This document shows positions 1 to 55,668 of a stretch of DNA of 55,668 bases, piece after piece. Origin of the DNA: a virus; IMG/VR virus record IMGVR_UViG_3300025872_000070, positions 1 through 55,668 of that record; one strand, written 5' to 3'. Within the stretch, counting starts at the first letter, position 1; each line of letters begins with the position of its first letter. The notes under the pieces are model-generated. The model was not told the origin of the DNA, searched no databases, and saw nothing but the letters and a program-made list of their open reading frames with translations. Position numbers and translations under genes: made by a program.

Positions 1-24
1 ATATTGTATACCTGAGACGTAGGA

Positions 25-252
25 CTACGACTCATCTAAAATAAAAACTACATTTATCCCTGAAAAATTTAAAATAAACTTGTCGGTTCCTTTTTTATTT
101 TTGGTAAGAAGTTTTTGAAATTTTTCGAAACGCTCTTTTTTCAATTCATATACTAGGGTACCATTACCATCCGGACATATATTTTCAATAGCATCACATA
201 CAAGTGCAAACTTGGATATTAACTCGTTATAATTTTCATTAGTTTTTTCCAT
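25..252 (-). CDS. hypothetical protein, 75 aa
   Basis: I do not recognise this protein. It is a small, mostly polar and lysine-rich ORF with a hydrophobic stretch near the C-terminus (INVVFIL). It starts with ATG at 252 and ends with TAG. It is the last of a leftward run of short genes and overlaps the upstream 219-401 gene by 34 nt, the usual compact arrangement here. No signal peptide or metal-binding motif is visible. Codon use matches its neighbours. Function unknown; the call as a gene rests on position, strand and the tight packing. Confidence 0.6.
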   Translation of the reverse strand: MEKTNENYNELISKFALVCDAIENICPDGNGTLVYELKKERFEKFQKLLTKNKKGTDKFILNFSGINVVFILDES

Positions 253-401
253 AAACTAACCTTTTTTGGTTTTGTGGGTATGATATCCTCTTTATTGTAT
301 TTTTTAATTAGATTGATGAAATTTTCTTTTTCAACATCTAATTCAACTCTATCTTTATTTTTTTCCTTCTCCAGCCAATTTAGATATTTCTGATTGTTCA
401 T
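219..401 (-). CDS. hypothetical protein, 60 aa
   Basis: Short lysine- and glutamate-rich protein (begins MNNQKYLNWLEKEK), probably helical, with a basic C-terminus (KVSLWKKLMKIITS). The frame stays open upstream to a TTG at 416, but the ATG at 401 is the better start. It overlaps the end of the 355-795 gene by 47 nt and the start of the 25-252 gene by 34 nt. Double overlaps this long lower confidence, but the frame is free of stops and carries normal phage codon use. No function can be assigned. Confidence 0.45.
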   Translation of the reverse strand: MNNQKYLNWLEKEKNKDRVELDVEKENFINLIKKYNKEDIIPTKPKKVSLWKKLMKIITS

Positions 402-795
402 AATCTTTATCTTCAAGTTTCAATTTAGATACTTTAATTTCGAATTTCAAATTTTTAAGCGATTCTAAAGGAGTTTTTTCAAATAAAACTTTAAGTTCTT
501 CAACCTTTTTTTCGAATAAGATATTTTTTTCTTCTCTTTCTATATTGTATTTGATTAAACTTTTGATATTATCTATTGAAATATTCAATTCAGATTCATC
601 CATCTTGGAAAGAAAAGAAAATAAACGTTCATTTGGACTTTGTGACTCTTGTTCAAAAACTTTTTCTTCGTTTATATATTTTTTTGGTAGTTTCCAACTT
701 GTAGGAAATAATATATCAAACGAAATAAAATCCTCCAATTTTCTAACTGATTGTAGGTATGGGAATAAACCCGAAAATTCTGTAAATATACTCAT
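355..795 (-). CDS. hypothetical protein, 146 aa
   Basis: Not recognised. The N-terminal third is mixed hydrophobic (MSIFTEFSGLFPYLQSVRK); the rest is charged and predicted helical, with a possible coiled coil over about residues 75-135. Its ATG overlaps the stop codon of the upstream 59-aa membrane protein (TTATGAG), which suggests translational coupling. No membrane segment or cysteine motif is seen. It belongs to the leftward cluster of small genes that includes the histone H1-like gene. Confidence 0.65.
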   Translation of the reverse strand: MSIFTEFSGLFPYLQSVRKLEDFISFDILFPTSWKLPKKYINEEKVFEQESQSPNERLFSFLSKMDESELNISIDNIKSLIKYNIEREEKNILFEKKVEELKVLFEKTPLESLKNLKFEIKVSKLKLEDKDYEQSEISKLAGEGKK

Positions 796-971
796 AACTT
801 AATAATGTACGTAATAATGTATGATAATGCTAAATTCAAAAATAGAAGTTCTCTCTTGGTAATACTAAATGTGTTTTCACCAAAGAGAGAACTTATAAAT
901 TTTATAGAAATTCTTAGAACGAAAAAAATAGAAAATATTAAAATAAAAAATATTATATTTTCGTAATACAT
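792..971 (-). CDS. small membrane protein, 59 aa
   Basis: Read directly from the sequence. ATG at 971, TGA at 792-794. The N-terminal half is a strongly hydrophobic helix (IIFFILIFSIFFVLRI); a second hydrophobic stretch (LLFLNLALSYIITYII) ends the protein, so two membrane segments joined by a short polar loop are likely. The TGA shares bases with the ATG of the next gene at 795, and the start lies 4 nt after the histone-like gene stops, so the three form one translated unit. Function unknown; a holin-like or membrane-modifying role is possible, but only size and topology suggest it. Confidence 0.6.
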   Translation of the reverse strand: MYYENIIFFILIFSIFFVLRISIKFISSLFGENTFSITKRELLFLNLALSYIITYIIKL

Positions 972-975
972 TTTT

Positions 976-1149
976 TTAATCTTTTTTTCTTTCTTCTAAA
1001 ATTTCCAACCTGAACGATTGTAGAAGTGACTTCAAATCTTGTGCAGTTTTTCTTGCTCTTGTACCGGCACTTTTGTTACCATTGTAGAATTTTCCTGCAT
1101 CTACCGCTAATTGTTCAGTAAGTTTTTTGATACTTTCTAAAGTTTGCAT
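976..1149 (-). CDS. histone H1-like (Hc1-type) DNA-binding protein, 57 aa
   Basis: Read directly from the sequence: ATG at 1149, TAA at 976-978. The protein begins MQTLESIKKLTEQLAVDAGK, then carries NGNKSAGTRARK, a helix (DLKSLLQSFRLEI) and a charged tail. The NK-AGTRARK core followed by a leucine-rich helix is the hallmark of the short histone H1-like proteins found across Bacteroidota (Hc1 family), which bind DNA and compact the nucleoid. In a phage it could coat or condense phage DNA or disturb the host nucleoid; that part is inference. Length and layout match the bacterial family. It sits 4 nt upstream of the small membrane protein gene. Confidence 0.75.
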   Translation of the reverse strand: MQTLESIKKLTEQLAVDAGKFYNGNKSAGTRARKTAQDLKSLLQSFRLEILEERKKD

Positions 1150-1216
1150 TTTTCAATTTTTTATTGTTTATGATACTCAAATAATAACTTTTTTGAAAAT
1201 GAAGTAAATGTTTTTT

Positions 1217-1684
1217 TTAACTTTTCAACGCAAAATCCAAAGATTTGTATATCGACACAATCATTTCTAAATCAAATTTTGTAAATGATTTATTTGTGTC
1301 AAACAAATCTTCAAAGTAATTCACCATTGAATTCCTAACCAAAAGGTCTTTTTGTGAATAAAATATTTCTTGAAAGAAGTTTTCAAAATATTCTTTATGT
1401 TCTCCTAGTTCTTTGAACATAATATTCTCTTTTCTGAAACCATCTATATTTTTGACCCAACACCAAGAAAAATGACTTTCATTATCTTCTTGAGTCATTG
1501 TAATATTTGTTTCAGATTTATTACTATTATCTCCGAGATATGTTTCCATTACTAAAATGGATAGCGATAAACAAAAATCTAAAAATAATTCTAGTTTTTC
1601 AGGTAAAATGTTGTTAGCCTTTAACCATTTATCAACATCCTCAGGATTTATAGGTACCGTTAGGTAATTGAAGAACTTATCCAT
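1217..1684 (-). CDS. hypothetical acidic protein, 155 aa
   Basis: Not recognised. A 155-aa soluble-looking protein that is acidic and rich in aromatic residues (for example ESHFSWCWVKNIDGF), predicted mixed helical, with no signal peptide or membrane segment. ATG at 1684, with a 67-nt spacer to the histone-like gene downstream. Codon use resembles neighbouring genes. No homologous family comes to mind. Confidence 0.7.
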   Translation of the reverse strand: MDKFFNYLTVPINPEDVDKWLKANNILPEKLELFLDFCLSLSILVMETYLGDNSNKSETNITMTQEDNESHFSWCWVKNIDGFRKENIMFKELGEHKEYFENFFQEIFYSQKDLLVRNSMVNYFEDLFDTNKSFTKFDLEMIVSIYKSLDFALKS

Positions 1685-1734
1685 AGATTTTTTTTCTATT
1701 GATAAATGATAGAAATAAAACTCAAAAAAGTATA

Positions 1735-3468
1735 TTATTGAGTTTTTTTATCGTAAGAAAAAAGTTGACTCATTCTTTTGAATTCCTCGTCCAATTTTTG
1801 TTTGTTTTTTGGATTTTCAGATTCTAATTTCATCATAAGTTTTTCTCCCGCATCTTCACCAGATTTATCTTGAATAATTGGTTGAGGGGCTTTATTGTAA
1901 GCTTTCCTCTTTATTTTACCCAAAAGATTATCTTTTCTTATTTTATTTCTTTTTTTATTAACCGGTGTCTCAACCGCGTTTGCCCATTCAGGGTTATTTC
2001 CCGTTTCAGAAGAACCCTCTATATTTTTAGTTACCCATTCTTCATTTGGATGGATTTCATCATAATCTAAATTTTCCAAGCCAGCGGCTGTTAAATTATC
2101 TGTATAATCTTTAACAGCGTCTGAAGGAACATAAGCTTTTTTGGACATCTTAGCCAACTCTCCATTTCCTTGTGGAAAATTTTTAGGTTCCATTGAGTAT
2201 TCACCTTTAGAACCATCTTTTAAATAATCTTTCATTTTTTTTGTAACTGACTTAAGATAATCCTCATTTTCTTTACCCGAAGCATCGAAAGCTTGTTTAT
2301 ATTTTTTCAAACCCTTAACTGACTCTGATGTTTTGATGTTATTTTTCACTTTTTTAGTTTCTTCTTCGTTAATTATATTTTCAATTAAAGTAATCAATTC
2401 ATTTTCTGTTAATGATATACTTTCTTTGACTTTAGCTTTCCCTTTTCCTTTCCATCCCTGTTTTGCTCGTTTAGCAAAATAAAGTTCACTCATTTTTTTT
2501 CTAATTGACATTGGTACTTTTTGACCTTTGTCTTTATAAGATTCAGATTTTTTCTTAAGTGATTTGATTTCTGTGTTTATTTGTTCTATTGTCTTATCTG
2601 CGTGTTCACCTGTTTTTTCAACCTCAACATCACCTTCCCATTTCTCTACAACAGGATATTTACTTCCACATTCAACACATTCTTTCTCATTTAAATCGGA
2701 CGTATCTGTATATGTTTTATCACCTAATTTGAATTTTCCACCTTTGGGGGTATCTTTCAACTTTTTAGTAAAAGCATTTCCTTCTTCTACTTCTAACTCG
2801 AAATTTTCTTCACCTTCTGAATTTTTATTTTTTCTATTCCACTTGTAAATAGGATAAAAGTTTTCGTCTGAATAATCTTCATCATTACTTATAAATTTTA
2901 TTTCTTCACTATCAAAACCTTCACCGAGTTCAGACACTCCAGCGTATTCTTTATGTTTTTTACAAGCCACCGAATCTTCCCCTTCTTCTTTACATACTTT
3001 GGTGACCTTTGACATCATATCATCTTCACCTTCAGCAACGTAATCAAATTCTTGATACTCAGGAAATTTACCAACCTCTTCACTTTCACTCATATCAGAT
3101 TTCCATCCACATTCACTACATTCTCCTTCATAAATCATACCACCACATTCACTACATTCAGTTTTACCTTCAAAAATATCTCCAAATTCCCAATCTTGTT
3201 CAGATTCATCATCATTTTTAGTTGGTAATACATATGGTTCATCTTCTTGGTGTTTTGAATGTTTTTTTCCAAGATGTTTTTTAACAAACTTTTCCATATC
3301 TTCCGGTGTAAAATCCCCAAAGGTAGGATGTGTATCTTCCATACCACCTAAATCTTCTTCTAATCCTTTTTTGATATTAGATTTTAACTTATCAGCTTTT
3401 TCTTCTAAAGTTTCGTTAAGAACCTTGTTAATAATTTTTTCGATATTAACTTTATGTGATGGTTTCAT
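1735..3468 (-). CDS. large acidic protein with zinc-ribbon motifs, probable virion or head-core protein
   Basis: 577 aa, highly charged, rich in Glu, Lys and Asp. Around residues 100-126 there are two CSECG pairs (CSECGGMIYEGECSECG), a likely zinc ribbon; a lone CVECG follows near residue 262. Residues about 345-365 contain a hydrophobic helical motif (LTENELITLIENIINEE) of a kind I associate with structural proteins of large marine myoviruses. The N-terminus (MKPSHKVNIEKIINKVLNE) is also amphipathic. A candidate late-promoter motif sits 15 nt upstream. Function is unproven; a scaffold, core or packaged protein fits the charge and context. Confidence 0.65.
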   Translation of the reverse strand: MKPSHKVNIEKIINKVLNETLEEKADKLKSNIKKGLEEDLGGMEDTHPTFGDFTPEDMEKFVKKHLGKKHSKHQEDEPYVLPTKNDDESEQDWEFGDIFEGKTECSECGGMIYEGECSECGWKSDMSESEEVGKFPEYQEFDYVAEGEDDMMSKVTKVCKEEGEDSVACKKHKEYAGVSELGEGFDSEEIKFISNDEDYSDENFYPIYKWNRKNKNSEGEENFELEVEEGNAFTKKLKDTPKGGKFKLGDKTYTDTSDLNEKECVECGSKYPVVEKWEGDVEVEKTGEHADKTIEQINTEIKSLKKKSESYKDKGQKVPMSIRKKMSELYFAKRAKQGWKGKGKAKVKESISLTENELITLIENIINEEETKKVKNNIKTSESVKGLKKYKQAFDASGKENEDYLKSVTKKMKDYLKDGSKGEYSMEPKNFPQGNGELAKMSKKAYVPSDAVKDYTDNLTAAGLENLDYDEIHPNEEWVTKNIEGSSETGNNPEWANAVETPVNKKRNKIRKDNLLGKIKRKAYNKAPQPIIQDKSGEDAGEKLMMKLESENPKNKQKLDEEFKRMSQLFSYDKKTQ

Positions 3469-3483
3469 ATTATAGTTTTTTTA

Positions 3484-3491
3484 TATAAATA
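3484..3491 (-). promoter_or_regulatory. TATTTATA motif, candidate phage promoter
   Basis: TATTTATA on the coding strand, 15 nt ahead of the ATG at 3468. One of about sixteen copies near gene starts. Confidence 0.45.
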
Positions 3492-3501
3492 TTTAGTTTT
3501 T

Positions 3502-4149
3502 TTAAATTATATACCCCAATTCAAAAGCAACGATGTTTTTTACAACATTTTCACTGACATTGTATTTTTTACTTACATTGGTTATAGCTTTTTTGAAATC
3601 TTCACTTTCAAAAATTTTAAGAGCTTTAATATCTCCTTGATTACAATAAGGAAAAGTTTTACATTTCTTTTTTACTTGTACAAACTTTCCACCTGGTATT
3701 TGTGTTTTAGAAGCGCCTTTCCAATCTTTTTTCGAAGTGGATTTTGCCCAAATTTTAGGACCTGAATATTGTCCCGATGAACTTGCTCCAGTTGCTTCTT
3801 TTGTTTCAACTTTTTTTGTTTTATTTTTAGGTTCAGAAAAAAGAGGTTGAGAGTATTGTCCTGAACCACCTGATGCTGTAGCTTCTTTAGATTCTGTTTT
3901 TCCAATACTTGTAATTTTACCAATAGGTTTATTCATTTTTGTTTTGGAAACCAAGTTTTTTGTATTAGATTTTTTCATTGTGTTTCTAATTATAGGATTT
4001 TCAACATTTATTTCTTCGTTTTGAGGTAAAGATTTAATGAACTCGTCACTTGTTTTGAGTCCTTCTATACCTTGATTATAGATACCTGATTTAGCAAACT
4101 CTGATTTCATAGTATTTCTCAGGTTATTTGATAACGAAGATGAGTTCAT
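3502..4149 (-). CDS. putative virion-associated protein, 215 aa
   Basis: Not matched to a known family. The N-terminal half is Ser/Thr/Asn/Lys-rich and low in complexity. It has two similar segments, KEATASGGSGQYSQP and KEATGASSSGQYSGP, at about residues 88-125, an internal duplication. The C-terminal 60 residues look folded (CKTFPYCNQGDIKAL, then helices ending VAFELGYII). The TATTTATA motif 5 nt upstream and the neighbouring large acidic gene suggest late expression as a minor virion or core protein. Confidence 0.6.
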   Translation of the reverse strand: MNSSSLSNNLRNTMKSEFAKSGIYNQGIEGLKTSDEFIKSLPQNEEINVENPIIRNTMKKSNTKNLVSKTKMNKPIGKITSIGKTESKEATASGGSGQYSQPLFSEPKNKTKKVETKEATGASSSGQYSGPKIWAKSTSKKDWKGASKTQIPGGKFVQVKKKCKTFPYCNQGDIKALKIFESEDFKKAITNVSKKYNVSENVVKNIVAFELGYII

Positions 4150-4154
4150 AATCT

Positions 4155-4162
4155 TATAAATA
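4155..4162 (-). promoter_or_regulatory. TATTTATA motif, candidate phage promoter
   Basis: TATTTATA on the coding strand, 5 nt ahead of the ATG at 4149; its position makes a nearly leaderless mRNA likely if it acts as a -10 element. Confidence 0.45.
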
Positions 4163-4164
4163 CT

Positions 4165-4578
4165 TTATTTAAGTAAAATGATAGAAACTATTACACCAAA
4201 TAAAAAACAGGATGTATACGTTGTAATTTTATTTCGGTTTTGAAGTTTTTCCAATCTTAATTCTACTTTATTAGTATAATCTTGTAATGTATTAAATTTT
4301 TCTGTTTGTAAATTTATTGAACTTATAAAATTTTTTTGTTTGTTATTTAAAGTTAGAATAACCGAATCTTTCATTATTATTTTTTTCTCCAACTCAAAAA
4401 TTTCTTTTTCTGAAAAAAGTAATTGATTCCTTGCAGAATCACCACGCAACAAATCTTGTGTAATTTTTTTTACAACGCTTACAGGAAAACATTTCAAATC
4501 TTTATTACTTATACCTGTTTGTGAAAAAGCTGTCCAACTGATTAGTATTGAAATTATTAACGCGATTAATTTTTTCAT
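4165..4578 (-). CDS. exported coiled-coil protein, o-spanin-like partner
   Basis: 137 aa. Residues 1-20 are a clear signal peptide (MKKLIALIISILISW, then AFSQ), with the Ala-Phe-Ser-Gln cleavage context typical of Bacteroidota; there is no lipobox cysteine. The middle is charged and coiled-coil prone (about residues 45-115). The extreme C-terminus is a hydrophobic segment (FLFGVIVSIILLK). The start codon lies inside the upstream gene, which encodes a short membrane-anchored coiled-coil protein. This nested pair mirrors Rz/Rz1 spanins, which fuse the inner and outer membranes at lysis. The spanin role is inferred from topology and gene overlap. Confidence 0.55.
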   Translation of the reverse strand: MKKLIALIISILISWTAFSQTGISNKDLKCFPVSVVKKITQDLLRGDSARNQLLFSEKEIFELEKKIIMKDSVILTLNNKQKNFISSINLQTEKFNTLQDYTNKVELRLEKLQNRNKITTYTSCFLFGVIVSIILLK

Positions 4579-4822
4579 AATATTCTTTTGTTAATTGATT
4601 TTTATCTAATTTAATTTTGATGATATTTTCATCAATTGATAACATTTTTTTATTGTAATCATATAATATTGAATCTAATTTTTTTTGACTGGATTCTATA
4701 TTTTTCAGAACGTAATTTATTGAATCTATTTTATTACTTTCTTGTTTTTTAGGTAATAAGTCCTTACTGAAAGTATTCCAACAAATTAATATTATTAACA
4801 ATAATAATAACACCAAATTCAT
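4505..4822 (-). CDS. membrane-anchored coiled-coil protein, i-spanin-like
   Basis: 105 aa from the ATG at 4822; an in-frame GTG at 4849 would add nine residues and overlap the upstream gene by 11 nt. The first 18 residues are a membrane anchor (MNLVLLLLLIILICW), followed by a charged, heptad-like region up to the C-terminus. The last 74 nt overlap the start of the exported partner gene downstream. A short N-terminal anchor with a periplasmic coiled coil and an embedded second gene is the classic inner-membrane spanin arrangement. Homology was not tested. Confidence 0.55.
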   Translation of the reverse strand: MNLVLLLLLIILICWNTFSKDLLPKKQESNKIDSINYVLKNIESSQKKLDSILYDYNKKMLSIDENIIKIKLDKNQLTKEYYEKINRVNNFNTNQLDSFFTNRYK

Positions 4823-4838
4823 AATTAATATCGTATTA

Positions 4839-5471
4839 TTATTCCTCACCTGTAGTTTTTTTTCGTTGAGCCAATATTTTTGACCATTTAGATTTGAATT
4901 TATCGTAGTAACTTTTCAATTTATTAATTACTTCTAAAAAATTATCGTCCGTCTTCATCATATCTCCTTGTATATAAATTCCGTTATCTTCACCTATTGT
5001 GAAAAAAAACTCCAAGTCGAAATCAATTATTTTACCTGACCATTCTACGTTGTGTGGATAAACATTCAATTTATTAAAATCAACCAGTTCTGCCACTTCA
5101 TTCACAAATTCATCCATAGTTTCTTGAAATGCAACCTTTTCATCAACCGTAATTTGTAAATCGGTAGAATCTTTTCCGTGAAGAACAATTATTCCACCTG
5201 AGATTCTGTAAGCTTGTTTTTTATCTTTTTTTTCAGGTCCTAAATCTTCTTCCGAATCACTTTCAATATTTTTTTCTATAGACGAACCTACGTTTACTTT
5301 TTTTGTGACATCTCCGGCTAAAAGTTCATCTTCCTCTTCTTCATCTTCATCCTCAGTTATTAAATTGTGAATTTTTTTTATTCTATTTTCGTCTTCTTTG
5401 ACTAATTTACTCGATAGCATATTTTTGGATGCTTTGAGTAATTGTTTTATTTCATCATGCGAATTCTTCAT
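4839..5471 (-). CDS. conserved-looking phage protein, 210 aa, acidic linker plus folded domain
   Basis: The N-terminus (DEIKQLLKASKNMLSSKLVK) is an amphipathic helix. A very acidic stretch (EDEDEEEEDE) follows at about residues 36-47. Residues 85-210 look like a compact alpha/beta domain (YRISGGIIVLHGKDS and IDFDLEFFFTIGEDNG). There are no membrane segments. It ends 17 nt before the preferred start of the i-spanin-like gene and overlaps the amidase gene by 17 nt. I cannot name the family; a head- or core-associated role is possible. Confidence 0.65.
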   Translation of the reverse strand: MKNSHDEIKQLLKASKNMLSSKLVKEDENRIKKIHNLITEDEDEEEEDELLAGDVTKKVNVGSSIEKNIESDSEEDLGPEKKDKKQAYRISGGIIVLHGKDSTDLQITVDEKVAFQETMDEFVNEVAELVDFNKLNVYPHNVEWSGKIIDFDLEFFFTIGEDNGIYIQGDMMKTDDNFLEVINKLKSYYDKFKSKWSKILAQRKKTTGEE

Positions 5472-6060
5472 TTCCTAATAATTTATTAAATTTATCAAAA
5501 TCAAAAGCTGGTGTTACATCAGTAAAATTTGAATCAAAATTACTTCTTGTAACAATTCCCTTAATTTTTTCAATTCCGTGTATTTTTGTGTTATGTCCGA
5601 TTAACTTCTTTGTTATTGAATTTTTTTTAGTTAAATCTTTACATAAATTGGACAAACTAATCATTTGTTCCTCTTTGTAAGGTTCCCAAAAAAAATGTTC
5701 TCTCCATTTCCTATCGAATACAACACCTTTATAAATATTACCAATCCAATTAATATAATAATCCTTTAGGGGTTCTTTATTTAACCAACCTAAATTTTCT
5801 AAACATATTATTATTGAATTTTTATTTATATTTTCATCTTTGAAAATAGAGGAATATTCTTCGTCAGATAATAATTGATGGGTGATACCCTGATTAGTTA
5901 TTATATAATTTGGTATTTTGTTGTATCTACCGAAATGTCTATTTTGAAGTGAATTGAGATATTCAGGAAACTTTCTAGATGAGTTTATAAGAATAATTTG
6001 GTACTTTTTCTTATTTTTACCTTTCGGCTTGAATTCATCATATGTGACTAATGTTTTCAA
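5455..6060 (-). CDS. N-acetylmuramoyl-L-alanine amidase-fold protein, putative endolysin
   Basis: 201 aa. The order of motifs fits the type-2 amidase/T7 lysozyme fold: a beta strand ending LINSSR (residues 24-29), RHFGRYNKIPNYIITNQG (41-58), NSIIICLENLGWL (81-93), KWREHFFWEPY (118-128), IGHN (154-157) and DVTPAFDF (181-188). Such enzymes cut the amide bond between muramic acid and L-alanine during lysis. His156 and Asp181 could bind zinc, but the usual first ligand, a His in the LINSS strand, is Asn26. No ATG is available at the N-terminus; the start is TTG at 6060, 11 nt after the upstream gene. No signal peptide, so release would depend on a holin. Confidence 0.75.
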   Translation of the reverse strand: MKTLVTYDEFKPKGKNKKKYQIILINSSRKFPEYLNSLQNRHFGRYNKIPNYIITNQGITHQLLSDEEYSSIFKDENINKNSIIICLENLGWLNKEPLKDYYINWIGNIYKGVVFDRKWREHFFWEPYKEEQMISLSNLCKDLTKKNSITKKLIGHNTKIHGIEKIKGIVTRSNFDSNFTDVTPAFDFDKFNKLLGNEEFA

Positions 6061-6071
6061 AAAGGTTTTAA

Positions 6072-6968
6072 TTAAGAATTTTTAGTATAAACTAATCTTT
6101 TAACTTCCCCATCTTCGTTCAATTGAGTTTCAGATGAAACAGGAACTTCAACTATTTTTTCAACTTCTTTAATAACTTCAACTTCTTTTATCACTTCAAC
6201 AGGTACCTCAACAACTTTTTCTACTTCTTTTATTACTTCAACTTCTTTTATCACTTCAACAGGTACCTCAACAACTTTTTCAACTTCTTTAATAACTTCA
6301 ACTTCTTTTATCACTTCAACAGGTACCTCAACAACTTTTTCAACTTCTTTGATAACTTCAACTTCTTTAATAACTTCCACAACTTTATCGACAGGTACCT
6401 CAACAACTTTTTCAACTTCTTTAATAACTTCTACAGGAACTTCAACAATTTTTTCAACCTCCTTAATAACTTCTAATGGTTCTTGTTGATTTTTAATATT
6501 ATTTCCTCTTTTATCATCATACTTTATGAAAAAGTGTAACGATGTTAAAGAAATTATTGGAAGAAGACCACCTTCTAAAAAAGATAACCACCTTCTTTGG
6601 GAAGATAAATCATCGGACCCTAATGATTCCCATATTGGAAGAGTTAACTCATTCCAAGTTTTGAAGAGTTCGCTATTTACATCGATTTCTTTGAAAGAAA
6701 AATATATGTTACCAATCATTTGTATCAAGGTGACTAACCCAAACATAAACCAAACTCCACCTTTGATTCTATTTGTAACAGCAACAAGAGCGGTCATCGC
6801 AGCGACTTCTATGGCTATAGATAAGTAAATCGCCCAACTAAAAGGGTTAGCTATATCATACCAAGAAACAACGTGAGATATAGATATTATGGCAACCAAT
6901 ATGATTGGTACCAAAAACATTGACCTGTTAGGATTAATTTTAATCCATTCGAATGTATTCTTAATCAC
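6072..6968 (-). CDS. multi-pass membrane protein with long Val-Glu-Lys-Ile repeat tail
   Basis: 298 aa. Residues 1-150 contain about four hydrophobic segments (FLVPIILVAIISISHVV, WAIYLSIAIEVAAMTALVAV, WFMFGLVTLIQMIGNIYF, LLPIISLTSLHFFI). Residues about 165-280 are a tandem array of a 20-residue unit of the type EVEKVVEVPVEVIKEVEVIK. The start is GTG, overlapping the TGA of the upstream gene (GTGA). The tail alternates charge and branched residues and could form an extended or coiled rod. Its place beside the amidase and spanin-like genes suggests a holin or lysis-regulator role, but that is only contextual. Confidence 0.65.
   Translation of the reverse strand: MIKNTFEWIKINPNRSMFLVPIILVAIISISHVVSWYDIANPFSWAIYLSIAIEVAAMTALVAVTNRIKGGVWFMFGLVTLIQMIGNIYFSFKEIDVNSELFKTWNELTLPIWESLGSDDLSSQRRWLSFLEGGLLPIISLTSLHFFIKYDDKRGNNIKNQQEPLEVIKEVEKIVEVPVEVIKEVEKVVEVPVDKVVEVIKEVEVIKEVEKVVEVPVEVIKEVEVIKEVEKVVEVPVEVIKEVEVIKEVEKVVEVPVEVIKEVEVIKEVEKIVEVPVSSETQLNEDGEVKRLVYTKNS
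6141..6480 (-). repeat. tandem 60-bp repeats inside a coding region
   Basis: Blocks starting at 6181, 6241 and 6301 are almost identical over 60 bp (differences cluster in their last 20 bases), with degenerate copies on each side. Each unit encodes 20 residues. The exact period and near-identity suggest recent expansion by slippage or recombination. Confidence 0.85.
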
Positions 6969-7276
6969 TTGGATAGTTCGTTAATCTCTTTATCAATTTC
7001 AGATTGTCTGTTGACATCCAAAATTTTCCTATCTGTAGATTGAATCATTCTTTTCTCACTTTTTAAACCTTCTACTTTGATTTGAAGAATCAAATCCTTA
7101 TTTAATTCTTTGATTATTTCGTTTTGTTTAGTTATTACAAAAGAAAGCGAATCAATTCTTTTTTGTGTTTTTTTAATATATCCGTTGGTATTACACGTCT
7201 TGAAAAACGTTAATATTACAAATATGGTAACAAATCTTAATCCCCACACATCCAAAAAACTTAAAATAGTTTTCAT
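6965..7276 (-). CDS. small membrane-anchored coiled-coil protein, 103 aa
   Basis: One N-terminal hydrophobic segment (LRFVTIFVILTFF, residues 13-25), then a Cys-Asn-Thr turn and a long charged helix to the end (QNEIIKELNKDLILQIKVEG). ATG at 7276; its TGA overlaps the GTG of the next gene. The topology is again i-spanin-like, so it may be a second lysis protein or an accessory to the adjacent membrane protein. A TATTTATT motif lies 32 nt upstream. No recognised family. Confidence 0.6.
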   Translation of the reverse strand: MKTILSFLDVWGLRFVTIFVILTFFKTCNTNGYIKKTQKRIDSLSFVITKQNEIIKELNKDLILQIKVEGLKSEKRMIQSTDRKILDVNRQSEIDKEINELSK

Positions 7277-7308
7277 AGTTTTGTTTTCTAATTGATTATT
7301 CCGTAACT

Positions 7309-7316
7309 AATAAATA
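7309..7316 (-). promoter_or_regulatory. TATTTATT motif, candidate phage promoter
   Basis: TATTTATT on the coding strand in the 53-nt gap between the sigma-factor gene and the 103-aa membrane protein gene, 32 nt before the latter's ATG. Confidence 0.35.
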
Positions 7317-7329
7317 TCAAAAAAATTAA

Positions 7330-8157
7330 TTAAATGTAGTCAAAAAGGGTAGATGATTCATTTCTTAACTTTCTAAGTGCCTTTTCTTTGATTTGTCGTA
7401 CTCGTTCTTTTGTTAAGTTAAAGTCACTTCCAATGTCTTCTAAGGTACGAGGAGGACCCGATATACCAAAATAATCTTCAATAATAACTTTTTCCCGGTC
7501 ATCTAAAATATTTAAAAGTTCAAATATTTTTTTCTTAACCACATCTTGATTGTTGAATACTTCGTCGGGTTGGTCCGCATTTTCATTTTTAACAACATCA
7601 ATCAAAGTGTCTCCATCCTCGTTAATATTCATATCCAAATCAATTATGGAGGGAAGATTAGCAAATTTATCATCTAATTTTTTATCAGATGTTTCAACTT
7701 CTTTTTTTGCTCTATGAAGTTCTTGAACAACATTAACCGGTAGACGAATGGTTCTTGATTGGTCGTTAAGTGATTGTTTGATAGATTGTTTTACCCACCA
7801 AACAGCGTATGAAATAAACCTAAGATTCTTGTTCCAATCAAATGTTTCAATAGCTTTAAGAAGACCACAATTACCCTCAGCAATCAGGTCAGGGAATGGT
7901 AACCCTTGATTTTGATATTGTTTTGCAATAGTAATAACAAACCTTAAATTACCCTCAATCATTTCCCTTTGGATTTTATTTTTTTCCATCAAAGAAAGAT
8001 TTGGTGATTTCATTTTTTCCGCAAGTTCTCGTTCTCGGTCAGCAGTCATAACCTTAATCTTTCGAATATCTTTAAGATAACTTTGTATTTCTTCTTGATT
8101 GATTGGAATTGATGTTTGCTTGTCTTTCATAGTTTTATAGGGATTTAGAGTATTCAT
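7330..8157 (-). CDS. RNA polymerase sigma factor, RpoD/primary-like
   Basis: 275 aa sigma-70 family protein without region 1.1. Region 1.2 is near IQSYLKDIRKIKVMTADRER (residues 24-43). Region 2 runs through NLRFVITIAKQYQNQGLPF, LIAEGNCGLLKAIETFD and FISYAVWWVKQSIKQSL. Region 4.2 is a clear helix-turn-helix (TLEDIGSDFNLTKERVRQIK). It would redirect host RNA polymerase to phage promoters. It resembles the small primary sigma factors of Bacteroidota rather than T4 gp55. ATG at 8157 overlaps the upstream gene by 23 nt; a second ATG at 8130 would remove the overlap. Probably transcribed from the host-like promoter at 8683-8713. Confidence 0.93.
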   Translation of the reverse strand: MNTLNPYKTMKDKQTSIPINQEEIQSYLKDIRKIKVMTADRERELAEKMKSPNLSLMEKNKIQREMIEGNLRFVITIAKQYQNQGLPFPDLIAEGNCGLLKAIETFDWNKNLRFISYAVWWVKQSIKQSLNDQSRTIRLPVNVVQELHRAKKEVETSDKKLDDKFANLPSIIDLDMNINEDGDTLIDVVKNENADQPDEVFNNQDVVKKKIFELLNILDDREKVIIEDYFGISGPPRTLEDIGSDFNLTKERVRQIKEKALRKLRNESSTLFDYI

Positions 8158-8665
8158 TTAACAAATTTAACTCTTCTTTTGATAACTTGGTTATTCCTGA
8201 AGTGTTAATTTTATCTAAAAGTTCATTTAAAGTTGGTTTATATTTTTGTTTTTCTTTGTTATTAAAATCTTCGAATTGTTCTTTCAAAGAAGTAAGTTTT
8301 TCTAAAATTTCATTATCAATCTCATCTAATTTATCCATATTGTTTTCAACGGATACAAACTTTTGGAAAAGAGTTGACTCGTTGAATAAATAGGTACTTG
8401 TTTTTTCTGACATATTGGTAAACATTTTGTCTGGATTATATTGAGACAGGAAATAAATCAATTCCATTTCATCAAACAATTCGAAAACAAAATTTTGCAT
8501 ATCATTAAGATTGTAGTCAGTGCTAAAACTGAAAAATATACTTTCTTCAGTGTAAAAGTACCTTACATCACTTCTTGGACATATACCCCCTAATTCAGTG
8601 GCTATAGATTGTACTAATTCGGATTGTTTATCAGATTTAGCTAAAATAATTAATATATATTTCAT
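8135..8665 (-). CDS. hypothetical protein, 176 aa, first gene of the sigma-factor operon
   Basis: The N-terminal half is an alpha/beta domain (MKYILIILAKSDKQSELVQ). The middle is coiled-coil prone. The last 35 residues contain LNELLDKINTSGITKLSKEE, similar to a short helical motif (LDKIS-x-G-x-x-SLT-x-EE) found at C-termini of several Bacteroidota membrane proteins. That could be a small protein-interaction module; the link is from memory. A full TTG-N20-TANNTTTG promoter ends 17 nt before its ATG, so it is likely an early gene co-transcribed with the sigma factor. Function unknown. Confidence 0.7.
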   Translation of the reverse strand: MKYILIILAKSDKQSELVQSIATELGGICPRSDVRYFYTEESIFFSFSTDYNLNDMQNFVFELFDEMELIYFLSQYNPDKMFTNMSEKTSTYLFNESTLFQKFVSVENNMDKLDEIDNEILEKLTSLKEQFEDFNNKEKQKYKPTLNELLDKINTSGITKLSKEELNLLNEYSKSL

Positions 8666-8682
8666 TTTTATTGTTTACACTA

Positions 8683-8713
8683 CAAATGTAATACTAAAAA
8701 ACTGAACCGCCAA
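8683..8713 (-). promoter_or_regulatory. Bacteroidota-type promoter TTG-N20-TACATTTG
   Basis: On the leftward strand, TTG (8711-8713) is followed by exactly 20 nt and then TACATTTG (8683-8690), matching the Bacteroidota housekeeping consensus TTG ... TANNTTTG. The ATG of the 176-aa gene lies 17 nt downstream. The spacing is identical to the promoter ahead of gp32. Confidence 0.7.
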
Positions 8714-8718
8714 ATTCA

Positions 8719-11091
8719 TTAGGAAATTTTACTAATATTTTCTTCTTTGATAATTTTGATTGTCTTATCAGCCCAATTTGAAACTAATGGATTGTGAGTA
8801 ATCACAAATATTTTTTCGAAATATTCTTTGATTTTTGTGAAGAATTCTGAAACCATTTCTAAATTATCATTAGATATTTTACCAAAAACTTCATCAAACA
8901 CAATAATATTTGCCTTTGGTAGAGAACAAATTTTACTAAGAACCGCCCTTAGAGCTAATGAAGCGATTGTTCGTTCATAACCTGAACCTGAAACCATTAA
9001 CTTTTCAATTTGAGTTTCATTATCAATCATAATAAACTCAACTTCATTTTTATCATTAATCCTAATTTCTAATTTAAAATGCGAACTATCTTGTAAAAGT
9101 CGTTGTAATTCAGAATTTATTATTGGCATCATAGTTCTCATAATACTTTTAGATATACCATTTTTACCAAAAATTTCCAAGTATAGTTTATAAATTTTTT
9201 CTTTTTTTGACTCTTCTTCTATTTTTTTCAATAGATTTATATTAGATTCGATTTTATTTTCTAATGTTTTGATTTCAAAATCATTATTATTCAATAAAGT
9301 TTTATATTTCCCTTTTTCAACTTCTAATTCATCAAGTTTTAGACCTGCTTTTATAATCAAAGTTTCTAATTTATCATTTTCTGAAATTTTGTCTTGGATT
9401 TCGTAATATTTTTTTAAATTATCTTCTAACTTTGTTATTTTAAACTGATTGCTTTCTAAACTTAATTCGTATTTTTCTTTAACAAGTTTATTTTTTTCAT
9501 ACTCATCAAATTCTTTCTTTAATTTCGTAAAACCTTGTTCTTTGCGTGAAATATCCGTCATTAAAGACGTTAGTTCGTCATAACGCTGGTTATAACCAGC
9601 AAGTTCAGATATTTTTGATTGGGTAATTGCCGCATTAACTAACTCAATTCCACAATGTTCACACTTTATTCCACCACTCACGGATTCTTGTAGTTTTTTT
9701 ATATTGTCAATTGACATTTCAACTTGAAGTTGAGTTTTCAAAGTTTCCTGATATTCTTCTTTTATTTTATCGTGTTGGTCTTCATAATAATATGACGATG
9801 GTTCAACTACAAGGACTTCTTTAATCTGTTTTTCAATCCCCTTTTTTTGGTGTTTAAGTTCTTCTAATTCATTTTTAACTTTTTCGGGTTGTAATAAACT
9901 AATTTCCTTATCAATATCGTTATGTTTATTTTTGAGTAGATTGTCTCTGTATTGTTGACCTTTTATTATTCTTTCTTGAACTTCAACGATTTTTGTGTTT
10001 AATTCATTGTTGTTTTTTTTCAAACTATCAACTTTAACTTTTGAATCCTCAATTTCATTTTTTAATTGTTCAGTATTGTATACGTTAGACATCATTGATT
10101 TTGAAAAATCAGAATAAATTTCTTTACCAGTTTCTTCTTTTAGTTTCAAAAAGTCCAAACCCATAAATCTGCTTAATACCTGACCTCGAGCTGTTGGTTT
10201 TGAATCTATTAAATCTTCCAAATTTGATGCGGTAGTTAGAATAGTCATTAAAAAATCTTCTTTTGTTCCTATAGAAGATTTTAAGAAATTTTCAGTTTCC
10301 CTTCTTTGTTCTCCTGTAAAATTTTGTAATGAACCATCCGCAAGTTTTTTGAAAAAATCCAATTCTGTTTTAACATTCCATTCACCACTTTTACTTTTTT
10401 TCCTTTCAATTTGTCTAACAATGACGTAAGTTTCTCCGTCAATTAATATTTCACCCTTAACATTGACCTTATCATAATTTGTAAACCTATTAAAAATTTC
10501 TTCAGCTTTTGTGGTTTTAGTTGTTTCATTAAAGAACAAAAAAAGTAGTAAATCAACGGTAAGTACTGATTTACCCCCAAAATTAGGAGGATTGGATTCA
10601 ACCGCAACTATACCATCATATGAATCAAAGTTTAATTTTTGATTTTGACCATAAGAAAGAAAGTTGGAAAATTCAATATTTTTGATATACCATTTTTTGA
10701 ATGGTGTTGTTTCTTGTTGGTTAGTAATCAGTTTTGTATTTACCGACTCATCAATTTTTAAAATATCATCTAAATGATTCAGAGAAGATTTTGTTTCCAA
10801 ATATTTTTTTATCAATTCTAATTGATAGTTTTTATCTAAAATATTGAATGTTATTTCAACATTTTGAATAGTTTGGTTTTCTTCTTGTTTTGATTTAGTA
10901 ATTACATTAACGTTTTGACTATTGTATTTTTTTTGAAAATAAGTTCTAATACTTTTAATTTTTTCTTGGGTAAAATTTTGGGAAAAATCCTCCCAAACCA
11001 CTTGAATAAATGGATTATCTAAATCTAGGTTTTTTAAATTTTTATGCATTATTTTAAAATTATAGTCCGGTTCAGGATTGAATAGGTCCAT
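8719..11091 (-). CDS. 46: recombination endonuclease subunit, gp46/SbcC/Rad50-like ATPase
   Basis: 790 aa SMC-like ATPase. The Walker A region is SNPPNFGGKS (about residues 165-175). Two long coiled coils flank a zinc hook CEHCG (about residue 476). The ABC signature is SGSGYERTIASLALRA, Walker B is NIIVFDEVF and the H-loop is FVITHNPL near the C-terminus. With the gp47 nuclease it processes DNA ends for recombination-dependent replication. Residues 1-115 form an N-terminal extension before the ATPase begins (KKWYIKNIEFSNFLSYGQNQ), longer than in T4. The partner gp47 gene lies 3.7 kb upstream instead of next door and appears split. Confidence 0.93.
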   Translation of the reverse strand: MDLFNPEPDYNFKIMHKNLKNLDLDNPFIQVVWEDFSQNFTQEKIKSIRTYFQKKYNSQNVNVITKSKQEENQTIQNVEITFNILDKNYQLELIKKYLETKSSLNHLDDILKIDESVNTKLITNQQETTPFKKWYIKNIEFSNFLSYGQNQKLNFDSYDGIVAVESNPPNFGGKSVLTVDLLLFLFFNETTKTTKAEEIFNRFTNYDKVNVKGEILIDGETYVIVRQIERKKSKSGEWNVKTELDFFKKLADGSLQNFTGEQRRETENFLKSSIGTKEDFLMTILTTASNLEDLIDSKPTARGQVLSRFMGLDFLKLKEETGKEIYSDFSKSMMSNVYNTEQLKNEIEDSKVKVDSLKKNNNELNTKIVEVQERIIKGQQYRDNLLKNKHNDIDKEISLLQPEKVKNELEELKHQKKGIEKQIKEVLVVEPSSYYYEDQHDKIKEEYQETLKTQLQVEMSIDNIKKLQESVSGGIKCEHCGIELVNAAITQSKISELAGYNQRYDELTSLMTDISRKEQGFTKLKKEFDEYEKNKLVKEKYELSLESNQFKITKLEDNLKKYYEIQDKISENDKLETLIIKAGLKLDELEVEKGKYKTLLNNNDFEIKTLENKIESNINLLKKIEEESKKEKIYKLYLEIFGKNGISKSIMRTMMPIINSELQRLLQDSSHFKLEIRINDKNEVEFIMIDNETQIEKLMVSGSGYERTIASLALRAVLSKICSLPKANIIVFDEVFGKISNDNLEMVSEFFTKIKEYFEKIFVITHNPLVSNWADKTIKIIKEENISKIS

Positions 11092-11303
11092 TAACTTGTT
11101 GTTTCTCCGCTTTCAGATTGTATCTGAATAGTTTCTACTTCTGAAAGATTAGTTTCAGTTTCTGCAGAATATTTTTCTTTAAGCTCCTTAATTTTTTCAT
11201 CAAGTAACTTTGTGTATAATTTCTGTAGTCTAGTTTTTTGATGTTCAATTTTTTGATTTCTTGCTTGAACTTTTTTTCTGTGTTCTTTTTTTGCTTTACC
11301 CAT
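11091..11303 (-). CDS. small basic helical phage protein, 70 aa
   Basis: Begins MGKAKKEHRKKVQARNQKIE, a strongly basic helix, and ends acidic and Ser/Thr-rich. Very similar N-termini (MGKK-x-x-HRKKV-x-x-RN) are familiar from small conserved genes of T4-like phages of marine bacteria; the function is not known to me. Its stop and the gp46 start share one base (TAATG), so it is likely co-translated with gp46. Confidence 0.75.
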   Translation of the reverse strand: MGKAKKEHRKKVQARNQKIEHQKTRLQKLYTKLLDEKIKELKEKYSAETETNLSEVETIQIQSESGETTS

Positions 11304-11314
11304 TTTATATATTT

Positions 11315-11479
11315 TTAATATTCTTTTTCTTCAATAATTTTTATCAAATTTACTGAGGTAATACTAGTATAACCATTTTGGTTTTCATAGATAAATTTAG
11401 AACCACCCCAAAAATGTTTATCTTCAATTAAAACCCCTTTTTCGACCACTTCATTTACAATTGCTTTGATATTTTTCAT
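11315..11479 (-). CDS. hypothetical protein, 54 aa
   Basis: Read directly from the sequence: ATG at 11479 and TAA at 11315-11317. It begins MKNIKAIVNEVVEKGVLIED and has a small beta-rich look (FWGGSKFIYENQNGYTSI) ending in a charged helix. Its ATG shares a base with the stop of the upstream membrane protein (TAATG) and it lies 11 nt ahead of the 70-aa gene, so it fills what would otherwise be a 175-nt gap. Function unknown. Confidence 0.6.
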   Translation of the reverse strand: MKNIKAIVNEVVEKGVLIEDKHFWGGSKFIYENQNGYTSITSVNLIKIIEEKEY

Positions 11480-11853
11480 TAGTTGGACCTTGGTCTATTT
11501 TCTTCAAACCATTCAATTACTGAATTAATTGCCCATACACTTCCTGATGATATAATACCATCAAAGAACCAAGAAAAATGTGGTGTAAATCCAAGAATTT
11601 CGTGAGATGGTGACCAAACAATTAAACTAAGAAAAAATCCGCCCCAAACACTAAAACACATCGCGCAAGATATCATATCTGACATAAATTCACCCAAAAA
11701 ACCAAATGGGTATACGTAACCTGTTACTTGTGATTTCAAAGCCCATTTTTTTAAAAAGTTTCGGAATGGTAAAAATATACTTCCGTAAACCATAATGTTC
11801 ATTAGCCCATAGCTCATAATAATCCAAGTAATAAGTTGTGTTGTCATATTCAT
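11479..11853 (-). CDS. conserved-type phage membrane protein, 124 aa
   Basis: Three or four hydrophobic segments. A CAMC pair sits in the middle (SCAMCFSVWGGFFLSLIV, about residues 63-80) and the end is polar (EWFEENRPRSN). The layout, with a CxxC-like pair immediately before a Trp-Gly membrane helix, resembles DUF1360-like membrane proteins and a small family found in large marine myophages. Such proteins have no established function that I know of. Start ATG at 11853 overlaps the stop of the upstream gene (ATGA). Confidence 0.7.
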   Translation of the reverse strand: MNMTTQLITWIIMSYGLMNIMVYGSIFLPFRNFLKKWALKSQVTGYVYPFGFLGEFMSDMISCAMCFSVWGGFFLSLIVWSPSHEILGFTPHFSWFFDGIISSGSVWAINSVIEWFEENRPRSN

Positions 11854-12620
11854 AAGTTTTCATTTAAGTTAGAACCTCTCATATAAACTGCACCTGAGTT
11901 TCTATTTAAAATTTCCAACTGATTTATTTTACCCATCAATTCTTTTATTCTATCGTCCTTCAAATTTAGTTCTTTTTTTAGATTCTGTAAAGTAACCTCA
12001 AGTAATTTTGACTTGTCATTTGGTTTTTCAACTTCTTTTATAACTTCTTTTTCAATAATTTTCTCAACTGGTACCTCTACAATAATTTGTTTTTCAACAA
12101 TTTTTTCAATTTCTTTAATGACTTCTATTGGTTTTTCAACAATTTTTTCAACTTCTTTTATAACTTCTATTGGTTTTTCAACAATTTTTTCAACTTCTTT
12201 AATGACTTCTACTGGTTTTTCAACAATTTTTTCAATAATAGTTGGTTCTGAATTGTCGTAAATATTAACAATTTTTTCGACAGGAATTTCTTTAATAACC
12301 TCTCTATCAATATATTTTATAACTTCAACTGGTGGTGACGGAACTTCTTTGATGACTTCAACAATTTTGTCAACCTCTTTTATTACATCAACAGGAACTT
12401 CTTTAATGACTTCAACAATTTTTTCAACTTCAATAGGTACCTCAACTATTTTTTCTTGAATTTCGATAGTTTTTTCAGATTCAACGCCCAACAATCCGTA
12501 CTTTTTAATGTCAAATCCTTGTTTGAAACAATCTTGAATAAATTTATTGATATCTATTATTCCGTTGACTCTACAATAATCATAAATTTCTTTATTATTT
12601 TTAATTTCAACGGAATACAT
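11850..12620 (-). CDS. Val-Glu-Lys-Ile repeat protein, 256 aa
   Basis: Residues 1-45 form a small folded region (MYSVEIKNNKEIYDYCRVNG, then a KYGLLG turn). Residues about 50-205 are low-complexity repeats such as VEVIKEVEKIVEKP in 14-residue units. The end is a leucine-rich helix and a polar tail. No membrane segment is seen. The repeat region is related in style to the tail of the 6072-6968 membrane protein although the flanking domains differ. It may be an extended spacer or coiled rod; function unknown. Located between the cysteine synthase and the 124-aa membrane protein genes, overlapping the latter by 4 nt. Confidence 0.7.
   Translation of the reverse strand: MYSVEIKNNKEIYDYCRVNGIIDINKFIQDCFKQGFDIKKYGLLGVESEKTIEIQEKIVEVPIEVEKIVEVIKEVPVDVIKEVDKIVEVIKEVPSPPVEVIKYIDREVIKEIPVEKIVNIYDNSEPTIIEKIVEKPVEVIKEVEKIVEKPIEVIKEVEKIVEKPIEVIKEIEKIVEKQIIVEVPVEKIIEKEVIKEVEKPNDKSKLLEVTLQNLKKELNLKDDRIKELMGKINQLEILNRNSGAVYMRGSNLNENL
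12100..12240 (-). repeat. tandem 42-bp repeats inside a coding region
   Basis: Units starting near 12121, 12163 and 12205 repeat with a 42-bp period (14 codons) and only a few substitutions. More degenerate copies extend to about 12480. Confidence 0.8.
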
Positions 12621-12621
12621 A

Positions 12622-13509
12622 TTAAAAACAACTTAAATATCGTTCACCCCGGTCACATAACATTGTAATAACATTATTTTTACCAGTTTCTTTACAATAT
12701 ATTAACGAAGCTAAAACGTTAGCCCCAGTACTAACCCCACAAAATAAACCAAATTCATTTGAAATTCTCAACATCATTTTGGTCGCTTCTTCTGTTGAGA
12801 TAGTGATAATTTTATTAACAAAAGAAAGGTCAACCATAAATTTAGAACCATCACCAATTCCTTGTATTCCGTGAAGGCCAGGTTGTCCACCACTCATAAC
12901 AGGAGATTCACTTGGTTCCACCGCTACAATATCCATTTCAATAAATTGTTCTTTCAAAACTTTTCCAGCCCCCATTAACGTTCCACCAGTTCCAGTACCA
13001 AGTATAAATGCCGATGGGATAAAACAATTTTGTTTCGATTGATAAATTAATTCAACACCGGTACCTTCATAATGTGATGATAAATTCATTTCATTTTTAA
13101 ATTGATTAGTGTTATACCAACCATTTTTTTCTGATAACTCGTCTCTTAATTTTATCGCCCCATCAAAATCACCAGGATTTACTTCTATTAAATCCGCACC
13201 ATAAGATTTGAGTATCTTTTTTCTTTCTTCACTCATATTTGAAGGCATCACAATCACACATTTCAATCCAATTTGAGATGCAAACATAGCTAAAGAAATA
13301 CCCGCGTTTCCACTTGTTGCCTCGACAACCGTATCGCCCTTTTTGAGAAGATTAGAGTCAAATCCATATCTCAAAATATTATAGATTGGTCTATCTTTTA
13401 CGGAGCCAGACGGATTTAAAAATTCGGCTTTTCCCCAAATATCAAAACCATCGATGTTTAATTTATATAATGGTGTGTTACCAATCCGGGTTGTAATTCC
13501 TAAGTTCAT
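12622..13509 (-). CDS. cysteine synthase (O-acetylserine sulfhydrylase), PLP-dependent
   Basis: 295 aa, full length for the CysK/CysM family. It has the PLP-binding lysine in NPSGSVKDRP (Lys38), the substrate loop EATSGNAGIS, the phosphate-binding loop GTGTGGTLMG, the GGQPGLHGIQGIGDG segment, the Ser in FCGVSTGAN, and a C-terminal CDRGERYLS typical of the CysM side. It would make L-cysteine from O-acetylserine (or a related ester) and sulfide. No key residue is missing. It sits among recombination genes with no other sulfur gene nearby, so it looks like a host-derived auxiliary metabolic gene. Confidence 0.93.
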   Translation of the reverse strand: MNLGITTRIGNTPLYKLNIDGFDIWGKAEFLNPSGSVKDRPIYNILRYGFDSNLLKKGDTVVEATSGNAGISLAMFASQIGLKCVIVMPSNMSEERKKILKSYGADLIEVNPGDFDGAIKLRDELSEKNGWYNTNQFKNEMNLSSHYEGTGVELIYQSKQNCFIPSAFILGTGTGGTLMGAGKVLKEQFIEMDIVAVEPSESPVMSGGQPGLHGIQGIGDGSKFMVDLSFVNKIITISTEEATKMMLRISNEFGLFCGVSTGANVLASLIYCKETGKNNVITMLCDRGERYLSCF

Positions 13510-13532
13510 TTAATTTAATTTTTTTTAAGTTT

Positions 13533-13561
13533 ATTGGTTTAAATAAAGATTTTAAACCAAT
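13533..13561. other. 11-bp inverted repeat (hairpin) between gp47 C-part and cysteine synthase
   Basis: Arms ATTGGTTTAAA and TTTAAACCAAT are perfect complements with a 7-nt loop. There is no clear U-tract on the leftward transcript. A TATTTATT motif on the leftward strand (13559-13566) overlaps the upstream arm, 49 nt before the cysteine synthase ATG. Could be a weak terminator or a promoter-associated structure. Confidence 0.5.
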
Positions 13562-13572
13562 AAATACTTTTT

Positions 13573-13800
13573 TCAAGAAAAATTCACCAACTTTTCGGAC
13601 CCTTTTTCTAAATCGTCAAATGAATTTATTTTGAAAGACAAAAAAGGTTTTGGGTTGTGTAAATCAACGAATGAGTACTCATCAGTTGTTAAATCATAAA
13701 TTCCGAACCCGTGTTTAACAACATTTTCTCCATAACCTTGTTGAATTGTTGACCCAATTTGAATTATTGGTATCTTTTTTTTTATTTTAATTCTTCCCAT
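13573..13800 (-). CDS. 47: C-terminal part of split gp47 (Mre11/SbcD-like) nuclease
   Basis: 75 aa. After a basic start (MGRIKIKKK) it reads IPIIQIGSTIQQGYGENVVK, HGFGIYDL and then VDLHNPKPFLSF. This matches the region that follows the last metal-binding histidine in gp47-type nucleases (usually PGSLIQQNFGE ... HGF-x-x-WD). The upstream 14755-15399 gene supplies everything before this point and stops. Between them lies an endonuclease gene overlapping this one by 19 nt. It is best read as the separately translated C-terminal piece of a gene interrupted by a homing endonuclease; the two parts may assemble. A stand-alone small gene is the less likely alternative. Confidence 0.65.
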   Translation of the reverse strand: MGRIKIKKKIPIIQIGSTIQQGYGENVVKHGFGIYDLTTDEYSFVDLHNPKPFLSFKINSFDDLEKGSEKLVNFS

Positions 13801-14702
13801 AATTTTAACATTTTCTCTTTAATTTTTTCTTTATTTTTTTTAACCTCAGAACCCCAAAATCTAATTATACGAAATCCTTTTGAATTTGCAAAGTTTTCTT
13901 TTAATTTATCATTTTCATTAATTTGTTTTTGAAAATCACTAAGGTTTTTAAAAATATTTTCATTACCATGCCAATAATCACCATCAATTTCTATCAGAAT
14001 ATCAGTATCCAAAATAAAAAAATCATATTCTCTGAACCAAAAATTAATTTTTTCTTTATCATAAATTCTATATTTCATCTGAAATGGTATTCCAATTTCT
14101 ATTAAAATACTTTCAAATATTTTTTCAATATCTGTTTTTTTATTGTAAAAATGAGTATAATCTATTAACATTTGAACCGCAGATTTTCCATAAATTTGAA
14201 GTGTAGTTTTATCACATTTGCGTTCACCATAATTACCCATCCAATTGTGTTTAACTCCGTATTTTTCAATCATAGTTTTTTTTCGTTTTTCTTTTGACTT
14301 ATCATCACAACCAGGATAAAAACCATTTTTTTTGAAAAAAATTAAGTGTGAGTTTTTTATTTTTAATCTATATTCTTCATTTTGCCAATTTTTTTTTGAC
14401 ACCCTACTACGTTGTTTTTTCCATTCGTCGGTATGTTTTTTACCCCAACTTGGATTAGATTCACCCGAATATATAATTTTTTGATGATTGTCCTTACATT
14501 CCCTACGACAATATTTCCCCCCACCATCTTTAATTTTTGATGGTAAAATTAAAAATTTATTCCCACAATATTGACAAATTGATTCAACTCTTTCAGTTTT
14601 TTGTATTTTATATGAGTTATGTTGACATTCAACAGAACAATATTTTTGTTTTTTATTTTTTGTTGGATAAGATTTATTACACATTTGACACTCTTTCTCC
14701 AT
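13782..14702 (-). CDS. homing endonuclease, zinc-finger plus Vsr/PD-(D/E)XK-like, inserted in gp47
   Basis: 306 aa. Two treble-clef-like zinc modules start the protein (CQMCNKSY ... YCSVEC and CQYCGNKF ... YCRREC). A NUMOD3-type DNA-binding segment follows (SGESNPSWGKKHTDEWKKQR, about residues 95-114). The C-terminal nuclease domain has ILIEIDGDYWHG (about 235-246), a charged helix, and FRIIRFWGSEV, typical of Vsr-like enzymes of phage homing endonucleases. It lies between two pieces of a gp47 gene. The 52-nt leader before its ATG is too short for a group I intron core, so it appears to be a free-standing homing gene. Confidence 0.85.
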   Translation of the reverse strand: MEKECQMCNKSYPTKNKKQKYCSVECQHNSYKIQKTERVESICQYCGNKFLILPSKIKDGGGKYCRRECKDNHQKIIYSGESNPSWGKKHTDEWKKQRSRVSKKNWQNEEYRLKIKNSHLIFFKKNGFYPGCDDKSKEKRKKTMIEKYGVKHNWMGNYGERKCDKTTLQIYGKSAVQMLIDYTHFYNKKTDIEKIFESILIEIGIPFQMKYRIYDKEKINFWFREYDFFILDTDILIEIDGDYWHGNENIFKNLSDFQKQINENDKLKENFANSKGFRIIRFWGSEVKKNKEKIKEKMLKLWEELK

Positions 14703-14754
14703 AACTTAGTTCTTTTACTATATATATCTATAATCCAACAAAACTTAAGAGAAA

Positions 14755-15399
14755 TTATATTTTTTCCCACCCTTTTTTTGAGTAAGTTTCAAATAGTTCT
14801 TCATCAATTTCGATAATTGATTCCGTATAAATAATTTGACGCTTATGAATATCACCACACAAAACTATTTCTAATCCTTTGAACTTTTCCATATCATAAG
14901 CTTCGTGTCCAAAATCAAAACCCAAATCAGTTTTTAACCCCTGAATAGGTCCGTGGAATAAACCAATCTTGAAACCTTTAGCGTCAATAATGTCGGGAGG
15001 AATGTTTCCTTGAAATTGTGAATAAACACACCAAGAAATATTTTCATCTTCATAAATCCCCCTGTCTTTATAATAAACTATCTCTGAATTATTCATAGAT
15101 GTGATAATTGGAGATAATGTATCTAATCTATTTAGATTGTTTATAAGTGCGTCGTGATTACCAGGTATTAGAATGGTTTTGGTTATTTTAGAACATTCGG
15201 TAAGTATCCAAACCACCATTTCTATAAGTTCTGGTGTTACTTGGTTTTTACTATGAACCAAATCACCTGTAAAAACTATCCTATCAGGTTTAATCTCCTG
15301 AAATCGTAGTATCATATCACTCAGAATATTACGATAAAGGTCGTGGTCTTTGAACAACCTCAAATGTAAATCAGAAAAATGAACAATTTTGTTAATCAT
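14755..15399 (-). CDS. 47: N-terminal part of split gp47 (Mre11/SbcD-like) nuclease
   Basis: 214 aa calcineurin-like phosphoesterase domain: HFSDLHLR (metal residues Asp10 and His12), FTGDLVHSK, IPGNHDALI, LFHGPIQG and CGDIHKRQ. These are the five metal-binding blocks of gp47/SbcD/Mre11 nucleases, the partner of gp46 in DNA end resection. Complete family members continue well past the CGDIHKR block; this one runs 24 more residues (ending KKGWEKI) and stops. The missing continuation is found at 13573-13800 beyond the endonuclease gene. Confidence 0.88.
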   Translation of the reverse strand: MINKIVHFSDLHLRLFKDHDLYRNILSDMILRFQEIKPDRIVFTGDLVHSKNQVTPELIEMVVWILTECSKITKTILIPGNHDALINNLNRLDTLSPIITSMNNSEIVYYKDRGIYEDENISWCVYSQFQGNIPPDIIDAKGFKIGLFHGPIQGLKTDLGFDFGHEAYDMEKFKGLEIVLCGDIHKRQIIYTESIIEIDEELFETYSKKGWEKI

Positions 15400-15628
15400 T
15401 TGAAGAACTATCTTCTAAATTATCAAATAAATCAAATTCTTCATTAACGTGACCACAACTTTCACACATATAAGTTGGAAATGGTACTATTGTATCAGTT
15501 GAACTTCCTGTCATTAATTTTGACACTTTTTTAATAAGTGTTACTTCTTTGAAGTATTTTTTCCCACAACTTTCACAAACTACGGTTGGTTGGTTTCGTA
15601 AATCTACTTTTGGTGATAAATTTTCCAT
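15392..15628 (-). CDS. small zinc-ribbon protein, 78 aa
   Basis: Two CESCG knuckles (VVCESCGKKYF near residue 17 and YMCESCGHVNEEF near residue 53), spaced as in a zinc ribbon, with an acidic Ser/Asp tail. Small proteins of this pattern (CxxCG-x-x-F ... CxxCG-x-VN) are common next to recombination genes in large T4-like phages; a DNA- or protein-binding role is likely but unproven. It overlaps the start of gp47 by 8 nt. Confidence 0.75.
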   Translation of the reverse strand: MENLSPKVDLRNQPTVVCESCGKKYFKEVTLIKKVSKLMTGSSTDTIVPFPTYMCESCGHVNEEFDLFDNLEDSSSND

Positions 15629-15673
15629 AATATTTTTGTAACAATTATAATTTAAATTTATTATTAAATCAAT

Positions 15674-16528
15674 TTATTTGACATACATCTCAATACTCAT
15701 ACGAAGAGTTGTATCAATTACTTCTTTGGGAACTCTGAATTCCTCGTATTCTCCACTTTCTTTTAGTAGAACTATAATACACCCAAACAACCTTAGGTTT
15801 TCGTATTTGGTTCCTTCTAACATTTTTAATAATAACTTACCATACAACGGAAGTTGAACGAAATAGTGTCCTAAAGAATTGTTTGGAAGTTTTTGGTATG
15901 GTTCAAACATCCTTTCGGTAAATTGATTTTCTTCAAAGTTTTTTGGTTTGTTACTTTTCCAATCCGTTATAACAAATCCAACTTCGTCATTATGATTTTT
16001 AACTAACCAAACTTTGTCAGGTTGACCGGTATATCCTAAACCAGGATGACCTAAAACTATTTCAGTATCTAATATTTCCAAATTTCTTTCTTTCATTAAT
16101 GAAAGATACTTTTCACCAGCACTAATCATAGAATCACTCTTTAATATTTGGGTGAAGTCACATTCGAATATCGGTTGACGAACTTCTTTTCCTAAATCAA
16201 ATATTTCACAAGTTTTCTTTTCTAAAAAGTAATGAACCCTTGACCCCATATTGGTAGAATAGGTTCCTGCCTTTGACCACTCTTGAAGAAGTTTTGTCTT
16301 AACTTCAGGGTTACCATTAGCCTTTTTATTAGCAATTTCTTCAGCGGGGAACTCTTTGTAGAATTTTTTTAAAACCTTACTTACAGATGGATAGTTACTT
16401 CTCATATTTCCATCCTCATCTCTCATATGGTAAATGTGGTCTTCCTCGACAAATGTTATGTCAAGTTCTTTTCGTCTGTTTTCCAAAACGTTTCGAATAT
16501 CTTTTGCTATTTCTTTTAAATCACTCAT
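15674..16528 (-). CDS. PD-(D/E)XK nuclease superfamily protein (RecB/Cas4-like fold)
   Basis: 284 aa. An N-terminal helical region includes YPSVSKVLKKF and GSRVHYFLEK (a conserved His in the first helix). The catalytic core is GYTGQPDKVWLV (Asp), then FVITDWKSNKPKNF (Asp-x-Lys). A QLPLYGKLL helix follows, equivalent to the conserved Gln/Tyr helix of RecB-type nucleases. It probably cleaves or processes single-stranded or end-containing DNA. Its stop and the ATG of the primase overlap by one base, placing it in the primase-gp47 replication group. Confidence 0.78.
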   Translation of the reverse strand: MSDLKEIAKDIRNVLENRRKELDITFVEEDHIYHMRDEDGNMRSNYPSVSKVLKKFYKEFPAEEIANKKANGNPEVKTKLLQEWSKAGTYSTNMGSRVHYFLEKKTCEIFDLGKEVRQPIFECDFTQILKSDSMISAGEKYLSLMKERNLEILDTEIVLGHPGLGYTGQPDKVWLVKNHNDEVGFVITDWKSNKPKNFEENQFTERMFEPYQKLPNNSLGHYFVQLPLYGKLLLKMLEGTKYENLRLFGCIIVLLKESGEYEEFRVPKEVIDTTLRMSIEMYVK

Positions 16529-17427
16529 TAGTATTTCATTTCGTAAAAGTAATCATTTATTTGACCCTTGAGGTCACAAACATCTTTATCTTTGGGTAAT
16601 TTAACAATTTTTATCTTTCCGTATAATGAACCCCCATTAAGTTCATTATAAAGTTTTTCAGCCTCTTTCCAAGCGTCCCCATCCAAGGCAATGATAATAT
16701 TCCCTTTAGATTTATTATAAATTGACTCGAATAAAAGGGTACTCATATGTTTTCCTAACATAGGAATACTATTATCCAAGAAGAATCCATCAAAAACTCC
16801 TTCAACTAAATAAATGTCTTTTTCCCAATCTATAAGTCGTTCATTAAATATGATTTTATCTTTTTCAGCTTCGGGATTTTTATATTTTGCCTTGGTGTAT
16901 GGTGCCCAACTTCGGGCAACATAATAATTGAGTTTTCCATCAATATCATAGGATGGTACAACTATTCTTCCTGAGTGGGAACCTTTATCACAAAAACCAA
17001 TTTGATATTTTTCAATTAGATAATCGGAAATTCCCCGATTATATAGGTAATTTATAGCACTTTTTCTTATTGGATAAACTTTACTTGAGTCTTTGAAAAG
17101 TGTAAAACTTTCAGGTAGTCTTAATTTTTGTTTAGGTTTTTCTTTAGGTTTTGTGTCCTCAGGTTTAAGTATTTCATAAAGTTTTTTTTGTTTTTTATTA
17201 CCAAACTTATCGAATAATTTGCCTATGTGTCCAAGGGTTCCTTCACTATCACCACAGGACCAGCAATGGAAAACTGACTTTTCAATATTCACTTCAAGAT
17301 TTCCTTTGTTTTTACCCTCATCACATATTGGGCAATTCCAAGAAACCTGAGATTGATTTTTATAAATCTTTTTAGGGGTCCCTAAAAATTTACTTATGAG
17401 TTCCACTACACTTTCGAATTCATCCAT
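16528..17427 (-). CDS. 61: DNA primase, DnaG/gp61-like
   Basis: 299 aa. The zinc-binding domain has Cys32, Cys35, Cys55 and Cys58 (NCPICDEG ... FHCWSCG). The central domain carries NRGISDYLIEKYQIGF and GRIVVPSYD. The TOPRIM domain has IYLVEGVFDG (about residue 205) and IALDGDAWKEAE, supplying the Glu and Asp metal ligands. It makes RNA primers for lagging-strand synthesis with the DnaB-like helicase encoded at 48284-49657. Length is typical for phage primases without a helicase domain. Confidence 0.92.
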   Translation of the reverse strand: MDEFESVVELISKFLGTPKKIYKNQSQVSWNCPICDEGKNKGNLEVNIEKSVFHCWSCGDSEGTLGHIGKLFDKFGNKKQKKLYEILKPEDTKPKEKPKQKLRLPESFTLFKDSSKVYPIRKSAINYLYNRGISDYLIEKYQIGFCDKGSHSGRIVVPSYDIDGKLNYYVARSWAPYTKAKYKNPEAEKDKIIFNERLIDWEKDIYLVEGVFDGFFLDNSIPMLGKHMSTLLFESIYNKSKGNIIIALDGDAWKEAEKLYNELNGGSLYGKIKIVKLPKDKDVCDLKGQINDYFYEMKY

Positions 17428-17450
17428 AACAATAATATATCATATTGTTT

Positions 17451-18176
17451 TTAAAGAATCAACTTACCCCCTTTTTTCAGATTTTCAATCGCACTAATCG
17501 GTCTCATATTAGTATAGTACCATAATTCATAAATTTCATTTTCATCTTTTGCAGAACATAGCGGTATTATATGGTCAATATGCCAAGTTGATTTTCCCCA
17601 ATTATCCCAAGTCATCCATTCTTCGAATTGGTATTCAATATGTTTTTTGAAATTTTCAATACTAACCCCTAAAATATCTTCAAGTCGTTTATTTCGTTTT
17701 TTTCTTCTAATCGAAATATAAATGTCGGTTTTTAATTTACATTTTAATTTAAAAAAAATATCATTATTTTTTCTTTCTTTTATACGTTCTCGTCTAGATT
17801 TTAAATATAGTTCTTTATTTTCTTCACACCATTTGCGGGATTTTTCTATTATTCTATTTTTATTTTTTTGATAATATTTTTTATGATATTCTTTAACTTT
17901 TTCAAGGTTATTTATGTAATATTCCTTACTTTTCAAATTACGTTTAACACGTTCTTTTTTAATTCGTTCCCTATCTTTTTTTAAATTTTTTTCGTGATTT
18001 TTATAATAATTTATTTGTTGTTTTTTATTAATTTCATCACGATTTTTATAATAATATTGTTCAGTTATTGGTTTTCTACACTCCTTACACAAAGTATTGT
18101 ACCCATCTTTTTGTAATCTATGTTTATGGAACTCACTAAATTTTTTAATCTGACAACACTTATTACATTTTTTCAT
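17451..18176 (-). CDS. HNH homing endonuclease with N-terminal zinc module
   Basis: 241 aa from the ATG at 18176 (in-frame ATG at 18191 and TTG at 18194 lie upstream). The N-terminal zinc module is KKCNKCCQIKKFSEF ... LCKECRK. A very basic helical middle is rich in Lys, Arg, Tyr and Asn. The HNH domain is WHIDHIIPLCSAK ... YTNMRPISAIENLKKG. It lies just before the primase gene and overlaps the RHH gene by 14 nt. It is probably a free-standing homing endonuclease. The same domain pair is found in the gene at 51157-51783. Confidence 0.88.
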   Translation of the reverse strand: MKKCNKCCQIKKFSEFHKHRLQKDGYNTLCKECRKPITEQYYYKNRDEINKKQQINYYKNHEKNLKKDRERIKKERVKRNLKSKEYYINNLEKVKEYHKKYYQKNKNRIIEKSRKWCEENKELYLKSRRERIKERKNNDIFFKLKCKLKTDIYISIRRKKRNKRLEDILGVSIENFKKHIEYQFEEWMTWDNWGKSTWHIDHIIPLCSAKDENEIYELWYYTNMRPISAIENLKKGGKLIL

Positions 18177-18318
18177 TTTTAAAATAATCATCAATTAATT
18201 TATTTAAAAGTGATGACACATTTATATGCCTTTCTTTGATTTTTACATAATTTATCGGGTTAATAGTTATTGATATTCTAACTTTTTTGTCATTATTATT
18301 AATTTTATTCCTTCCCAT
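18163..18318 (-). CDS. ribbon-helix-helix DNA-binding protein, 51 aa
   Basis: The frame is open further upstream, but the ATG at 18318 gives a compact 51-aa protein. After MGRNKINNNDKK comes a beta strand VRISITINP, then two helices (YVKIKERH and NVSSLLNKLIDDYF). This is the ribbon-helix-helix fold of small repressors and antitoxins. The end overlaps the HNH endonuclease start by 14 nt. A motif TATTTATA lies 4 nt upstream. It may repress its own promoter and limit endonuclease production; this is inference from the gene pair. Confidence 0.7.
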   Translation of the reverse strand: MGRNKINNNDKKVRISITINPINYVKIKERHINVSSLLNKLIDDYFKNEKM

Positions 18319-18439
18319 ATTATATAAATATATTACTTTATGTAAAAGTATTATTTTTTTTATTAAAATAAGTGAAAAATTACTTACCGTCAACCTTCAC
18401 AAGTTTTTGGGTGCCATTATATTTATGATAAAAATCTTG
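18319..18439. promoter_or_regulatory. divergent intergenic region with outward-facing TATTTAT motifs
   Basis: This 121-nt gap separates leftward and rightward transcription. TATTTATA at 18323-18330 (leftward strand) precedes the RHH gene by 4 nt. TATTTATG at 18420-18427 (rightward strand) precedes the tail gene at 18440 by 12 nt. A short hairpin TACTTT-ATGTA-AAAGTA lies between them. No Bacteroidota TANNTTTG element was seen. Confidence 0.55.
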
Positions 18440-18655
18440 ATGCCAACAAATATCACAATAAATAATATAACCGGAACAAGTCCTTACGACATTTATATTT
18501 GTGATAATCCAATAACCATATGTATTTACATAACAACAACATCAACAATCCCTTTTTCTTTTGATGTTCCATCAATATTAGAATCTCAAAATGACTTTAC
18601 GGTCAAAGTGGTTGACGATAACAATTGTGAGATAACCCAAATAGTAATCGTATGA
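18440..18655 (+). CDS. small virion-type protein, 71 aa, paralogous to the N-terminus of the 20545 gene
   Basis: Starts [20 protein letters not shown]. The frame extends upstream, but this ATG is supported by alignment with the 20545-21303 protein, which begins [20 protein letters not shown]; both then continue into a strand ending VKVVD-x-x-x-CE. It looks like a small beta-sandwich. First gene of the rightward fibre block; its stop overlaps the next ATG (ATGA). Probably a fibre or adhesin accessory piece; the function is inferred from neighbours. Confidence 0.6.
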
Positions 18656-20541
18656 GTGTAAGTATTTGGAAATTAGTTAATACTGGTGGGACTACTTATA
18701 ACAACTTTAGTTTCACGGATAGTGCGGGTAATCTTAAAGTTTTTAACGTTGAACCTAATTCTTCACTCTATCAATATTATGTCGATGCTACAGACCCTGT
18801 TACCTCACAAGGTTCAGTTGTTGCAACAAGTTATGGTGCCATAGACAGAGTATTTGAATTCACTGGTTGTTGTTACAACGATAGTTTTTATTTCAGTGGA
18901 AATTCAACTTTGTGGCAAGAACATTTTGGTGGAACCATCATTGGATATTCGTATGGATTCATAAACACAATTTCATCATCAAATCCTAATAACACTTCAC
19001 AAGGTTGTTATGAATTGTTGAATACCGGAACTTCTTCTTCATATATTTTTAAAAGTGTTTTGGGATTATATTATGGTGCACCATATACTGGTTGTTCTGA
19101 ATGTTTAATAGAAAATCCCTGTGTTACCCCAACCCCAACAAACACCACAACTCCGACACCAACACCAACCATAACTCAAACACCAACCAATACTACAACA
19201 AATACTTCAACACCAACTACTACCCCATCTAATACCCCAACACAATCTGTAACTCCATCAATAACACCAACAAATACTCAAACTCCAACTACTACACCAA
19301 CTCTTTCTCTAACTCCAACAAATACACCGACAAACACCGAAACACCAACTCAAACACCAACCCCATCCTTCACTCCCACACCAAGTGAAACACCACCTCC
19401 TGGTGTTGTTTGTTTATATACTGATATTTGTATCTCAGAAAATGTGTTTGGTTATAGTGACACTTACACTAACTTAGGATTTTATAATTCACACGCTTAT
19501 TTCAGTGCGAATTCAAAAAATTATGTTGTGTATTTTAGTGCAACAACTGGATGGTGTTTATCAACAAGTTTAGGTGGACCTTGTTTATTAACCGGCGCTC
19601 TTCCTTGTTATAGTGATTGTCCTGATTTTTGTGATGACATAATGTCTACAACTATTTGTCCAACTCCAACACCTTCTCAAACCCAAAATTGTAGTGTTTT
19701 AAATTTCAATGCTCTTTTTGATTGTGATTATTCAGGTACTCCAACCCCAACTCCAACAACAACACAAACTTCGACCCCAACACCTACTCCTACACCTACT
19801 ATTCCTTGTAATGTCGGTATTGATGTTACAGGTTATACTTATTCACCAACTCCCACTCCAACTTCTACTTGTACACCAAGTGTAACTCCTGAAGTAACAT
19901 ACAATTGTTCTTTCACAGGTGATGTAAGTTTTAATACTATAGATTGCGTAATCCAATGTTCAGTTAGTCAACAATTCCAAGATTGTTATGACGGGAAAAT
20001 GTATTACACAACAAACGCAATTTCCAACCCTTCCTCAGGTCCAATTGAACAATTTATGGTATTTAGAGCAACGGTAGATGGTGTCTCAAGGTGTTTATCA
20101 TATATTGGTATAAATTATGAAGTTTCAGGTATAAATCAAATAACATTAAATACCGGACCTTATGGATATTCGAATTTGGGTGAATGTATATATTGTTCTC
20201 CTGTTGTTTCACAAACACCAACTACATCAATGACTCCAACTACAACTCCGACAAATACACCGACTCCTTCAGCAACCTTACCATTCCAATATTATGTATA
20301 TAAAAGTTGTAGCAACCCGAACAATTACGTTGTACAAGATGTTGTAGGTCCATTATATACAACTTTTTATCATCCATTAAGCTCACAATGTTGGACATTT
20401 GTTCAAACATCATTAACAAATCCAACTTCGGCATTACAATTATATGGATATAGTGTTTATCAAAACTTTGGAGGTAATTACTTTTCTACAATATCAGGAA
20501 CATATTTAACTTGTTTAGAATGTACTTCAGTCGACCATTAG
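18652..20541 (+). CDS. Thr/Pro-linker fibre or adhesin protein, 629 aa
   Basis: Several cysteine-containing beta-rich modules separated by Thr/Pro linkers. The first module is about residues 1-157, the main linker about 158-248 ([18 protein letters not shown] type), and shorter linkers lie near 361-386, 398-410 and 521-541. The last module ends [11 protein letters not shown]. There is no signal peptide, so it is presumably assembled into the virion from the cytoplasm. The linkers resemble extended, possibly glycosylated spacers of surface proteins. Position at the head of the rightward fibre block suggests a host-recognition role. Family not recognised. Confidence 0.75.
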
Positions 20542-20544
20542 TAA

Positions 20545-21303
20545 ATGAAAGCTATAGACATATCACAAATTACGGGAACAACCTTTCCTTACTTTATTTA
20601 TGTCTGTGATGTCTATGGAAATCAGTGTGTTATAATAGCAGTAGTTAATACTTCGGTACCACCTTCAAATACTATAGTTTTACCACCCCAATTTAATTCT
20701 GCACCAGCAGTAGGTATAAAAGTTGTTGATAATGATGGATGCGAAAGATTTCATATCCTCTATTGTATATCTCCAACACCTGATAGTACACCTACACCGA
20801 CACCATCAATTACCCCAACAATAAGTTTAACTCCTTCACAAACTAAAACCCCTACTCCAACACCAACAAATACTAAAACTCCAACAAATACAATTACCAG
20901 TAGTGTTACACCTACAACTACCGAAACTCCAACACCTACTACTTCTGAAACACCCACACAAACACCAACAAATACGGAAACCCCAACAAATACTCCAAGC
21001 CAAACACCAACAAATACGGAAACCCCAACAAATACTCCAAGCCAAACACCAACAAATACGGAAACACCAACCAATACTCCTTCTGAAACACCAACTAATA
21101 CTCCAACTCAAACATCTTCTGAAACTCCAACACAAACCCCAACTCAAACTCAAACGAACACACCAACCAATACTTCATCATCAACTCCAACCCCAACACC
21201 AACTCAAACACCAACCCCAACAGATTCTTCAAGATATTTACTCCAAGAAAACTTATTCTATATCTTACAGGAAGATGGAAGTAAAATTTTTATAACACCA
21301 TAA
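20545..21303 (+). CDS. Thr/Pro-repeat fibre protein, 252 aa
   Basis: Residues 1-74 resemble the 71-aa protein at 18440 (same SQITGT-PY-IYVCD start). Residues about 75-227 are nearly pure Thr/Pro/Asn/Ser/Gln repeats, including perfect 42-bp DNA repeats. The last 25 residues ([20 protein letters not shown]) form a short beta-hairpin-like tail of a type I associate with C-termini of phage virion proteins. It starts 3 nt after the upstream stop. The repeat rod would space the two ends; host-contact or head/tail decoration is likely but not shown. Confidence 0.72.
20959..21084 (+). repeat. 42-bp tandem repeats encoding a 14-residue Thr/Pro unit
   Basis: Copies at 20959-21000 and 21001-21042 are identical; a third copy at 21043-21084 diverges after its first 21 bases. 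The unit encodes [14 protein letters not shown]. Perfect identity suggests recent duplication and possible length variation between isolates. Confidence 0.85.
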
Positions 21304-21308
21304 TCTAA

Positions 21309-21316
21309 TATTTATA
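21309..21316 (+). promoter_or_regulatory. TATTTATA motif, candidate phage promoter
   Basis: TATTTATA on the rightward strand, 5 nt before the ATG at 21322. Confidence 0.45.
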
Positions 21317-21321
21317 ATATT

Positions 21322-21891
21322 ATGCCAAGTTTACCAATATCCCAATTACCCGAGCTAACAGCGATAACTATGAATTCTGAATTTGCAGTTGCTGATTCAG
21401 GAACAACCTATAAAGTGAAAGGTAGTTTTATAGGTTCAGGAAAAAATTATATATCAGCTTATGAGTCAAGTACAATTTCAGGTTTAGTACCTAATACCGC
21501 AACTCCAATATCAGCAACAACTATATCCGAAAGTTTGGGAATCACCATAAACAATGGTTCTCGATTTGTGGTATCTAGTGGTGGTACATATAATTTTCAA
21601 TTTTCACTTCAATTGATTAAAACGGCGGGTGGTTCAAACGAAGATATTTTTCTTTGGTTTAGAATAAATGGAACTGACGTTCCTTGGTCCAATACTAAAT
21701 TATCTTTAGCGAATAATAGTACGTATATAGTCGCCGCATGGAATTTTGTAACAACTTTGAATACTAACGATTATATAGAACTAATTTGTTCGGTAACAAG
21801 TTCAAATATAGAGATACTATCCGAACCTGGAAGTACTTCACCTACAAAACCAGGAATACCATCGGTTATTATAACGATGACAAAAATATAA
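21322..21891 (+). CDS. fibre tip or receptor-binding candidate with jelly-roll-like C-terminal domain
   Basis: 189 aa. The N-terminal MPSLPISQLPELTAITMNSEFAV-type segment (PISQLPEL ... EFAVADSGTTYKV) is common at the start of phage fibre proteins that end in small beta domains. Residues about 55-189 read like a C1q/TNF-type jelly roll (GGTYNFQFSLQLIKTAGGS, IFLWFRINGTDV, NDYIELICSV). Such domains trimerise and bind receptors. It has its own promoter motif and is convergent with a tiny leftward gene. The assignment is by pattern, not by alignment. Confidence 0.65.
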   Translation: MPSLPISQLPELTAITMNSEFAVADSGTTYKVKGSFIGSGKNYISAYESSTISGLVPNTATPISATTISESLGITINNGSRFVVSSGGTYNFQFSLQLIKTAGGSNEDIFLWFRINGTDVPWSNTKLSLANNSTYIVAAWNFVTTLNTNDYIELICSVTSSNIEILSEPGSTSPTKPGIPSVIITMTKI

Positions 21892-22053
21892 TTATTTTTT
21901 TATTTTCTTATAAACTTTGAACAATTTCAAACTTTGTTCGTAGTTTTTTTCTAAACGTTCTAACTCTTTTTCATTCACACCTTTTTCCGCGGCCTCATCT
22001 AATCGAATTTTTGATTCTTGGACTAATCGAGTTATGGTTTTTAAAAGTTTCAT
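21892..22053 (-). CDS. tiny leftward helical protein, 53 aa, inside the rightward block
   Basis: Starts MKLLKTITRLVQESKIRLDE at the ATG at 22053 (the frame is open a little further). It is almost entirely charged helix, ending YKKIKK, and is coiled-coil prone. It begins directly after the stop of the convergent 189-aa gene and has TATTTATA on its own strand 1 nt upstream of the ATG (22055-22062). It is unusual in pointing against its neighbours. Function unknown. Confidence 0.6.
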   Translation of the reverse strand: MKLLKTITRLVQESKIRLDEAAEKGVNEKELERLEKNYEQSLKLFKVYKKIKK

Positions 22054-22137
22054 ATATAAATAAATATGGTCCAATTAATCATTTAGAATAAGTTTTACTG
22101 AATTATAATTCTATAAAGATAAAAATTTTGGAGTGAG

Positions 22138-22145
22138 TATTTATT
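22138..22145 (+). promoter_or_regulatory. TATTTATT motif, candidate phage promoter
   Basis: TATTTATT on the rightward strand, 5 nt before the ATG at 22151; the sequence between is AGGGA, which could double as a weak ribosome-binding site. Confidence 0.45.
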
Positions 22146-22150
22146 AGGGA

Positions 22151-23254
22151 ATGTCATCAGGTTATACAAACGAGTGTAATGTTGTCACCATATTCGAAAT
22201 GGGTGTTAGTTGTCTTACGGTAAATCCTAGCTCGAATTCTTCATCGGATGGTGCGGCATCCTTATTAATAACAGGAGGAACTCCTCCTTATACTATAACT
22301 TGGTCAAACGGGAATACAAATCAAAATATATACAATCTTGCTTCTGGTTCTTACTCAGCCGTAGTTGTTGACTCATTTGGTGATTTTACTGCAACAACAA
22401 CTTGTATTTTATCTTATAGTAATACCGAAGTTGTTACAATATCAAATACCGAAGAAACTTCAATTATTGAGGAAGAACCTTTAATTGTGAGCGATAAAAA
22501 AGAAATTTTAAGTACATCTGAAGAATCATTGAATTTTACTTATTCAATAAATCATCCCAAATGTGGATGTGATGGTGGTTTAGTTATTTCAGCGTCAGGT
22601 GGTTATCCGCCTTATCAATATTCTTTAACTAATAATACTTCAATTCAAAGTTTTCCGATTTATGAAAATTTATGTCAAGGAAATTATTTAGTTTATGTTA
22701 CCGACTCAAGTGGTAATTCTGTATCAAATTCATTTGTTTTAAATCCGCCTTCATTACCTACCACATATTCTATTTCTTTGAATACAACGTCAAATATTTT
22801 AGTCAACACACCAACAAGTTTTATCAAAACATATACAACTACATTTGTTGTAAATCCCACATTACCTGAAGGAGTAACAATAACTTTTGATTTTTCTCAT
22901 TTGAATGTGTCAAGATTTTCTCCGAATTGGAATGTATCTACAAGTGAATCAAATAGTACGTTTACCAAAAATGGAAGTGAAATACCATTAAGTTTTACCA
23001 GTTCATCAACAGGTAGTAGTGTAAATCAAAACCCCGGTTGTCAACTTGAGACAATATACACAAGTTCTTTGACTGAGAGTTGGTCTACAATTACGTTAAC
23101 ATCATCTGATATGATGTCGGTAACTACTCTATCATCGGTACAAAAATTAGAAGACATAAATTGTTATTTATCGGATTCGATTGATACATTTTATATATCA
23201 AATTCAAAAATCACAGGTTGTGATTGTTGTAATTTAATTAACTCAACTTCATAA
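22151..23254 (+). CDS. SprB-repeat virion protein, 367 aa
   Basis: Contains two SprB-type modules: GGTPPYTITWSNGNTNQNIY followed by NLASGSYSAVVVDSFGD (about residues 41-80), and GGYPPYQYS ... LCQGNYLVYVTDSSGN (about 150-200). SprB repeats are known from the flavobacterial gliding adhesin and other Bacteroidota surface proteins. The C-terminal half is beta-rich with cysteines (ending ITGCDCCNLINSTS). In a phage tail block this is most likely a fibre or adhesin that contacts the cell surface. No signal peptide. Confidence 0.72.
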   Translation: MSSGYTNECNVVTIFEMGVSCLTVNPSSNSSSDGAASLLITGGTPPYTITWSNGNTNQNIYNLASGSYSAVVVDSFGDFTATTTCILSYSNTEVVTISNTEETSIIEEEPLIVSDKKEILSTSEESLNFTYSINHPKCGCDGGLVISASGGYPPYQYSLTNNTSIQSFPIYENLCQGNYLVYVTDSSGNSVSNSFVLNPPSLPTTYSISLNTTSNILVNTPTSFIKTYTTTFVVNPTLPEGVTITFDFSHLNVSRFSPNWNVSTSESNSTFTKNGSEIPLSFTSSSTGSSVNQNPGCQLETIYTSSLTESWSTITLTSSDMMSVTTLSSVQKLEDINCYLSDSIDTFYISNSKITGCDCCNLINSTS

Positions 23255-23270
23255 AAATAGTAAGGAATAA

Positions 23271-23278
23271 TATTTATA
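23271..23278 (+). promoter_or_regulatory. TATTTATA motif, candidate phage promoter
   Basis: TATTTATA on the rightward strand, 4 nt before the ATG at 23283. Confidence 0.45.
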
Positions 23279-23282
23279 AATT

Positions 23283-25715
23283 ATGGCATACGTTTTGAAA
23301 AACACTTCAGGTTTAATCAGTACAAGAATAACTGATACTGGACGAAAAAAACTATCTGAAGGAACTTTTAATATTGCTTATTTCCAAGTTGGTGATAGTG
23401 AAGTTTCTTATAATACTTTACCAGCATCTTATAGTCAATATCAATCTTTTGTACTCGAGCCTTGTTTTAATTCTCAAAATTCTGCTGGAGCTCCACAATC
23501 TAATAAACAAAATATTAAATACCCTTATTTTGTTGATGGAAATCAAGGAAACACGTATGGTATTCCTTATATGGAATCAGTTGTGAGACCTGTATTTAAC
23601 GCCGCAGTTCCGAGAGGTTTCTTTACTTCAACAACAATTGATGATGTTACATATTGGAGTTCTTGGACTACTAATTATTATACTTTGAATTCTAATTATA
23701 TGGTCGATTTGACCAGTTTAACAGGTGGTACTAAAATCAATTTGATTTTTGATAGATGTAATGGTGATAGTGTTAGATTACCCTCAGTCGGTGATTTCAT
23801 AACAATTTATTATGATGGAAGTGGTGATACAAATTGTAATTGTACCGTCGCTGTTACCCCAACACCTACACCAACGTCAACTACAACACCAACTTTTGGT
23901 CCTGTTTCTCCTACCCCAACTCCAAGTGCCACAAATACTAACCCTTGTGAACCAAGTCCCTCACCAACCCCTTCTAATACTTTACCAATTGTACCTTCAC
24001 CAACACCAGCTTATTTACCACCACCACCCGACGCTTGTGTTTATAATATGCAAGGTTGTCATTCTATTTTAACTTATAGAATAGTTGCCGTATGTTTGAA
24101 TGAATTAACCTTGGATAGAGCAACACCTGATTTCAGTTATTTATCTACCACACAATATGGTAGAGTTTTTGTATACCCTCCAAATATGACATCTTTATAC
24201 GATGGATATACCCCAAGACCTCATTGGTATGATAATGTTGTTAATTATGATTCTGTTTGTGGTGTGGATACATTTGATGTAAAAGTTTGGAATATGAATA
24301 TTCCTTGGTCAGAAAGTCCCGCTGGTTTAGTTGAAACGTCTTATGATGGTTATACAAAATTTGGTTCAATAGATTATCTTGGTACCAAAGAATATTTAGG
24401 TTATATTTCTCCAAGTGGTCAAAGTGCCACAACTGAAGTTTATTTTTATAATTCATTTGACGATAAAATCGTTGTAAACCCCGAGGAACAAAAAGCAATT
24501 GCTGTTGTTCATTATACGAATAATACTATTGATTATTTTTATGGTGAAAAATTTGCTTTAGAACCATTTGACCCTCTTGAAGTAGATAATACTATAGGAC
24601 AAGCTAGAAACTTTAAAGTTAGTTTACCTTGGTTAATGTGGCATAAATCACCAAATTGTTGTAGTGGTCAAACATTCTATGTAGACCCAGCTGGTTTTGA
24701 TGGTTTAGATTTATTTCAAGTTCAGTATATTAAGTCATTAAAGAATCCTGATATGAATTATCCAGGTATTCGATATTACAATTTATGGGATACAAATCCA
24801 AATGATGATGGTTATCCTAGTCGTGTTGGTAAAGTATTTCCAGACCAAAAAATTATTGTTTTTGATGATGAAGAAATAATCGCAGCGATGTCTTATAAAT
24901 CAAACAGAAACTGGACTCTACCAGCACCAAGAACCTCATTAGTTACACCAAACACTTGTGGTATGGATAATGAATCCGTTCAGGGTATATTATCTGCAAG
25001 TACAGAATACTTGTATGTAACTTATAGATTAACTAATTCATCAGGTTTCACAAATTCATTACATTGTAACTATTATATTAAAACTCAAGGACCTAACATA
25101 ACTTGTAATCCAATAGTTTCTCAAAATGTTGCAGTAAGATTTGGTGGTGAATTTGGTTGTTTAAATTTCCAAAATTACATTTGTCCACCTGATAACACTT
25201 ATGGATATTTGGCCGACACATTTGAAATTGTTTGTCAAAAGGTTGTTGGTGAAAATAGACCTGACCCATCAGAATGGAAGATAATTGATTATACCTCACA
25301 ACTAAGTGGGTATACATCTAATGGATATATTACAGAAAGTGGATTAACTGCAAATACTTTTGTAATTACACAAGAACTTTATGATTCGGCTCCTTTTTAT
25401 GATTTAGGTGACTATATAAGTTTGACACCTTTAAACTACACAGGCACTTCATTGAATTTTGGTGATGAATTTTACTTTTATGGTAACATTGAAACAGATA
25501 TTCAAGCAACTATATATGAAATGAGATATAAAGTAAACTTGGGTCAAACAGAATTTCAAAATTCAACTAACCCTGGTTGGTCTGCAGGTACTGCCTCATA
25601 TATTTCCGAAATAGGTCTTTACGATAATGAAAAAAATCTTATTGTTATTTCTAAACTACAATCCCCTGTTCCAAGACAAGGAATTCAGCAGTTTTTGGTA
25701 AAATTCGATTTTTAA
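23283..25715 (+). CDS. large baseplate/fibre structural protein, 810 aa
   Basis: The N-terminus (MAYVLKNTSGLISTRITDTG, then GRKKLSEGTFNIAYFQVGDSEV) is a domain I associate with tail proteins of large phages of Bacteroidota. A Pro/Thr linker lies at about residues 191-249. The long C-terminal part is beta-rich, with paired cysteines (CGVDTFDVKVWN, SPNCCSGQTFYVDP) and many aromatic residues, and ends QQFLVKFDF. No enzymatic motif is seen. It is likely a structural tail or fibre protein linking the baseplate to receptor-binding parts. Confidence 0.7.
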   Translation: MAYVLKNTSGLISTRITDTGRKKLSEGTFNIAYFQVGDSEVSYNTLPASYSQYQSFVLEPCFNSQNSAGAPQSNKQNIKYPYFVDGNQGNTYGIPYMESVVRPVFNAAVPRGFFTSTTIDDVTYWSSWTTNYYTLNSNYMVDLTSLTGGTKINLIFDRCNGDSVRLPSVGDFITIYYDGSGDTNCNCTVAVTPTPTPTSTTTPTFGPVSPTPTPSATNTNPCEPSPSPTPSNTLPIVPSPTPAYLPPPPDACVYNMQGCHSILTYRIVAVCLNELTLDRATPDFSYLSTTQYGRVFVYPPNMTSLYDGYTPRPHWYDNVVNYDSVCGVDTFDVKVWNMNIPWSESPAGLVETSYDGYTKFGSIDYLGTKEYLGYISPSGQSATTEVYFYNSFDDKIVVNPEEQKAIAVVHYTNNTIDYFYGEKFALEPFDPLEVDNTIGQARNFKVSLPWLMWHKSPNCCSGQTFYVDPAGFDGLDLFQVQYIKSLKNPDMNYPGIRYYNLWDTNPNDDGYPSRVGKVFPDQKIIVFDDEEIIAAMSYKSNRNWTLPAPRTSLVTPNTCGMDNESVQGILSASTEYLYVTYRLTNSSGFTNSLHCNYYIKTQGPNITCNPIVSQNVAVRFGGEFGCLNFQNYICPPDNTYGYLADTFEIVCQKVVGENRPDPSEWKIIDYTSQLSGYTSNGYITESGLTANTFVITQELYDSAPFYDLGDYISLTPLNYTGTSLNFGDEFYFYGNIETDIQATIYEMRYKVNLGQTEFQNSTNPGWSAGTASYISEIGLYDNEKNLIVISKLQSPVPRQGIQQFLVKFDF

Positions 25716-25718
25716 ATT

Positions 25719-26321
25719 ATGAGAAGAAAAATACTCAAAGAGTCACCAAAAGTTTTGGGACTTGATGTATCAACACAAACCATAGGTTGGGCGTTGTTTG
25801 ATATTCAAACTAAACAGCTTTTAGAACTTACTCATATTTCTCCAAGAACAAAAATTAAAACTGAAGATAAAATCGAAGAGTTGCTTTTGAAATCTGAAGT
25901 TTTCAAAACTAAGATTGAACAATATAAAAATTTAGGTATTACAAAAGTAATAATCGAAGAACCTCTATTAAATTCTAATAATGTATACACTATAGGAACC
26001 TTGATGCGTTATAATACTCTTATCACTAAACAAATTTATGATACATTAGGATTGGTTCCTGAGTTTATTTCAACATATAATTCAAGAAAGTTTGCTTTTC
26101 CTGAATTAGTAAAAGAAAACGATAAGAAAAAATTTGTTCTATTTGGTGGTTTACCCAAAGATATAGACAAGAAAATGATTATTTGGGAAAAGGTTGCAAA
26201 ATTAGAACCTCAAATAGTTTGGACTTACACTAAAAACAACACACTCAAAAAAGAAAATTTTGATATGAGTGACGCTTATTGTTGTGTCCTAGGTCAAATG
26301 AAAAAAATAAAAATCTGGTAA
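25719..26321 (+). CDS. RuvC-like Holliday junction resolvase / RNase H-fold nuclease
   Basis: 200 aa. The RNase H-fold acidic residues are in place: Asp16 in VLGLDVSTQTIGWAL, Glu80/Glu81 in KVIIEEPLL and Asp182/Asp185 in NFDMSDAYCC. This order and spacing fit RuvC-type resolvases of large phages, which cut four-way junctions before packaging. T4 itself uses the unrelated gp49. It starts 3 nt after a tail gene, so it is expressed with late genes, consistent with resolving replicated DNA for packaging. The leftward baseplate operon converges on it, with 8 nt between the two stop codons. Confidence 0.8.
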   Translation: MRRKILKESPKVLGLDVSTQTIGWALFDIQTKQLLELTHISPRTKIKTEDKIEELLLKSEVFKTKIEQYKNLGITKVIIEEPLLNSNNVYTIGTLMRYNTLITKQIYDTLGLVPEFISTYNSRKFAFPELVKENDKKKFVLFGGLPKDIDKKMIIWEKVAKLEPQIVWTYTKNNTLKKENFDMSDAYCCVLGQMKKIKIW

Positions 26322-26329
26322 TTTTATTG

Positions 26330-29300
26330 TTAAGTTGGTGATTGCGTTGGTGTTGCTGTCGTAGTTGGTGTTGCGGTTTGAGTTGGTGTTTGTGTATTAG
26401 TAGGTGTTGGTGTTGGAGTTACTGAGCTAGATGGTGTGGGTGTTATTAATCCAACGCATCCATTTGGGTCATCAGAAATTATTTGTCCTGTTCCTCCAGT
26501 GATTAAAAACCAACCCGTACCATTAGAATAATACCCATCAGGTGCTAAACCTGTTAATGGATTTGTAGGATTAGTGTAAAGATACTCATAAATGTTTGGA
26601 CCTACCCCACCTGATAATTGACCATAGAAATTTGTACCTGCGGACCAATAATCATTACAAGCATCAGTAGTCGTATTTCCTGTACCAAGAACATATGTGT
26701 AGAAACTTATTGTTGGTGTTGGAGATGGAGTTTTAGTTGGTGTTATAGAAGGAGTATTTGTCGGGGTTTCAGTTGGTGAAGAAGTAATTGAGGGTGTTAA
26801 TGTTTGGGTAGGAGTGTTTGATGGTGTAATGGTTGGTGTTGGTGTTTCTGTTGGGGTTATACTTGGTGTTGGTGTGTTAGTTGGTGTTTGTGAAGGTGTT
26901 TGTGTTGGGGTTGGTGTTGGACAAACAACGTAAGCCCCAACCGTATTACCAAAATAATCTAATTCGATAACAATTCCATTATAATTATAAAATCCTGTCA
27001 TATCTATTGTTACAGGACCTGTACTATTATTATAAAAATTTATATTTTCATCATAATTCAGTTCTGAACCATAGATAGTTTGATTAGTGTTTCCGGTACA
27101 AGCCTCATCGAAAGTAGAACCTGAGATTGTTAAAAATGGATTTTTAGGTATTTCTGTTGTTTGAGTTGGAGTTTGAGTTGGGGTTGGTGTGTTAGTTGGT
27201 GTTTGAGTTGGTGTTGGAGTTGGGGGACAAAATTGACAAGAAATGTCATAGGTTATTTTTAAATAAACTTTAACCTCAACTCCACCCAAATTTATAGAAT
27301 TACAACCATTAATAATTGTAATTAAATTATTAAGTAAATCAGTGTCTACAGCATCAACTCCATCATAAGTTAATAAAATATTTTTGATTGTATTAACCCA
27401 AAGGTTATCACCTGGATAATCTGATAATGTTGTACCGGTGTAAAATGATTCTTGGGTGGTTATACCACTTAATTCAACAATTGCATTATAAACTGCGTTA
27501 TTAAGAATACAACCAGTATCACCACTTGTCAAATCGAAGAAACCCTCCAACAACATTTGTTGAATTCCTTTCTTTATATTACCACCTGTGTTACTAAACG
27601 TAGAGTCACATATTGAATAATATTCTGTGGAACTTAAGTTATTGAATCCTGATATTGTTACTGATTTAGTTTGAGTACATCCACTTGAATCAACGATTGT
27701 TAATGTATATGTTCCAGCGGTCAATCCTGTCATCGTAGAACCTGTTTGTGAACCTACATTTGAACTCCAATTATATGTAAAAGTAGGATTACCTGTGGTG
27801 ATATACGCTGTTGCTGTTCCATCAGAGCCTAAGATTGTGTTTGTTCCGACTAATAAAAAATTAACTCCTGTTGAGGATGAAATGTTAGTTGAGATATATT
27901 GTTTACACGGAGGGTCTGATACTACATCTAAAACTGAAATTGTATAGGAACCACTCGCTAAATTCGTAAAAGTATACGCACTACCACCTATGAAACTACC
28001 TAAATTACCTGAAATCTCGTAAAGAAAATTACCTGACCCTCCTGAAACTTCAACGTAAATTGACCCGTTTTCTTGACCACAGGTTGTACCTGTAGTTGAT
28101 GCCGATAGATTGAATAAACTAAAATTGTTAACATTAATCGTGGTTGTATAAACACAACTTCCACCAGTTATTGACAAAGGATAACTACCTGTTGTCAAAT
28201 TCGGGATTGTGAAATTGTAGGTACTTGAAGGTATTGGTGGACTGAGTGTTTGAAAAATAGTCGTTCCGCCACTTATCAACGTATAACTTATTAAAGTATT
28301 AACAGAACCTAAACTAACGTCGATTTGTCCATCAGCGCTCCCACAATAAGAATTTACGGTTGTAATTGAGTTTAAGTTAAATCCTGCTGGGGTATATAAA
28401 GTAGCCGCTTTTATCGAAGTACATAACCCAGCGTCAGTGACTTGGAATTGATAATATCCTGCTGATAGTCCTGTAAATGTATAAGATTGACTAAATGTAA
28501 TTATCGAAGAACCATTACTTGCAGAATAATAGTATGGTCCTGTACCACCTGTAATATTTACCGTAGCGGACCCATCCGCTGAGAAGCAAGATGGTTGGGT
28601 AGTTACAATTGTTCCTATACCAAGTACATTAACGTGATTGACCACAACGCCCAATCCCTTTGTACAACCAGAAGCGTCAGTCACAACAACATTATAGGTA
28701 CCAGCGGTTAATCCTGTAATTGATGATGTTGTGTCTGAAGTATCCCATAGATATGTGTATGGTGGAACACCTCCGGTTAACCCAGTGATATAAATTTTTC
28801 CTGACCCAACCCCATTACAACTTCCATCATCGACGACATAGAAACCATAGTTTACTGAAGAAGAACTTGCAACTATACAAGTTGGTGATTTTCCTGTACA
28901 TCCTCCACCATCATCGGCTATTACATAATATGAACCATAATCTACGGGTGTGAAAACAAAATAATTACTATTGTTTTGTGCGGATGTTATGTAAGTACCA
29001 TCACCACTAAATAAATAAAAACTTGCGGTGTTATAATAATTTGTAGTAGTCGCTGTTATTTCACCATTTATATCACCACACGAAGTTTCTAATACATCTA
29101 AATTAGAACAAGTACCACTCGATATATAGATATCAACTTGTTGTGTAAGGTTGACTGGACTCGCACAACTATCTTGAACATAAAATGAATAAGTTCCTGC
29201 TGACAAGTTCGTTAATGTGTATGCGGTCGAACTTCCCAAAGCCACGGTTGGGTATGGTGGTTGTACCCAAACTATACTATATCCAGGTGAACTACCTGTT

Positions 29301-29380
29301 ATATATAAATCAAATCCACCTAGATTTGAGTTGGTACAATCTCCTGTGTATGTGTAACTATAACTTAAATAACAACTCAT
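26330..29380 (-). CDS. SprB-repeat and Thr/Pro-linker adhesin-like tail protein, 1016 aa
   Basis: A string of SprB-like modules occupies the first 600 residues, for example [20 protein letters not shown] with [17 protein letters not shown], and [21 protein letters not shown] folded region follows at about 600-715, then Thr/Pro linkers (about 717-737, 817-890, and 980 to the end) separating small modules, one reading [18 protein letters not shown]. It ends in Thr/Pro repeats. Last gene of the leftward baseplate operon; its ATG overlaps the upstream stop by 4 nt. It probably projects from the tail as a fibre. Receptor unknown. Confidence 0.72.
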
Positions 29381-32300
29381 AAACTACATAAAATATTGAA
29401 TTTTATACCCACGTTAATTTCGAATGTTTCGGCAAAAGCTGAAGAAGAACAAGTTGTATTATACAATGCAACTAAATTTGGAAATTCTACATCAACATCT
29501 GATGTCACTGGGAAATAATAACCATAACCTAAAGATGATAAAGAGTTCAATCCTATCAAAACCGCTGAATACCAAGCATTTTCTGATGGAACACTTAATG
29601 TCCCTGTAAATCCTGTTCCGTTGAAGAATGATTGATTATAAACATTACTACCATCCAATTTTATATTCACATACCACTCACTTGTCATAGTAGGTAGAAA
29701 ACAATTATCTAAAGAATACCCTAATGGTGTCAAATAACTATTGAGAGTATTTCCCAAAATATTATTGAATGATTGAATCAAAGGACTACTACAAGGTTCG
29801 TACCAAGGGAAAATGCAACATTCTACGGTATGTACAGGGCAGTCAGTTGGAAATATATTAGTTTCACACGTACAAGGTTTACAAGGGATTGGAACTAATT
29901 CACAACCCATCTGCCTTCTCCAAACAAACTTTTGTCTGTGAAATGCTGAATTTTCATATTTAATACCCCCCATCCACAATGTTGATGCGGGTATCATTTG
30001 TTCAATTAACCTAATCCAATAATCACCCAATCCATCAACATATTCCATCATATTGGTATAGTTAAAATTATTATTTTCAATACCAACTATACTTTCAGAT
30101 TCCAAATATCTCCAATAAATTGACTGAAGAGTAGGATATCCTCCTGTTTTTCCGTCTTTTACGAATTGTCTATTTCTAACATCAATTAAGTTTTGCCAAA
30201 ATGTTTGAGCAAATTCGAAAAATGTTTTTCTTTTCGGTTGAGGATTAGAAATTGTTATATCAAACTCATTTCTTTGTGGATAAGGTAAAGATATTGTACC
30301 TGTCGAATCTCCTGAAAGATTTAATGGATTATTTGAAAAAGGATAATTGTATGTTGAGGACATATACCACACATCGTAAACTAAACCTTGTGCGGGATTC
30401 ATAAAAATGTCAACGTTTTTAACGTTCATTACTAAACTATCACTATCGGTATAGTACAAAGAATTGTAATTACCATCAAAATTAGTTCTTTTTCCAATTT
30501 CATTATCAACCCAACTTTTGTTGTTATCTATAGTTCTTGTTAGTTCAAAACCAACAGACATAAATGGGAAGTTTCTAAATCTATTAAGATAAACTTGACC
30601 ATAGGTATATGGTACTAATGTTGTTTGAAAATTAGGATTACTACCCGTAAATACGGAATAAGTTAAATCCACAACTTCATTTGCTCTGTGTTGAGGGGTT
30701 TGTTCAAACCAACCACTCCCTATTTGGAAAAAATATGTATCCGAATTATCGGGTGGATATGGAAACCCAAATTCATCCACAGGATAATCTTCTCTTGTTG
30801 TACCAACATCAACTGGTTCTAATAAAGTTGTAGTAAAACCAGTATATAATGTTCCGTGAATTTTGTAAGTATTCGTTGGGTCAAAAGCCGGAAGTTCTTG
30901 TAAATAAGTTCCACCTGAAATTTGAGCGTATTGTTCATAAAACTGACTCATATCAATTCTTTGGTCAGCCAAATAAACGTGTTCATTAAATTCAACCAAT
31001 GCATCGGGAGCACCAATAAGTTTCAAAAGATTTTCAATAGATTTTCTTGTACCTTTTGACTTAAACAAATAAGCCGCGTTTAAAATCAACGCCCTATAAA
31101 ATTGATAATTTAATTCATCTGGTGTTGTTTGTTGGGATATACCTAAAAATTGAGATTCATTTGAATTAACACCACCAAACACCGAGTTTAATAATTGTTC
31201 ATTACTTATTGGTGATATATTAACATTCCACCCTAATGTTTGTGCTAAATTTTTTAATAATTGAGATGGTATATCGTCCCCAACATTGTAATTCACGGAA
31301 TTCATAAAAGCCAACGCCTCTATAAACTTTTTAGTTTCGTCGAAACTTCTACCATAAATTTGTAAAACTTTTTCTACTTTTTCATCAGGAGTGTCAAAAT
31401 CTTTGAAGGACGCTGTTGTTAAGAACCTTGAAACTAAATTTGTTTTATATGAGTCATAAAGGGTTCCTATTTCCGCTAAATTTGTGATATAATTGTCATA
31501 TGCTCCTGTGATAATATCTAAATTCCAATTACCATATAAAGGGAAAGTAACAAATTGTGAATTTATAAAATAACTTCCATCATCATTCTCTGTCGGTACA
31601 CTAAAGTAAGCGGTGTAGATTGGTGAAATATTTCTATTTAATAAAAAGTTTTCTACCTCATCTAAATCCTCATTAAAAACTTTGTTAACAATTTGGTCAT
31701 TTGGTCTGACAACTAAATCTTCATAAACAACACTTTGACCTGAAAAAGGATTTCCTTTAACATATATTCTAAGAGTTCCATTTGTTAACGAATCAGTTGG
31801 TTCTATTCCCGTTAATTGGTATCCTTCCCCTATGTAATAAAGTGAATACTTAGCATATTCAACAGGTAAATCCCTTAGAGGGGAAACTTTTATTTCTCTC
31901 AAACTTAAGTTACGAGTTGAGTTGGAAGTAAAGTCAATTTCAAAAGGGTTTCGTATTCTTGACAAATCCAAATCAAAAGTTGTTTCATCTTGAACAGAGT
32001 TATAACTAATATTGAAAGCGGTTTCACCTGTTGCAAAATTCAAACCCATTTTGGTAGATTCAAGTCCTGCTGGAAAATAACTTATGATTGTTTGTATTGA
32101 TACTGATAATCTTTTGTTAAGTGAACCATATAAAGTAAATGTGGAAATTTGAGATAAGTCGAAATTAGGATAAACTTTAAAATTATTTTCTACCATCAGT
32201 TTTGATTCCTCGACTGATTGTATATTCATACTTTCTAAACTTATTGGGTCTGAAAAAGCACCGATTCTAAAAGTTCTATTTTGTTTTTCTTCTGTACCTG

Positions 32301-32427
32301 AAACAAATTCAAAGTTACCCTGAGTTAAACCCCCTCCTTGAACTAGTTGAAATCCAACTAAATCATCAGAAAAAGTTCCTGAACCAGTTGCTGGTAAGGG
32401 TGGACAAATGAATTTTTTTTGAGTCAT
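29377..32427 (-). CDS. large baseplate/tail structural protein, 1016 aa
   Basis: Not matched to a named T4 protein. Begins [19 protein letters not shown]; the middle has a helical region ([19 protein letters not shown] and a [14 protein letters not shown] motif). The C-terminal part is Cys-rich ([20 protein letters not shown]). The helical [19 protein letters not shown] block resembles a feature of baseplate wedge and tail proteins that link to fibres in other large phages. Its stop overlaps the adhesin gene start and its ATG shares a base with the upstream stop, so it lies inside one tightly coupled operon. Confidence 0.68.
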
Positions 32428-33335
32428 TATTGAGTTATGTTTGTAAAGTTTTTACTAAAATCAATATTATCTCCTCTATCTTGTCTAACCTCAAACAATA
32501 AGTGATTATATTGGTCACGTATTTCGTATAGGTTGTATTGTTTGTAGATATTATTCTGATTATCATAAATGGTATAAATTCCATCATCCATCGATTTGGT
32601 TTGATTACCATAAAGTGCGATTGCCAGAGTTGAGAAATCGTGTTCTGCTATTTCAACATCTATTGTAGTTGGGTTAAAAAATGTATTTGATATGATAACA
32701 TTTTGTGCAGGTTGTCCGATATATGGGGTAGCGTTTGGTTTGTTAGATGGTGCTGAGGATGGTGAAAGTGTACAAAAAATTAAGTTAGTATTATTATCGG
32801 TATATCTATAACGTACCGCTTGTATTGAGGTGTTTGTTAAATTTTGTACAACGGGTTGACAATAAAAACTTGAAGTTATTATTCTGAAAAAATTTGGAAT
32901 TTTAGTTCCGTCCGAATTCAAATATTCGATTCTATAACCAACAAGTCCTTGAGGAACAAACTTATTTCTTTGGTCTGCAGGAACTTGATTTAAATCAAAA
33001 ATTAAACCTTTAACATTAGGTAGTGCGGTGAGAACACCACAATCTAAAATTTGTGTCCTGATTTGTGTTGGTCTCAACATCAAAGTATAAATTCCAATAC
33101 GATTAAATGTATCTGCCGGTAATTTTAAACTATATAACCCACCCAAAATTTCTATGTCAGCATTTCCACCAGTACTTGCGTTTGCAAAATAAGGTTTGAG
33201 AATTGTTAACGAATCTAACTTTGTTAATTCAAAATTATTAGTGTCATCTCTTGATGGGGTGTAATTCAATATTATTTCCACATCAGCAGGTGATACATCT
33301 GCCGGTCTTATTGTTCCATAACTTCCTACTGCCAT
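32427..33335 (-). CDS. baseplate-associated structural protein, 302 aa
   Basis: Beta-rich, no membrane segments. Begins MAVGSYGTIRPADVSPADVE, contains LKLPADTFNRIGIYTLMLRP and ends DRGDNIDFSKNFTNITQ. I know no function; similar genes sit beside gp6/gp25 homologues in large phages of marine Bacteroidota, as here. A TATTTATA motif lies 20 nt upstream, so it may start a late transcript within the operon. Confidence 0.65.
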   Translation of the reverse strand: MAVGSYGTIRPADVSPADVEIILNYTPSRDDTNNFELTKLDSLTILKPYFANASTGGNADIEILGGLYSLKLPADTFNRIGIYTLMLRPTQIRTQILDCGVLTALPNVKGLIFDLNQVPADQRNKFVPQGLVGYRIEYLNSDGTKIPNFFRIITSSFYCQPVVQNLTNTSIQAVRYRYTDNNTNLIFCTLSPSSAPSNKPNATPYIGQPAQNVIISNTFFNPTTIDVEIAEHDFSTLAIALYGNQTKSMDDGIYTIYDNQNNIYKQYNLYEIRDQYNHLLFEVRQDRGDNIDFSKNFTNITQ

Positions 33336-33355
33336 AACATTTATTTTTTATATCT

Positions 33356-33363
33356 TATAAATA
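33356..33363 (-). promoter_or_regulatory. TATTTATA motif, candidate phage promoter
   Basis: TATTTATA on the leftward strand in the 34-nt gap between the 302-aa and 393-aa genes, 20 nt before the ATG at 33335. Confidence 0.4.
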
Positions 33364-33369
33364 CTCTTT

Positions 33370-34551
33370 TTATACATTTATTACTTTAAAAAACCCATAA
33401 CCATATTTTTCTAAATCACCCATATTATCAACTTCACCTAACCTTTCTAAAGCCTCTAAACCTGAAATTTTACCCCTTTCAATAAACACATTACTTTGAA
33501 TTTCTACTTCATCAATTGCGTTTATGAGTGCCTCGTTTTTAGTTAAACCTGTACACGATAACCAATCAGCGGTATATCCTGAAGATTTAACGACAAATAT
33601 TGTAAATCCGTCATTGTAGTCATAATAATCAACTCCGTTAATTGTATATCCTGTAAATAGTCCATCTATCGATGGTCCGTGAAACGTACCAACAACTCCT
33701 GTTGAGCCAGTTACTTTAATACCGAGTTTATACTTTCCATCATACAATGATGAAGCTGGCCCGTATTGTCTCAAATCACTTACCGTAGATTCAGAATAAC
33801 CTGAAACTATTATGGGTAATGTTGTATAATTAGAACTAACTTGAGAATCGACATCACAAATCGAATCTCCCGAAAAAATATAATTGTAGGAAATTGGGGT
33901 TGCCGACCAATTACCCCCACTAGGATAGAAAAACGCTTCCCCTTGTGGGTTTGGTATTGTAGTCCCTGTAAAAGGTGTTATAACTTTTTTTCTAACCACA
34001 TTATATCCCCAAGGACTCATACCTGAAAAAGAAATTATCCATTCACCAGGTCCTGGATATGTATGTTGATAATAATTTGGTGAAATTGTAGTAACCGGGA
34101 CTATTGGTGAATTATCTCCCCAATCTAACTGATATGTTGAAAAATCCAAGTATTTTTTCATTTCCAACTCTGATGTGTTGTAGAAATAATATTGATAAGG
34201 TGACCCACTTGTTGCTGAAAAAATAAAGTTCAACATTACATCTTTTTGTTGTATAGCACCATCAAATGCTGAGTAATACCCAACATCTATTGTATTTTGT
34301 GACAAAAACACTGGTATAGTAAGACCTGTTAATAACGAAGCTCCATTAGTACCACCTGAAACAACGTCAGTCATAGATGAATAAACGTATGTAAATCCAG
34401 TTGTTAATCCAGTTACGGTTGTTGCTGTTAATACACAACAAGGGTCTACCGGTGGTGAAATATCATAGGTTCCTCCTGTATAGTCAACTTTGAATAAATC
34501 ACCCTTCACATTTTCAGGGGATATACGTATATGGTAAACTCTATCTTCCAT
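33370..34551 (-). CDS. baseplate/tail structural protein with PKD-like segment, 393 aa
   Basis: Begins MEDRVYHIRISPENVKGDLF. Around residues 135-185 the sequence YQLDWGDNSPIVP ... HTYPGPGEWIISFSG resembles a PKD-type beta-sandwich (the W-GDNSP and H-YP-PG-W motifs), a fold frequent in surface proteins. The rest is beta-rich with Gly/Tyr/Ser-rich loops; the C-terminus is helical. It lies within the leftward tail operon, 3 nt after the 257-aa gene stops. A structural role is inferred from position. Confidence 0.65.
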   Translation of the reverse strand: MEDRVYHIRISPENVKGDLFKVDYTGGTYDISPPVDPCCVLTATTVTGLTTGFTYVYSSMTDVVSGGTNGASLLTGLTIPVFLSQNTIDVGYYSAFDGAIQQKDVMLNFIFSATSGSPYQYYFYNTSELEMKKYLDFSTYQLDWGDNSPIVPVTTISPNYYQHTYPGPGEWIISFSGMSPWGYNVVRKKVITPFTGTTIPNPQGEAFFYPSGGNWSATPISYNYIFSGDSICDVDSQVSSNYTTLPIIVSGYSESTVSDLRQYGPASSLYDGKYKLGIKVTGSTGVVGTFHGPSIDGLFTGYTINGVDYYDYNDGFTIFVVKSSGYTADWLSCTGLTKNEALINAIDEVEIQSNVFIERGKISGLEALERLGEVDNMGDLEKYGYGFFKVINV

Positions 34552-34554
34552 TTA

Positions 34555-35328
34555 TTAAGGATTTACATATTCATACCATTTTATTGGGTTAGTAGTACCA
34601 ATTCTTTGATTATTAGTGTCAAATACTTGATATGTTGCGGTGGTTCTATCCAAAGTCACTTTATAATAGAAATATTTGTCAGGATTGAAATTATATCCAT
34701 TAGGTAACACGGATTGTTTTGAATTCATCATTTTTATAAAAAATCCATTTTTAGCGTCAAAGAACTTTGCTGACATATAAAATGTTGATATATCCAAAAA
34801 CTCAGGGTTTCTTAACCAATAAAGAAAAAACCCTTCTTTATCTCCCACGTAATCTAAAACAAAACTAGGTCTATTCATTTGAACTTGGGGTAATAGTGGT
34901 GATACTATACCAGGTTGTGTTAATCCTTGTTGAGTTGGTATAATTACGGTAAAGTAATTTATTTGTTTTGATGTGTCGGGTGAATCATAAAAATCAAGTT
35001 TAAAAAATGATTTAGAAAACTCCTTAGCAAAATAATATATTTCAATATTATTGAATCCCGCTCCTGTATAACTATTTACCCAACTTGTTGAACCTGTTGA
35101 ATAAAAATTAAACTCGTAACTAATTTTTGTTGAGTTGTTTGGTGAGTATGGTTTGTTTGCAAATCTTAGTATTTCAAAATCATTAGGTTTACCAATAACT
35201 TCTTTCACAACTTGTTTTTGGTACTCATCAATACTATCGTCAACACCTGTGAAATTCCATTTTAATTCAATTGGAAAATCAAATGTATGACCTGATTGGG
35301 ATATTAAAAATTTATATTTATTATTCAC
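34555..35328 (-). CDS. baseplate/tail structural protein, 257 aa (GTG start)
   Basis: Beta-rich protein starting NKYKFLISQSGHTFDFPIEL after a GTG at 35328; no in-frame ATG is available before it, and the GTG lies inside the last codons of the upstream gene (8-nt overlap). Tyr/Phe/Asn-rich, without cysteine motifs or membrane segments. The C-terminal half (FYMSAKFFDAKNGFFIKMMN) suggests a lectin-like beta sandwich, but this is a guess. Member of the tail operon. Confidence 0.62.
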   Translation of the reverse strand: MNNKYKFLISQSGHTFDFPIELKWNFTGVDDSIDEYQKQVVKEVIGKPNDFEILRFANKPYSPNNSTKISYEFNFYSTGSTSWVNSYTGAGFNNIEIYYFAKEFSKSFFKLDFYDSPDTSKQINYFTVIIPTQQGLTQPGIVSPLLPQVQMNRPSFVLDYVGDKEGFFLYWLRNPEFLDISTFYMSAKFFDAKNGFFIKMMNSKQSVLPNGYNFNPDKYFYYKVTLDRTTATYQVFDTNNQRIGTTNPIKWYEYVNP

Positions 35329-37096
35329 AATTATCTACTAATGGGTCGTTTATCACACCCGAATTAATTAAGGTGTTGTAATTTGTACCTTCAGGTATTA
35401 TCCTAAACACAATGTTTTTATTTGGATAGTGTCTTCCATTTGTGAATGGGAACTGAACTCCTCTACCTTGTGAGTCCGTGTATCCATAGGAATACAAATC
35501 TCTCCAAAGAAAATTGTTTTCCAAATCAGAGAAGTAGGCATATGATGGTAAGTTATCAATTTCAGATGGAGGTGGTGGTGCGGTTTCAATATAATCTGAA
35601 AATATTCTGATATCCATAGGATAATGTGGTTGATAATAATAACCAAATTGGGGTAATGCATTTGGGTTTACCAAATATCCAGGTGGTATAGGATTCATTT
35701 TAAAATATTGTTGGTTGTAAACAAATTTGTGATATAAATTTGAAACAACTCTTTCAATTTGTTCGTAATCATTCCACTCACACAAATCACCATCAATTTT
35801 TTCACCACTTTTAGGTGTTCTAACATAATTAAATGTTTTATTACCAATAGGTCGGGTCCACGAGAGGGAACCAAACGTAAAATTTGAATTTGAATTGGAT
35901 GTGCTCCACCAATTATTTGGGTATTTTGTAAAATTATTCAGAGGTAAATTAAATTCATACCCTTGTTTCAATTGTCCTGATGTCCACCCAAAATATCCTT
36001 TCCAAACTACCGAAAAGAATAATTGTGACAGAGGTCTATTTTGATTATCCCTATATTTTGTTATGTCAAAATCTTTATTGAAGGAAAGTGTATATGATTG
36101 TCCGTCTTCAAGGGTAGATAATCTAGATTGGTAATTTGGTGTATAAGCACTACTTTCGTATTTTACAACTTTTCTAAATATATTATACTCGAATCCAGCT
36201 TTTGTAAGAGCGTATTCGTTTTCATCATTTAGAATTATGTGTTTTCTTACGTAATATTTTGATATGGTGTCTCCTGTATTATCAGGATTAAGAACTCTTT
36301 TGAAAGTACCTGTAACACCATCGTTGAATGTTGAACCTGTAAAACCATTGTTGAATACATTGAATATAAAATCCTCACTTCCATCAACTCCATCACCCAA
36401 GCTATGTACGGAAAATATGTCTTCTTTTCTATAACTGAAACTTAACTTTACAAAATTTTCTGTTGTTAATCCGTGTTTGACAGGACATCTAAAAGAGACC
36501 AAGTTACTTCCATTTATAATAACATTTTCAATTATAAAAGGAATCCCATCCGAAACTTTCCAATTTAAAGTGGTATTAGTTTTTTCGTCAACAGCTTGTA
36601 AATTTTTATCGTAGTCGTTTTCAATTGGGTAACTCAAATAAAAGTTCCAATTATAAGATGAAGCACTTAGTGGTGTGAACTTTAAGTGTTCATTAGGTGG
36701 TGCCGTATACCCTGATACTTGGTAATCGGTTCTTATAAAATCAAATTCGTTATATTGTGGTAAACCACTCCAATCTACATTTGTATTACATTGGAGTCGA
36801 GCCGAGTACTCTTGATTGACATAATATAAGTTATTTTCAAATGGTGAATAATTGTTGGTTGTTCCGATGTAACTATTCTTAAATAAAACCATAAATTTAC
36901 AACTCGGTCTAAATAAATTTGAACTTTCTCTTTCATCGGTATAAACTTGACTCAAACTTATATCTTGGGACCTATCATATTCATTTTCGAATTTAGTAGT
37001 TTGTTCTAATGAAAAATCAATTGATAAATTAGTATCTGACGCCCCCTTATATCTTTGTGAACCTAAAACTATTCGTATGTCTTGACTATTGTCCAT
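35321..37096 (-). CDS. large baseplate/tail structural protein, 591 aa
   Basis: Begins MDNSQDIRIVLGSQRYKGAS and is rich in Asn, Tyr and Phe with long beta-prone stretches. It contains CPVKHGLTTENFVKL, a motif style seen in baseplate proteins where short loops follow a VKHGL turn. The C-terminal part is Pro/Tyr-rich (YYYQPHYPMDIRIFSDY). No enzyme motif. Its stop overlaps the 257-aa gene by 8 nt and its ATG shares one base with the upstream stop. A baseplate function is inferred from the operon with gp6 and gp25. Confidence 0.65.
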   Translation of the reverse strand: MDNSQDIRIVLGSQRYKGASDTNLSIDFSLEQTTKFENEYDRSQDISLSQVYTDERESSNLFRPSCKFMVLFKNSYIGTTNNYSPFENNLYYVNQEYSARLQCNTNVDWSGLPQYNEFDFIRTDYQVSGYTAPPNEHLKFTPLSASSYNWNFYLSYPIENDYDKNLQAVDEKTNTTLNWKVSDGIPFIIENVIINGSNLVSFRCPVKHGLTTENFVKLSFSYRKEDIFSVHSLGDGVDGSEDFIFNVFNNGFTGSTFNDGVTGTFKRVLNPDNTGDTISKYYVRKHIILNDENEYALTKAGFEYNIFRKVVKYESSAYTPNYQSRLSTLEDGQSYTLSFNKDFDITKYRDNQNRPLSQLFFSVVWKGYFGWTSGQLKQGYEFNLPLNNFTKYPNNWWSTSNSNSNFTFGSLSWTRPIGNKTFNYVRTPKSGEKIDGDLCEWNDYEQIERVVSNLYHKFVYNQQYFKMNPIPPGYLVNPNALPQFGYYYQPHYPMDIRIFSDYIETAPPPPSEIDNLPSYAYFSDLENNFLWRDLYSYGYTDSQGRGVQFPFTNGRHYPNKNIVFRIIPEGTNYNTLINSGVINDPLVDNCE

Positions 37097-40000
37097 TATT
37101 CATCCAATATATCTTCAAAGTTTAAATATTTTCTTCCAAAAATATCGAAAGCGGTTTTACCTTTTTTCAGTCCAAAATAAAAATAATATGGGGCTCCCAT
37201 CGTGAGATATTCTCCGTCTCCTTGATTTGAATCCCAGTCGGCTTGAGCGGCACTAAGGGTTCCACCACCATTTATTCCATATATAAAATCGTGAAAATAT
37301 TTTTCTGAATTTGTATTTTTAGTTCTAAAATACCTTGAAAGTTTATTAATTCTATCCATATCTTGATATCTAAAACTAAAGAAACTATCACTCCTATATC
37401 CGTTGTTAATTGTATTGGTGTACCAAGTATTATCTTGAGTACCAAAAATTGTACCTGCGGTAGTAATTTCATCATGCCATTGATAGTGAGGAACTACTTG
37501 AGAAAATACACCATAATTACTAAATATACAACTATTATTAACAGGTAAATTAGAATTGATTATAGTCCTTTTTGGAGATATCCAATCTTTAAGTTGAGTG
37601 TCCGCTGAAAAGAATATTCCAAATGTTTCATCATTAGGACTCGCGTAAATTGGATTTTGTCCTGATACAGGAGCCGGATAATTTTCCGCTTGGAATGGTG
37701 CGACTCCGAGTTCTGAACTTGTTGAAATTGATTGTGCATAATCCCCATCAACCATTACATTATCTCTCGAAAAGTATGTAAAAATATTTGCTCCCCCTCC
37801 GCCAACAATTTGTTGTATGAAATTAGTATTTGTTAATCTACTTATAATGAATAAATTTAAAATTTCAGATACATCTGAATAAGTTGTAGAATTCAATCTA
37901 TTTACAACATACCCATCAAATTTATCAGATAAAACAATTTCTTGTAAATAATAATTTTTTGGTCCCAAATCCAACATAGTTGTTGGATAATTAAGGTTTT
38001 TAACATTCCCTCCAAAGTCGGGTAAACTAACTCCCAAAAATGAACTTTTTGGTGCTGGCTTTCCTATAAACGCACCCGTAGACAAAAACTTAGTTCCATC
38101 ATAATCAGGTATGAAAGGAGATACTCTATAAAAATAGTTGTTTGTTTTGGGATTCAAAACTACCGTATCTTTACAATATAAACTATATGGTTTATTTCCT
38201 TGTGCCGGTGAAGTGAAAAACCTATCATTAATTATAGGAAAAGCATATAAACTTCCGTTCAACCAATTATTTGTGAACATATGTCCAAAAACATTTCTAC
38301 AAGCACCAAACGCAATACTAGTTCTTGAAATCCATTCACCTAACAATTTGAAATCTTTTGGTAGAGAAAAGAAAATCGCACTGACAAATATGTAACATCC
38401 ATTTTTCATTATGGGTGCTTTTAAAGAACCTGAAAGTCCGTTAGTATAACAATCGTCAGTTTTAGGTTTTACAAGTATAGTACCACCTGACTCATAATAA
38501 CATCCTAATGGGGCGAATCCACCGCAAGTAAAACTATCAAATACCGCATTTGGAACAAAAGAACCTAAGTCATTTTGATTTTCATTTGGAGAAGAGAATT
38601 GTGGTGAGTTGGGGGTTGCGGCCGCAGATGGTGTCGATATTAGACCAACATCTGATAACAAATATATTGAGAAGTTTTGATTATTTTGTAAACAATAGGA
38701 AACCCCGGCATAATTTTGTTGGTTACTTGAAGTAGGTAATCTATCTGACCTCATAACAATTGTATTACCACTTGAACCAAAATTACTTGGATTAATGGTC
38801 ATACTTATACTACCAAAAGAATATGAGAACTCAACTCCGTTTATTGTCCAAGGATTTTCAGAAACATTCTTACCAGGTTGACCGATATCACTATATTCAG
38901 TACCTAACCACGCTTTGTTACTTATAATTGGAAATACACCACCATTATTGGTTGAATTCGTATCTCCGAATTTCGTTGGTCTAACATCAGCAGCTTCACT
39001 TCCACTTGCGGGTCTAGAAGAAATTAATGAACCTCCTTCAACAATTTCATTTATAAAATAACCTCTATTGTATTGGGTTGAAGGGTCATTAATAAATGAT
39101 TTTATATCTTGAGTTGCTGTTATATTATTGACTCCTGTTCTTGCGTTATAATCTAAACCTGACGTGTCGCTCCATTCCCAACAAAAGGCATTTCCCCCTT
39201 TTACATTCAACCCATAAGATGAACTCCAATTTAAAAATACATTTTGTACTCCAAGACTAGGGTAATAATTATTACCTAAACTACTATAAAACTTGGTTAA
39301 ATTTGTTGTAAATGCCGTAAACCCATTTATACCCACACTTGGAACAAAATTGTAGGAAGGGTAATATAGTTTCAACCCCGAATAACCATCAGTTTGATTA
39401 TGACTTGTGATGTTTGAGTGATTAACGTTCAAAAACTTACCCTGAATTGGTACATTCAATTTGTAGTTTCCAGTTATGACTCTTATACCCCAACTTGAGT
39501 AACCAAAAATATAACTCAAATCGAAAGTACATTTTTGACGAGTCGATTGTGGGTCAACTCCTCTTACGCAAATCACAATAACTTGTTTATCATAATCTTT
39601 AAACAAACCTAACGTATTTAATGGTGGGGTTGTTTTGCTGTAGAAATACCAATAGTCATTACATAATAAACAAGGATTCCAATACTTTCTAAAAAAAATA
39701 TAATTTCCGTTATTTAAGAATCTCGGATAGAATGAGTTTGATACTGGAGATGGAGAAACTTTGGTTGAGAAATCACTTACCGTCATCGCGGTGATTACTT
39801 GAAAATATTCAATATCGGTAGGAAATTTTAGGTATTGTGTATCCCCTGTACTTGCTGATATGGTATAAGTTGTTCCTGTAACGTTTCCTGTACCATTAGG
39901 ATTCGCGTATTGTACTTCATAGGGTATAACACCACCGCCATTCAAAGATGTACCTGTAACACTTGTATTACTATAATCATTCAGAGTTGAGCCCGTTAAA

Positions 40001-42387
40001 TTTGGGTCCGTACTCAATATAGGGTTTTGAAAAGAAATGATTCTACCCGCAGCCATATTACTCAACTCTGAACTTGTTAAAGATAGTATTACTACATTAT
40101 CGTAATGGAATGTAGTCGGATTCAAATCCGAGGCAAAAGTTGTTTTAATTCTATTTACACCACCCCCGGGATTGAAAGTTGACCCGTCAAAATATTTTGC
40201 TTTCGTATTAAAAAGATTAATTCTTTCTGATATTGGTAAACTAGTTGTTAAAATTTGTAGTTTATCATCCGTATCGTAAAATTTCGATTGAGGGGCCCTT
40301 GAAAAAGCTGTTGGATTGTTAACATCAATTCCTGACCCAGCAACCATACTTTGATAAGCGCCGGGATTTTCCGTACTTGATAGCCCCACATAAAAGTCGC
40401 CATTCCAATATGGTGTGAGAATTGAATTAACATTATATTGGTCTATATTTGACATTGCACTCGATGTCGCAGGATTTTGAGATGGGTTAGCTCCAGCTGC
40501 GGCCTCCCCCTCAGTACAATTACAAAAATCACAATCAGGATATGTCAAATTAGGTATTGGGAGATTTGTAAAAAACCTCCATAAATTTTTTATTTTATCG
40601 GCTATTTCATCAACGTCATCGAAACTTGGACAATTTGGCGAATTAAAACTAGTATGAAAAAATTTATTTATAGTTTTAATAATTACTTGAATTAAGTAAC
40701 ATAATACCACAAGAAATTTTAACACAAACCTTACAATTACTGATATTACGTAACTGAACAATAATATAAAAAAAGCTAAAATGTGCGTTACAATTAAAAG
40801 TACATAAAAAGCATATCTGAAAATATATAATAAAAAATTAACCGCAACAAAAAGGAAATCGCTTGTGAAATTTGCGTCATTTGTTGGAAATTTGTTATTT
40901 TCACTTTCACAACTTGTGTTTAAATCATCTTTCAATGAAATAATGCGATTTGATAAATACCCATTTCTATATTGTGTAACTAAGCCGGAAACGGTATAGA
41001 CCTTATTATATTGCATATAATAAAACCTATCTTCACAATTAATTGCGTCTTGTATCATTTGTTGACCACGAGAATCACCTGTGAATCCGTAATCATTCCA
41101 ATCTAAACTAAATGAATACGCTCTCATAGCATCAGTATAATCACAAGGAACATTTTGATAAAAACAAGGTGGTGGTGTTGGTAAATCTAAAGGGTCGTAA
41201 GTTGTACTTGTCCAATACTCACGAATATTAGGTACTAAAAAATAACCTCGTTTAACGGGTTCTTTGAGTGTTGGAGGTTGATTCCATTTAATTTTAAATC
41301 TGTATTTAGCACTTGTAGGAACCCCTTTTTTGGGGTCGATTGTAAACACGTTTTCACCAAACTCATTTGTAACGACTCTATCCAAGTTCATTGGGACATC
41401 AATAACCCAGGCTCCATTATCGTCAATTACTTGTCCACCATTTTCTAACTCAAAGGGTTCTAAACCAGGTCTACCATTTACGTCTAAATTAATCATTTGA
41501 CGTATTGCTTTAATTTCACCCGGTCCAGTTGTTAAATTACACAACATACCTTGTTTTAATTTAGGTTTACAATTTCTTTTTTGTGCGGTGTCATCTTCAG
41601 ATGAAAATAATGACCCCATAAAAATTGCGGTTGGAACTAAATTAATGTTTCTTTCGTTAGTTATGTCAAAGTCAACTCGAGTAATACCTAAATTACAAAC
41701 GTCGGGTTCACCCCAAAACGGATTAACCTCCACAATTCTATTCAAAGAAACTATTTGAGGTAACTCTGCTAAATTTGATGATGTTTTGAATGTTGTACCA
41801 TTTGTTTGATTTTCGGTTGCTACACCCATTCTAACCAAATCTTGAGGTGTTAATGAAAATTCACCTATGTCAGACAAATCTATATCAACGTGAATTGTTT
41901 GGTTTCCTAATGGAGCCCCAAAAATTAAAAAGTCACCACTATTATTGGTTCTTGCGGTATATTTGTAATACTTGTCAAAAACTTGAATGTAATACGGATT
42001 TATTAAAACATCTTCTTTATCAAAAAATGTCCCTGTTGGTTGGTGAGCACTATATGATTTTGTATAAGGAAGTAGATTATATCTATATCCATCTTCATTG
42101 AGATTTTCAACGTTTTTATACGGATATAAAGTTGATATAATAGGGTCTAACTCATCGTTAGCGTCCAGAGGTATAAAAACTGAAACTTTTGCATTTGGTA
42201 TACCATAACCATTATTTATAGAAACTCTTCCTACAATAACACCATAATCAGAACAAGGTCTTGTATAAATGTCACTTTGTAATAATTTGAGGGAAAGAAT
42301 CTCTAAAGATTCAAAATCTTGTTCCAATAAGACATTAATTTGTTTGTCTTTACCAACTTCTGTACGGATTCTTACCGATTTTGACAT
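37096..42387 (-). CDS. giant baseplate/tail protein with internal hydrophobic multi-helix segment, 1763 aa
   Basis: The N-terminus holds a carboxypeptidase-regulatory-like beta domain (YGVIVGRVSINNGYGIPNAK, about residues 43-62, then NNSGDFLIFGAPLGN). Around residues 505-575 lies a run of three or four strongly hydrophobic helices (FVAVNFLLYIFRYAFYVLLI, VTHILAFFILLFSYVISVIV, FVLKFLVVLCYLIQVII), followed by a short Cys-rich turn (DCDFCNCTEG). The rest, about residues 600-1763, is beta-rich. Such a hydrophobic core in a virion protein is unusual and could enter the cell envelope during infection. It lies directly downstream of gp6. Confidence 0.7.
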   Translation of the reverse strand: MSKSVRIRTEVGKDKQINVLLEQDFESLEILSLKLLQSDIYTRPCSDYGVIVGRVSINNGYGIPNAKVSVFIPLDANDELDPIISTLYPYKNVENLNEDGYRYNLLPYTKSYSAHQPTGTFFDKEDVLINPYYIQVFDKYYKYTARTNNSGDFLIFGAPLGNQTIHVDIDLSDIGEFSLTPQDLVRMGVATENQTNGTTFKTSSNLAELPQIVSLNRIVEVNPFWGEPDVCNLGITRVDFDITNERNINLVPTAIFMGSLFSSEDDTAQKRNCKPKLKQGMLCNLTTGPGEIKAIRQMINLDVNGRPGLEPFELENGGQVIDDNGAWVIDVPMNLDRVVTNEFGENVFTIDPKKGVPTSAKYRFKIKWNQPPTLKEPVKRGYFLVPNIREYWTSTTYDPLDLPTPPPCFYQNVPCDYTDAMRAYSFSLDWNDYGFTGDSRGQQMIQDAINCEDRFYYMQYNKVYTVSGLVTQYRNGYLSNRIISLKDDLNTSCESENNKFPTNDANFTSDFLFVAVNFLLYIFRYAFYVLLIVTHILAFFILLFSYVISVIVRFVLKFLVVLCYLIQVIIKTINKFFHTSFNSPNCPSFDDVDEIADKIKNLWRFFTNLPIPNLTYPDCDFCNCTEGEAAAGANPSQNPATSSAMSNIDQYNVNSILTPYWNGDFYVGLSSTENPGAYQSMVAGSGIDVNNPTAFSRAPQSKFYDTDDKLQILTTSLPISERINLFNTKAKYFDGSTFNPGGGVNRIKTTFASDLNPTTFHYDNVVILSLTSSELSNMAAGRIISFQNPILSTDPNLTGSTLNDYSNTSVTGTSLNGGGVIPYEVQYANPNGTGNVTGTTYTISASTGDTQYLKFPTDIEYFQVITAMTVSDFSTKVSPSPVSNSFYPRFLNNGNYIFFRKYWNPCLLCNDYWYFYSKTTPPLNTLGLFKDYDKQVIVICVRGVDPQSTRQKCTFDLSYIFGYSSWGIRVITGNYKLNVPIQGKFLNVNHSNITSHNQTDGYSGLKLYYPSYNFVPSVGINGFTAFTTNLTKFYSSLGNNYYPSLGVQNVFLNWSSSYGLNVKGGNAFCWEWSDTSGLDYNARTGVNNITATQDIKSFINDPSTQYNRGYFINEIVEGGSLISSRPASGSEAADVRPTKFGDTNSTNNGGVFPIISNKAWLGTEYSDIGQPGKNVSENPWTINGVEFSYSFGSISMTINPSNFGSSGNTIVMRSDRLPTSSNQQNYAGVSYCLQNNQNFSIYLLSDVGLISTPSAAATPNSPQFSSPNENQNDLGSFVPNAVFDSFTCGGFAPLGCYYESGGTILVKPKTDDCYTNGLSGSLKAPIMKNGCYIFVSAIFFSLPKDFKLLGEWISRTSIAFGACRNVFGHMFTNNWLNGSLYAFPIINDRFFTSPAQGNKPYSLYCKDTVVLNPKTNNYFYRVSPFIPDYDGTKFLSTGAFIGKPAPKSSFLGVSLPDFGGNVKNLNYPTTMLDLGPKNYYLQEIVLSDKFDGYVVNRLNSTTYSDVSEILNLFIISRLTNTNFIQQIVGGGGANIFTYFSRDNVMVDGDYAQSISTSSELGVAPFQAENYPAPVSGQNPIYASPNDETFGIFFSADTQLKDWISPKRTIINSNLPVNNSCIFSNYGVFSQVVPHYQWHDEITTAGTIFGTQDNTWYTNTINNGYRSDSFFSFRYQDMDRINKLSRYFRTKNTNSEKYFHDFIYGINGGGTLSAAQADWDSNQGDGEYLTMGAPYYFYFGLKKGKTAFDIFGRKYLNFEDILDE

Positions 42388-42401
42388 TTAATAACTTTTA
42401 A

Positions 42402-42409
42402 CATAAATA
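42402..42409 (-). promoter_or_regulatory. TATTTATG motif, candidate phage promoter
   Basis: TATTTATG on the leftward strand, 14 nt before the ATG of the 1763-aa gene at 42387; partly inside the inverted repeat at 42406-42445. Confidence 0.4.
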
Positions 42410-42445
42410 GTTTATTTGAGTTTTTATATAAAAACATAAACTATT
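42406..42445. other. nested inverted repeat between gp6 and the 1763-aa gene
   Basis: Outer arms AATAGTTTAT (42406-42415) and ATAAACTATT (42436-42445) are perfect complements. They enclose a perfect 16-nt palindrome GTTTTTATATAAAAAC (42420-42435). Together they form one long AT-rich hairpin with a 4-nt bulge in the 76-nt gap. It has no strong U-tract; it could be a weak terminator, an RNA-processing site or a promoter-associated structure. Confidence 0.5.
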
Positions 42446-42463
42446 CTCGTTAAAAATAAATTA

Positions 42464-44302
42464 TCAAGCGAAATTGATATTTTGGAAATTGTTAACCCTT
42501 ACGGTAATATCTTTACCCGGATATCGGATTTGGTATGTTTGATTTGGTTCGGCAAATATGGTATCATATATCAAACCAATTTCTCTCGTTGTGGAATTTA
42601 TATATGCTTGAGAGGTTTGTGAAGAACTATATTGTCCACCTACATTATTATAAAATTGCATTCCTGCTATGTTGATTACTCCGTTTTCACTTTGAATTAA
42701 TCTTTTCAGTTCTGATACATTAACGTTTTGACCCATCGTTCTATTGGCGGGTTCAAAAAAGTCAGATATAATATTAACTATTCTGGATATAACGGAACCT
42801 TGATTTTGAGTATTATCTAAAACAACATCTAAATTTACACTTAAATCAATCACATTAGCGGATTCAATATAAATGTAATCATTAATCATTCTATAATTTG
42901 ACAAATAATTTGCAACGTTATTTTTTAAAGTGTTTGATATAATTTCAGTCAACTTACCATTCTCATCGTAAGATAACATTTGAATTATGATTTTATTATT
43001 CTGTTCAGTTATTGCCACTTTCGCTGGTGCTCCAAACTGAGAAGGCATAGTTCTTATTATTGAATTATAATCATTTACGGTTACCGCTCTTTGTTGTGCC
43101 GCAAAATTGTAAGTTGTTAAATATCTAACTTCTTCGATTGTTGGATTATTAGCCCCACCAATAGCGGCTGTAACGTTTGTTACAATTAATGAATTCTTAA
43201 CCGATGTGTTTACTGATGTTGAAGGTCCATTTATTGAAAAATATACCGTACCTACTTGAGTAATAACATCAACCCCTAAGTTACTTGAAACACCTCCACC
43301 AACTCTATATTGAATGAATAATGTTGAATTAGCCTTTAACACACTACCTAAGGCAAAGTTATTTGAATATTTATATAAATCTAGTTTGTATCCGTTTCTT
43401 GCGAATTCTCTTAATTGTTCGTCCGCCGATTGACTACCACCACCAAATATTACTCTGAAAAATCCTTCAGGTGTAAACTCTGTTATAAATTTACTATTTG
43501 TTTGTATATACTTCCCAACCTTTAAACCTGGATTATCAGCTACCTTAGTTGGGTCTTCAACAAACACTCTATCCTGAATTAAAGAATCAACTTCATACCA
43601 TCTGTTATCTACCCCTAAAAATTCGTTTGTATCAGGAACATTTGCATAATTTGTACCATCTTTGAGTAAAACACTTGTAATCCCTAAGACATTTTTTTCG
43701 GGTAAAAATAATTCAAAAAATGGTCTAATATCATTTGGTGTAATAACTCTTTTGAATACTTTAGTTAATCCATTAACAACCGTTTCTCTCTTTGTTATTG
43801 TATAATTTAATAATTTATTATTAGCGTCAAAGTTTGGTATTTTAATCCTATTAGGATAACCTTCAGCGTTTATTGCAGACGCAAAATCAACATCATAAAC
43901 CAACTCAAACACTTGACCCGCACCAAAAAATTGGGAACCTCGTCTTAACAATCCACAATATCTTAAATCTTCAGAATCTCCAAACGCAGGTACGGTAATT
44001 GATAAATCAACCATAGCAACTGAAGGTCTTTGACCTGGTACTTTTAACCCGTATGTTCTAGCAATATTATAAATGGAAGATTTTTGTTGAGCGTATTGTA
44101 ATACGGTTTCTTGTATACTTCTATCTATATTAAATTGTAAGTTATCCGTTACAGCCGCGTTCAAATCCATAAGTGCGGAAAAAACCGCCGCATCGTTAAA
44201 GTTTTGAACTAAGTCAGGATAATACGTTCTTGTAAAATTGATTAATTCAGTTCTTATGGATTGAAAATCTCTTGTAGTATATGATATTTTTTTATTAGCC
44301 AT
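42464..44302 (-). CDS. 6: baseplate wedge protein, T4 gp6-like
   Basis: 612 aa. The N-terminal region (YTTRDFQSIRTELINFTRTY, then FNDAAVFSALMDLNAAVTDN and YGLKVPGQRPS) is the typical start of gp6/Baseplate_J-type wedge proteins. A central beta region carries FRVIFGGGSQSADEQL. The C-terminal part (NAANRTMGQNVNVSELKRLI type, ending IRYPGKDITVRVNNF) is also familiar. gp6 forms the inner wedge ring of the contractile-tail baseplate. It lies 7 nt after the gp25 gene, the expected neighbour. Confidence 0.88.
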   Translation of the reverse strand: MANKKISYTTRDFQSIRTELINFTRTYYPDLVQNFNDAAVFSALMDLNAAVTDNLQFNIDRSIQETVLQYAQQKSSIYNIARTYGLKVPGQRPSVAMVDLSITVPAFGDSEDLRYCGLLRRGSQFFGAGQVFELVYDVDFASAINAEGYPNRIKIPNFDANNKLLNYTITKRETVVNGLTKVFKRVITPNDIRPFFELFLPEKNVLGITSVLLKDGTNYANVPDTNEFLGVDNRWYEVDSLIQDRVFVEDPTKVADNPGLKVGKYIQTNSKFITEFTPEGFFRVIFGGGSQSADEQLREFARNGYKLDLYKYSNNFALGSVLKANSTLFIQYRVGGGVSSNLGVDVITQVGTVYFSINGPSTSVNTSVKNSLIVTNVTAAIGGANNPTIEEVRYLTTYNFAAQQRAVTVNDYNSIIRTMPSQFGAPAKVAITEQNNKIIIQMLSYDENGKLTEIISNTLKNNVANYLSNYRMINDYIYIESANVIDLSVNLDVVLDNTQNQGSVISRIVNIISDFFEPANRTMGQNVNVSELKRLIQSENGVINIAGMQFYNNVGGQYSSSQTSQAYINSTTREIGLIYDTIFAEPNQTYQIRYPGKDITVRVNNFQNINFA

Positions 44303-44309
44303 ATATCAT

Positions 44310-44768
44310 TTAAATATTGATGATTACAAAATCACTCGAATTGAATGTATCGTCTTGGATAGTATAATCTATTTTTATTTTTGCTGTATGTTCTTTAGTA
44401 CCAATTCCTGGTACTCGGTAAACTCTATCATCATTAGAATTTATGTAAGTACCTTTATCTTCTTCACCATCTGATGCGGGTTGAATAGTAATTTTATTTA
44501 TTAATAAATTTGGAATGTATTCTTCCACCGAATCTCTGATTTCATTTTCCAATTCAGAAAATGTCAATCCATCCATAGGTTCAAATAAATATTCATATAA
44601 TCTCGTCCCAAAATCAGGTAAATAATATCTTGTACCCTTTCTTGTTAATAGAAGATGAACTAAATCCGTTCTGATTTCTTCATCAGTTGTATTTGACATA
44701 TCCAAATACCCACCATTAAAAGAATCTCGGAACGGAAAATTAATACCATATGTTGGCTCTTTTGCCAT
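44310..44768 (-). CDS. 25: baseplate wedge protein, T4 gp25-like
   Basis: 152 aa with the GPW/gp25 family layout. An N-terminal GINFPFRDS is followed by a helix (DEEIRTDLVHLLLTRKGTRY), then LPDFGTRLYEYLFEP, the conserved core of gp25 and type VI secretion TssE-like wedge proteins. A second helix follows (FSELENEIRDSVEEYIPNL) and a beta C-terminus. gp25 connects the wedge to the sheath and helps trigger contraction. First gene of the long leftward tail operon, with a TATTTATT motif 6 nt upstream and a terminator just before that. Confidence 0.9.
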   Translation of the reverse strand: MAKEPTYGINFPFRDSFNGGYLDMSNTTDEEIRTDLVHLLLTRKGTRYYLPDFGTRLYEYLFEPMDGLTFSELENEIRDSVEEYIPNLLINKITIQPASDGEEDKGTYINSNDDRVYRVPGIGTKEHTAKIKIDYTIQDDTFNSSDFVIINI

Positions 44769-44774
44769 CTACAT

Positions 44775-44782
44775 AATAAATA
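44775..44782 (-). promoter_or_regulatory. TATTTATT motif, candidate promoter of the baseplate operon
   Basis: TATTTATT on the leftward strand, 6 nt before the ATG of gp25 and 21 nt downstream of the terminator U-tract; well placed to start the 18-kb tail operon. Confidence 0.5.
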
Positions 44783-44802
44783 TACTTCAATAAAAATTTT
44801 TG

Positions 44803-44831
44803 AAAATAAAAAAACCCGATATATATCGGGT
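44803..44831 (-). terminator. rho-independent terminator after nrdA
   Basis: On the leftward strand a perfect palindrome ACCCGATATATATCGGGT (44814-44831) runs straight into TTTTTTTATTTTC. This is a textbook intrinsic terminator at the end of the replication/nrd operon, ahead of the baseplate operon. Confidence 0.88.
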
Positions 44832-44832
44832 C

Positions 44833-44849
44833 ACGGCAATTATCGCCGT
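44833..44849 (-). other. second hairpin adjoining the nrdA terminator
   Basis: ACGGC (44833-44837) and GCCGT (44845-44849) pair around a 7-nt loop, one base upstream of the main terminator stem on the leftward transcript. It may stabilise the 3' end of the mRNA. Confidence 0.6.
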
Positions 44850-44875
44850 CTATACTAATTTATATAAATTATTAA

Positions 44876-47311
44876 TTAGGACGAACAACCAAAACACTCA
44901 AAATCAGAGTCGATGGGTTTTTTAGTTATAAAATCAGGTGGTGGTAATGGAACATTTTTTGGTTTTTCAACTTTAGAGACATCCAAAGCTAAATGTTTAG
45001 CCCCTGTTGATATAGCTTTTGTCCTCACATAATAACACAATGTTTTCAATCCTTTTTCCCAAGCGTGGAAATGAGAAGAGGTAATCTTTGAAAGAGTAGG
45101 GTTACCCATATAAATGTTCATAGATTGAGATTGGTCAATGTATGGTGCTCTGTCTGCCGCCATATTGATAAGTTCTTTTTGTGAGATTTCCCAAATGGTT
45201 TTATATTTTAAAATAAGGTGTTCAATTCTTTTAACTTTTTTAGAGTACCCTTTATCTTCGGTATCTAAATAAGTGTTAAAGTTAATGTTTTGAACAGACC
45301 CCTCATTCAAAATGATTTCATTTTTCAATTCTTCACACCAAATACCTAATTTTTCAAAATCATTAATCAAATATTTGTTAACAATCATAATTTCTCCACC
45401 AACAACTCTTCTATTAAAAATTGCCGAGTGAGCCGGTTCTGTCATTTCGTATGAACCAGTAATTTTGGCTGAAGATGCGACTGGCATTTGTGCTGTGAAT
45501 AATGAATTACACACACCATACTTCATTACATTTTCTTTTAAATCACCCCAATTCCATAATCCTGAAGGTTTATTTTCTTCTGAAGAATATAATTGTTGAT
45601 TGTCCCACATATCAAATTGGAAAACACCTTTTGACATTGGTGAACCTTGGAAATAGTCGTAAGGTTTATATTCTCCAGTTTTACACAATTCACAACTTTC
45701 AGAAATTGCCGCAAAATATATAGTTTCAAAAATTTGTTTGTTTAAAGTTTTAGCTTCTTCATCGGTAAACACATAGTCCATCAAATAAAACACATCAGCT
45801 AATCCTTGTGTTCCAATTGCAATTGCTCGTTGTTCTAAACCACCTTTTTTACCTTTTTGTGTTGAGTAACTATTAATATCAATAACTTTGTTTAAAGCTC
45901 GGACAACTTTTCTTGTTTCGTTATAAAGAAGAAGGAAATCAAACTTTCCATCAACAATAAAATTTTTTAAAACCATAGATGAAAGTGTACAAATAGCCGT
46001 GTTTTTTTCATCGGTATATTGGTAAATTTCATTACAAAGATTTGATTGTTTGATTACACCTATGTTTGAGTGATTTGTCTTACGATTAGCGTTATCTTTT
46101 GAACATAAGTATGGAACTCCTGTTTCTATTTGAGATTCAACTATTTTGGACCAGATATCTTGTGCTTTAACTTTCTTTCCAATCCCTAAAGAAACCGCTT
46201 TATTGTAGTTTTCTTCATACTCAGTACCATATGTTTCTTGAAGAGGTTTAATACCCGCTTTTTTAATGTCATTCGGACAAAACAAATACCAATCAGAGTT
46301 TGTTTTAACCGCTCTCATAAAATTATCAGGAATCCAAAGTGCGGTGAATAAATCACGAGCTCTCAACTCTTCAGCACCTGTGTTCTTTTTAATCTCTAAT
46401 AAATCCATAATGTCCTTATGCCAAGGTTCAAGGTAAATCGCTGCACTTCCAGGTCGTCGTCCTTGTTGATTAAAAAATCTCAGAGATTCATTAACAATTT
46501 TTAGATATTTTAATAAACCGCCAGCGTATCCACCTGAAGAGGATATTCTTGTTTCTTTACTTCTAATATTAGACATACAAAGTCCAATACCAGCAGCGTC
46601 TGCTGAATACGTTGAAATATCGGTAATCGTGTCCAATAGCCCTGACCTTGAATCTTCGTTATTATAATGAAGAACACAAGACGCCAACTGAGGAATTTTA
46701 GTTCCTGAGTTAATCATTATTGGAGTCGCTGGTGATATTAATTGACTTGAAAGTGATTTATAGTATGATACGGCCTCTTCAAAAGTTTTGGTTACCCACA
46801 AAGCAACTCTCATATACATATGTTGTGGTCTTTCGATGGTTTTTCCACTTGGTAACTTTAACAAATACATTTCGTGTAAAGAACGCCAAGCAAAATAATC
46901 AAAATTATAATCGTTGTCGTGATTTATTACTTTATCAATTTCAGATGAACCATAAGAACTAACCATAGTCATTAGTTCATCATTTATTATACCCGACTTA
47001 TGAAGCTCAACCATAGTTTCATAGAAACTTGGGTTTGTTTCTTTGTGGTATGAAGATATTGCCACTGAAGAAGCCAATCGAGAATAGTCGTGATGACTCC
47101 CTGTATAAGCTGCGGCAATTTCATAAACAAGTTTATCAAGTTCTTTTGTTGTTATTTCACCTTCAACAGGTACTGAAGTAATAACCTTTATAAAAATTTC
47201 ATCAGAATTCACATTTAGTCCTTTTGCAGAACGTTTAATCCTGTTGTATATTTTTTGAGGATTGAAAGCGGCGTCTTCACCACTTCTTTTTTTAATTTTA
47301 AGAGACATCAT
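44876..47311 (-). CDS. nrdA: ribonucleoside-diphosphate reductase, class Ia large subunit
   Basis: 811 aa. An ATP-cone starts the protein (KIKKRSGEDAAFNPQKIYNR). Catalytic features are all present: the first redox Cys in IPQLASCVLHYN, the NLCNEI triad segment (Asn, Cys, Glu), the partner Cys in AICTLSSMVL, PGSAAIYLEPWH, and a C-terminal CFGC pair that accepts electrons. The enzyme makes deoxynucleotides from ribonucleoside diphosphates. ATG at 47311 (a second ATG follows directly). nrdB lies 19 nt upstream; a terminator follows. The retained ATP-cone means it can still be switched off by dATP in principle. Confidence 0.97.
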   Translation of the reverse strand: MMSLKIKKRSGEDAAFNPQKIYNRIKRSAKGLNVNSDEIFIKVITSVPVEGEITTKELDKLVYEIAAAYTGSHHDYSRLASSVAISSYHKETNPSFYETMVELHKSGIINDELMTMVSSYGSSEIDKVINHDNDYNFDYFAWRSLHEMYLLKLPSGKTIERPQHMYMRVALWVTKTFEEAVSYYKSLSSQLISPATPIMINSGTKIPQLASCVLHYNNEDSRSGLLDTITDISTYSADAAGIGLCMSNIRSKETRISSSGGYAGGLLKYLKIVNESLRFFNQQGRRPGSAAIYLEPWHKDIMDLLEIKKNTGAEELRARDLFTALWIPDNFMRAVKTNSDWYLFCPNDIKKAGIKPLQETYGTEYEENYNKAVSLGIGKKVKAQDIWSKIVESQIETGVPYLCSKDNANRKTNHSNIGVIKQSNLCNEIYQYTDEKNTAICTLSSMVLKNFIVDGKFDFLLLYNETRKVVRALNKVIDINSYSTQKGKKGGLEQRAIAIGTQGLADVFYLMDYVFTDEEAKTLNKQIFETIYFAAISESCELCKTGEYKPYDYFQGSPMSKGVFQFDMWDNQQLYSSEENKPSGLWNWGDLKENVMKYGVCNSLFTAQMPVASSAKITGSYEMTEPAHSAIFNRRVVGGEIMIVNKYLINDFEKLGIWCEELKNEIILNEGSVQNINFNTYLDTEDKGYSKKVKRIEHLILKYKTIWEISQKELINMAADRAPYIDQSQSMNIYMGNPTLSKITSSHFHAWEKGLKTLCYYVRTKAISTGAKHLALDVSKVEKPKNVPLPPPDFITKKPIDSDFECFGCSS

Positions 47312-47330
47312 AGTATATTAAGATAGTAGA

Positions 47331-48278
47331 TTAAAAGTCGTCGGTAAATGTTAAAGTTTCATTTAATTTTGCTTTTTGATATTCGACGGTACGTGATTCA
47401 AAGAAATTACCTTTAGTTTCAACCGCAATTTGTTCCATAAACTTGAATGGTTGTTCTACATTAAAGTGTTTTTTACAACCAAACTTTAATAACAATCCAT
47501 CTACAACAAATTCTAAGTATTGTTTCATTAAATTTGAGTTCATACCAATTAAAGAAACCGGAAGAGATTCTGTAATAAACTCTTTCTCAATTTCCAAAGC
47601 CGATAATAATATTTCTTTAATACGTTTTTCACTTGGTTTGTTTTCAACGTGATTATTTAACAGATGAATTGCAAAATCACAATGTAAATTTTCATCTTTG
47701 AATATTAAAGCGTTTGCGTTACAAAGTCCTTGCATAATTCCTCTTGATTTTAACCAAAATATAGAACAAAAAGAACCTGAAAAGAAAATTCCCTCAACTG
47801 CCGCAAAAGCAACAAGTCGTTCTTGAAACGATGCGTTTTTAATCCATTCTAAAGCCCAATTAGCTTTCTTAGCCACAGCAGGTAATCTTTCAATCGCGTT
47901 AAAACATTCGTCTTTTTCTTGTTGGTTTGACACATAGGTATCAATAAGAAGTGAATACATTAATGAGTGTATATTCTCCATAGCAATTTGAAATCCGTAG
48001 AAGAACTTAGCTTCAGGATATTGTACTTCACGATAGAAATTCTCAGCCAGATTTTCATTTACAATACCATCGGATGCCGCAAAAAATGAAAGTACATTTT
48101 TTACAAAGTATCTTTCATTATCAGACAGATTTTCCCAATCTCTAATATCATTTGATAAATCAATTTCTTCTGCGGTCCAAAATGCCGCTTGATGCATTTT
48201 ATAATATTCCCAAATATCATTATATTGAATTGGAAAGATTACAAATCTGTTTGGGTTTTCTTTTAATATATTTTCCAT
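47331..48278 (-). CDS. nrdB: ribonucleoside-diphosphate reductase, class Ia small subunit
   Basis: 315 aa ferritin-like diiron/tyrosyl-radical subunit. Ligand motifs: [10 protein letters not shown], the [14 protein letters not shown] helix (Glu, His and the radical-bearing Tyr four residues after the His), [12 protein letters not shown], and [10 protein letters not shown] (Glu and His). The C-terminal LTFTDDF would dock into NrdA. All key residues are present, so an active enzyme is expected. It lies 5 nt after the helicase gene and 19 nt ahead of nrdA. Confidence 0.96.
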
Positions 48279-48283
48279 AATTA

Positions 48284-49657
48284 TTATTGTGTTTTTTGTT
48301 TACGTTTTTCCATAAGGTCTTTAATTCGTTCTCTATTTTTTTCTTCTTGTTTTTCTTCAAGTCCTAAAAATGTAACTGAACTTTCTGTATCAATTTCCAA
48401 CATACTATTATCAAACTTACAATTTTCAAAAACTATACCATCATCACCAATACGTGATTTTGTTATTGCAATTGTCGCTAATTTCATCTCTTTTTGTTGT
48501 AAAGTTTTTGCCACAGATATGATTACGTGTCCAACTTGGGCTTTTTTGATTGAACCACCCATTTGGTCTGTAGTTACAACTTCAGATGAGATTGAACTTC
48601 TATTACCTTGAGTTGCTGTCCAACCGACAATGTCCATTTCGTGACACATAGCTTCAAAAGCTCTCATAACCGAACCTTCACTTTTCCACTCATCACCTAA
48701 ATTTTTATCAGGAACAACACAATCTATATAATCAAGAAGAACCAAATCAATTTTAATACCATCAGCAGTCATTTTACGAATAGAATTCTTGATTTGTAAC
48801 ATAGTCATAGTGTCAGAGGGATATTTTTGTAATATTAACTTATTAGTCATAGTTTCTTTTACCTCTTTCACTTTTTTAAGAACATCATCTTTCTTAATAG
48901 ATAGTTCGTCGGGGTGAATTTTAGTCCACAAAGTTATATGTTTTCTTTGAATAATTTTAGGATTGTCCTCAAAAAATATTTGAAGTACGTTGTATCCTAA
49001 ATTAAATGCATGATTCGCAATTTTAGTTAACATAGTACTTTTACCTACCCCTGTAGGAGCTAAAACAACCCCTATTTCACCTTTTGCTAAACCACCTTTA
49101 AGTAATCTGTCAATTCCTGGTATTCCAATAGGAATTGGATGTCTATAATCTTCGTTTAAAACTTCGTCAAGATTACTAAAAACATCAGATGAGCCTTCCT
49201 CAACAATTCCTACTTGTAGGGCCTCTCTTATTAGTTGTTCGGCTTTATCATAATTTTCGAATTCACCCCCGTCGATTATTTTTTGAACCGATAACATTGC
49301 TTTTTGTAACTCTTGTTGTTTACAAAACTTTTTACTTTTTTCTTGAACAAAATCCATACCCTCAACAGGAGCATTTTTGATTTTACCAAGAGTATCTAAT
49401 ACTATCTTAGATGCTGATTCTTGTTGGAGTTCAGCTTTGGTTATTTGTTCTAAAGTTTCAAAAGATGGTGTGTGTTCGTACTTTTTATAGTACTCTTTAA
49501 CCATTTGAATTATTATTTTGAAGTACTTATTTTCAAAATAATTTGTTTGGATAACATCAATAATGGAGCGGGCAAATTCCTTATCAACAATGATTTGGTT
49601 TAAAAGTTGTAACTGAAAAGTGCTTCCCAAATACTCAAAATTTTTATTCGCCGCCAT
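48284..49657 (-). CDS. 41: replicative DNA helicase, DnaB/gp41-like
   Basis: 457 aa. The N-terminal helical domain spans residues 1-160. The RecA-like motor has Walker [10 protein letters not shown] (200-208), a [13 protein letters not shown] segment, Walker [12 protein letters not shown], and a GWTATQGNR motif with the sensor Gln. It unwinds the fork on the lagging strand and pairs with the primase at 16528-17427. The C-terminal tail is charged. A TATTTATA motif sits 20 nt upstream, in the gap after the 157-aa gene. Confidence 0.93.
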
Positions 49658-49677
49658 AAAATTCTATCAGTGTATTA

Positions 49678-49685
49678 TATAAATA
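49678..49685 (-). promoter_or_regulatory. TATTTATA motif, candidate phage promoter
   Basis: TATTTATA on the leftward strand, exactly between the 157-aa gene stop (49686) and the helicase start, 20 nt before the ATG. Confidence 0.35.
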
Positions 49686-50159
49686 TTATTGAAGTTGGAC
49701 ATTTTCCATATATTGGAAAGTTAAATTTTTTGAAGAAAAAATATCAGTTAAACTATACAATAAATTTCTAATATGTGGTCTAACATCAACAGTATATCTA
49801 ATTTTGGGTGGGAATAATTTCGCGTCAAATACTCGATGCATTATAACTCTGTCGTTATGTTTTAAATAGATATTAAAAGTTTCCGGTCCATCTGTATATG
49901 AAGTATTTAGAACTTCAGGATTGTCATAGATTTCAGCGGAATTATCCAACATATACACCACAGATTTCATTTTTAATTCGTGGAATAAGGTTTCTTTAAA
50001 ATTTCTGATGAACTCATAAAGTTCAACGGAAGATTTGGCTTTAGGATTGAAGTCCTTTACGTTAAAAAAACGTTGTACGATAAAATTGTTGTTTACCGTA
50101 AGAAGAAACTCTAATTTGGTTACTTCTTGTTCATTTGGTTGTTTACTTGTTTGATTCAT
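49686..50159 (-). CDS. hypothetical replication-operon protein, 157 aa
   Basis: Not recognised. Two similar alpha/beta halves are suggested by LLTVNNNFIVQRFFNVKDFN (about residues 20-39) and IYLKHNDRVIMHRVFDAKLF (about 96-115), each followed by a helix, so it may be an internal duplication. No enzyme motif. It overlaps the RNase H gene by 17 nt and lies just before the helicase gene, suggesting a replication-linked role. Confidence 0.72.
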   Translation of the reverse strand: MNQTSKQPNEQEVTKLEFLLTVNNNFIVQRFFNVKDFNPKAKSSVELYEFIRNFKETLFHELKMKSVVYMLDNSAEIYDNPEVLNTSYTDGPETFNIYLKHNDRVIMHRVFDAKLFPPKIRYTVDVRPHIRNLLYSLTDIFSSKNLTFQYMENVQLQ

Positions 50160-51150
50160 ATTTCTTTTTTTCTTTTCTTGTTAGTTTTAAAAATGGTTTT
50201 AAAAAATAAACCCAAGCGTCATCTGATTTGGGAAGGAATTTAAATAAACCATCCTCCATCATCATCTTCATTAGGTTCTTATAACCTCGACCTTCAGGGT
50301 CTAATGTTTCATTATAATAAAGCTCAACTATTTGTTTACCTTCATCAGTAATCAAAGGGTTGTCTAAATTAACGATTTTATCGTTAATGTAAAAAAACTC
50401 ATTACCAAAAATACCCGTTTTTGTTTTACCTGATAGTAAATTTTTCAAAGCCACGTTATCTTTATCTTCTGTAAGTAATTGTTCTGCCTTGGTTAAAATA
50501 TCTGAAACTTTAACCTCTTTTTCAAGTAGCTCAGGAAATAATTTTATTAAAGTTTTTTCACCTAAAAGTTGTATTCCATCAATATTATCTGACTTATCAC
50601 CCGAAAGTATTTTGTAGGTTAAAACATTGAAATGGGGGATATCTAAATTTTTGAACTTTATTTTGTCTCCCTTTTTATAGGTTACCCTTAATAGGGGTGA
50701 ATAAACCACAACTTTTTCTGAAATAAGTTGAGTCAAGTCACCATCCGACGAAAAAATAGTTTTAAACTCGTTATCAGAAATTTTACAATAATAAGCAATT
50801 AAATCGTCCGCTTCATTATTTACACACTCAATTTGTCTAATAAAAGTTTCTTCTAAATAAGATTTGATTCGACTTTTTTGAGTTTCGTAAGATTCTTCCT
50901 TGCTTTCTGTATAAGAATTTTTTCGGTTTTCTTTGTATTTGGGATATATTAATTTTCTATTTGAACTAGAACCTTGAGCGTCCCAAAAAACGACTACTTT
51001 ATCGAAATTTTTTTCTTCAATAATCTTTCTTAAAGTATTAACAAAGTGCCATAATCCACCTACGTGTCTACCATCGTGATAAAATTCTTTTACCCCGTGG
51101 AATCCTATTTTTAACAGATTATTTCCGTCAACTAATAATGTTTTAATCAC
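50143..51150 (-). CDS. rnh: 5'-3' exonuclease / RNase H, FEN1-like (T4 rnh type)
   Basis: 335 aa. FEN1 family acidic clusters: LLVDGNNLLKIGF, VVVFWDAQGSSSNRK, NNEADDLIAYY and FSSDGDLTQL, followed by the helix-three-turn-helix GDKSDNIDGIQLLGEKT. It removes RNA primers and flaps from Okazaki fragments. The start is GTG at 51150, with no in-frame ATG at the N-terminus. An HNH endonuclease gene lies 6 nt upstream, between this gene and uvsX. Confidence 0.92.
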   Translation of the reverse strand: MIKTLLVDGNNLLKIGFHGVKEFYHDGRHVGGLWHFVNTLRKIIEEKNFDKVVVFWDAQGSSSNRKLIYPKYKENRKNSYTESKEESYETQKSRIKSYLEETFIRQIECVNNEADDLIAYYCKISDNEFKTIFSSDGDLTQLISEKVVVYSPLLRVTYKKGDKIKFKNLDIPHFNVLTYKILSGDKSDNIDGIQLLGEKTLIKLFPELLEKEVKVSDILTKAEQLLTEDKDNVALKNLLSGKTKTGIFGNEFFYINDKIVNLDNPLITDEGKQIVELYYNETLDPEGRGYKNLMKMMMEDGLFKFLPKSDDAWVYFLKPFLKLTRKEKKKYESNK

Positions 51151-51156
51151 TTAGGT

Positions 51157-51783
51157 TTATTTAAATGGTTCTACAATTTTGTTACTTTTTTTCAAATTTT
51201 CATCAACCCAGAGTGGTTGTAGGTTTGTGTAATGACATAATTTATAAATTTCCTTTTCAGTTTTTGCGGAAGATAAAGGTATTATATGGTCAATGTGAAA
51301 CAAATGTCTATTTTCCCAGCTCATACCATCTTTGAATTGTTTTTCTAAATATTCCTTAAGAAATTCTGGTGTACAACCAACGATTTCAAAAGTACGTTTT
51401 GATTTATATTTGATATATCTATTTACTGAATTTCTCATATCTGAAATAATTTTGAACAACATATCTCGTTTTTTTCTTTGTTTGTTATAATTATTCAAAT
51501 AGTTTTTGTTATTTTCGAACCAATTTTTTTTACGTTGTTTTTCTCTTTCGTAATTAGTAATGTAATATTCTTTGAAATACTTTTCGTAGTATTCTGAATT
51601 TTTTTTGTTCCACTCGTCGTTGTATTTTTTAATTTTGTCCTTGTTTTCGAGTTTGTATTTTTTACTTTCTTTTCTTTGACATTCCCTACAATTACTCCTT
51701 AAACCACATTTAACTCTTGATTGTTTGTTAAATTCTGTCAATTCTTTTTCGAGTTTACATTTTGAACAAACTTTTGTTTCCAC
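51157..51783 (-). CDS. HNH homing endonuclease with N-terminal zinc module
   Basis: 208 aa. The N-terminal zinc module is KVCSKCKLEKELTEF ... NCRECQRK. The middle is basic and Tyr/Asn/Lys-rich. The HNH domain is LFHIDHIIPLSSAKTEKEI ... HYTNLQPLWVDENLKKS. It is clearly paralogous to the 17451-18176 protein. The start is GTG at 51783, with TATTTATA only 3 nt upstream. It sits between two complete genes (uvsX and RNase H) and does not interrupt either, typical of free-standing homing genes of T4-like phages. Confidence 0.88.
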   Translation of the reverse strand: METKVCSKCKLEKELTEFNKQSRVKCGLRSNCRECQRKESKKYKLENKDKIKKYNDEWNKKNSEYYEKYFKEYYITNYEREKQRKKNWFENNKNYLNNYNKQRKKRDMLFKIISDMRNSVNRYIKYKSKRTFEIVGCTPEFLKEYLEKQFKDGMSWENRHLFHIDHIIPLSSAKTEKEIYKLCHYTNLQPLWVDENLKKSNKIVEPFK

Positions 51784-51786
51784 TAC

Positions 51787-51794
51787 TATAAATA
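51787..51794 (-). promoter_or_regulatory. TATTTATA motif, candidate promoter of an HNH gene
   Basis: TATTTATA on the leftward strand, 3 nt before the GTG start of the HNH gene and only 3 nt from the end of uvsX. Confidence 0.45.
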
Positions 51795-51796
51795 GG

Positions 51797-52801
51797 TTAT
51801 TCTTCCGGTTTTTCTTCTTTCAAGTCAAAGTCACCCTCAGCACCAAGTATGTTTTTCCAATATTCAGAATATTCTTTTTTGTATTTTTCAATCGAAGTTT
51901 TTTCTTCAGTGGTATCTTTTCCTGAAATGAATCCGTGAGGAGTTACTATAATACGTCCATCATCATAACCCAAACCATTTATATGATTTTTTAAAACCGA
52001 AACTTTTGTTCTTGAAGCAAACTTAACATTTCTTTTGTCTTTTGTGGCAGTAATTTTAGTTGTACCAGCATCTTTTTGATTTCCAAATAAAAATACTAAA
52101 GATGAGTTTAACCATATAGCCTCACCACCTTTACTTTTAATTTTGGGTTGCCCAAAAGGGTTGTCGGGTAGTTGAACCCAAGGTTGATTTACTATAACTA
52201 ATGTGTTTTCAAACTTTGAGTCAGATTTCCTTGAACCTGAAATCCTTTGGTTAATACCCATTCCAATTTTATCTGCGAGTGTACTAGCATTATGTTGTTT
52301 TCCACCACGCCCTTCAAAAGTCATTTTACAAGGAACAGAACCAACAGAATCCCACATTATACATAAACTATATTCAAGTTCACCTTTTTCTTGAGCGTCT
52401 AACAAACTATTAATGTAGTCCGTAATTTGTTCGATATAATCAAAGTTATTATTGAATATAAAAAACCCATCCCAATCTACTTCACCTGTTTCTGTATCAA
52501 CAACTTCTTCACATTCAAAACCCATAAGTTTTGCGTGTTCGAAACTCCATTTTTGTTCAGTAATAATAAACACCGGAAGAATTCCTTTCTTTTGACAATC
52601 AACCGCAGTTTTAATAAGTGCAGTTGTTTTTCCTGTATCAGAGTGACCAAGAAACATATTTAAGTGACCAATTGCAGGGCCAGGTAATCCAACCGCATCT
52701 AAAAACTCTGTTCCTAAATCAAAGAAACGTTGTGGTTTGTACTTTGCTGAAGTAGAGAATTTTTTCTTTACCGAACTAAAATCATTCTTTTTAATTGCCA
52801 T
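51797..52801 (-). CDS. uvsX: RecA-like recombinase, UvsX
   Basis: 334 aa. Walker A is GHSDTGKTT (residues 52-60); ITEQKWSFEHAKLMGFE, IMWDSVGSV (Walker B), LVIVNQPWVQLP and the GGEAIWLNSSLVFLFG segment follow in RecA/UvsX order. The acidic C-terminus (EGDFDLKEEKPEE) is also typical. It forms filaments on single-stranded DNA and drives strand invasion and recombination-dependent replication with gp32 and gp46/47. ATG at 52801, 2 nt after the 74-aa gene. Confidence 0.93.
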   Translation of the reverse strand: MAIKKNDFSSVKKKFSTSAKYKPQRFFDLGTEFLDAVGLPGPAIGHLNMFLGHSDTGKTTALIKTAVDCQKKGILPVFIITEQKWSFEHAKLMGFECEEVVDTETGEVDWDGFFIFNNNFDYIEQITDYINSLLDAQEKGELEYSLCIMWDSVGSVPCKMTFEGRGGKQHNASTLADKIGMGINQRISGSRKSDSKFENTLVIVNQPWVQLPDNPFGQPKIKSKGGEAIWLNSSLVFLFGNQKDAGTTKITATKDKRNVKFASRTKVSVLKNHINGLGYDDGRIIVTPHGFISGKDTTEEKTSIEKYKKEYSEYWKNILGAEGDFDLKEEKPEE

Positions 52802-52803
52802 AA

Positions 52804-53028
52804 TTATCTGATATTATATTTGTAGAACTCTTCGAAAGTTTCCAATTTGTCTTTTGCATTTCCAATCTTTTCTACTAATTTATCCATCTCTTCGATGTGT
52901 TGGGGATGTTCTCCAATACCGACAGGGGAGTTAAAATAAACCATAAGTGATGATTCGGCTTCTAACATTTGACTACGATACTTTGTTACCAAAGCGTCAA
53001 ACATTTTTTCTTTAATTCTGTTTTCCAT
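52804..53028 (-). CDS. small helical protein, 74 aa, next to uvsX
   Basis: Almost fully helical and charged: MENRIKEKMFDALVTKYRSQ, a short loop (SPVGIGEHPQH), then a second helix ending EEFYKYNIR. A helical hairpin of this size between gp32 and uvsX might be an accessory (mediator-like) protein, but I do not recognise a family and UvsY-like features are not evident. It ends 2 nt before uvsX. Confidence 0.7.
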   Translation of the reverse strand: MENRIKEKMFDALVTKYRSQMLEAESSLMVYFNSPVGIGEHPQHIEEMDKLVEKIGNAKDKLETFEEFYKYNIR

Positions 53029-53046
53029 TATTTTAAGTATAAGAAA

Positions 53047-53078
53047 GCATGGACACTTTGTCTATGCTATTGTCCATA
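53047..53078 (-). terminator. possible terminator after the HNH gene
   Basis: On the leftward transcript, GTATGGACA pairs with TGTCCATGC (9 bp, one G-U) around a loop, followed by TTTCTTATACTT. A shorter alternative stem (53046-53068) also exists. It lies in the 55-nt gap between the HNH gene and the 74-aa gene; the U-run is weak, so termination would be partial. Confidence 0.4.
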
Positions 53079-53083
53079 CAATT

Positions 53084-53629
53084 TTAGTTTTTATATTTTT
53101 TAATTATTTCTTCTATAAATTCTATGTGTTTTTCTTTTGTATCAAGTAGTACACCTTCTAGATTTGAGTACTTTTTAATCTCAGGTTTATAAATTAAAAA
53201 TCTATGAATCATATTATGATTTCTTATATTCAATTCTATAACGTCCAACCAATCTTCTTGTGAGTAAGACCAATGATGTAGATGTAACCCCTTTTTTTTA
53301 GTTAAAAAAATTTCAGTGTATTTAGATGCTAAGTATTTTTCAGGATATTTTTGTCTATACTTTTTTATAGTTTCCCTTTTTGACTCAGTGGTTGGTCTCC
53401 ATCTATTTTGGTAATTCAATCTATAATAACGTTTTCTGTTTCGTTCACGTTCTTTTTCCAACCATTTTTTGTCTTGCCTCAATAAGTCTTCTCTTTTTTT
53501 GACATCTATCTTAGTACATTTTTTACACTTGTTGAGATGTCCATCCAACATAGATTTATGTTTGTAAAATTCATCCAAACATTTAAATTCTTGACATTTG
53601 AAACATTTTTTCAAAGTATTTTCCGCCAT
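53084..53629 (-). CDS. HNH-type homing endonuclease of a second subclass, 181 aa
   Basis: The N-terminal zinc module (KKCFKCQEFKCLDEF ... KCKKCTK) is like those of the other two HNH proteins here, then a basic helical linker. The catalytic C-terminus differs: LHLHHWSYSQEDWLDVIEL followed by RNHNMIHRFLIY, a His-His ... Asn ... His arrangement of another HNH subfamily. It lies between gp32 and the 74-aa gene. Its start codon is in one arm of a 14-bp inverted repeat whose loop contains TATTTATA, suggesting late-only translation. Confidence 0.8.
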   Translation of the reverse strand: MAENTLKKCFKCQEFKCLDEFYKHKSMLDGHLNKCKKCTKIDVKKREDLLRQDKKWLEKERERNRKRYYRLNYQNRWRPTTESKRETIKKYRQKYPEKYLASKYTEIFLTKKKGLHLHHWSYSQEDWLDVIELNIRNHNMIHRFLIYKPEIKKYSNLEGVLLDTKEKHIEFIEEIIKKYKN

Positions 53630-53672
53630 TGCAACTATTTAACTTATAAATATATTAAAATGGCGGAAAATA
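53617..53672 (-). promoter_or_regulatory. start-codon-sequestering hairpin with internal promoter motif
   Basis: Arms TATTTTCCGCCATT (53617-53630) and AATGGCGGAAAATA (53659-53672) are perfect 14-bp complements. In leftward read-through mRNA from gp32, the ATG and first codons of the HNH gene (start at 53629) would be locked in this stem. TATTTATA (53645-53652) lies in the 28-nt loop; a transcript starting just downstream of it would lack the upstream arm and leave the ATG free. Confidence 0.7.
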
Positions 53673-53678
53673 ATTTTA

Positions 53679-53702
53679 ATTTACCTTTTTAAAAAGGTAA
53701 AT
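53679..53702. other. 24-nt perfect palindrome over the gp32 stop codon
   Basis: The sequence from 53679 to 53702 (core TTACCTTTTTAAAAAGGTAA) is fully self-complementary and includes the gp32 stop. No clear U-tract follows on the leftward strand. It could slow exonucleases or cause weak termination after gp32. Confidence 0.6.
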
Positions 53703-54531
53703 CATTATCAGGTTCATCATTATCTTGGGGGTCAGCCACTTTAGAACCTCCTATAGTTGTTACAGATTCAGTAGTACTTGCAAAAACGTATTTTCCAGCA
53801 TCTGAGTCCCAACGTGGAGTTTCTCCTCGTGCAATTGCTTCAAGGTATTCCTCAGGTTTTTTTGAATAAACATCCGCCCAAGTCATAGTATCTTCAACCC
53901 AAGATTTTGAAGTTTCTTTATCTTTATGAACTGGTGATGGGTCATCATACATTACGGTCTGGATTACCGTATAGTACGCTCCTTTTGGAGTTTTAGCTTT
54001 AGTGAGTTCAAGAATAATATCACGTCCTGTTTCTGCATCGGTGATATCACCCTTTTGTCTCCATATTGGAATAATTTTATCTAAGATACCTTCGTTTTTA
54101 TAGTTGTGTTTAAACCTCCAAAACTTAGGTCCATCTTGTTCATTGTCTCGGTCAATAACTTTTACAATATAAAATTTACGTGGTTTATATTGTTTTGCCA
54201 GTTCTTTATCTGACTCTTTACCAGTAGACATAAGTTCTTCATAAACTTCAGATAATGGTGAACGTTGATTATCGTTCTTACCTGGGTCATAAAACTTTTG
54301 CCATTTACCATCCACTTGTACTTCGTGAAACCAAACTTCTTTGAATGGCGAACTTCCATCTGGAGTAGGAAGAATTCGTAATCTTCGTTGAGCTTGTTTT
54401 TCACTTTCTTTGAGGATTGCCGCAAAGTATTTTTTCATTCTGTCTTCTTGAGACATTTTGTAAGGTGATGAAGCACCTTGTTTCGATTGTTCGTACTGCG
54501 AAAGTACTGCGTCTAAGGAATTTGTCGCCAT
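53689..54531 (-). CDS. 32: single-stranded DNA-binding protein, T4 gp32-like
   Basis: 280 aa. The N-terminal region (MATNSLDAVLSQYEQSKQGA) would mediate cooperative binding. The OB-fold core has RRLRILPTPDGSSPFKEVWF, FYIVKVIDRD and PKFWRFKHNYKNEGILDKI. The C-terminus is acidic and ends DNDEPDNDLPF, the hallmark tail of phage SSBs used to recruit partners. The zinc site of T4 gp32 is not evident. Driven by a TTG-N20-TATATTTG promoter, with a terminator just upstream, so it heads the replication operon. Confidence 0.9.
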   Translation of the reverse strand: MATNSLDAVLSQYEQSKQGASSPYKMSQEDRMKKYFAAILKESEKQAQRRLRILPTPDGSSPFKEVWFHEVQVDGKWQKFYDPGKNDNQRSPLSEVYEELMSTGKESDKELAKQYKPRKFYIVKVIDRDNEQDGPKFWRFKHNYKNEGILDKIIPIWRQKGDITDAETGRDIILELTKAKTPKGAYYTVIQTVMYDDPSPVHKDKETSKSWVEDTMTWADVYSKKPEEYLEAIARGETPRWDSDAGKYVFASTTESVTTIGGSKVADPQDNDEPDNDLPF

Positions 54532-54559
54532 ATTATATATTTTTAGTTAATTAATAAAA

Positions 54560-54590
54560 CAAATATAAAACTATGATAGGATATAGTCAA
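54560..54590 (-). promoter_or_regulatory. Bacteroidota-type promoter TTG-N20-TATATTTG ahead of gp32
   Basis: On the leftward strand TTG (54588-54590), then 20 nt, then TATATTTG (54560-54567), 28 nt before the gp32 ATG. It matches the host-type consensus TTG ... TANNTTTG and has the same spacing as the copy at 8683-8713. Confidence 0.72.
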
Positions 54591-54614
54591 ATAAAAAAGG
54601 GTCTTTTCAGACCC
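54591..54614 (-). terminator. rho-independent terminator upstream of gp32
   Basis: Leftward strand: GGGTCT-GAAA-AGACCC followed by TTTTTTAT. A compact GC-rich stem with a U-run directly after the 54621-55268 gene; it isolates that transcript from the gp32 operon. Confidence 0.88.
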
Positions 54615-54620
54615 ATTTGA

Positions 54621-55268
54621 TTAAATATTGGTAAAGGTGTCACCTTCGAAGTTTCTAAAACTTCTTTTGATTTCTGCCGGAGAATAATCTTCAACATCAT
54701 CTTTAGTAAGAATATATTGTTCTTTTCCTGACTTTTCAAAATCCGATTCTTTATCGTGAAAGAAATCAGTTAGTTTTTGATTGTATGGTCCTGAATCTAA
54801 TGTTCTTAATTCCATTTTTTCTTCAGGAGATTTAATTCTATATTTTTCAACTTTCATTTCTAATGAATTTAATTTATCCATTATTTTATCCATATCTGAA
54901 AGTTTTTGTTCTAAGTTGTTCAAAGATTTAAAAAGATTATCAAAGTAGTCATCTTGTTTTGTTTGTATATTTTTTTGAGATTTCACTAAATCTGTAACTT
55001 CGATTTCTTTTTTGTTTTTTGATTCATCACCAACTTTTTCTACGTCCTTGTCAGTATCCAAATCAACTTTTTCAGGTTCTTTGGTATCTGTTGGAGGTGT
55101 TGGTGTATCAGTTGGAGCTGGTGCCGGAGCATCTGTTGTAGGTGCCGGTGGTGGAGTTGCTCCTTCATCACCTGTAGGTAATGGTGGTGGAGCGTCTTGT
55201 TCAGATATATAAGTGTTTATTTTATTATATCTGTTTATTTCATCTAAAATTTTAACATCTATTTTCAT
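54621..55268 (-). CDS. Pro-rich and coiled-coil protein, probable virion or core protein, 215 aa
   Basis: The N-terminus (MKIDVKILDEINRYNKINTY) is helical; ISEQDAPPPLPTG follows. Residues about 25-70 are Ala/Pro/Thr-rich, about 95-150 coiled coil (LFKSLNNLEQKLSDMDKIMD), and the end is folded (LTKDDVEDYSPAEIKRSF). Such an N-terminal helix followed by ISE-Q could be a prohead-protease-processed targeting peptide, since T4 protease cuts after I/L-x-E, but this is inference. It ends at a strong terminator. Confidence 0.65.
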   Translation of the reverse strand: MKIDVKILDEINRYNKINTYISEQDAPPPLPTGDEGATPPPAPTTDAPAPAPTDTPTPPTDTKEPEKVDLDTDKDVEKVGDESKNKKEIEVTDLVKSQKNIQTKQDDYFDNLFKSLNNLEQKLSDMDKIMDKLNSLEMKVEKYRIKSPEEKMELRTLDSGPYNQKLTDFFHDKESDFEKSGKEQYILTKDDVEDYSPAEIKRSFRNFEGDTFTNI

Positions 55269-55272
55269 AGGA

Positions 55273-55497
55273 TTATCCGTTTAAAAGTTGTTTAACTCCG
55301 TGTAAAGTTTCAACCTGAATTTTTTTATTTGTTTTTAACGTATTATCAACTCTTTCAATCAAACCATCTTTCATTCTAACGATATAACATTCACCAGTAT
55401 CTAAATCACATACTTGTTTAGAACCATCACCCAAATCTTTTTCGGTGTGTCTGATGTTTTTGCCTAAATAATTGTCTAATAATAATTTTACGTTCAT
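55273..55497 (-). CDS. hypothetical protein, 74 aa
   Basis: Begins MNVKLLLDNYLGKNIRHTEK, has a beta-hairpin-like centre with two cysteines (KQVCDLDTGECYIVRMKDGL) and ends VETLHGVKQLLNG. No family recognised. It starts 10 nt after a TATTTATA motif and ends 4 nt before the 215-aa gene, so the two probably form one transcript. Confidence 0.65.
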   Translation of the reverse strand: MNVKLLLDNYLGKNIRHTEKDLGDGSKQVCDLDTGECYIVRMKDGLIERVDNTLKTNKKIQVETLHGVKQLLNG

Positions 55498-55507
55498 AAC
55501 TTTTTTT

Positions 55508-55515
55508 TATAAATA
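55508..55515 (-). promoter_or_regulatory. TATTTATA motif, candidate phage promoter
   Basis: TATTTATA on the leftward strand, 10 nt before the ATG at 55497. Confidence 0.45.
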
Positions 55516-55534
55516 TATCGAAATCTGGTAAAAT

Positions 55535-55668
55535 TTACACTGATAACTCATCATATAAAATCAAAGCTTTTTTAACTTTTTCTTTTATATATTGTGTATC
55601 TAATCCTGGGCCTACAGGTGCACCTTTAGATGCCACATTTTTAGTCCAAAGGTCAGTTAATTTATCTA
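55535..55668 (-). CDS. partial gene, C-terminal 44 residues
   Basis: An open leftward frame enters from the window edge and ends with TAA at 55535-55537. The visible residues include KNVASKGAPVGPGLDTQYIK and the C-terminus KKALILYDELSV, a polar loop followed by a helix. The gene is truncated by the window, not by mutation, as far as can be seen. No function can be assigned from this piece. Confidence 0.6.
   Translation of the reverse strand, partial: DKLTDLWTKNVASKGAPVGPGLDTQYIKEKVKKALILYDELSV

Follow-up and report, generated by a model that had tools for sequence, protein, structure and literature searches.

RNA hairpins control the synthesis of several phage endonucleases, having been described for I-TevI, I-TevII, I-TevIII and SegB of phage T4 and for MobE of the Aeromonas phage Aeh1 (PMC2988022). 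For I-TevI, encoded in the T4 td intron, and also for I-TevII and I-TevIII, a hairpin in read-through RNA hides the translation start and transcripts from the promoter lack the upstream strand of the stem; I-TevI additionally has, at its promoter, an operator that looks like its homing site (PMC2988022). In two other T4 genes, e (lysozyme) and soc, a late promoter lies inside an inhibitory stem whose upstream strand is lost in late RNA (PMC3014915).

We compared these systems with a locus in a virus record of 55,668 bases (the window), in which an HNH endonuclease gene, HNH1, follows a gp32-like gene (Table 1). As in the T4-type systems, HNH1 runs in the same direction within the upstream gp32 unit and its translation start is covered by a predicted stem, and as with I-TevI a copy of a putative target sequence, here the gp32 end, lies at the promoter motif. 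I-TevI, however, is a GIY-YIG enzyme in a group I intron with a hidden Shine-Dalgarno sequence and the T4 late promoter TATAAATA, whereas HNH1 is a free-standing HNH gene after gp32 in which the start codon is hidden and the sense strand reads TATTTAT (PMC2988022 for I-TevI). MobE, itself an HNH enzyme, and SegB share with HNH1 the free-standing gene, the hairpin over the translation start and a late promoter, which at HNH1 is a putative one, but both hide the ribosome-binding site, and MobE lies between nrdA and nrdB (PMC2988022). T4 SegG is likewise free-standing, adjoins gene 32 and targets it; it differs as a GIY-YIG enzyme located between genes 59 and 32, with the gene 32 promoters inside, and hairpin control is not reported for SegG in the available part of that source. 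Genes e and soc differ from HNH1 as native lysis or virion genes that are not mobile. At HNH1, TATAAATA is absent in the gene direction, as is a Shine-Dalgarno sequence in the stem. HNH1 would work like the T4 systems without belonging among T4 promoters, because its sense word is TATTTATA, the virion-gene word of this lineage. The principle is known from T4; the differences lie in the promoter word, the paired start codon, the free-standing HNH gene after gp32 and the repeatedly re-invented stem. A first-pass annotation of the window had suggested that a phage of a different host lineage evolved the same logic, and this agrees with what we found: hairpin sequences and promoter word differ from those of T4. 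To be corrected there is that the arms and the gene form one inserted cassette.

Table 1. Features at the gp32-HNH1 locus (positions in the window)
Feature	Position	Strand	Basis or remark
HNH1, putative 181-aa HNH (beta-beta-alpha metal) endonuclease, N-terminal CxxC zinc motif	53084..53629	minus	PHROG, invariant residues, predicted fold
Downstream arm AATGGCGGAAAATA, ATG and first codons inside	53617..53630	minus	inverted repeat, fold
28-nt loop TTAATATATTTATAAGTTAAATAGTTGC	53631..53658	minus	between both arms
TATTTATA, late-type promoter motif in loop	53645..53652	minus (coding)	sense orientation
Upstream arm TATTTTCCGCCATT	53659..53672	minus	perfect 14-bp inverted repeat, fold; only in read-through RNA
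CGCCATTTTAA, second copy of gp32 end (CCNTTYTAA), possible homing-site-like operator	53655..53665	minus	just upstream of loop motif
Second palindrome TTTACCTTTTTAAAAAGGTAAA	53680..53701	minus	half gp32 end (LPF stop), half insert
Inserted cassette (leader, hairpin, HNH1), ~599 nt, directly after gp32 stop codon	53090..53688	minus	absent in L002
gp32-like single-stranded DNA-binding protein gene, upstream unit	53689..54531	minus	Pfam gp32, 4e-11
gp32 promoter TTTG-N20-TATATTTG (Bacteroidota -33/-7 type)	54560..54591	minus	without TATTTAT
Native terminator-like hairpin of gp32 unit	53047..53079	minus	now downstream of HNH1

HNH1 matches a phage endonuclease family in PHROG (E 2.5e-9) and also endonuclease VII-like proteins, while searches of Pfam and, by sequence, of the PDB returned no match. 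H118, H119, H138, H142 and the four N-terminal cysteines are invariant among 15 homologues, and an AlphaFold2 model (mean pLDDT 87.5) places a strand-strand-helix unit at residues 115-142 in the HNH layout. A fold search of the PDB gave weak matches, of which the best local one was the beta-beta-alpha-Me enzyme Hpy99I. HNH1 is a putative free-standing endonuclease of the homing type, with presumed homing activity. A second HNH-like gene lies after uvsX (51157-51783, minus), with a GTG start a few nucleotides behind TATTTATA (51787-51794) and no clear hairpin.

The replication, nucleotide-metabolism and baseplate genes of the window match phage families, and its gp32 is of the T4 type. A related 272-kb contig encodes a capsid protein (gp23 family) whose nearest matches, at ~41-44% identity, are from an uncultured phage, a Microcystis phage and the Baltic Flavobacterium phage immuto. 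The host of the window phage is probably a member of the Bacteroidota, since promoters of the form TTTG-N20-TAnnTTTG are present and homologues of the endonuclease occur in Christiangramia and Tenacibaculum MAGs.

The locus carries gp32, HNH1 on the same strand, a 74-aa gene and a UvsX-like gene in this order. An empty site is found in the relative L002, which is 97.9% identical to the window over 1980 nt up to the gp32 stop codon and then continues with native sequence; gp32 loci without HNH1 number 77. Since leader, hairpin and HNH1 all lie within the ~599-nt insertion that L002 lacks, gene and hairpin arrived together. Nine of the 42 gp32-side differences between the window and L002 fall within the last 35 nt before the insertion (53689-53723; binomial P 5e-6 for nine in 60 nt), a clustering expected from co-conversion but also from a gp32 tail that evolves fast. 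L002 carries a different inserted gene of ~640 nt (about 6911-7548), flanked by the native terminator and the 74-aa gene. In the relatives L083-L088 there is an overlap between HNH1 and the start of uvsX, and no native terminator remains behind gp32; uvsX would now depend on RNA through HNH1.

A profile search yielded at least 80 HNH1 homologues, most of which, among the matches listed, directly follow a gene with LPF-stop as its last codons, as in gp32 and other SSB-like proteins. Members of this one HNH family stand directly after such genes in many unrelated phages (L090, L262-L316 and others), and insertion seems to target the codons of the SSB tail. A DNA search of phage records gave only a 76-base match, inside the gp32 stretch of the query, and a literature search for SSB-adjacent homing endonucleases in Bacteroidetes phages found none. 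Of 64 leaders, 46 have the gp32-end copy CCNTTYTAA beside the loop motif, and the copy is absent from all 77 gp32 ends that lack HNH1; by analogy with I-TevI this suggests an operator acting as a second control layer. Alongside this second direct copy the leaders (in the window, 53655-53701) hold an inverted copy (AANGG) of the gp32 end, and the two may be an operator, a terminator or a trace of insertion.

The hairpin reported in the first-pass annotation, a perfect 14-bp inverted repeat with the ATG in its downstream arm and a promoter motif in a 28-nt loop, proved exact when the minus strand was read again; the ATG occupies 53629..53627, and with mismatches allowed the repeat reaches 21 nt at 90%. 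Folding of the leader, proposed there as a check, bore the structure out: the 101-nt RNA from 53700 to 53600 folded at -30.4 kcal/mol, whereas 200 dinucleotide shuffles gave -11.8 +/- 2.96 (z -6.28, no shuffle as good), and the 56-nt element by itself at -22.7. In a duplex measure the HNH1 hairpin was stronger than that of each of 185 other loop-motif genes in the window and three related phages, the control sets here and below being mechanical ORF calls on four sequences. An exact search with the upstream arm alone (14-mer) gave, among the matches listed, the kind expected by chance and was set aside, a search with the whole-hairpin pattern recovered unrelated matches and the clade already known and nothing else, and Rfam has no family in 53000-54600. 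The hairpin is not a chance structure. That it hides the translation start holds for the start codon, which is itself paired, but not for a ribosome-binding site, as no GGAG-like (Shine-Dalgarno) sequence lies upstream of the HNH1 ATG. The predicted openness of the start region was 0.21 in read-through RNA versus 0.62 in RNA started in the loop, compared with 46% and 68% for 180 comparison genes in the same model, in which the start region of L085-L088 was fairly open (0.44-0.48).

Comparison of the arms in related phages had been proposed as a further check, with the switch to be doubted if the arms failed to co-vary while the gene was kept. The arms co-vary strongly. In L083-L088, which are 67-71% identical and also follow gp32, the upstream arm is ACATTTTCCTACC or ATATTTCCCTACC and the start region ATGGAGGAAAATGT or ATGGAGGGAAATGT, and relative to each other or to the window three positions have changed on both sides with the stem kept: C-G to A-U at +5 (codon 2), A-U to G-C at +13 and, in L088, A-U to G-C at +8. 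The arms of a second group (L243-L259) are located immediately before the ATG, with letters unrelated to these (for example AATCTTTCTAG/CTAGAAAGATT, AATATTTCCAC/GTGGAAATATT and AACTTTGTCATGTATT/AATACATGACAAAGTT). Alignment A3 has 90.8% of its cells paired, and both partners have changed in 6 of its 10 pairs, with 22 double-changed cells versus 6.8 +/- 2.1 in shuffles (0/500) and a covariation score of 0.502 versus 0.183; sliding the partner by one column lowered pairing to 54-56% (at most 55.5% in the slid versions). Free of any alignment, the upstream regions of 16 gp32-type loci paired with their cognate start regions at -21.4 kcal/mol versus -11.7 +/- 1.07 for permuted partners (0/20000), and 120 other loop-motif genes used as controls had no cognate pairing effect. 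A stem of at least 9 bp with the promoter word in its loop was present in 10 of 16 HNH1 loci and none of 227 comparison genes. Only a weak stem was found in L260.

The loop motif is not peculiar to HNH1. TATTTAT lies in the loop or overlaps its edge in all gp32-type HNH1 leaders but one (L250), and upstream of genes generally it favours the sense orientation (sense:antisense 12:0, 103:36, 54:16 and 17:5 in the window and three related contigs), starting mostly 9-26 nt before the ATG. Since it precedes about 48% of genes that follow a gap versus 5% of tightly packed operon-internal genes, it fits a promoter better than a ribosome-binding element. The motif is found before 21 of 29 virion-gene homologues (portal, protease, terminase, sheath, tube and others) versus 3 of 29 replication genes (P 2.5e-6), although, being AT-rich, it could partly reflect leader composition. 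In the cultured phage immuto it stands before the terminase, portal, sheath, tube, tape measure and hub genes. The three replication genes that bear it are all dnaB-like, and the dnaB-like helicase gene has it in three of four phages compared (window 48284-49657 and homologues in G001 and G002), as the one replication gene with a late-type motif upstream. The promoter reading of the first-pass annotation is supported by the sense orientation of the motif and its place before virion genes, but the motif differs from that of T4: because TATTTATA is the reverse complement of TATAAATA, it is a lineage-specific word and not a T4 late promoter in the gene direction. Reading TATAAATA on the plus strand as an antisense T4-type promoter was rejected because the strand bias of the motif upstream of genes runs the opposite way. 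A literature search for the late promoter of Flavobacterium T4-like phages found nothing.

The gp32 unit has a different kind of promoter (Table 1). In relatives a conserved TTGAC..TTATACTT element occupies the same place, and the gp32 upstream regions of ~78 relatives are without TATTTAT, with one distal exception. The read-through and loop-started RNAs would therefore come from different promoter classes, that of gp32 being of a putative early or middle class judged by its motif. TTTGACA..GGCTGACACTTATACTT, conserved before gp32 in L002-L081, is a candidate early or middle promoter of the lineage.

Collectively, the locus is probably a switch in which the hairpin blocks HNH1 in read-through RNA and a loop promoter of the virion-gene type relieves the block. 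HNH1 belongs to a mobile cassette that entered immediately behind the gp32 stop codon. Read-through RNA from the gp32 promoter would contain both arms and fold, burying the HNH1 start codon so that no endonuclease is made early. RNA started at the loop promoter, downstream of the upstream arm, would be unable to form the hairpin and would be translated. The start in the loop, the late timing and the translational block are what we infer from the arrangement of the sequence.

Other explanations were weighed against this switch. The hairpin might block translation while the loop motif is no promoter, with relief by RNA processing, through cleavage of the AU-rich loop, or by a helicase or other protein; a 28-nt AU-rich loop is a plausible cleavage target, and the mRNAs of T4 segB and segG and of Aeh1 mobE are processed (PMC2988022). 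This is unlikely, as the loop motif is the strand-specific word that precedes virion genes after intergenic gaps, and in homologues outside the T4-like phages this position is taken by another promoter word, TAnnTTTG. The inverted repeat might instead be an operator in the DNA, bound by the endonuclease or by some other dimeric regulator, in the way that I-TevI represses itself via an operator over its own promoter (PMC2988022), and a gp32-end copy does adjoin the motif. We consider this quite improbable for the arms, which differ completely between clades yet stay complementary, G-U pairs and a bulge included, because a site read in the DNA would have its sequence conserved; in every case, moreover, the downstream arm goes with the start codon. 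An operator suits the CCNTTYTAA copies better than the arms, and operator and hairpin can both be present.

A stable stem right behind a gene also invites comparison with an intrinsic terminator of the gp32 transcript, but the 28-nt loop, the lack of a U-run after the stem, the extension of the stem into coding sequence and the separate native terminator-like hairpin kept after HNH1 make this very improbable indeed. Short repeats are common in an AT-rich genome such as this, and chance pairing might be invoked; the z of -6.3, the covariation, the cognate-specific pairing and the 0/227 controls at 9 bp refute it, leaving it a negligible probability. The switch with a loop promoter is the reading we carry forward.

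The strongest hairpin among the comparison genes (-19.5) belongs to a GIY-YIG endonuclease gene, AACCTCCCA-GATATTTATTAAATAAA-TGGGAGGTT. Five of six GIY-YIG genes in related phages, a small set (n=6), have TATTTAT before the start, and in three of the six the start codon lies in or beside a stem of at least 8 bp with the promoter word in the loop (L355, L357 and L358, in G001, G003 and G004). At 8 bp this layout is found in 10 of 16 HNH1 loci and 3 of 227 comparison genes, one of the latter being a GIY-YIG gene; at 9 bp or more 2 of the 6 GIY-YIG genes retain it. Since 3 of 6 GIY-YIG genes have it versus 3 of 227 comparison genes, two unrelated nuclease families have the same layout.

HNH1 homologues in phages that are not T4-like have the Bacteroidota -7 word TAnnTTTG instead of TATTTAT, and a strong hairpin with the motif in its loop is present in 4 of 56. 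A minority combine a stem with TAnnTTTG, placed in the loop in L271, L279 and L090 and within the arm in L274 and L311 (similarly in L266), ATCTTTGTTGT there pairing with ACAACAAAGAT of codons 2-6. In others it lies 12 nt before the ATG and would give a nearly leaderless RNA. Pairing in this group is weaker and still cognate-specific. The I-TevI-style switch proposed in the first-pass annotation is supported by the co-varying arms, the virion-gene word in the loop and the different gp32 promoter, but does not extend to every carrier, as some, especially in phages that are not T4-like, are without the hairpin. We offer only tentatively, at somewhat less than even expectation, that a hidden start codon with a loop promoter is a general and repeatedly re-invented rule for HNH and GIY-YIG endonuclease genes of Bacteroidota T4-like phages, with any promoter word, TATTTAT or the host-type TAnnTTTG, being usable and the HNH1 cassette adding a homing-site copy as operator. 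The choice of word would not matter, since a transcript begun at the promoter necessarily starts beyond the upstream arm and lacks it.

From the T4 examples alone, hairpin control of endonucleases could be a peculiarity of a few T-even-type phages. Here the hairpin letters are unrelated, the host lineage and the promoter word are different and two nuclease families are involved, all of which points to the layout itself being under selection, and why a mobile endonuclease must be silent early is now testable by comparison and with reporters. The locus also provides TATTTAT as a candidate late promoter word for a large and mostly uncultured phage group, and a putative family of mobile cassettes that insert at the ends of genes for single-stranded DNA-binding proteins.
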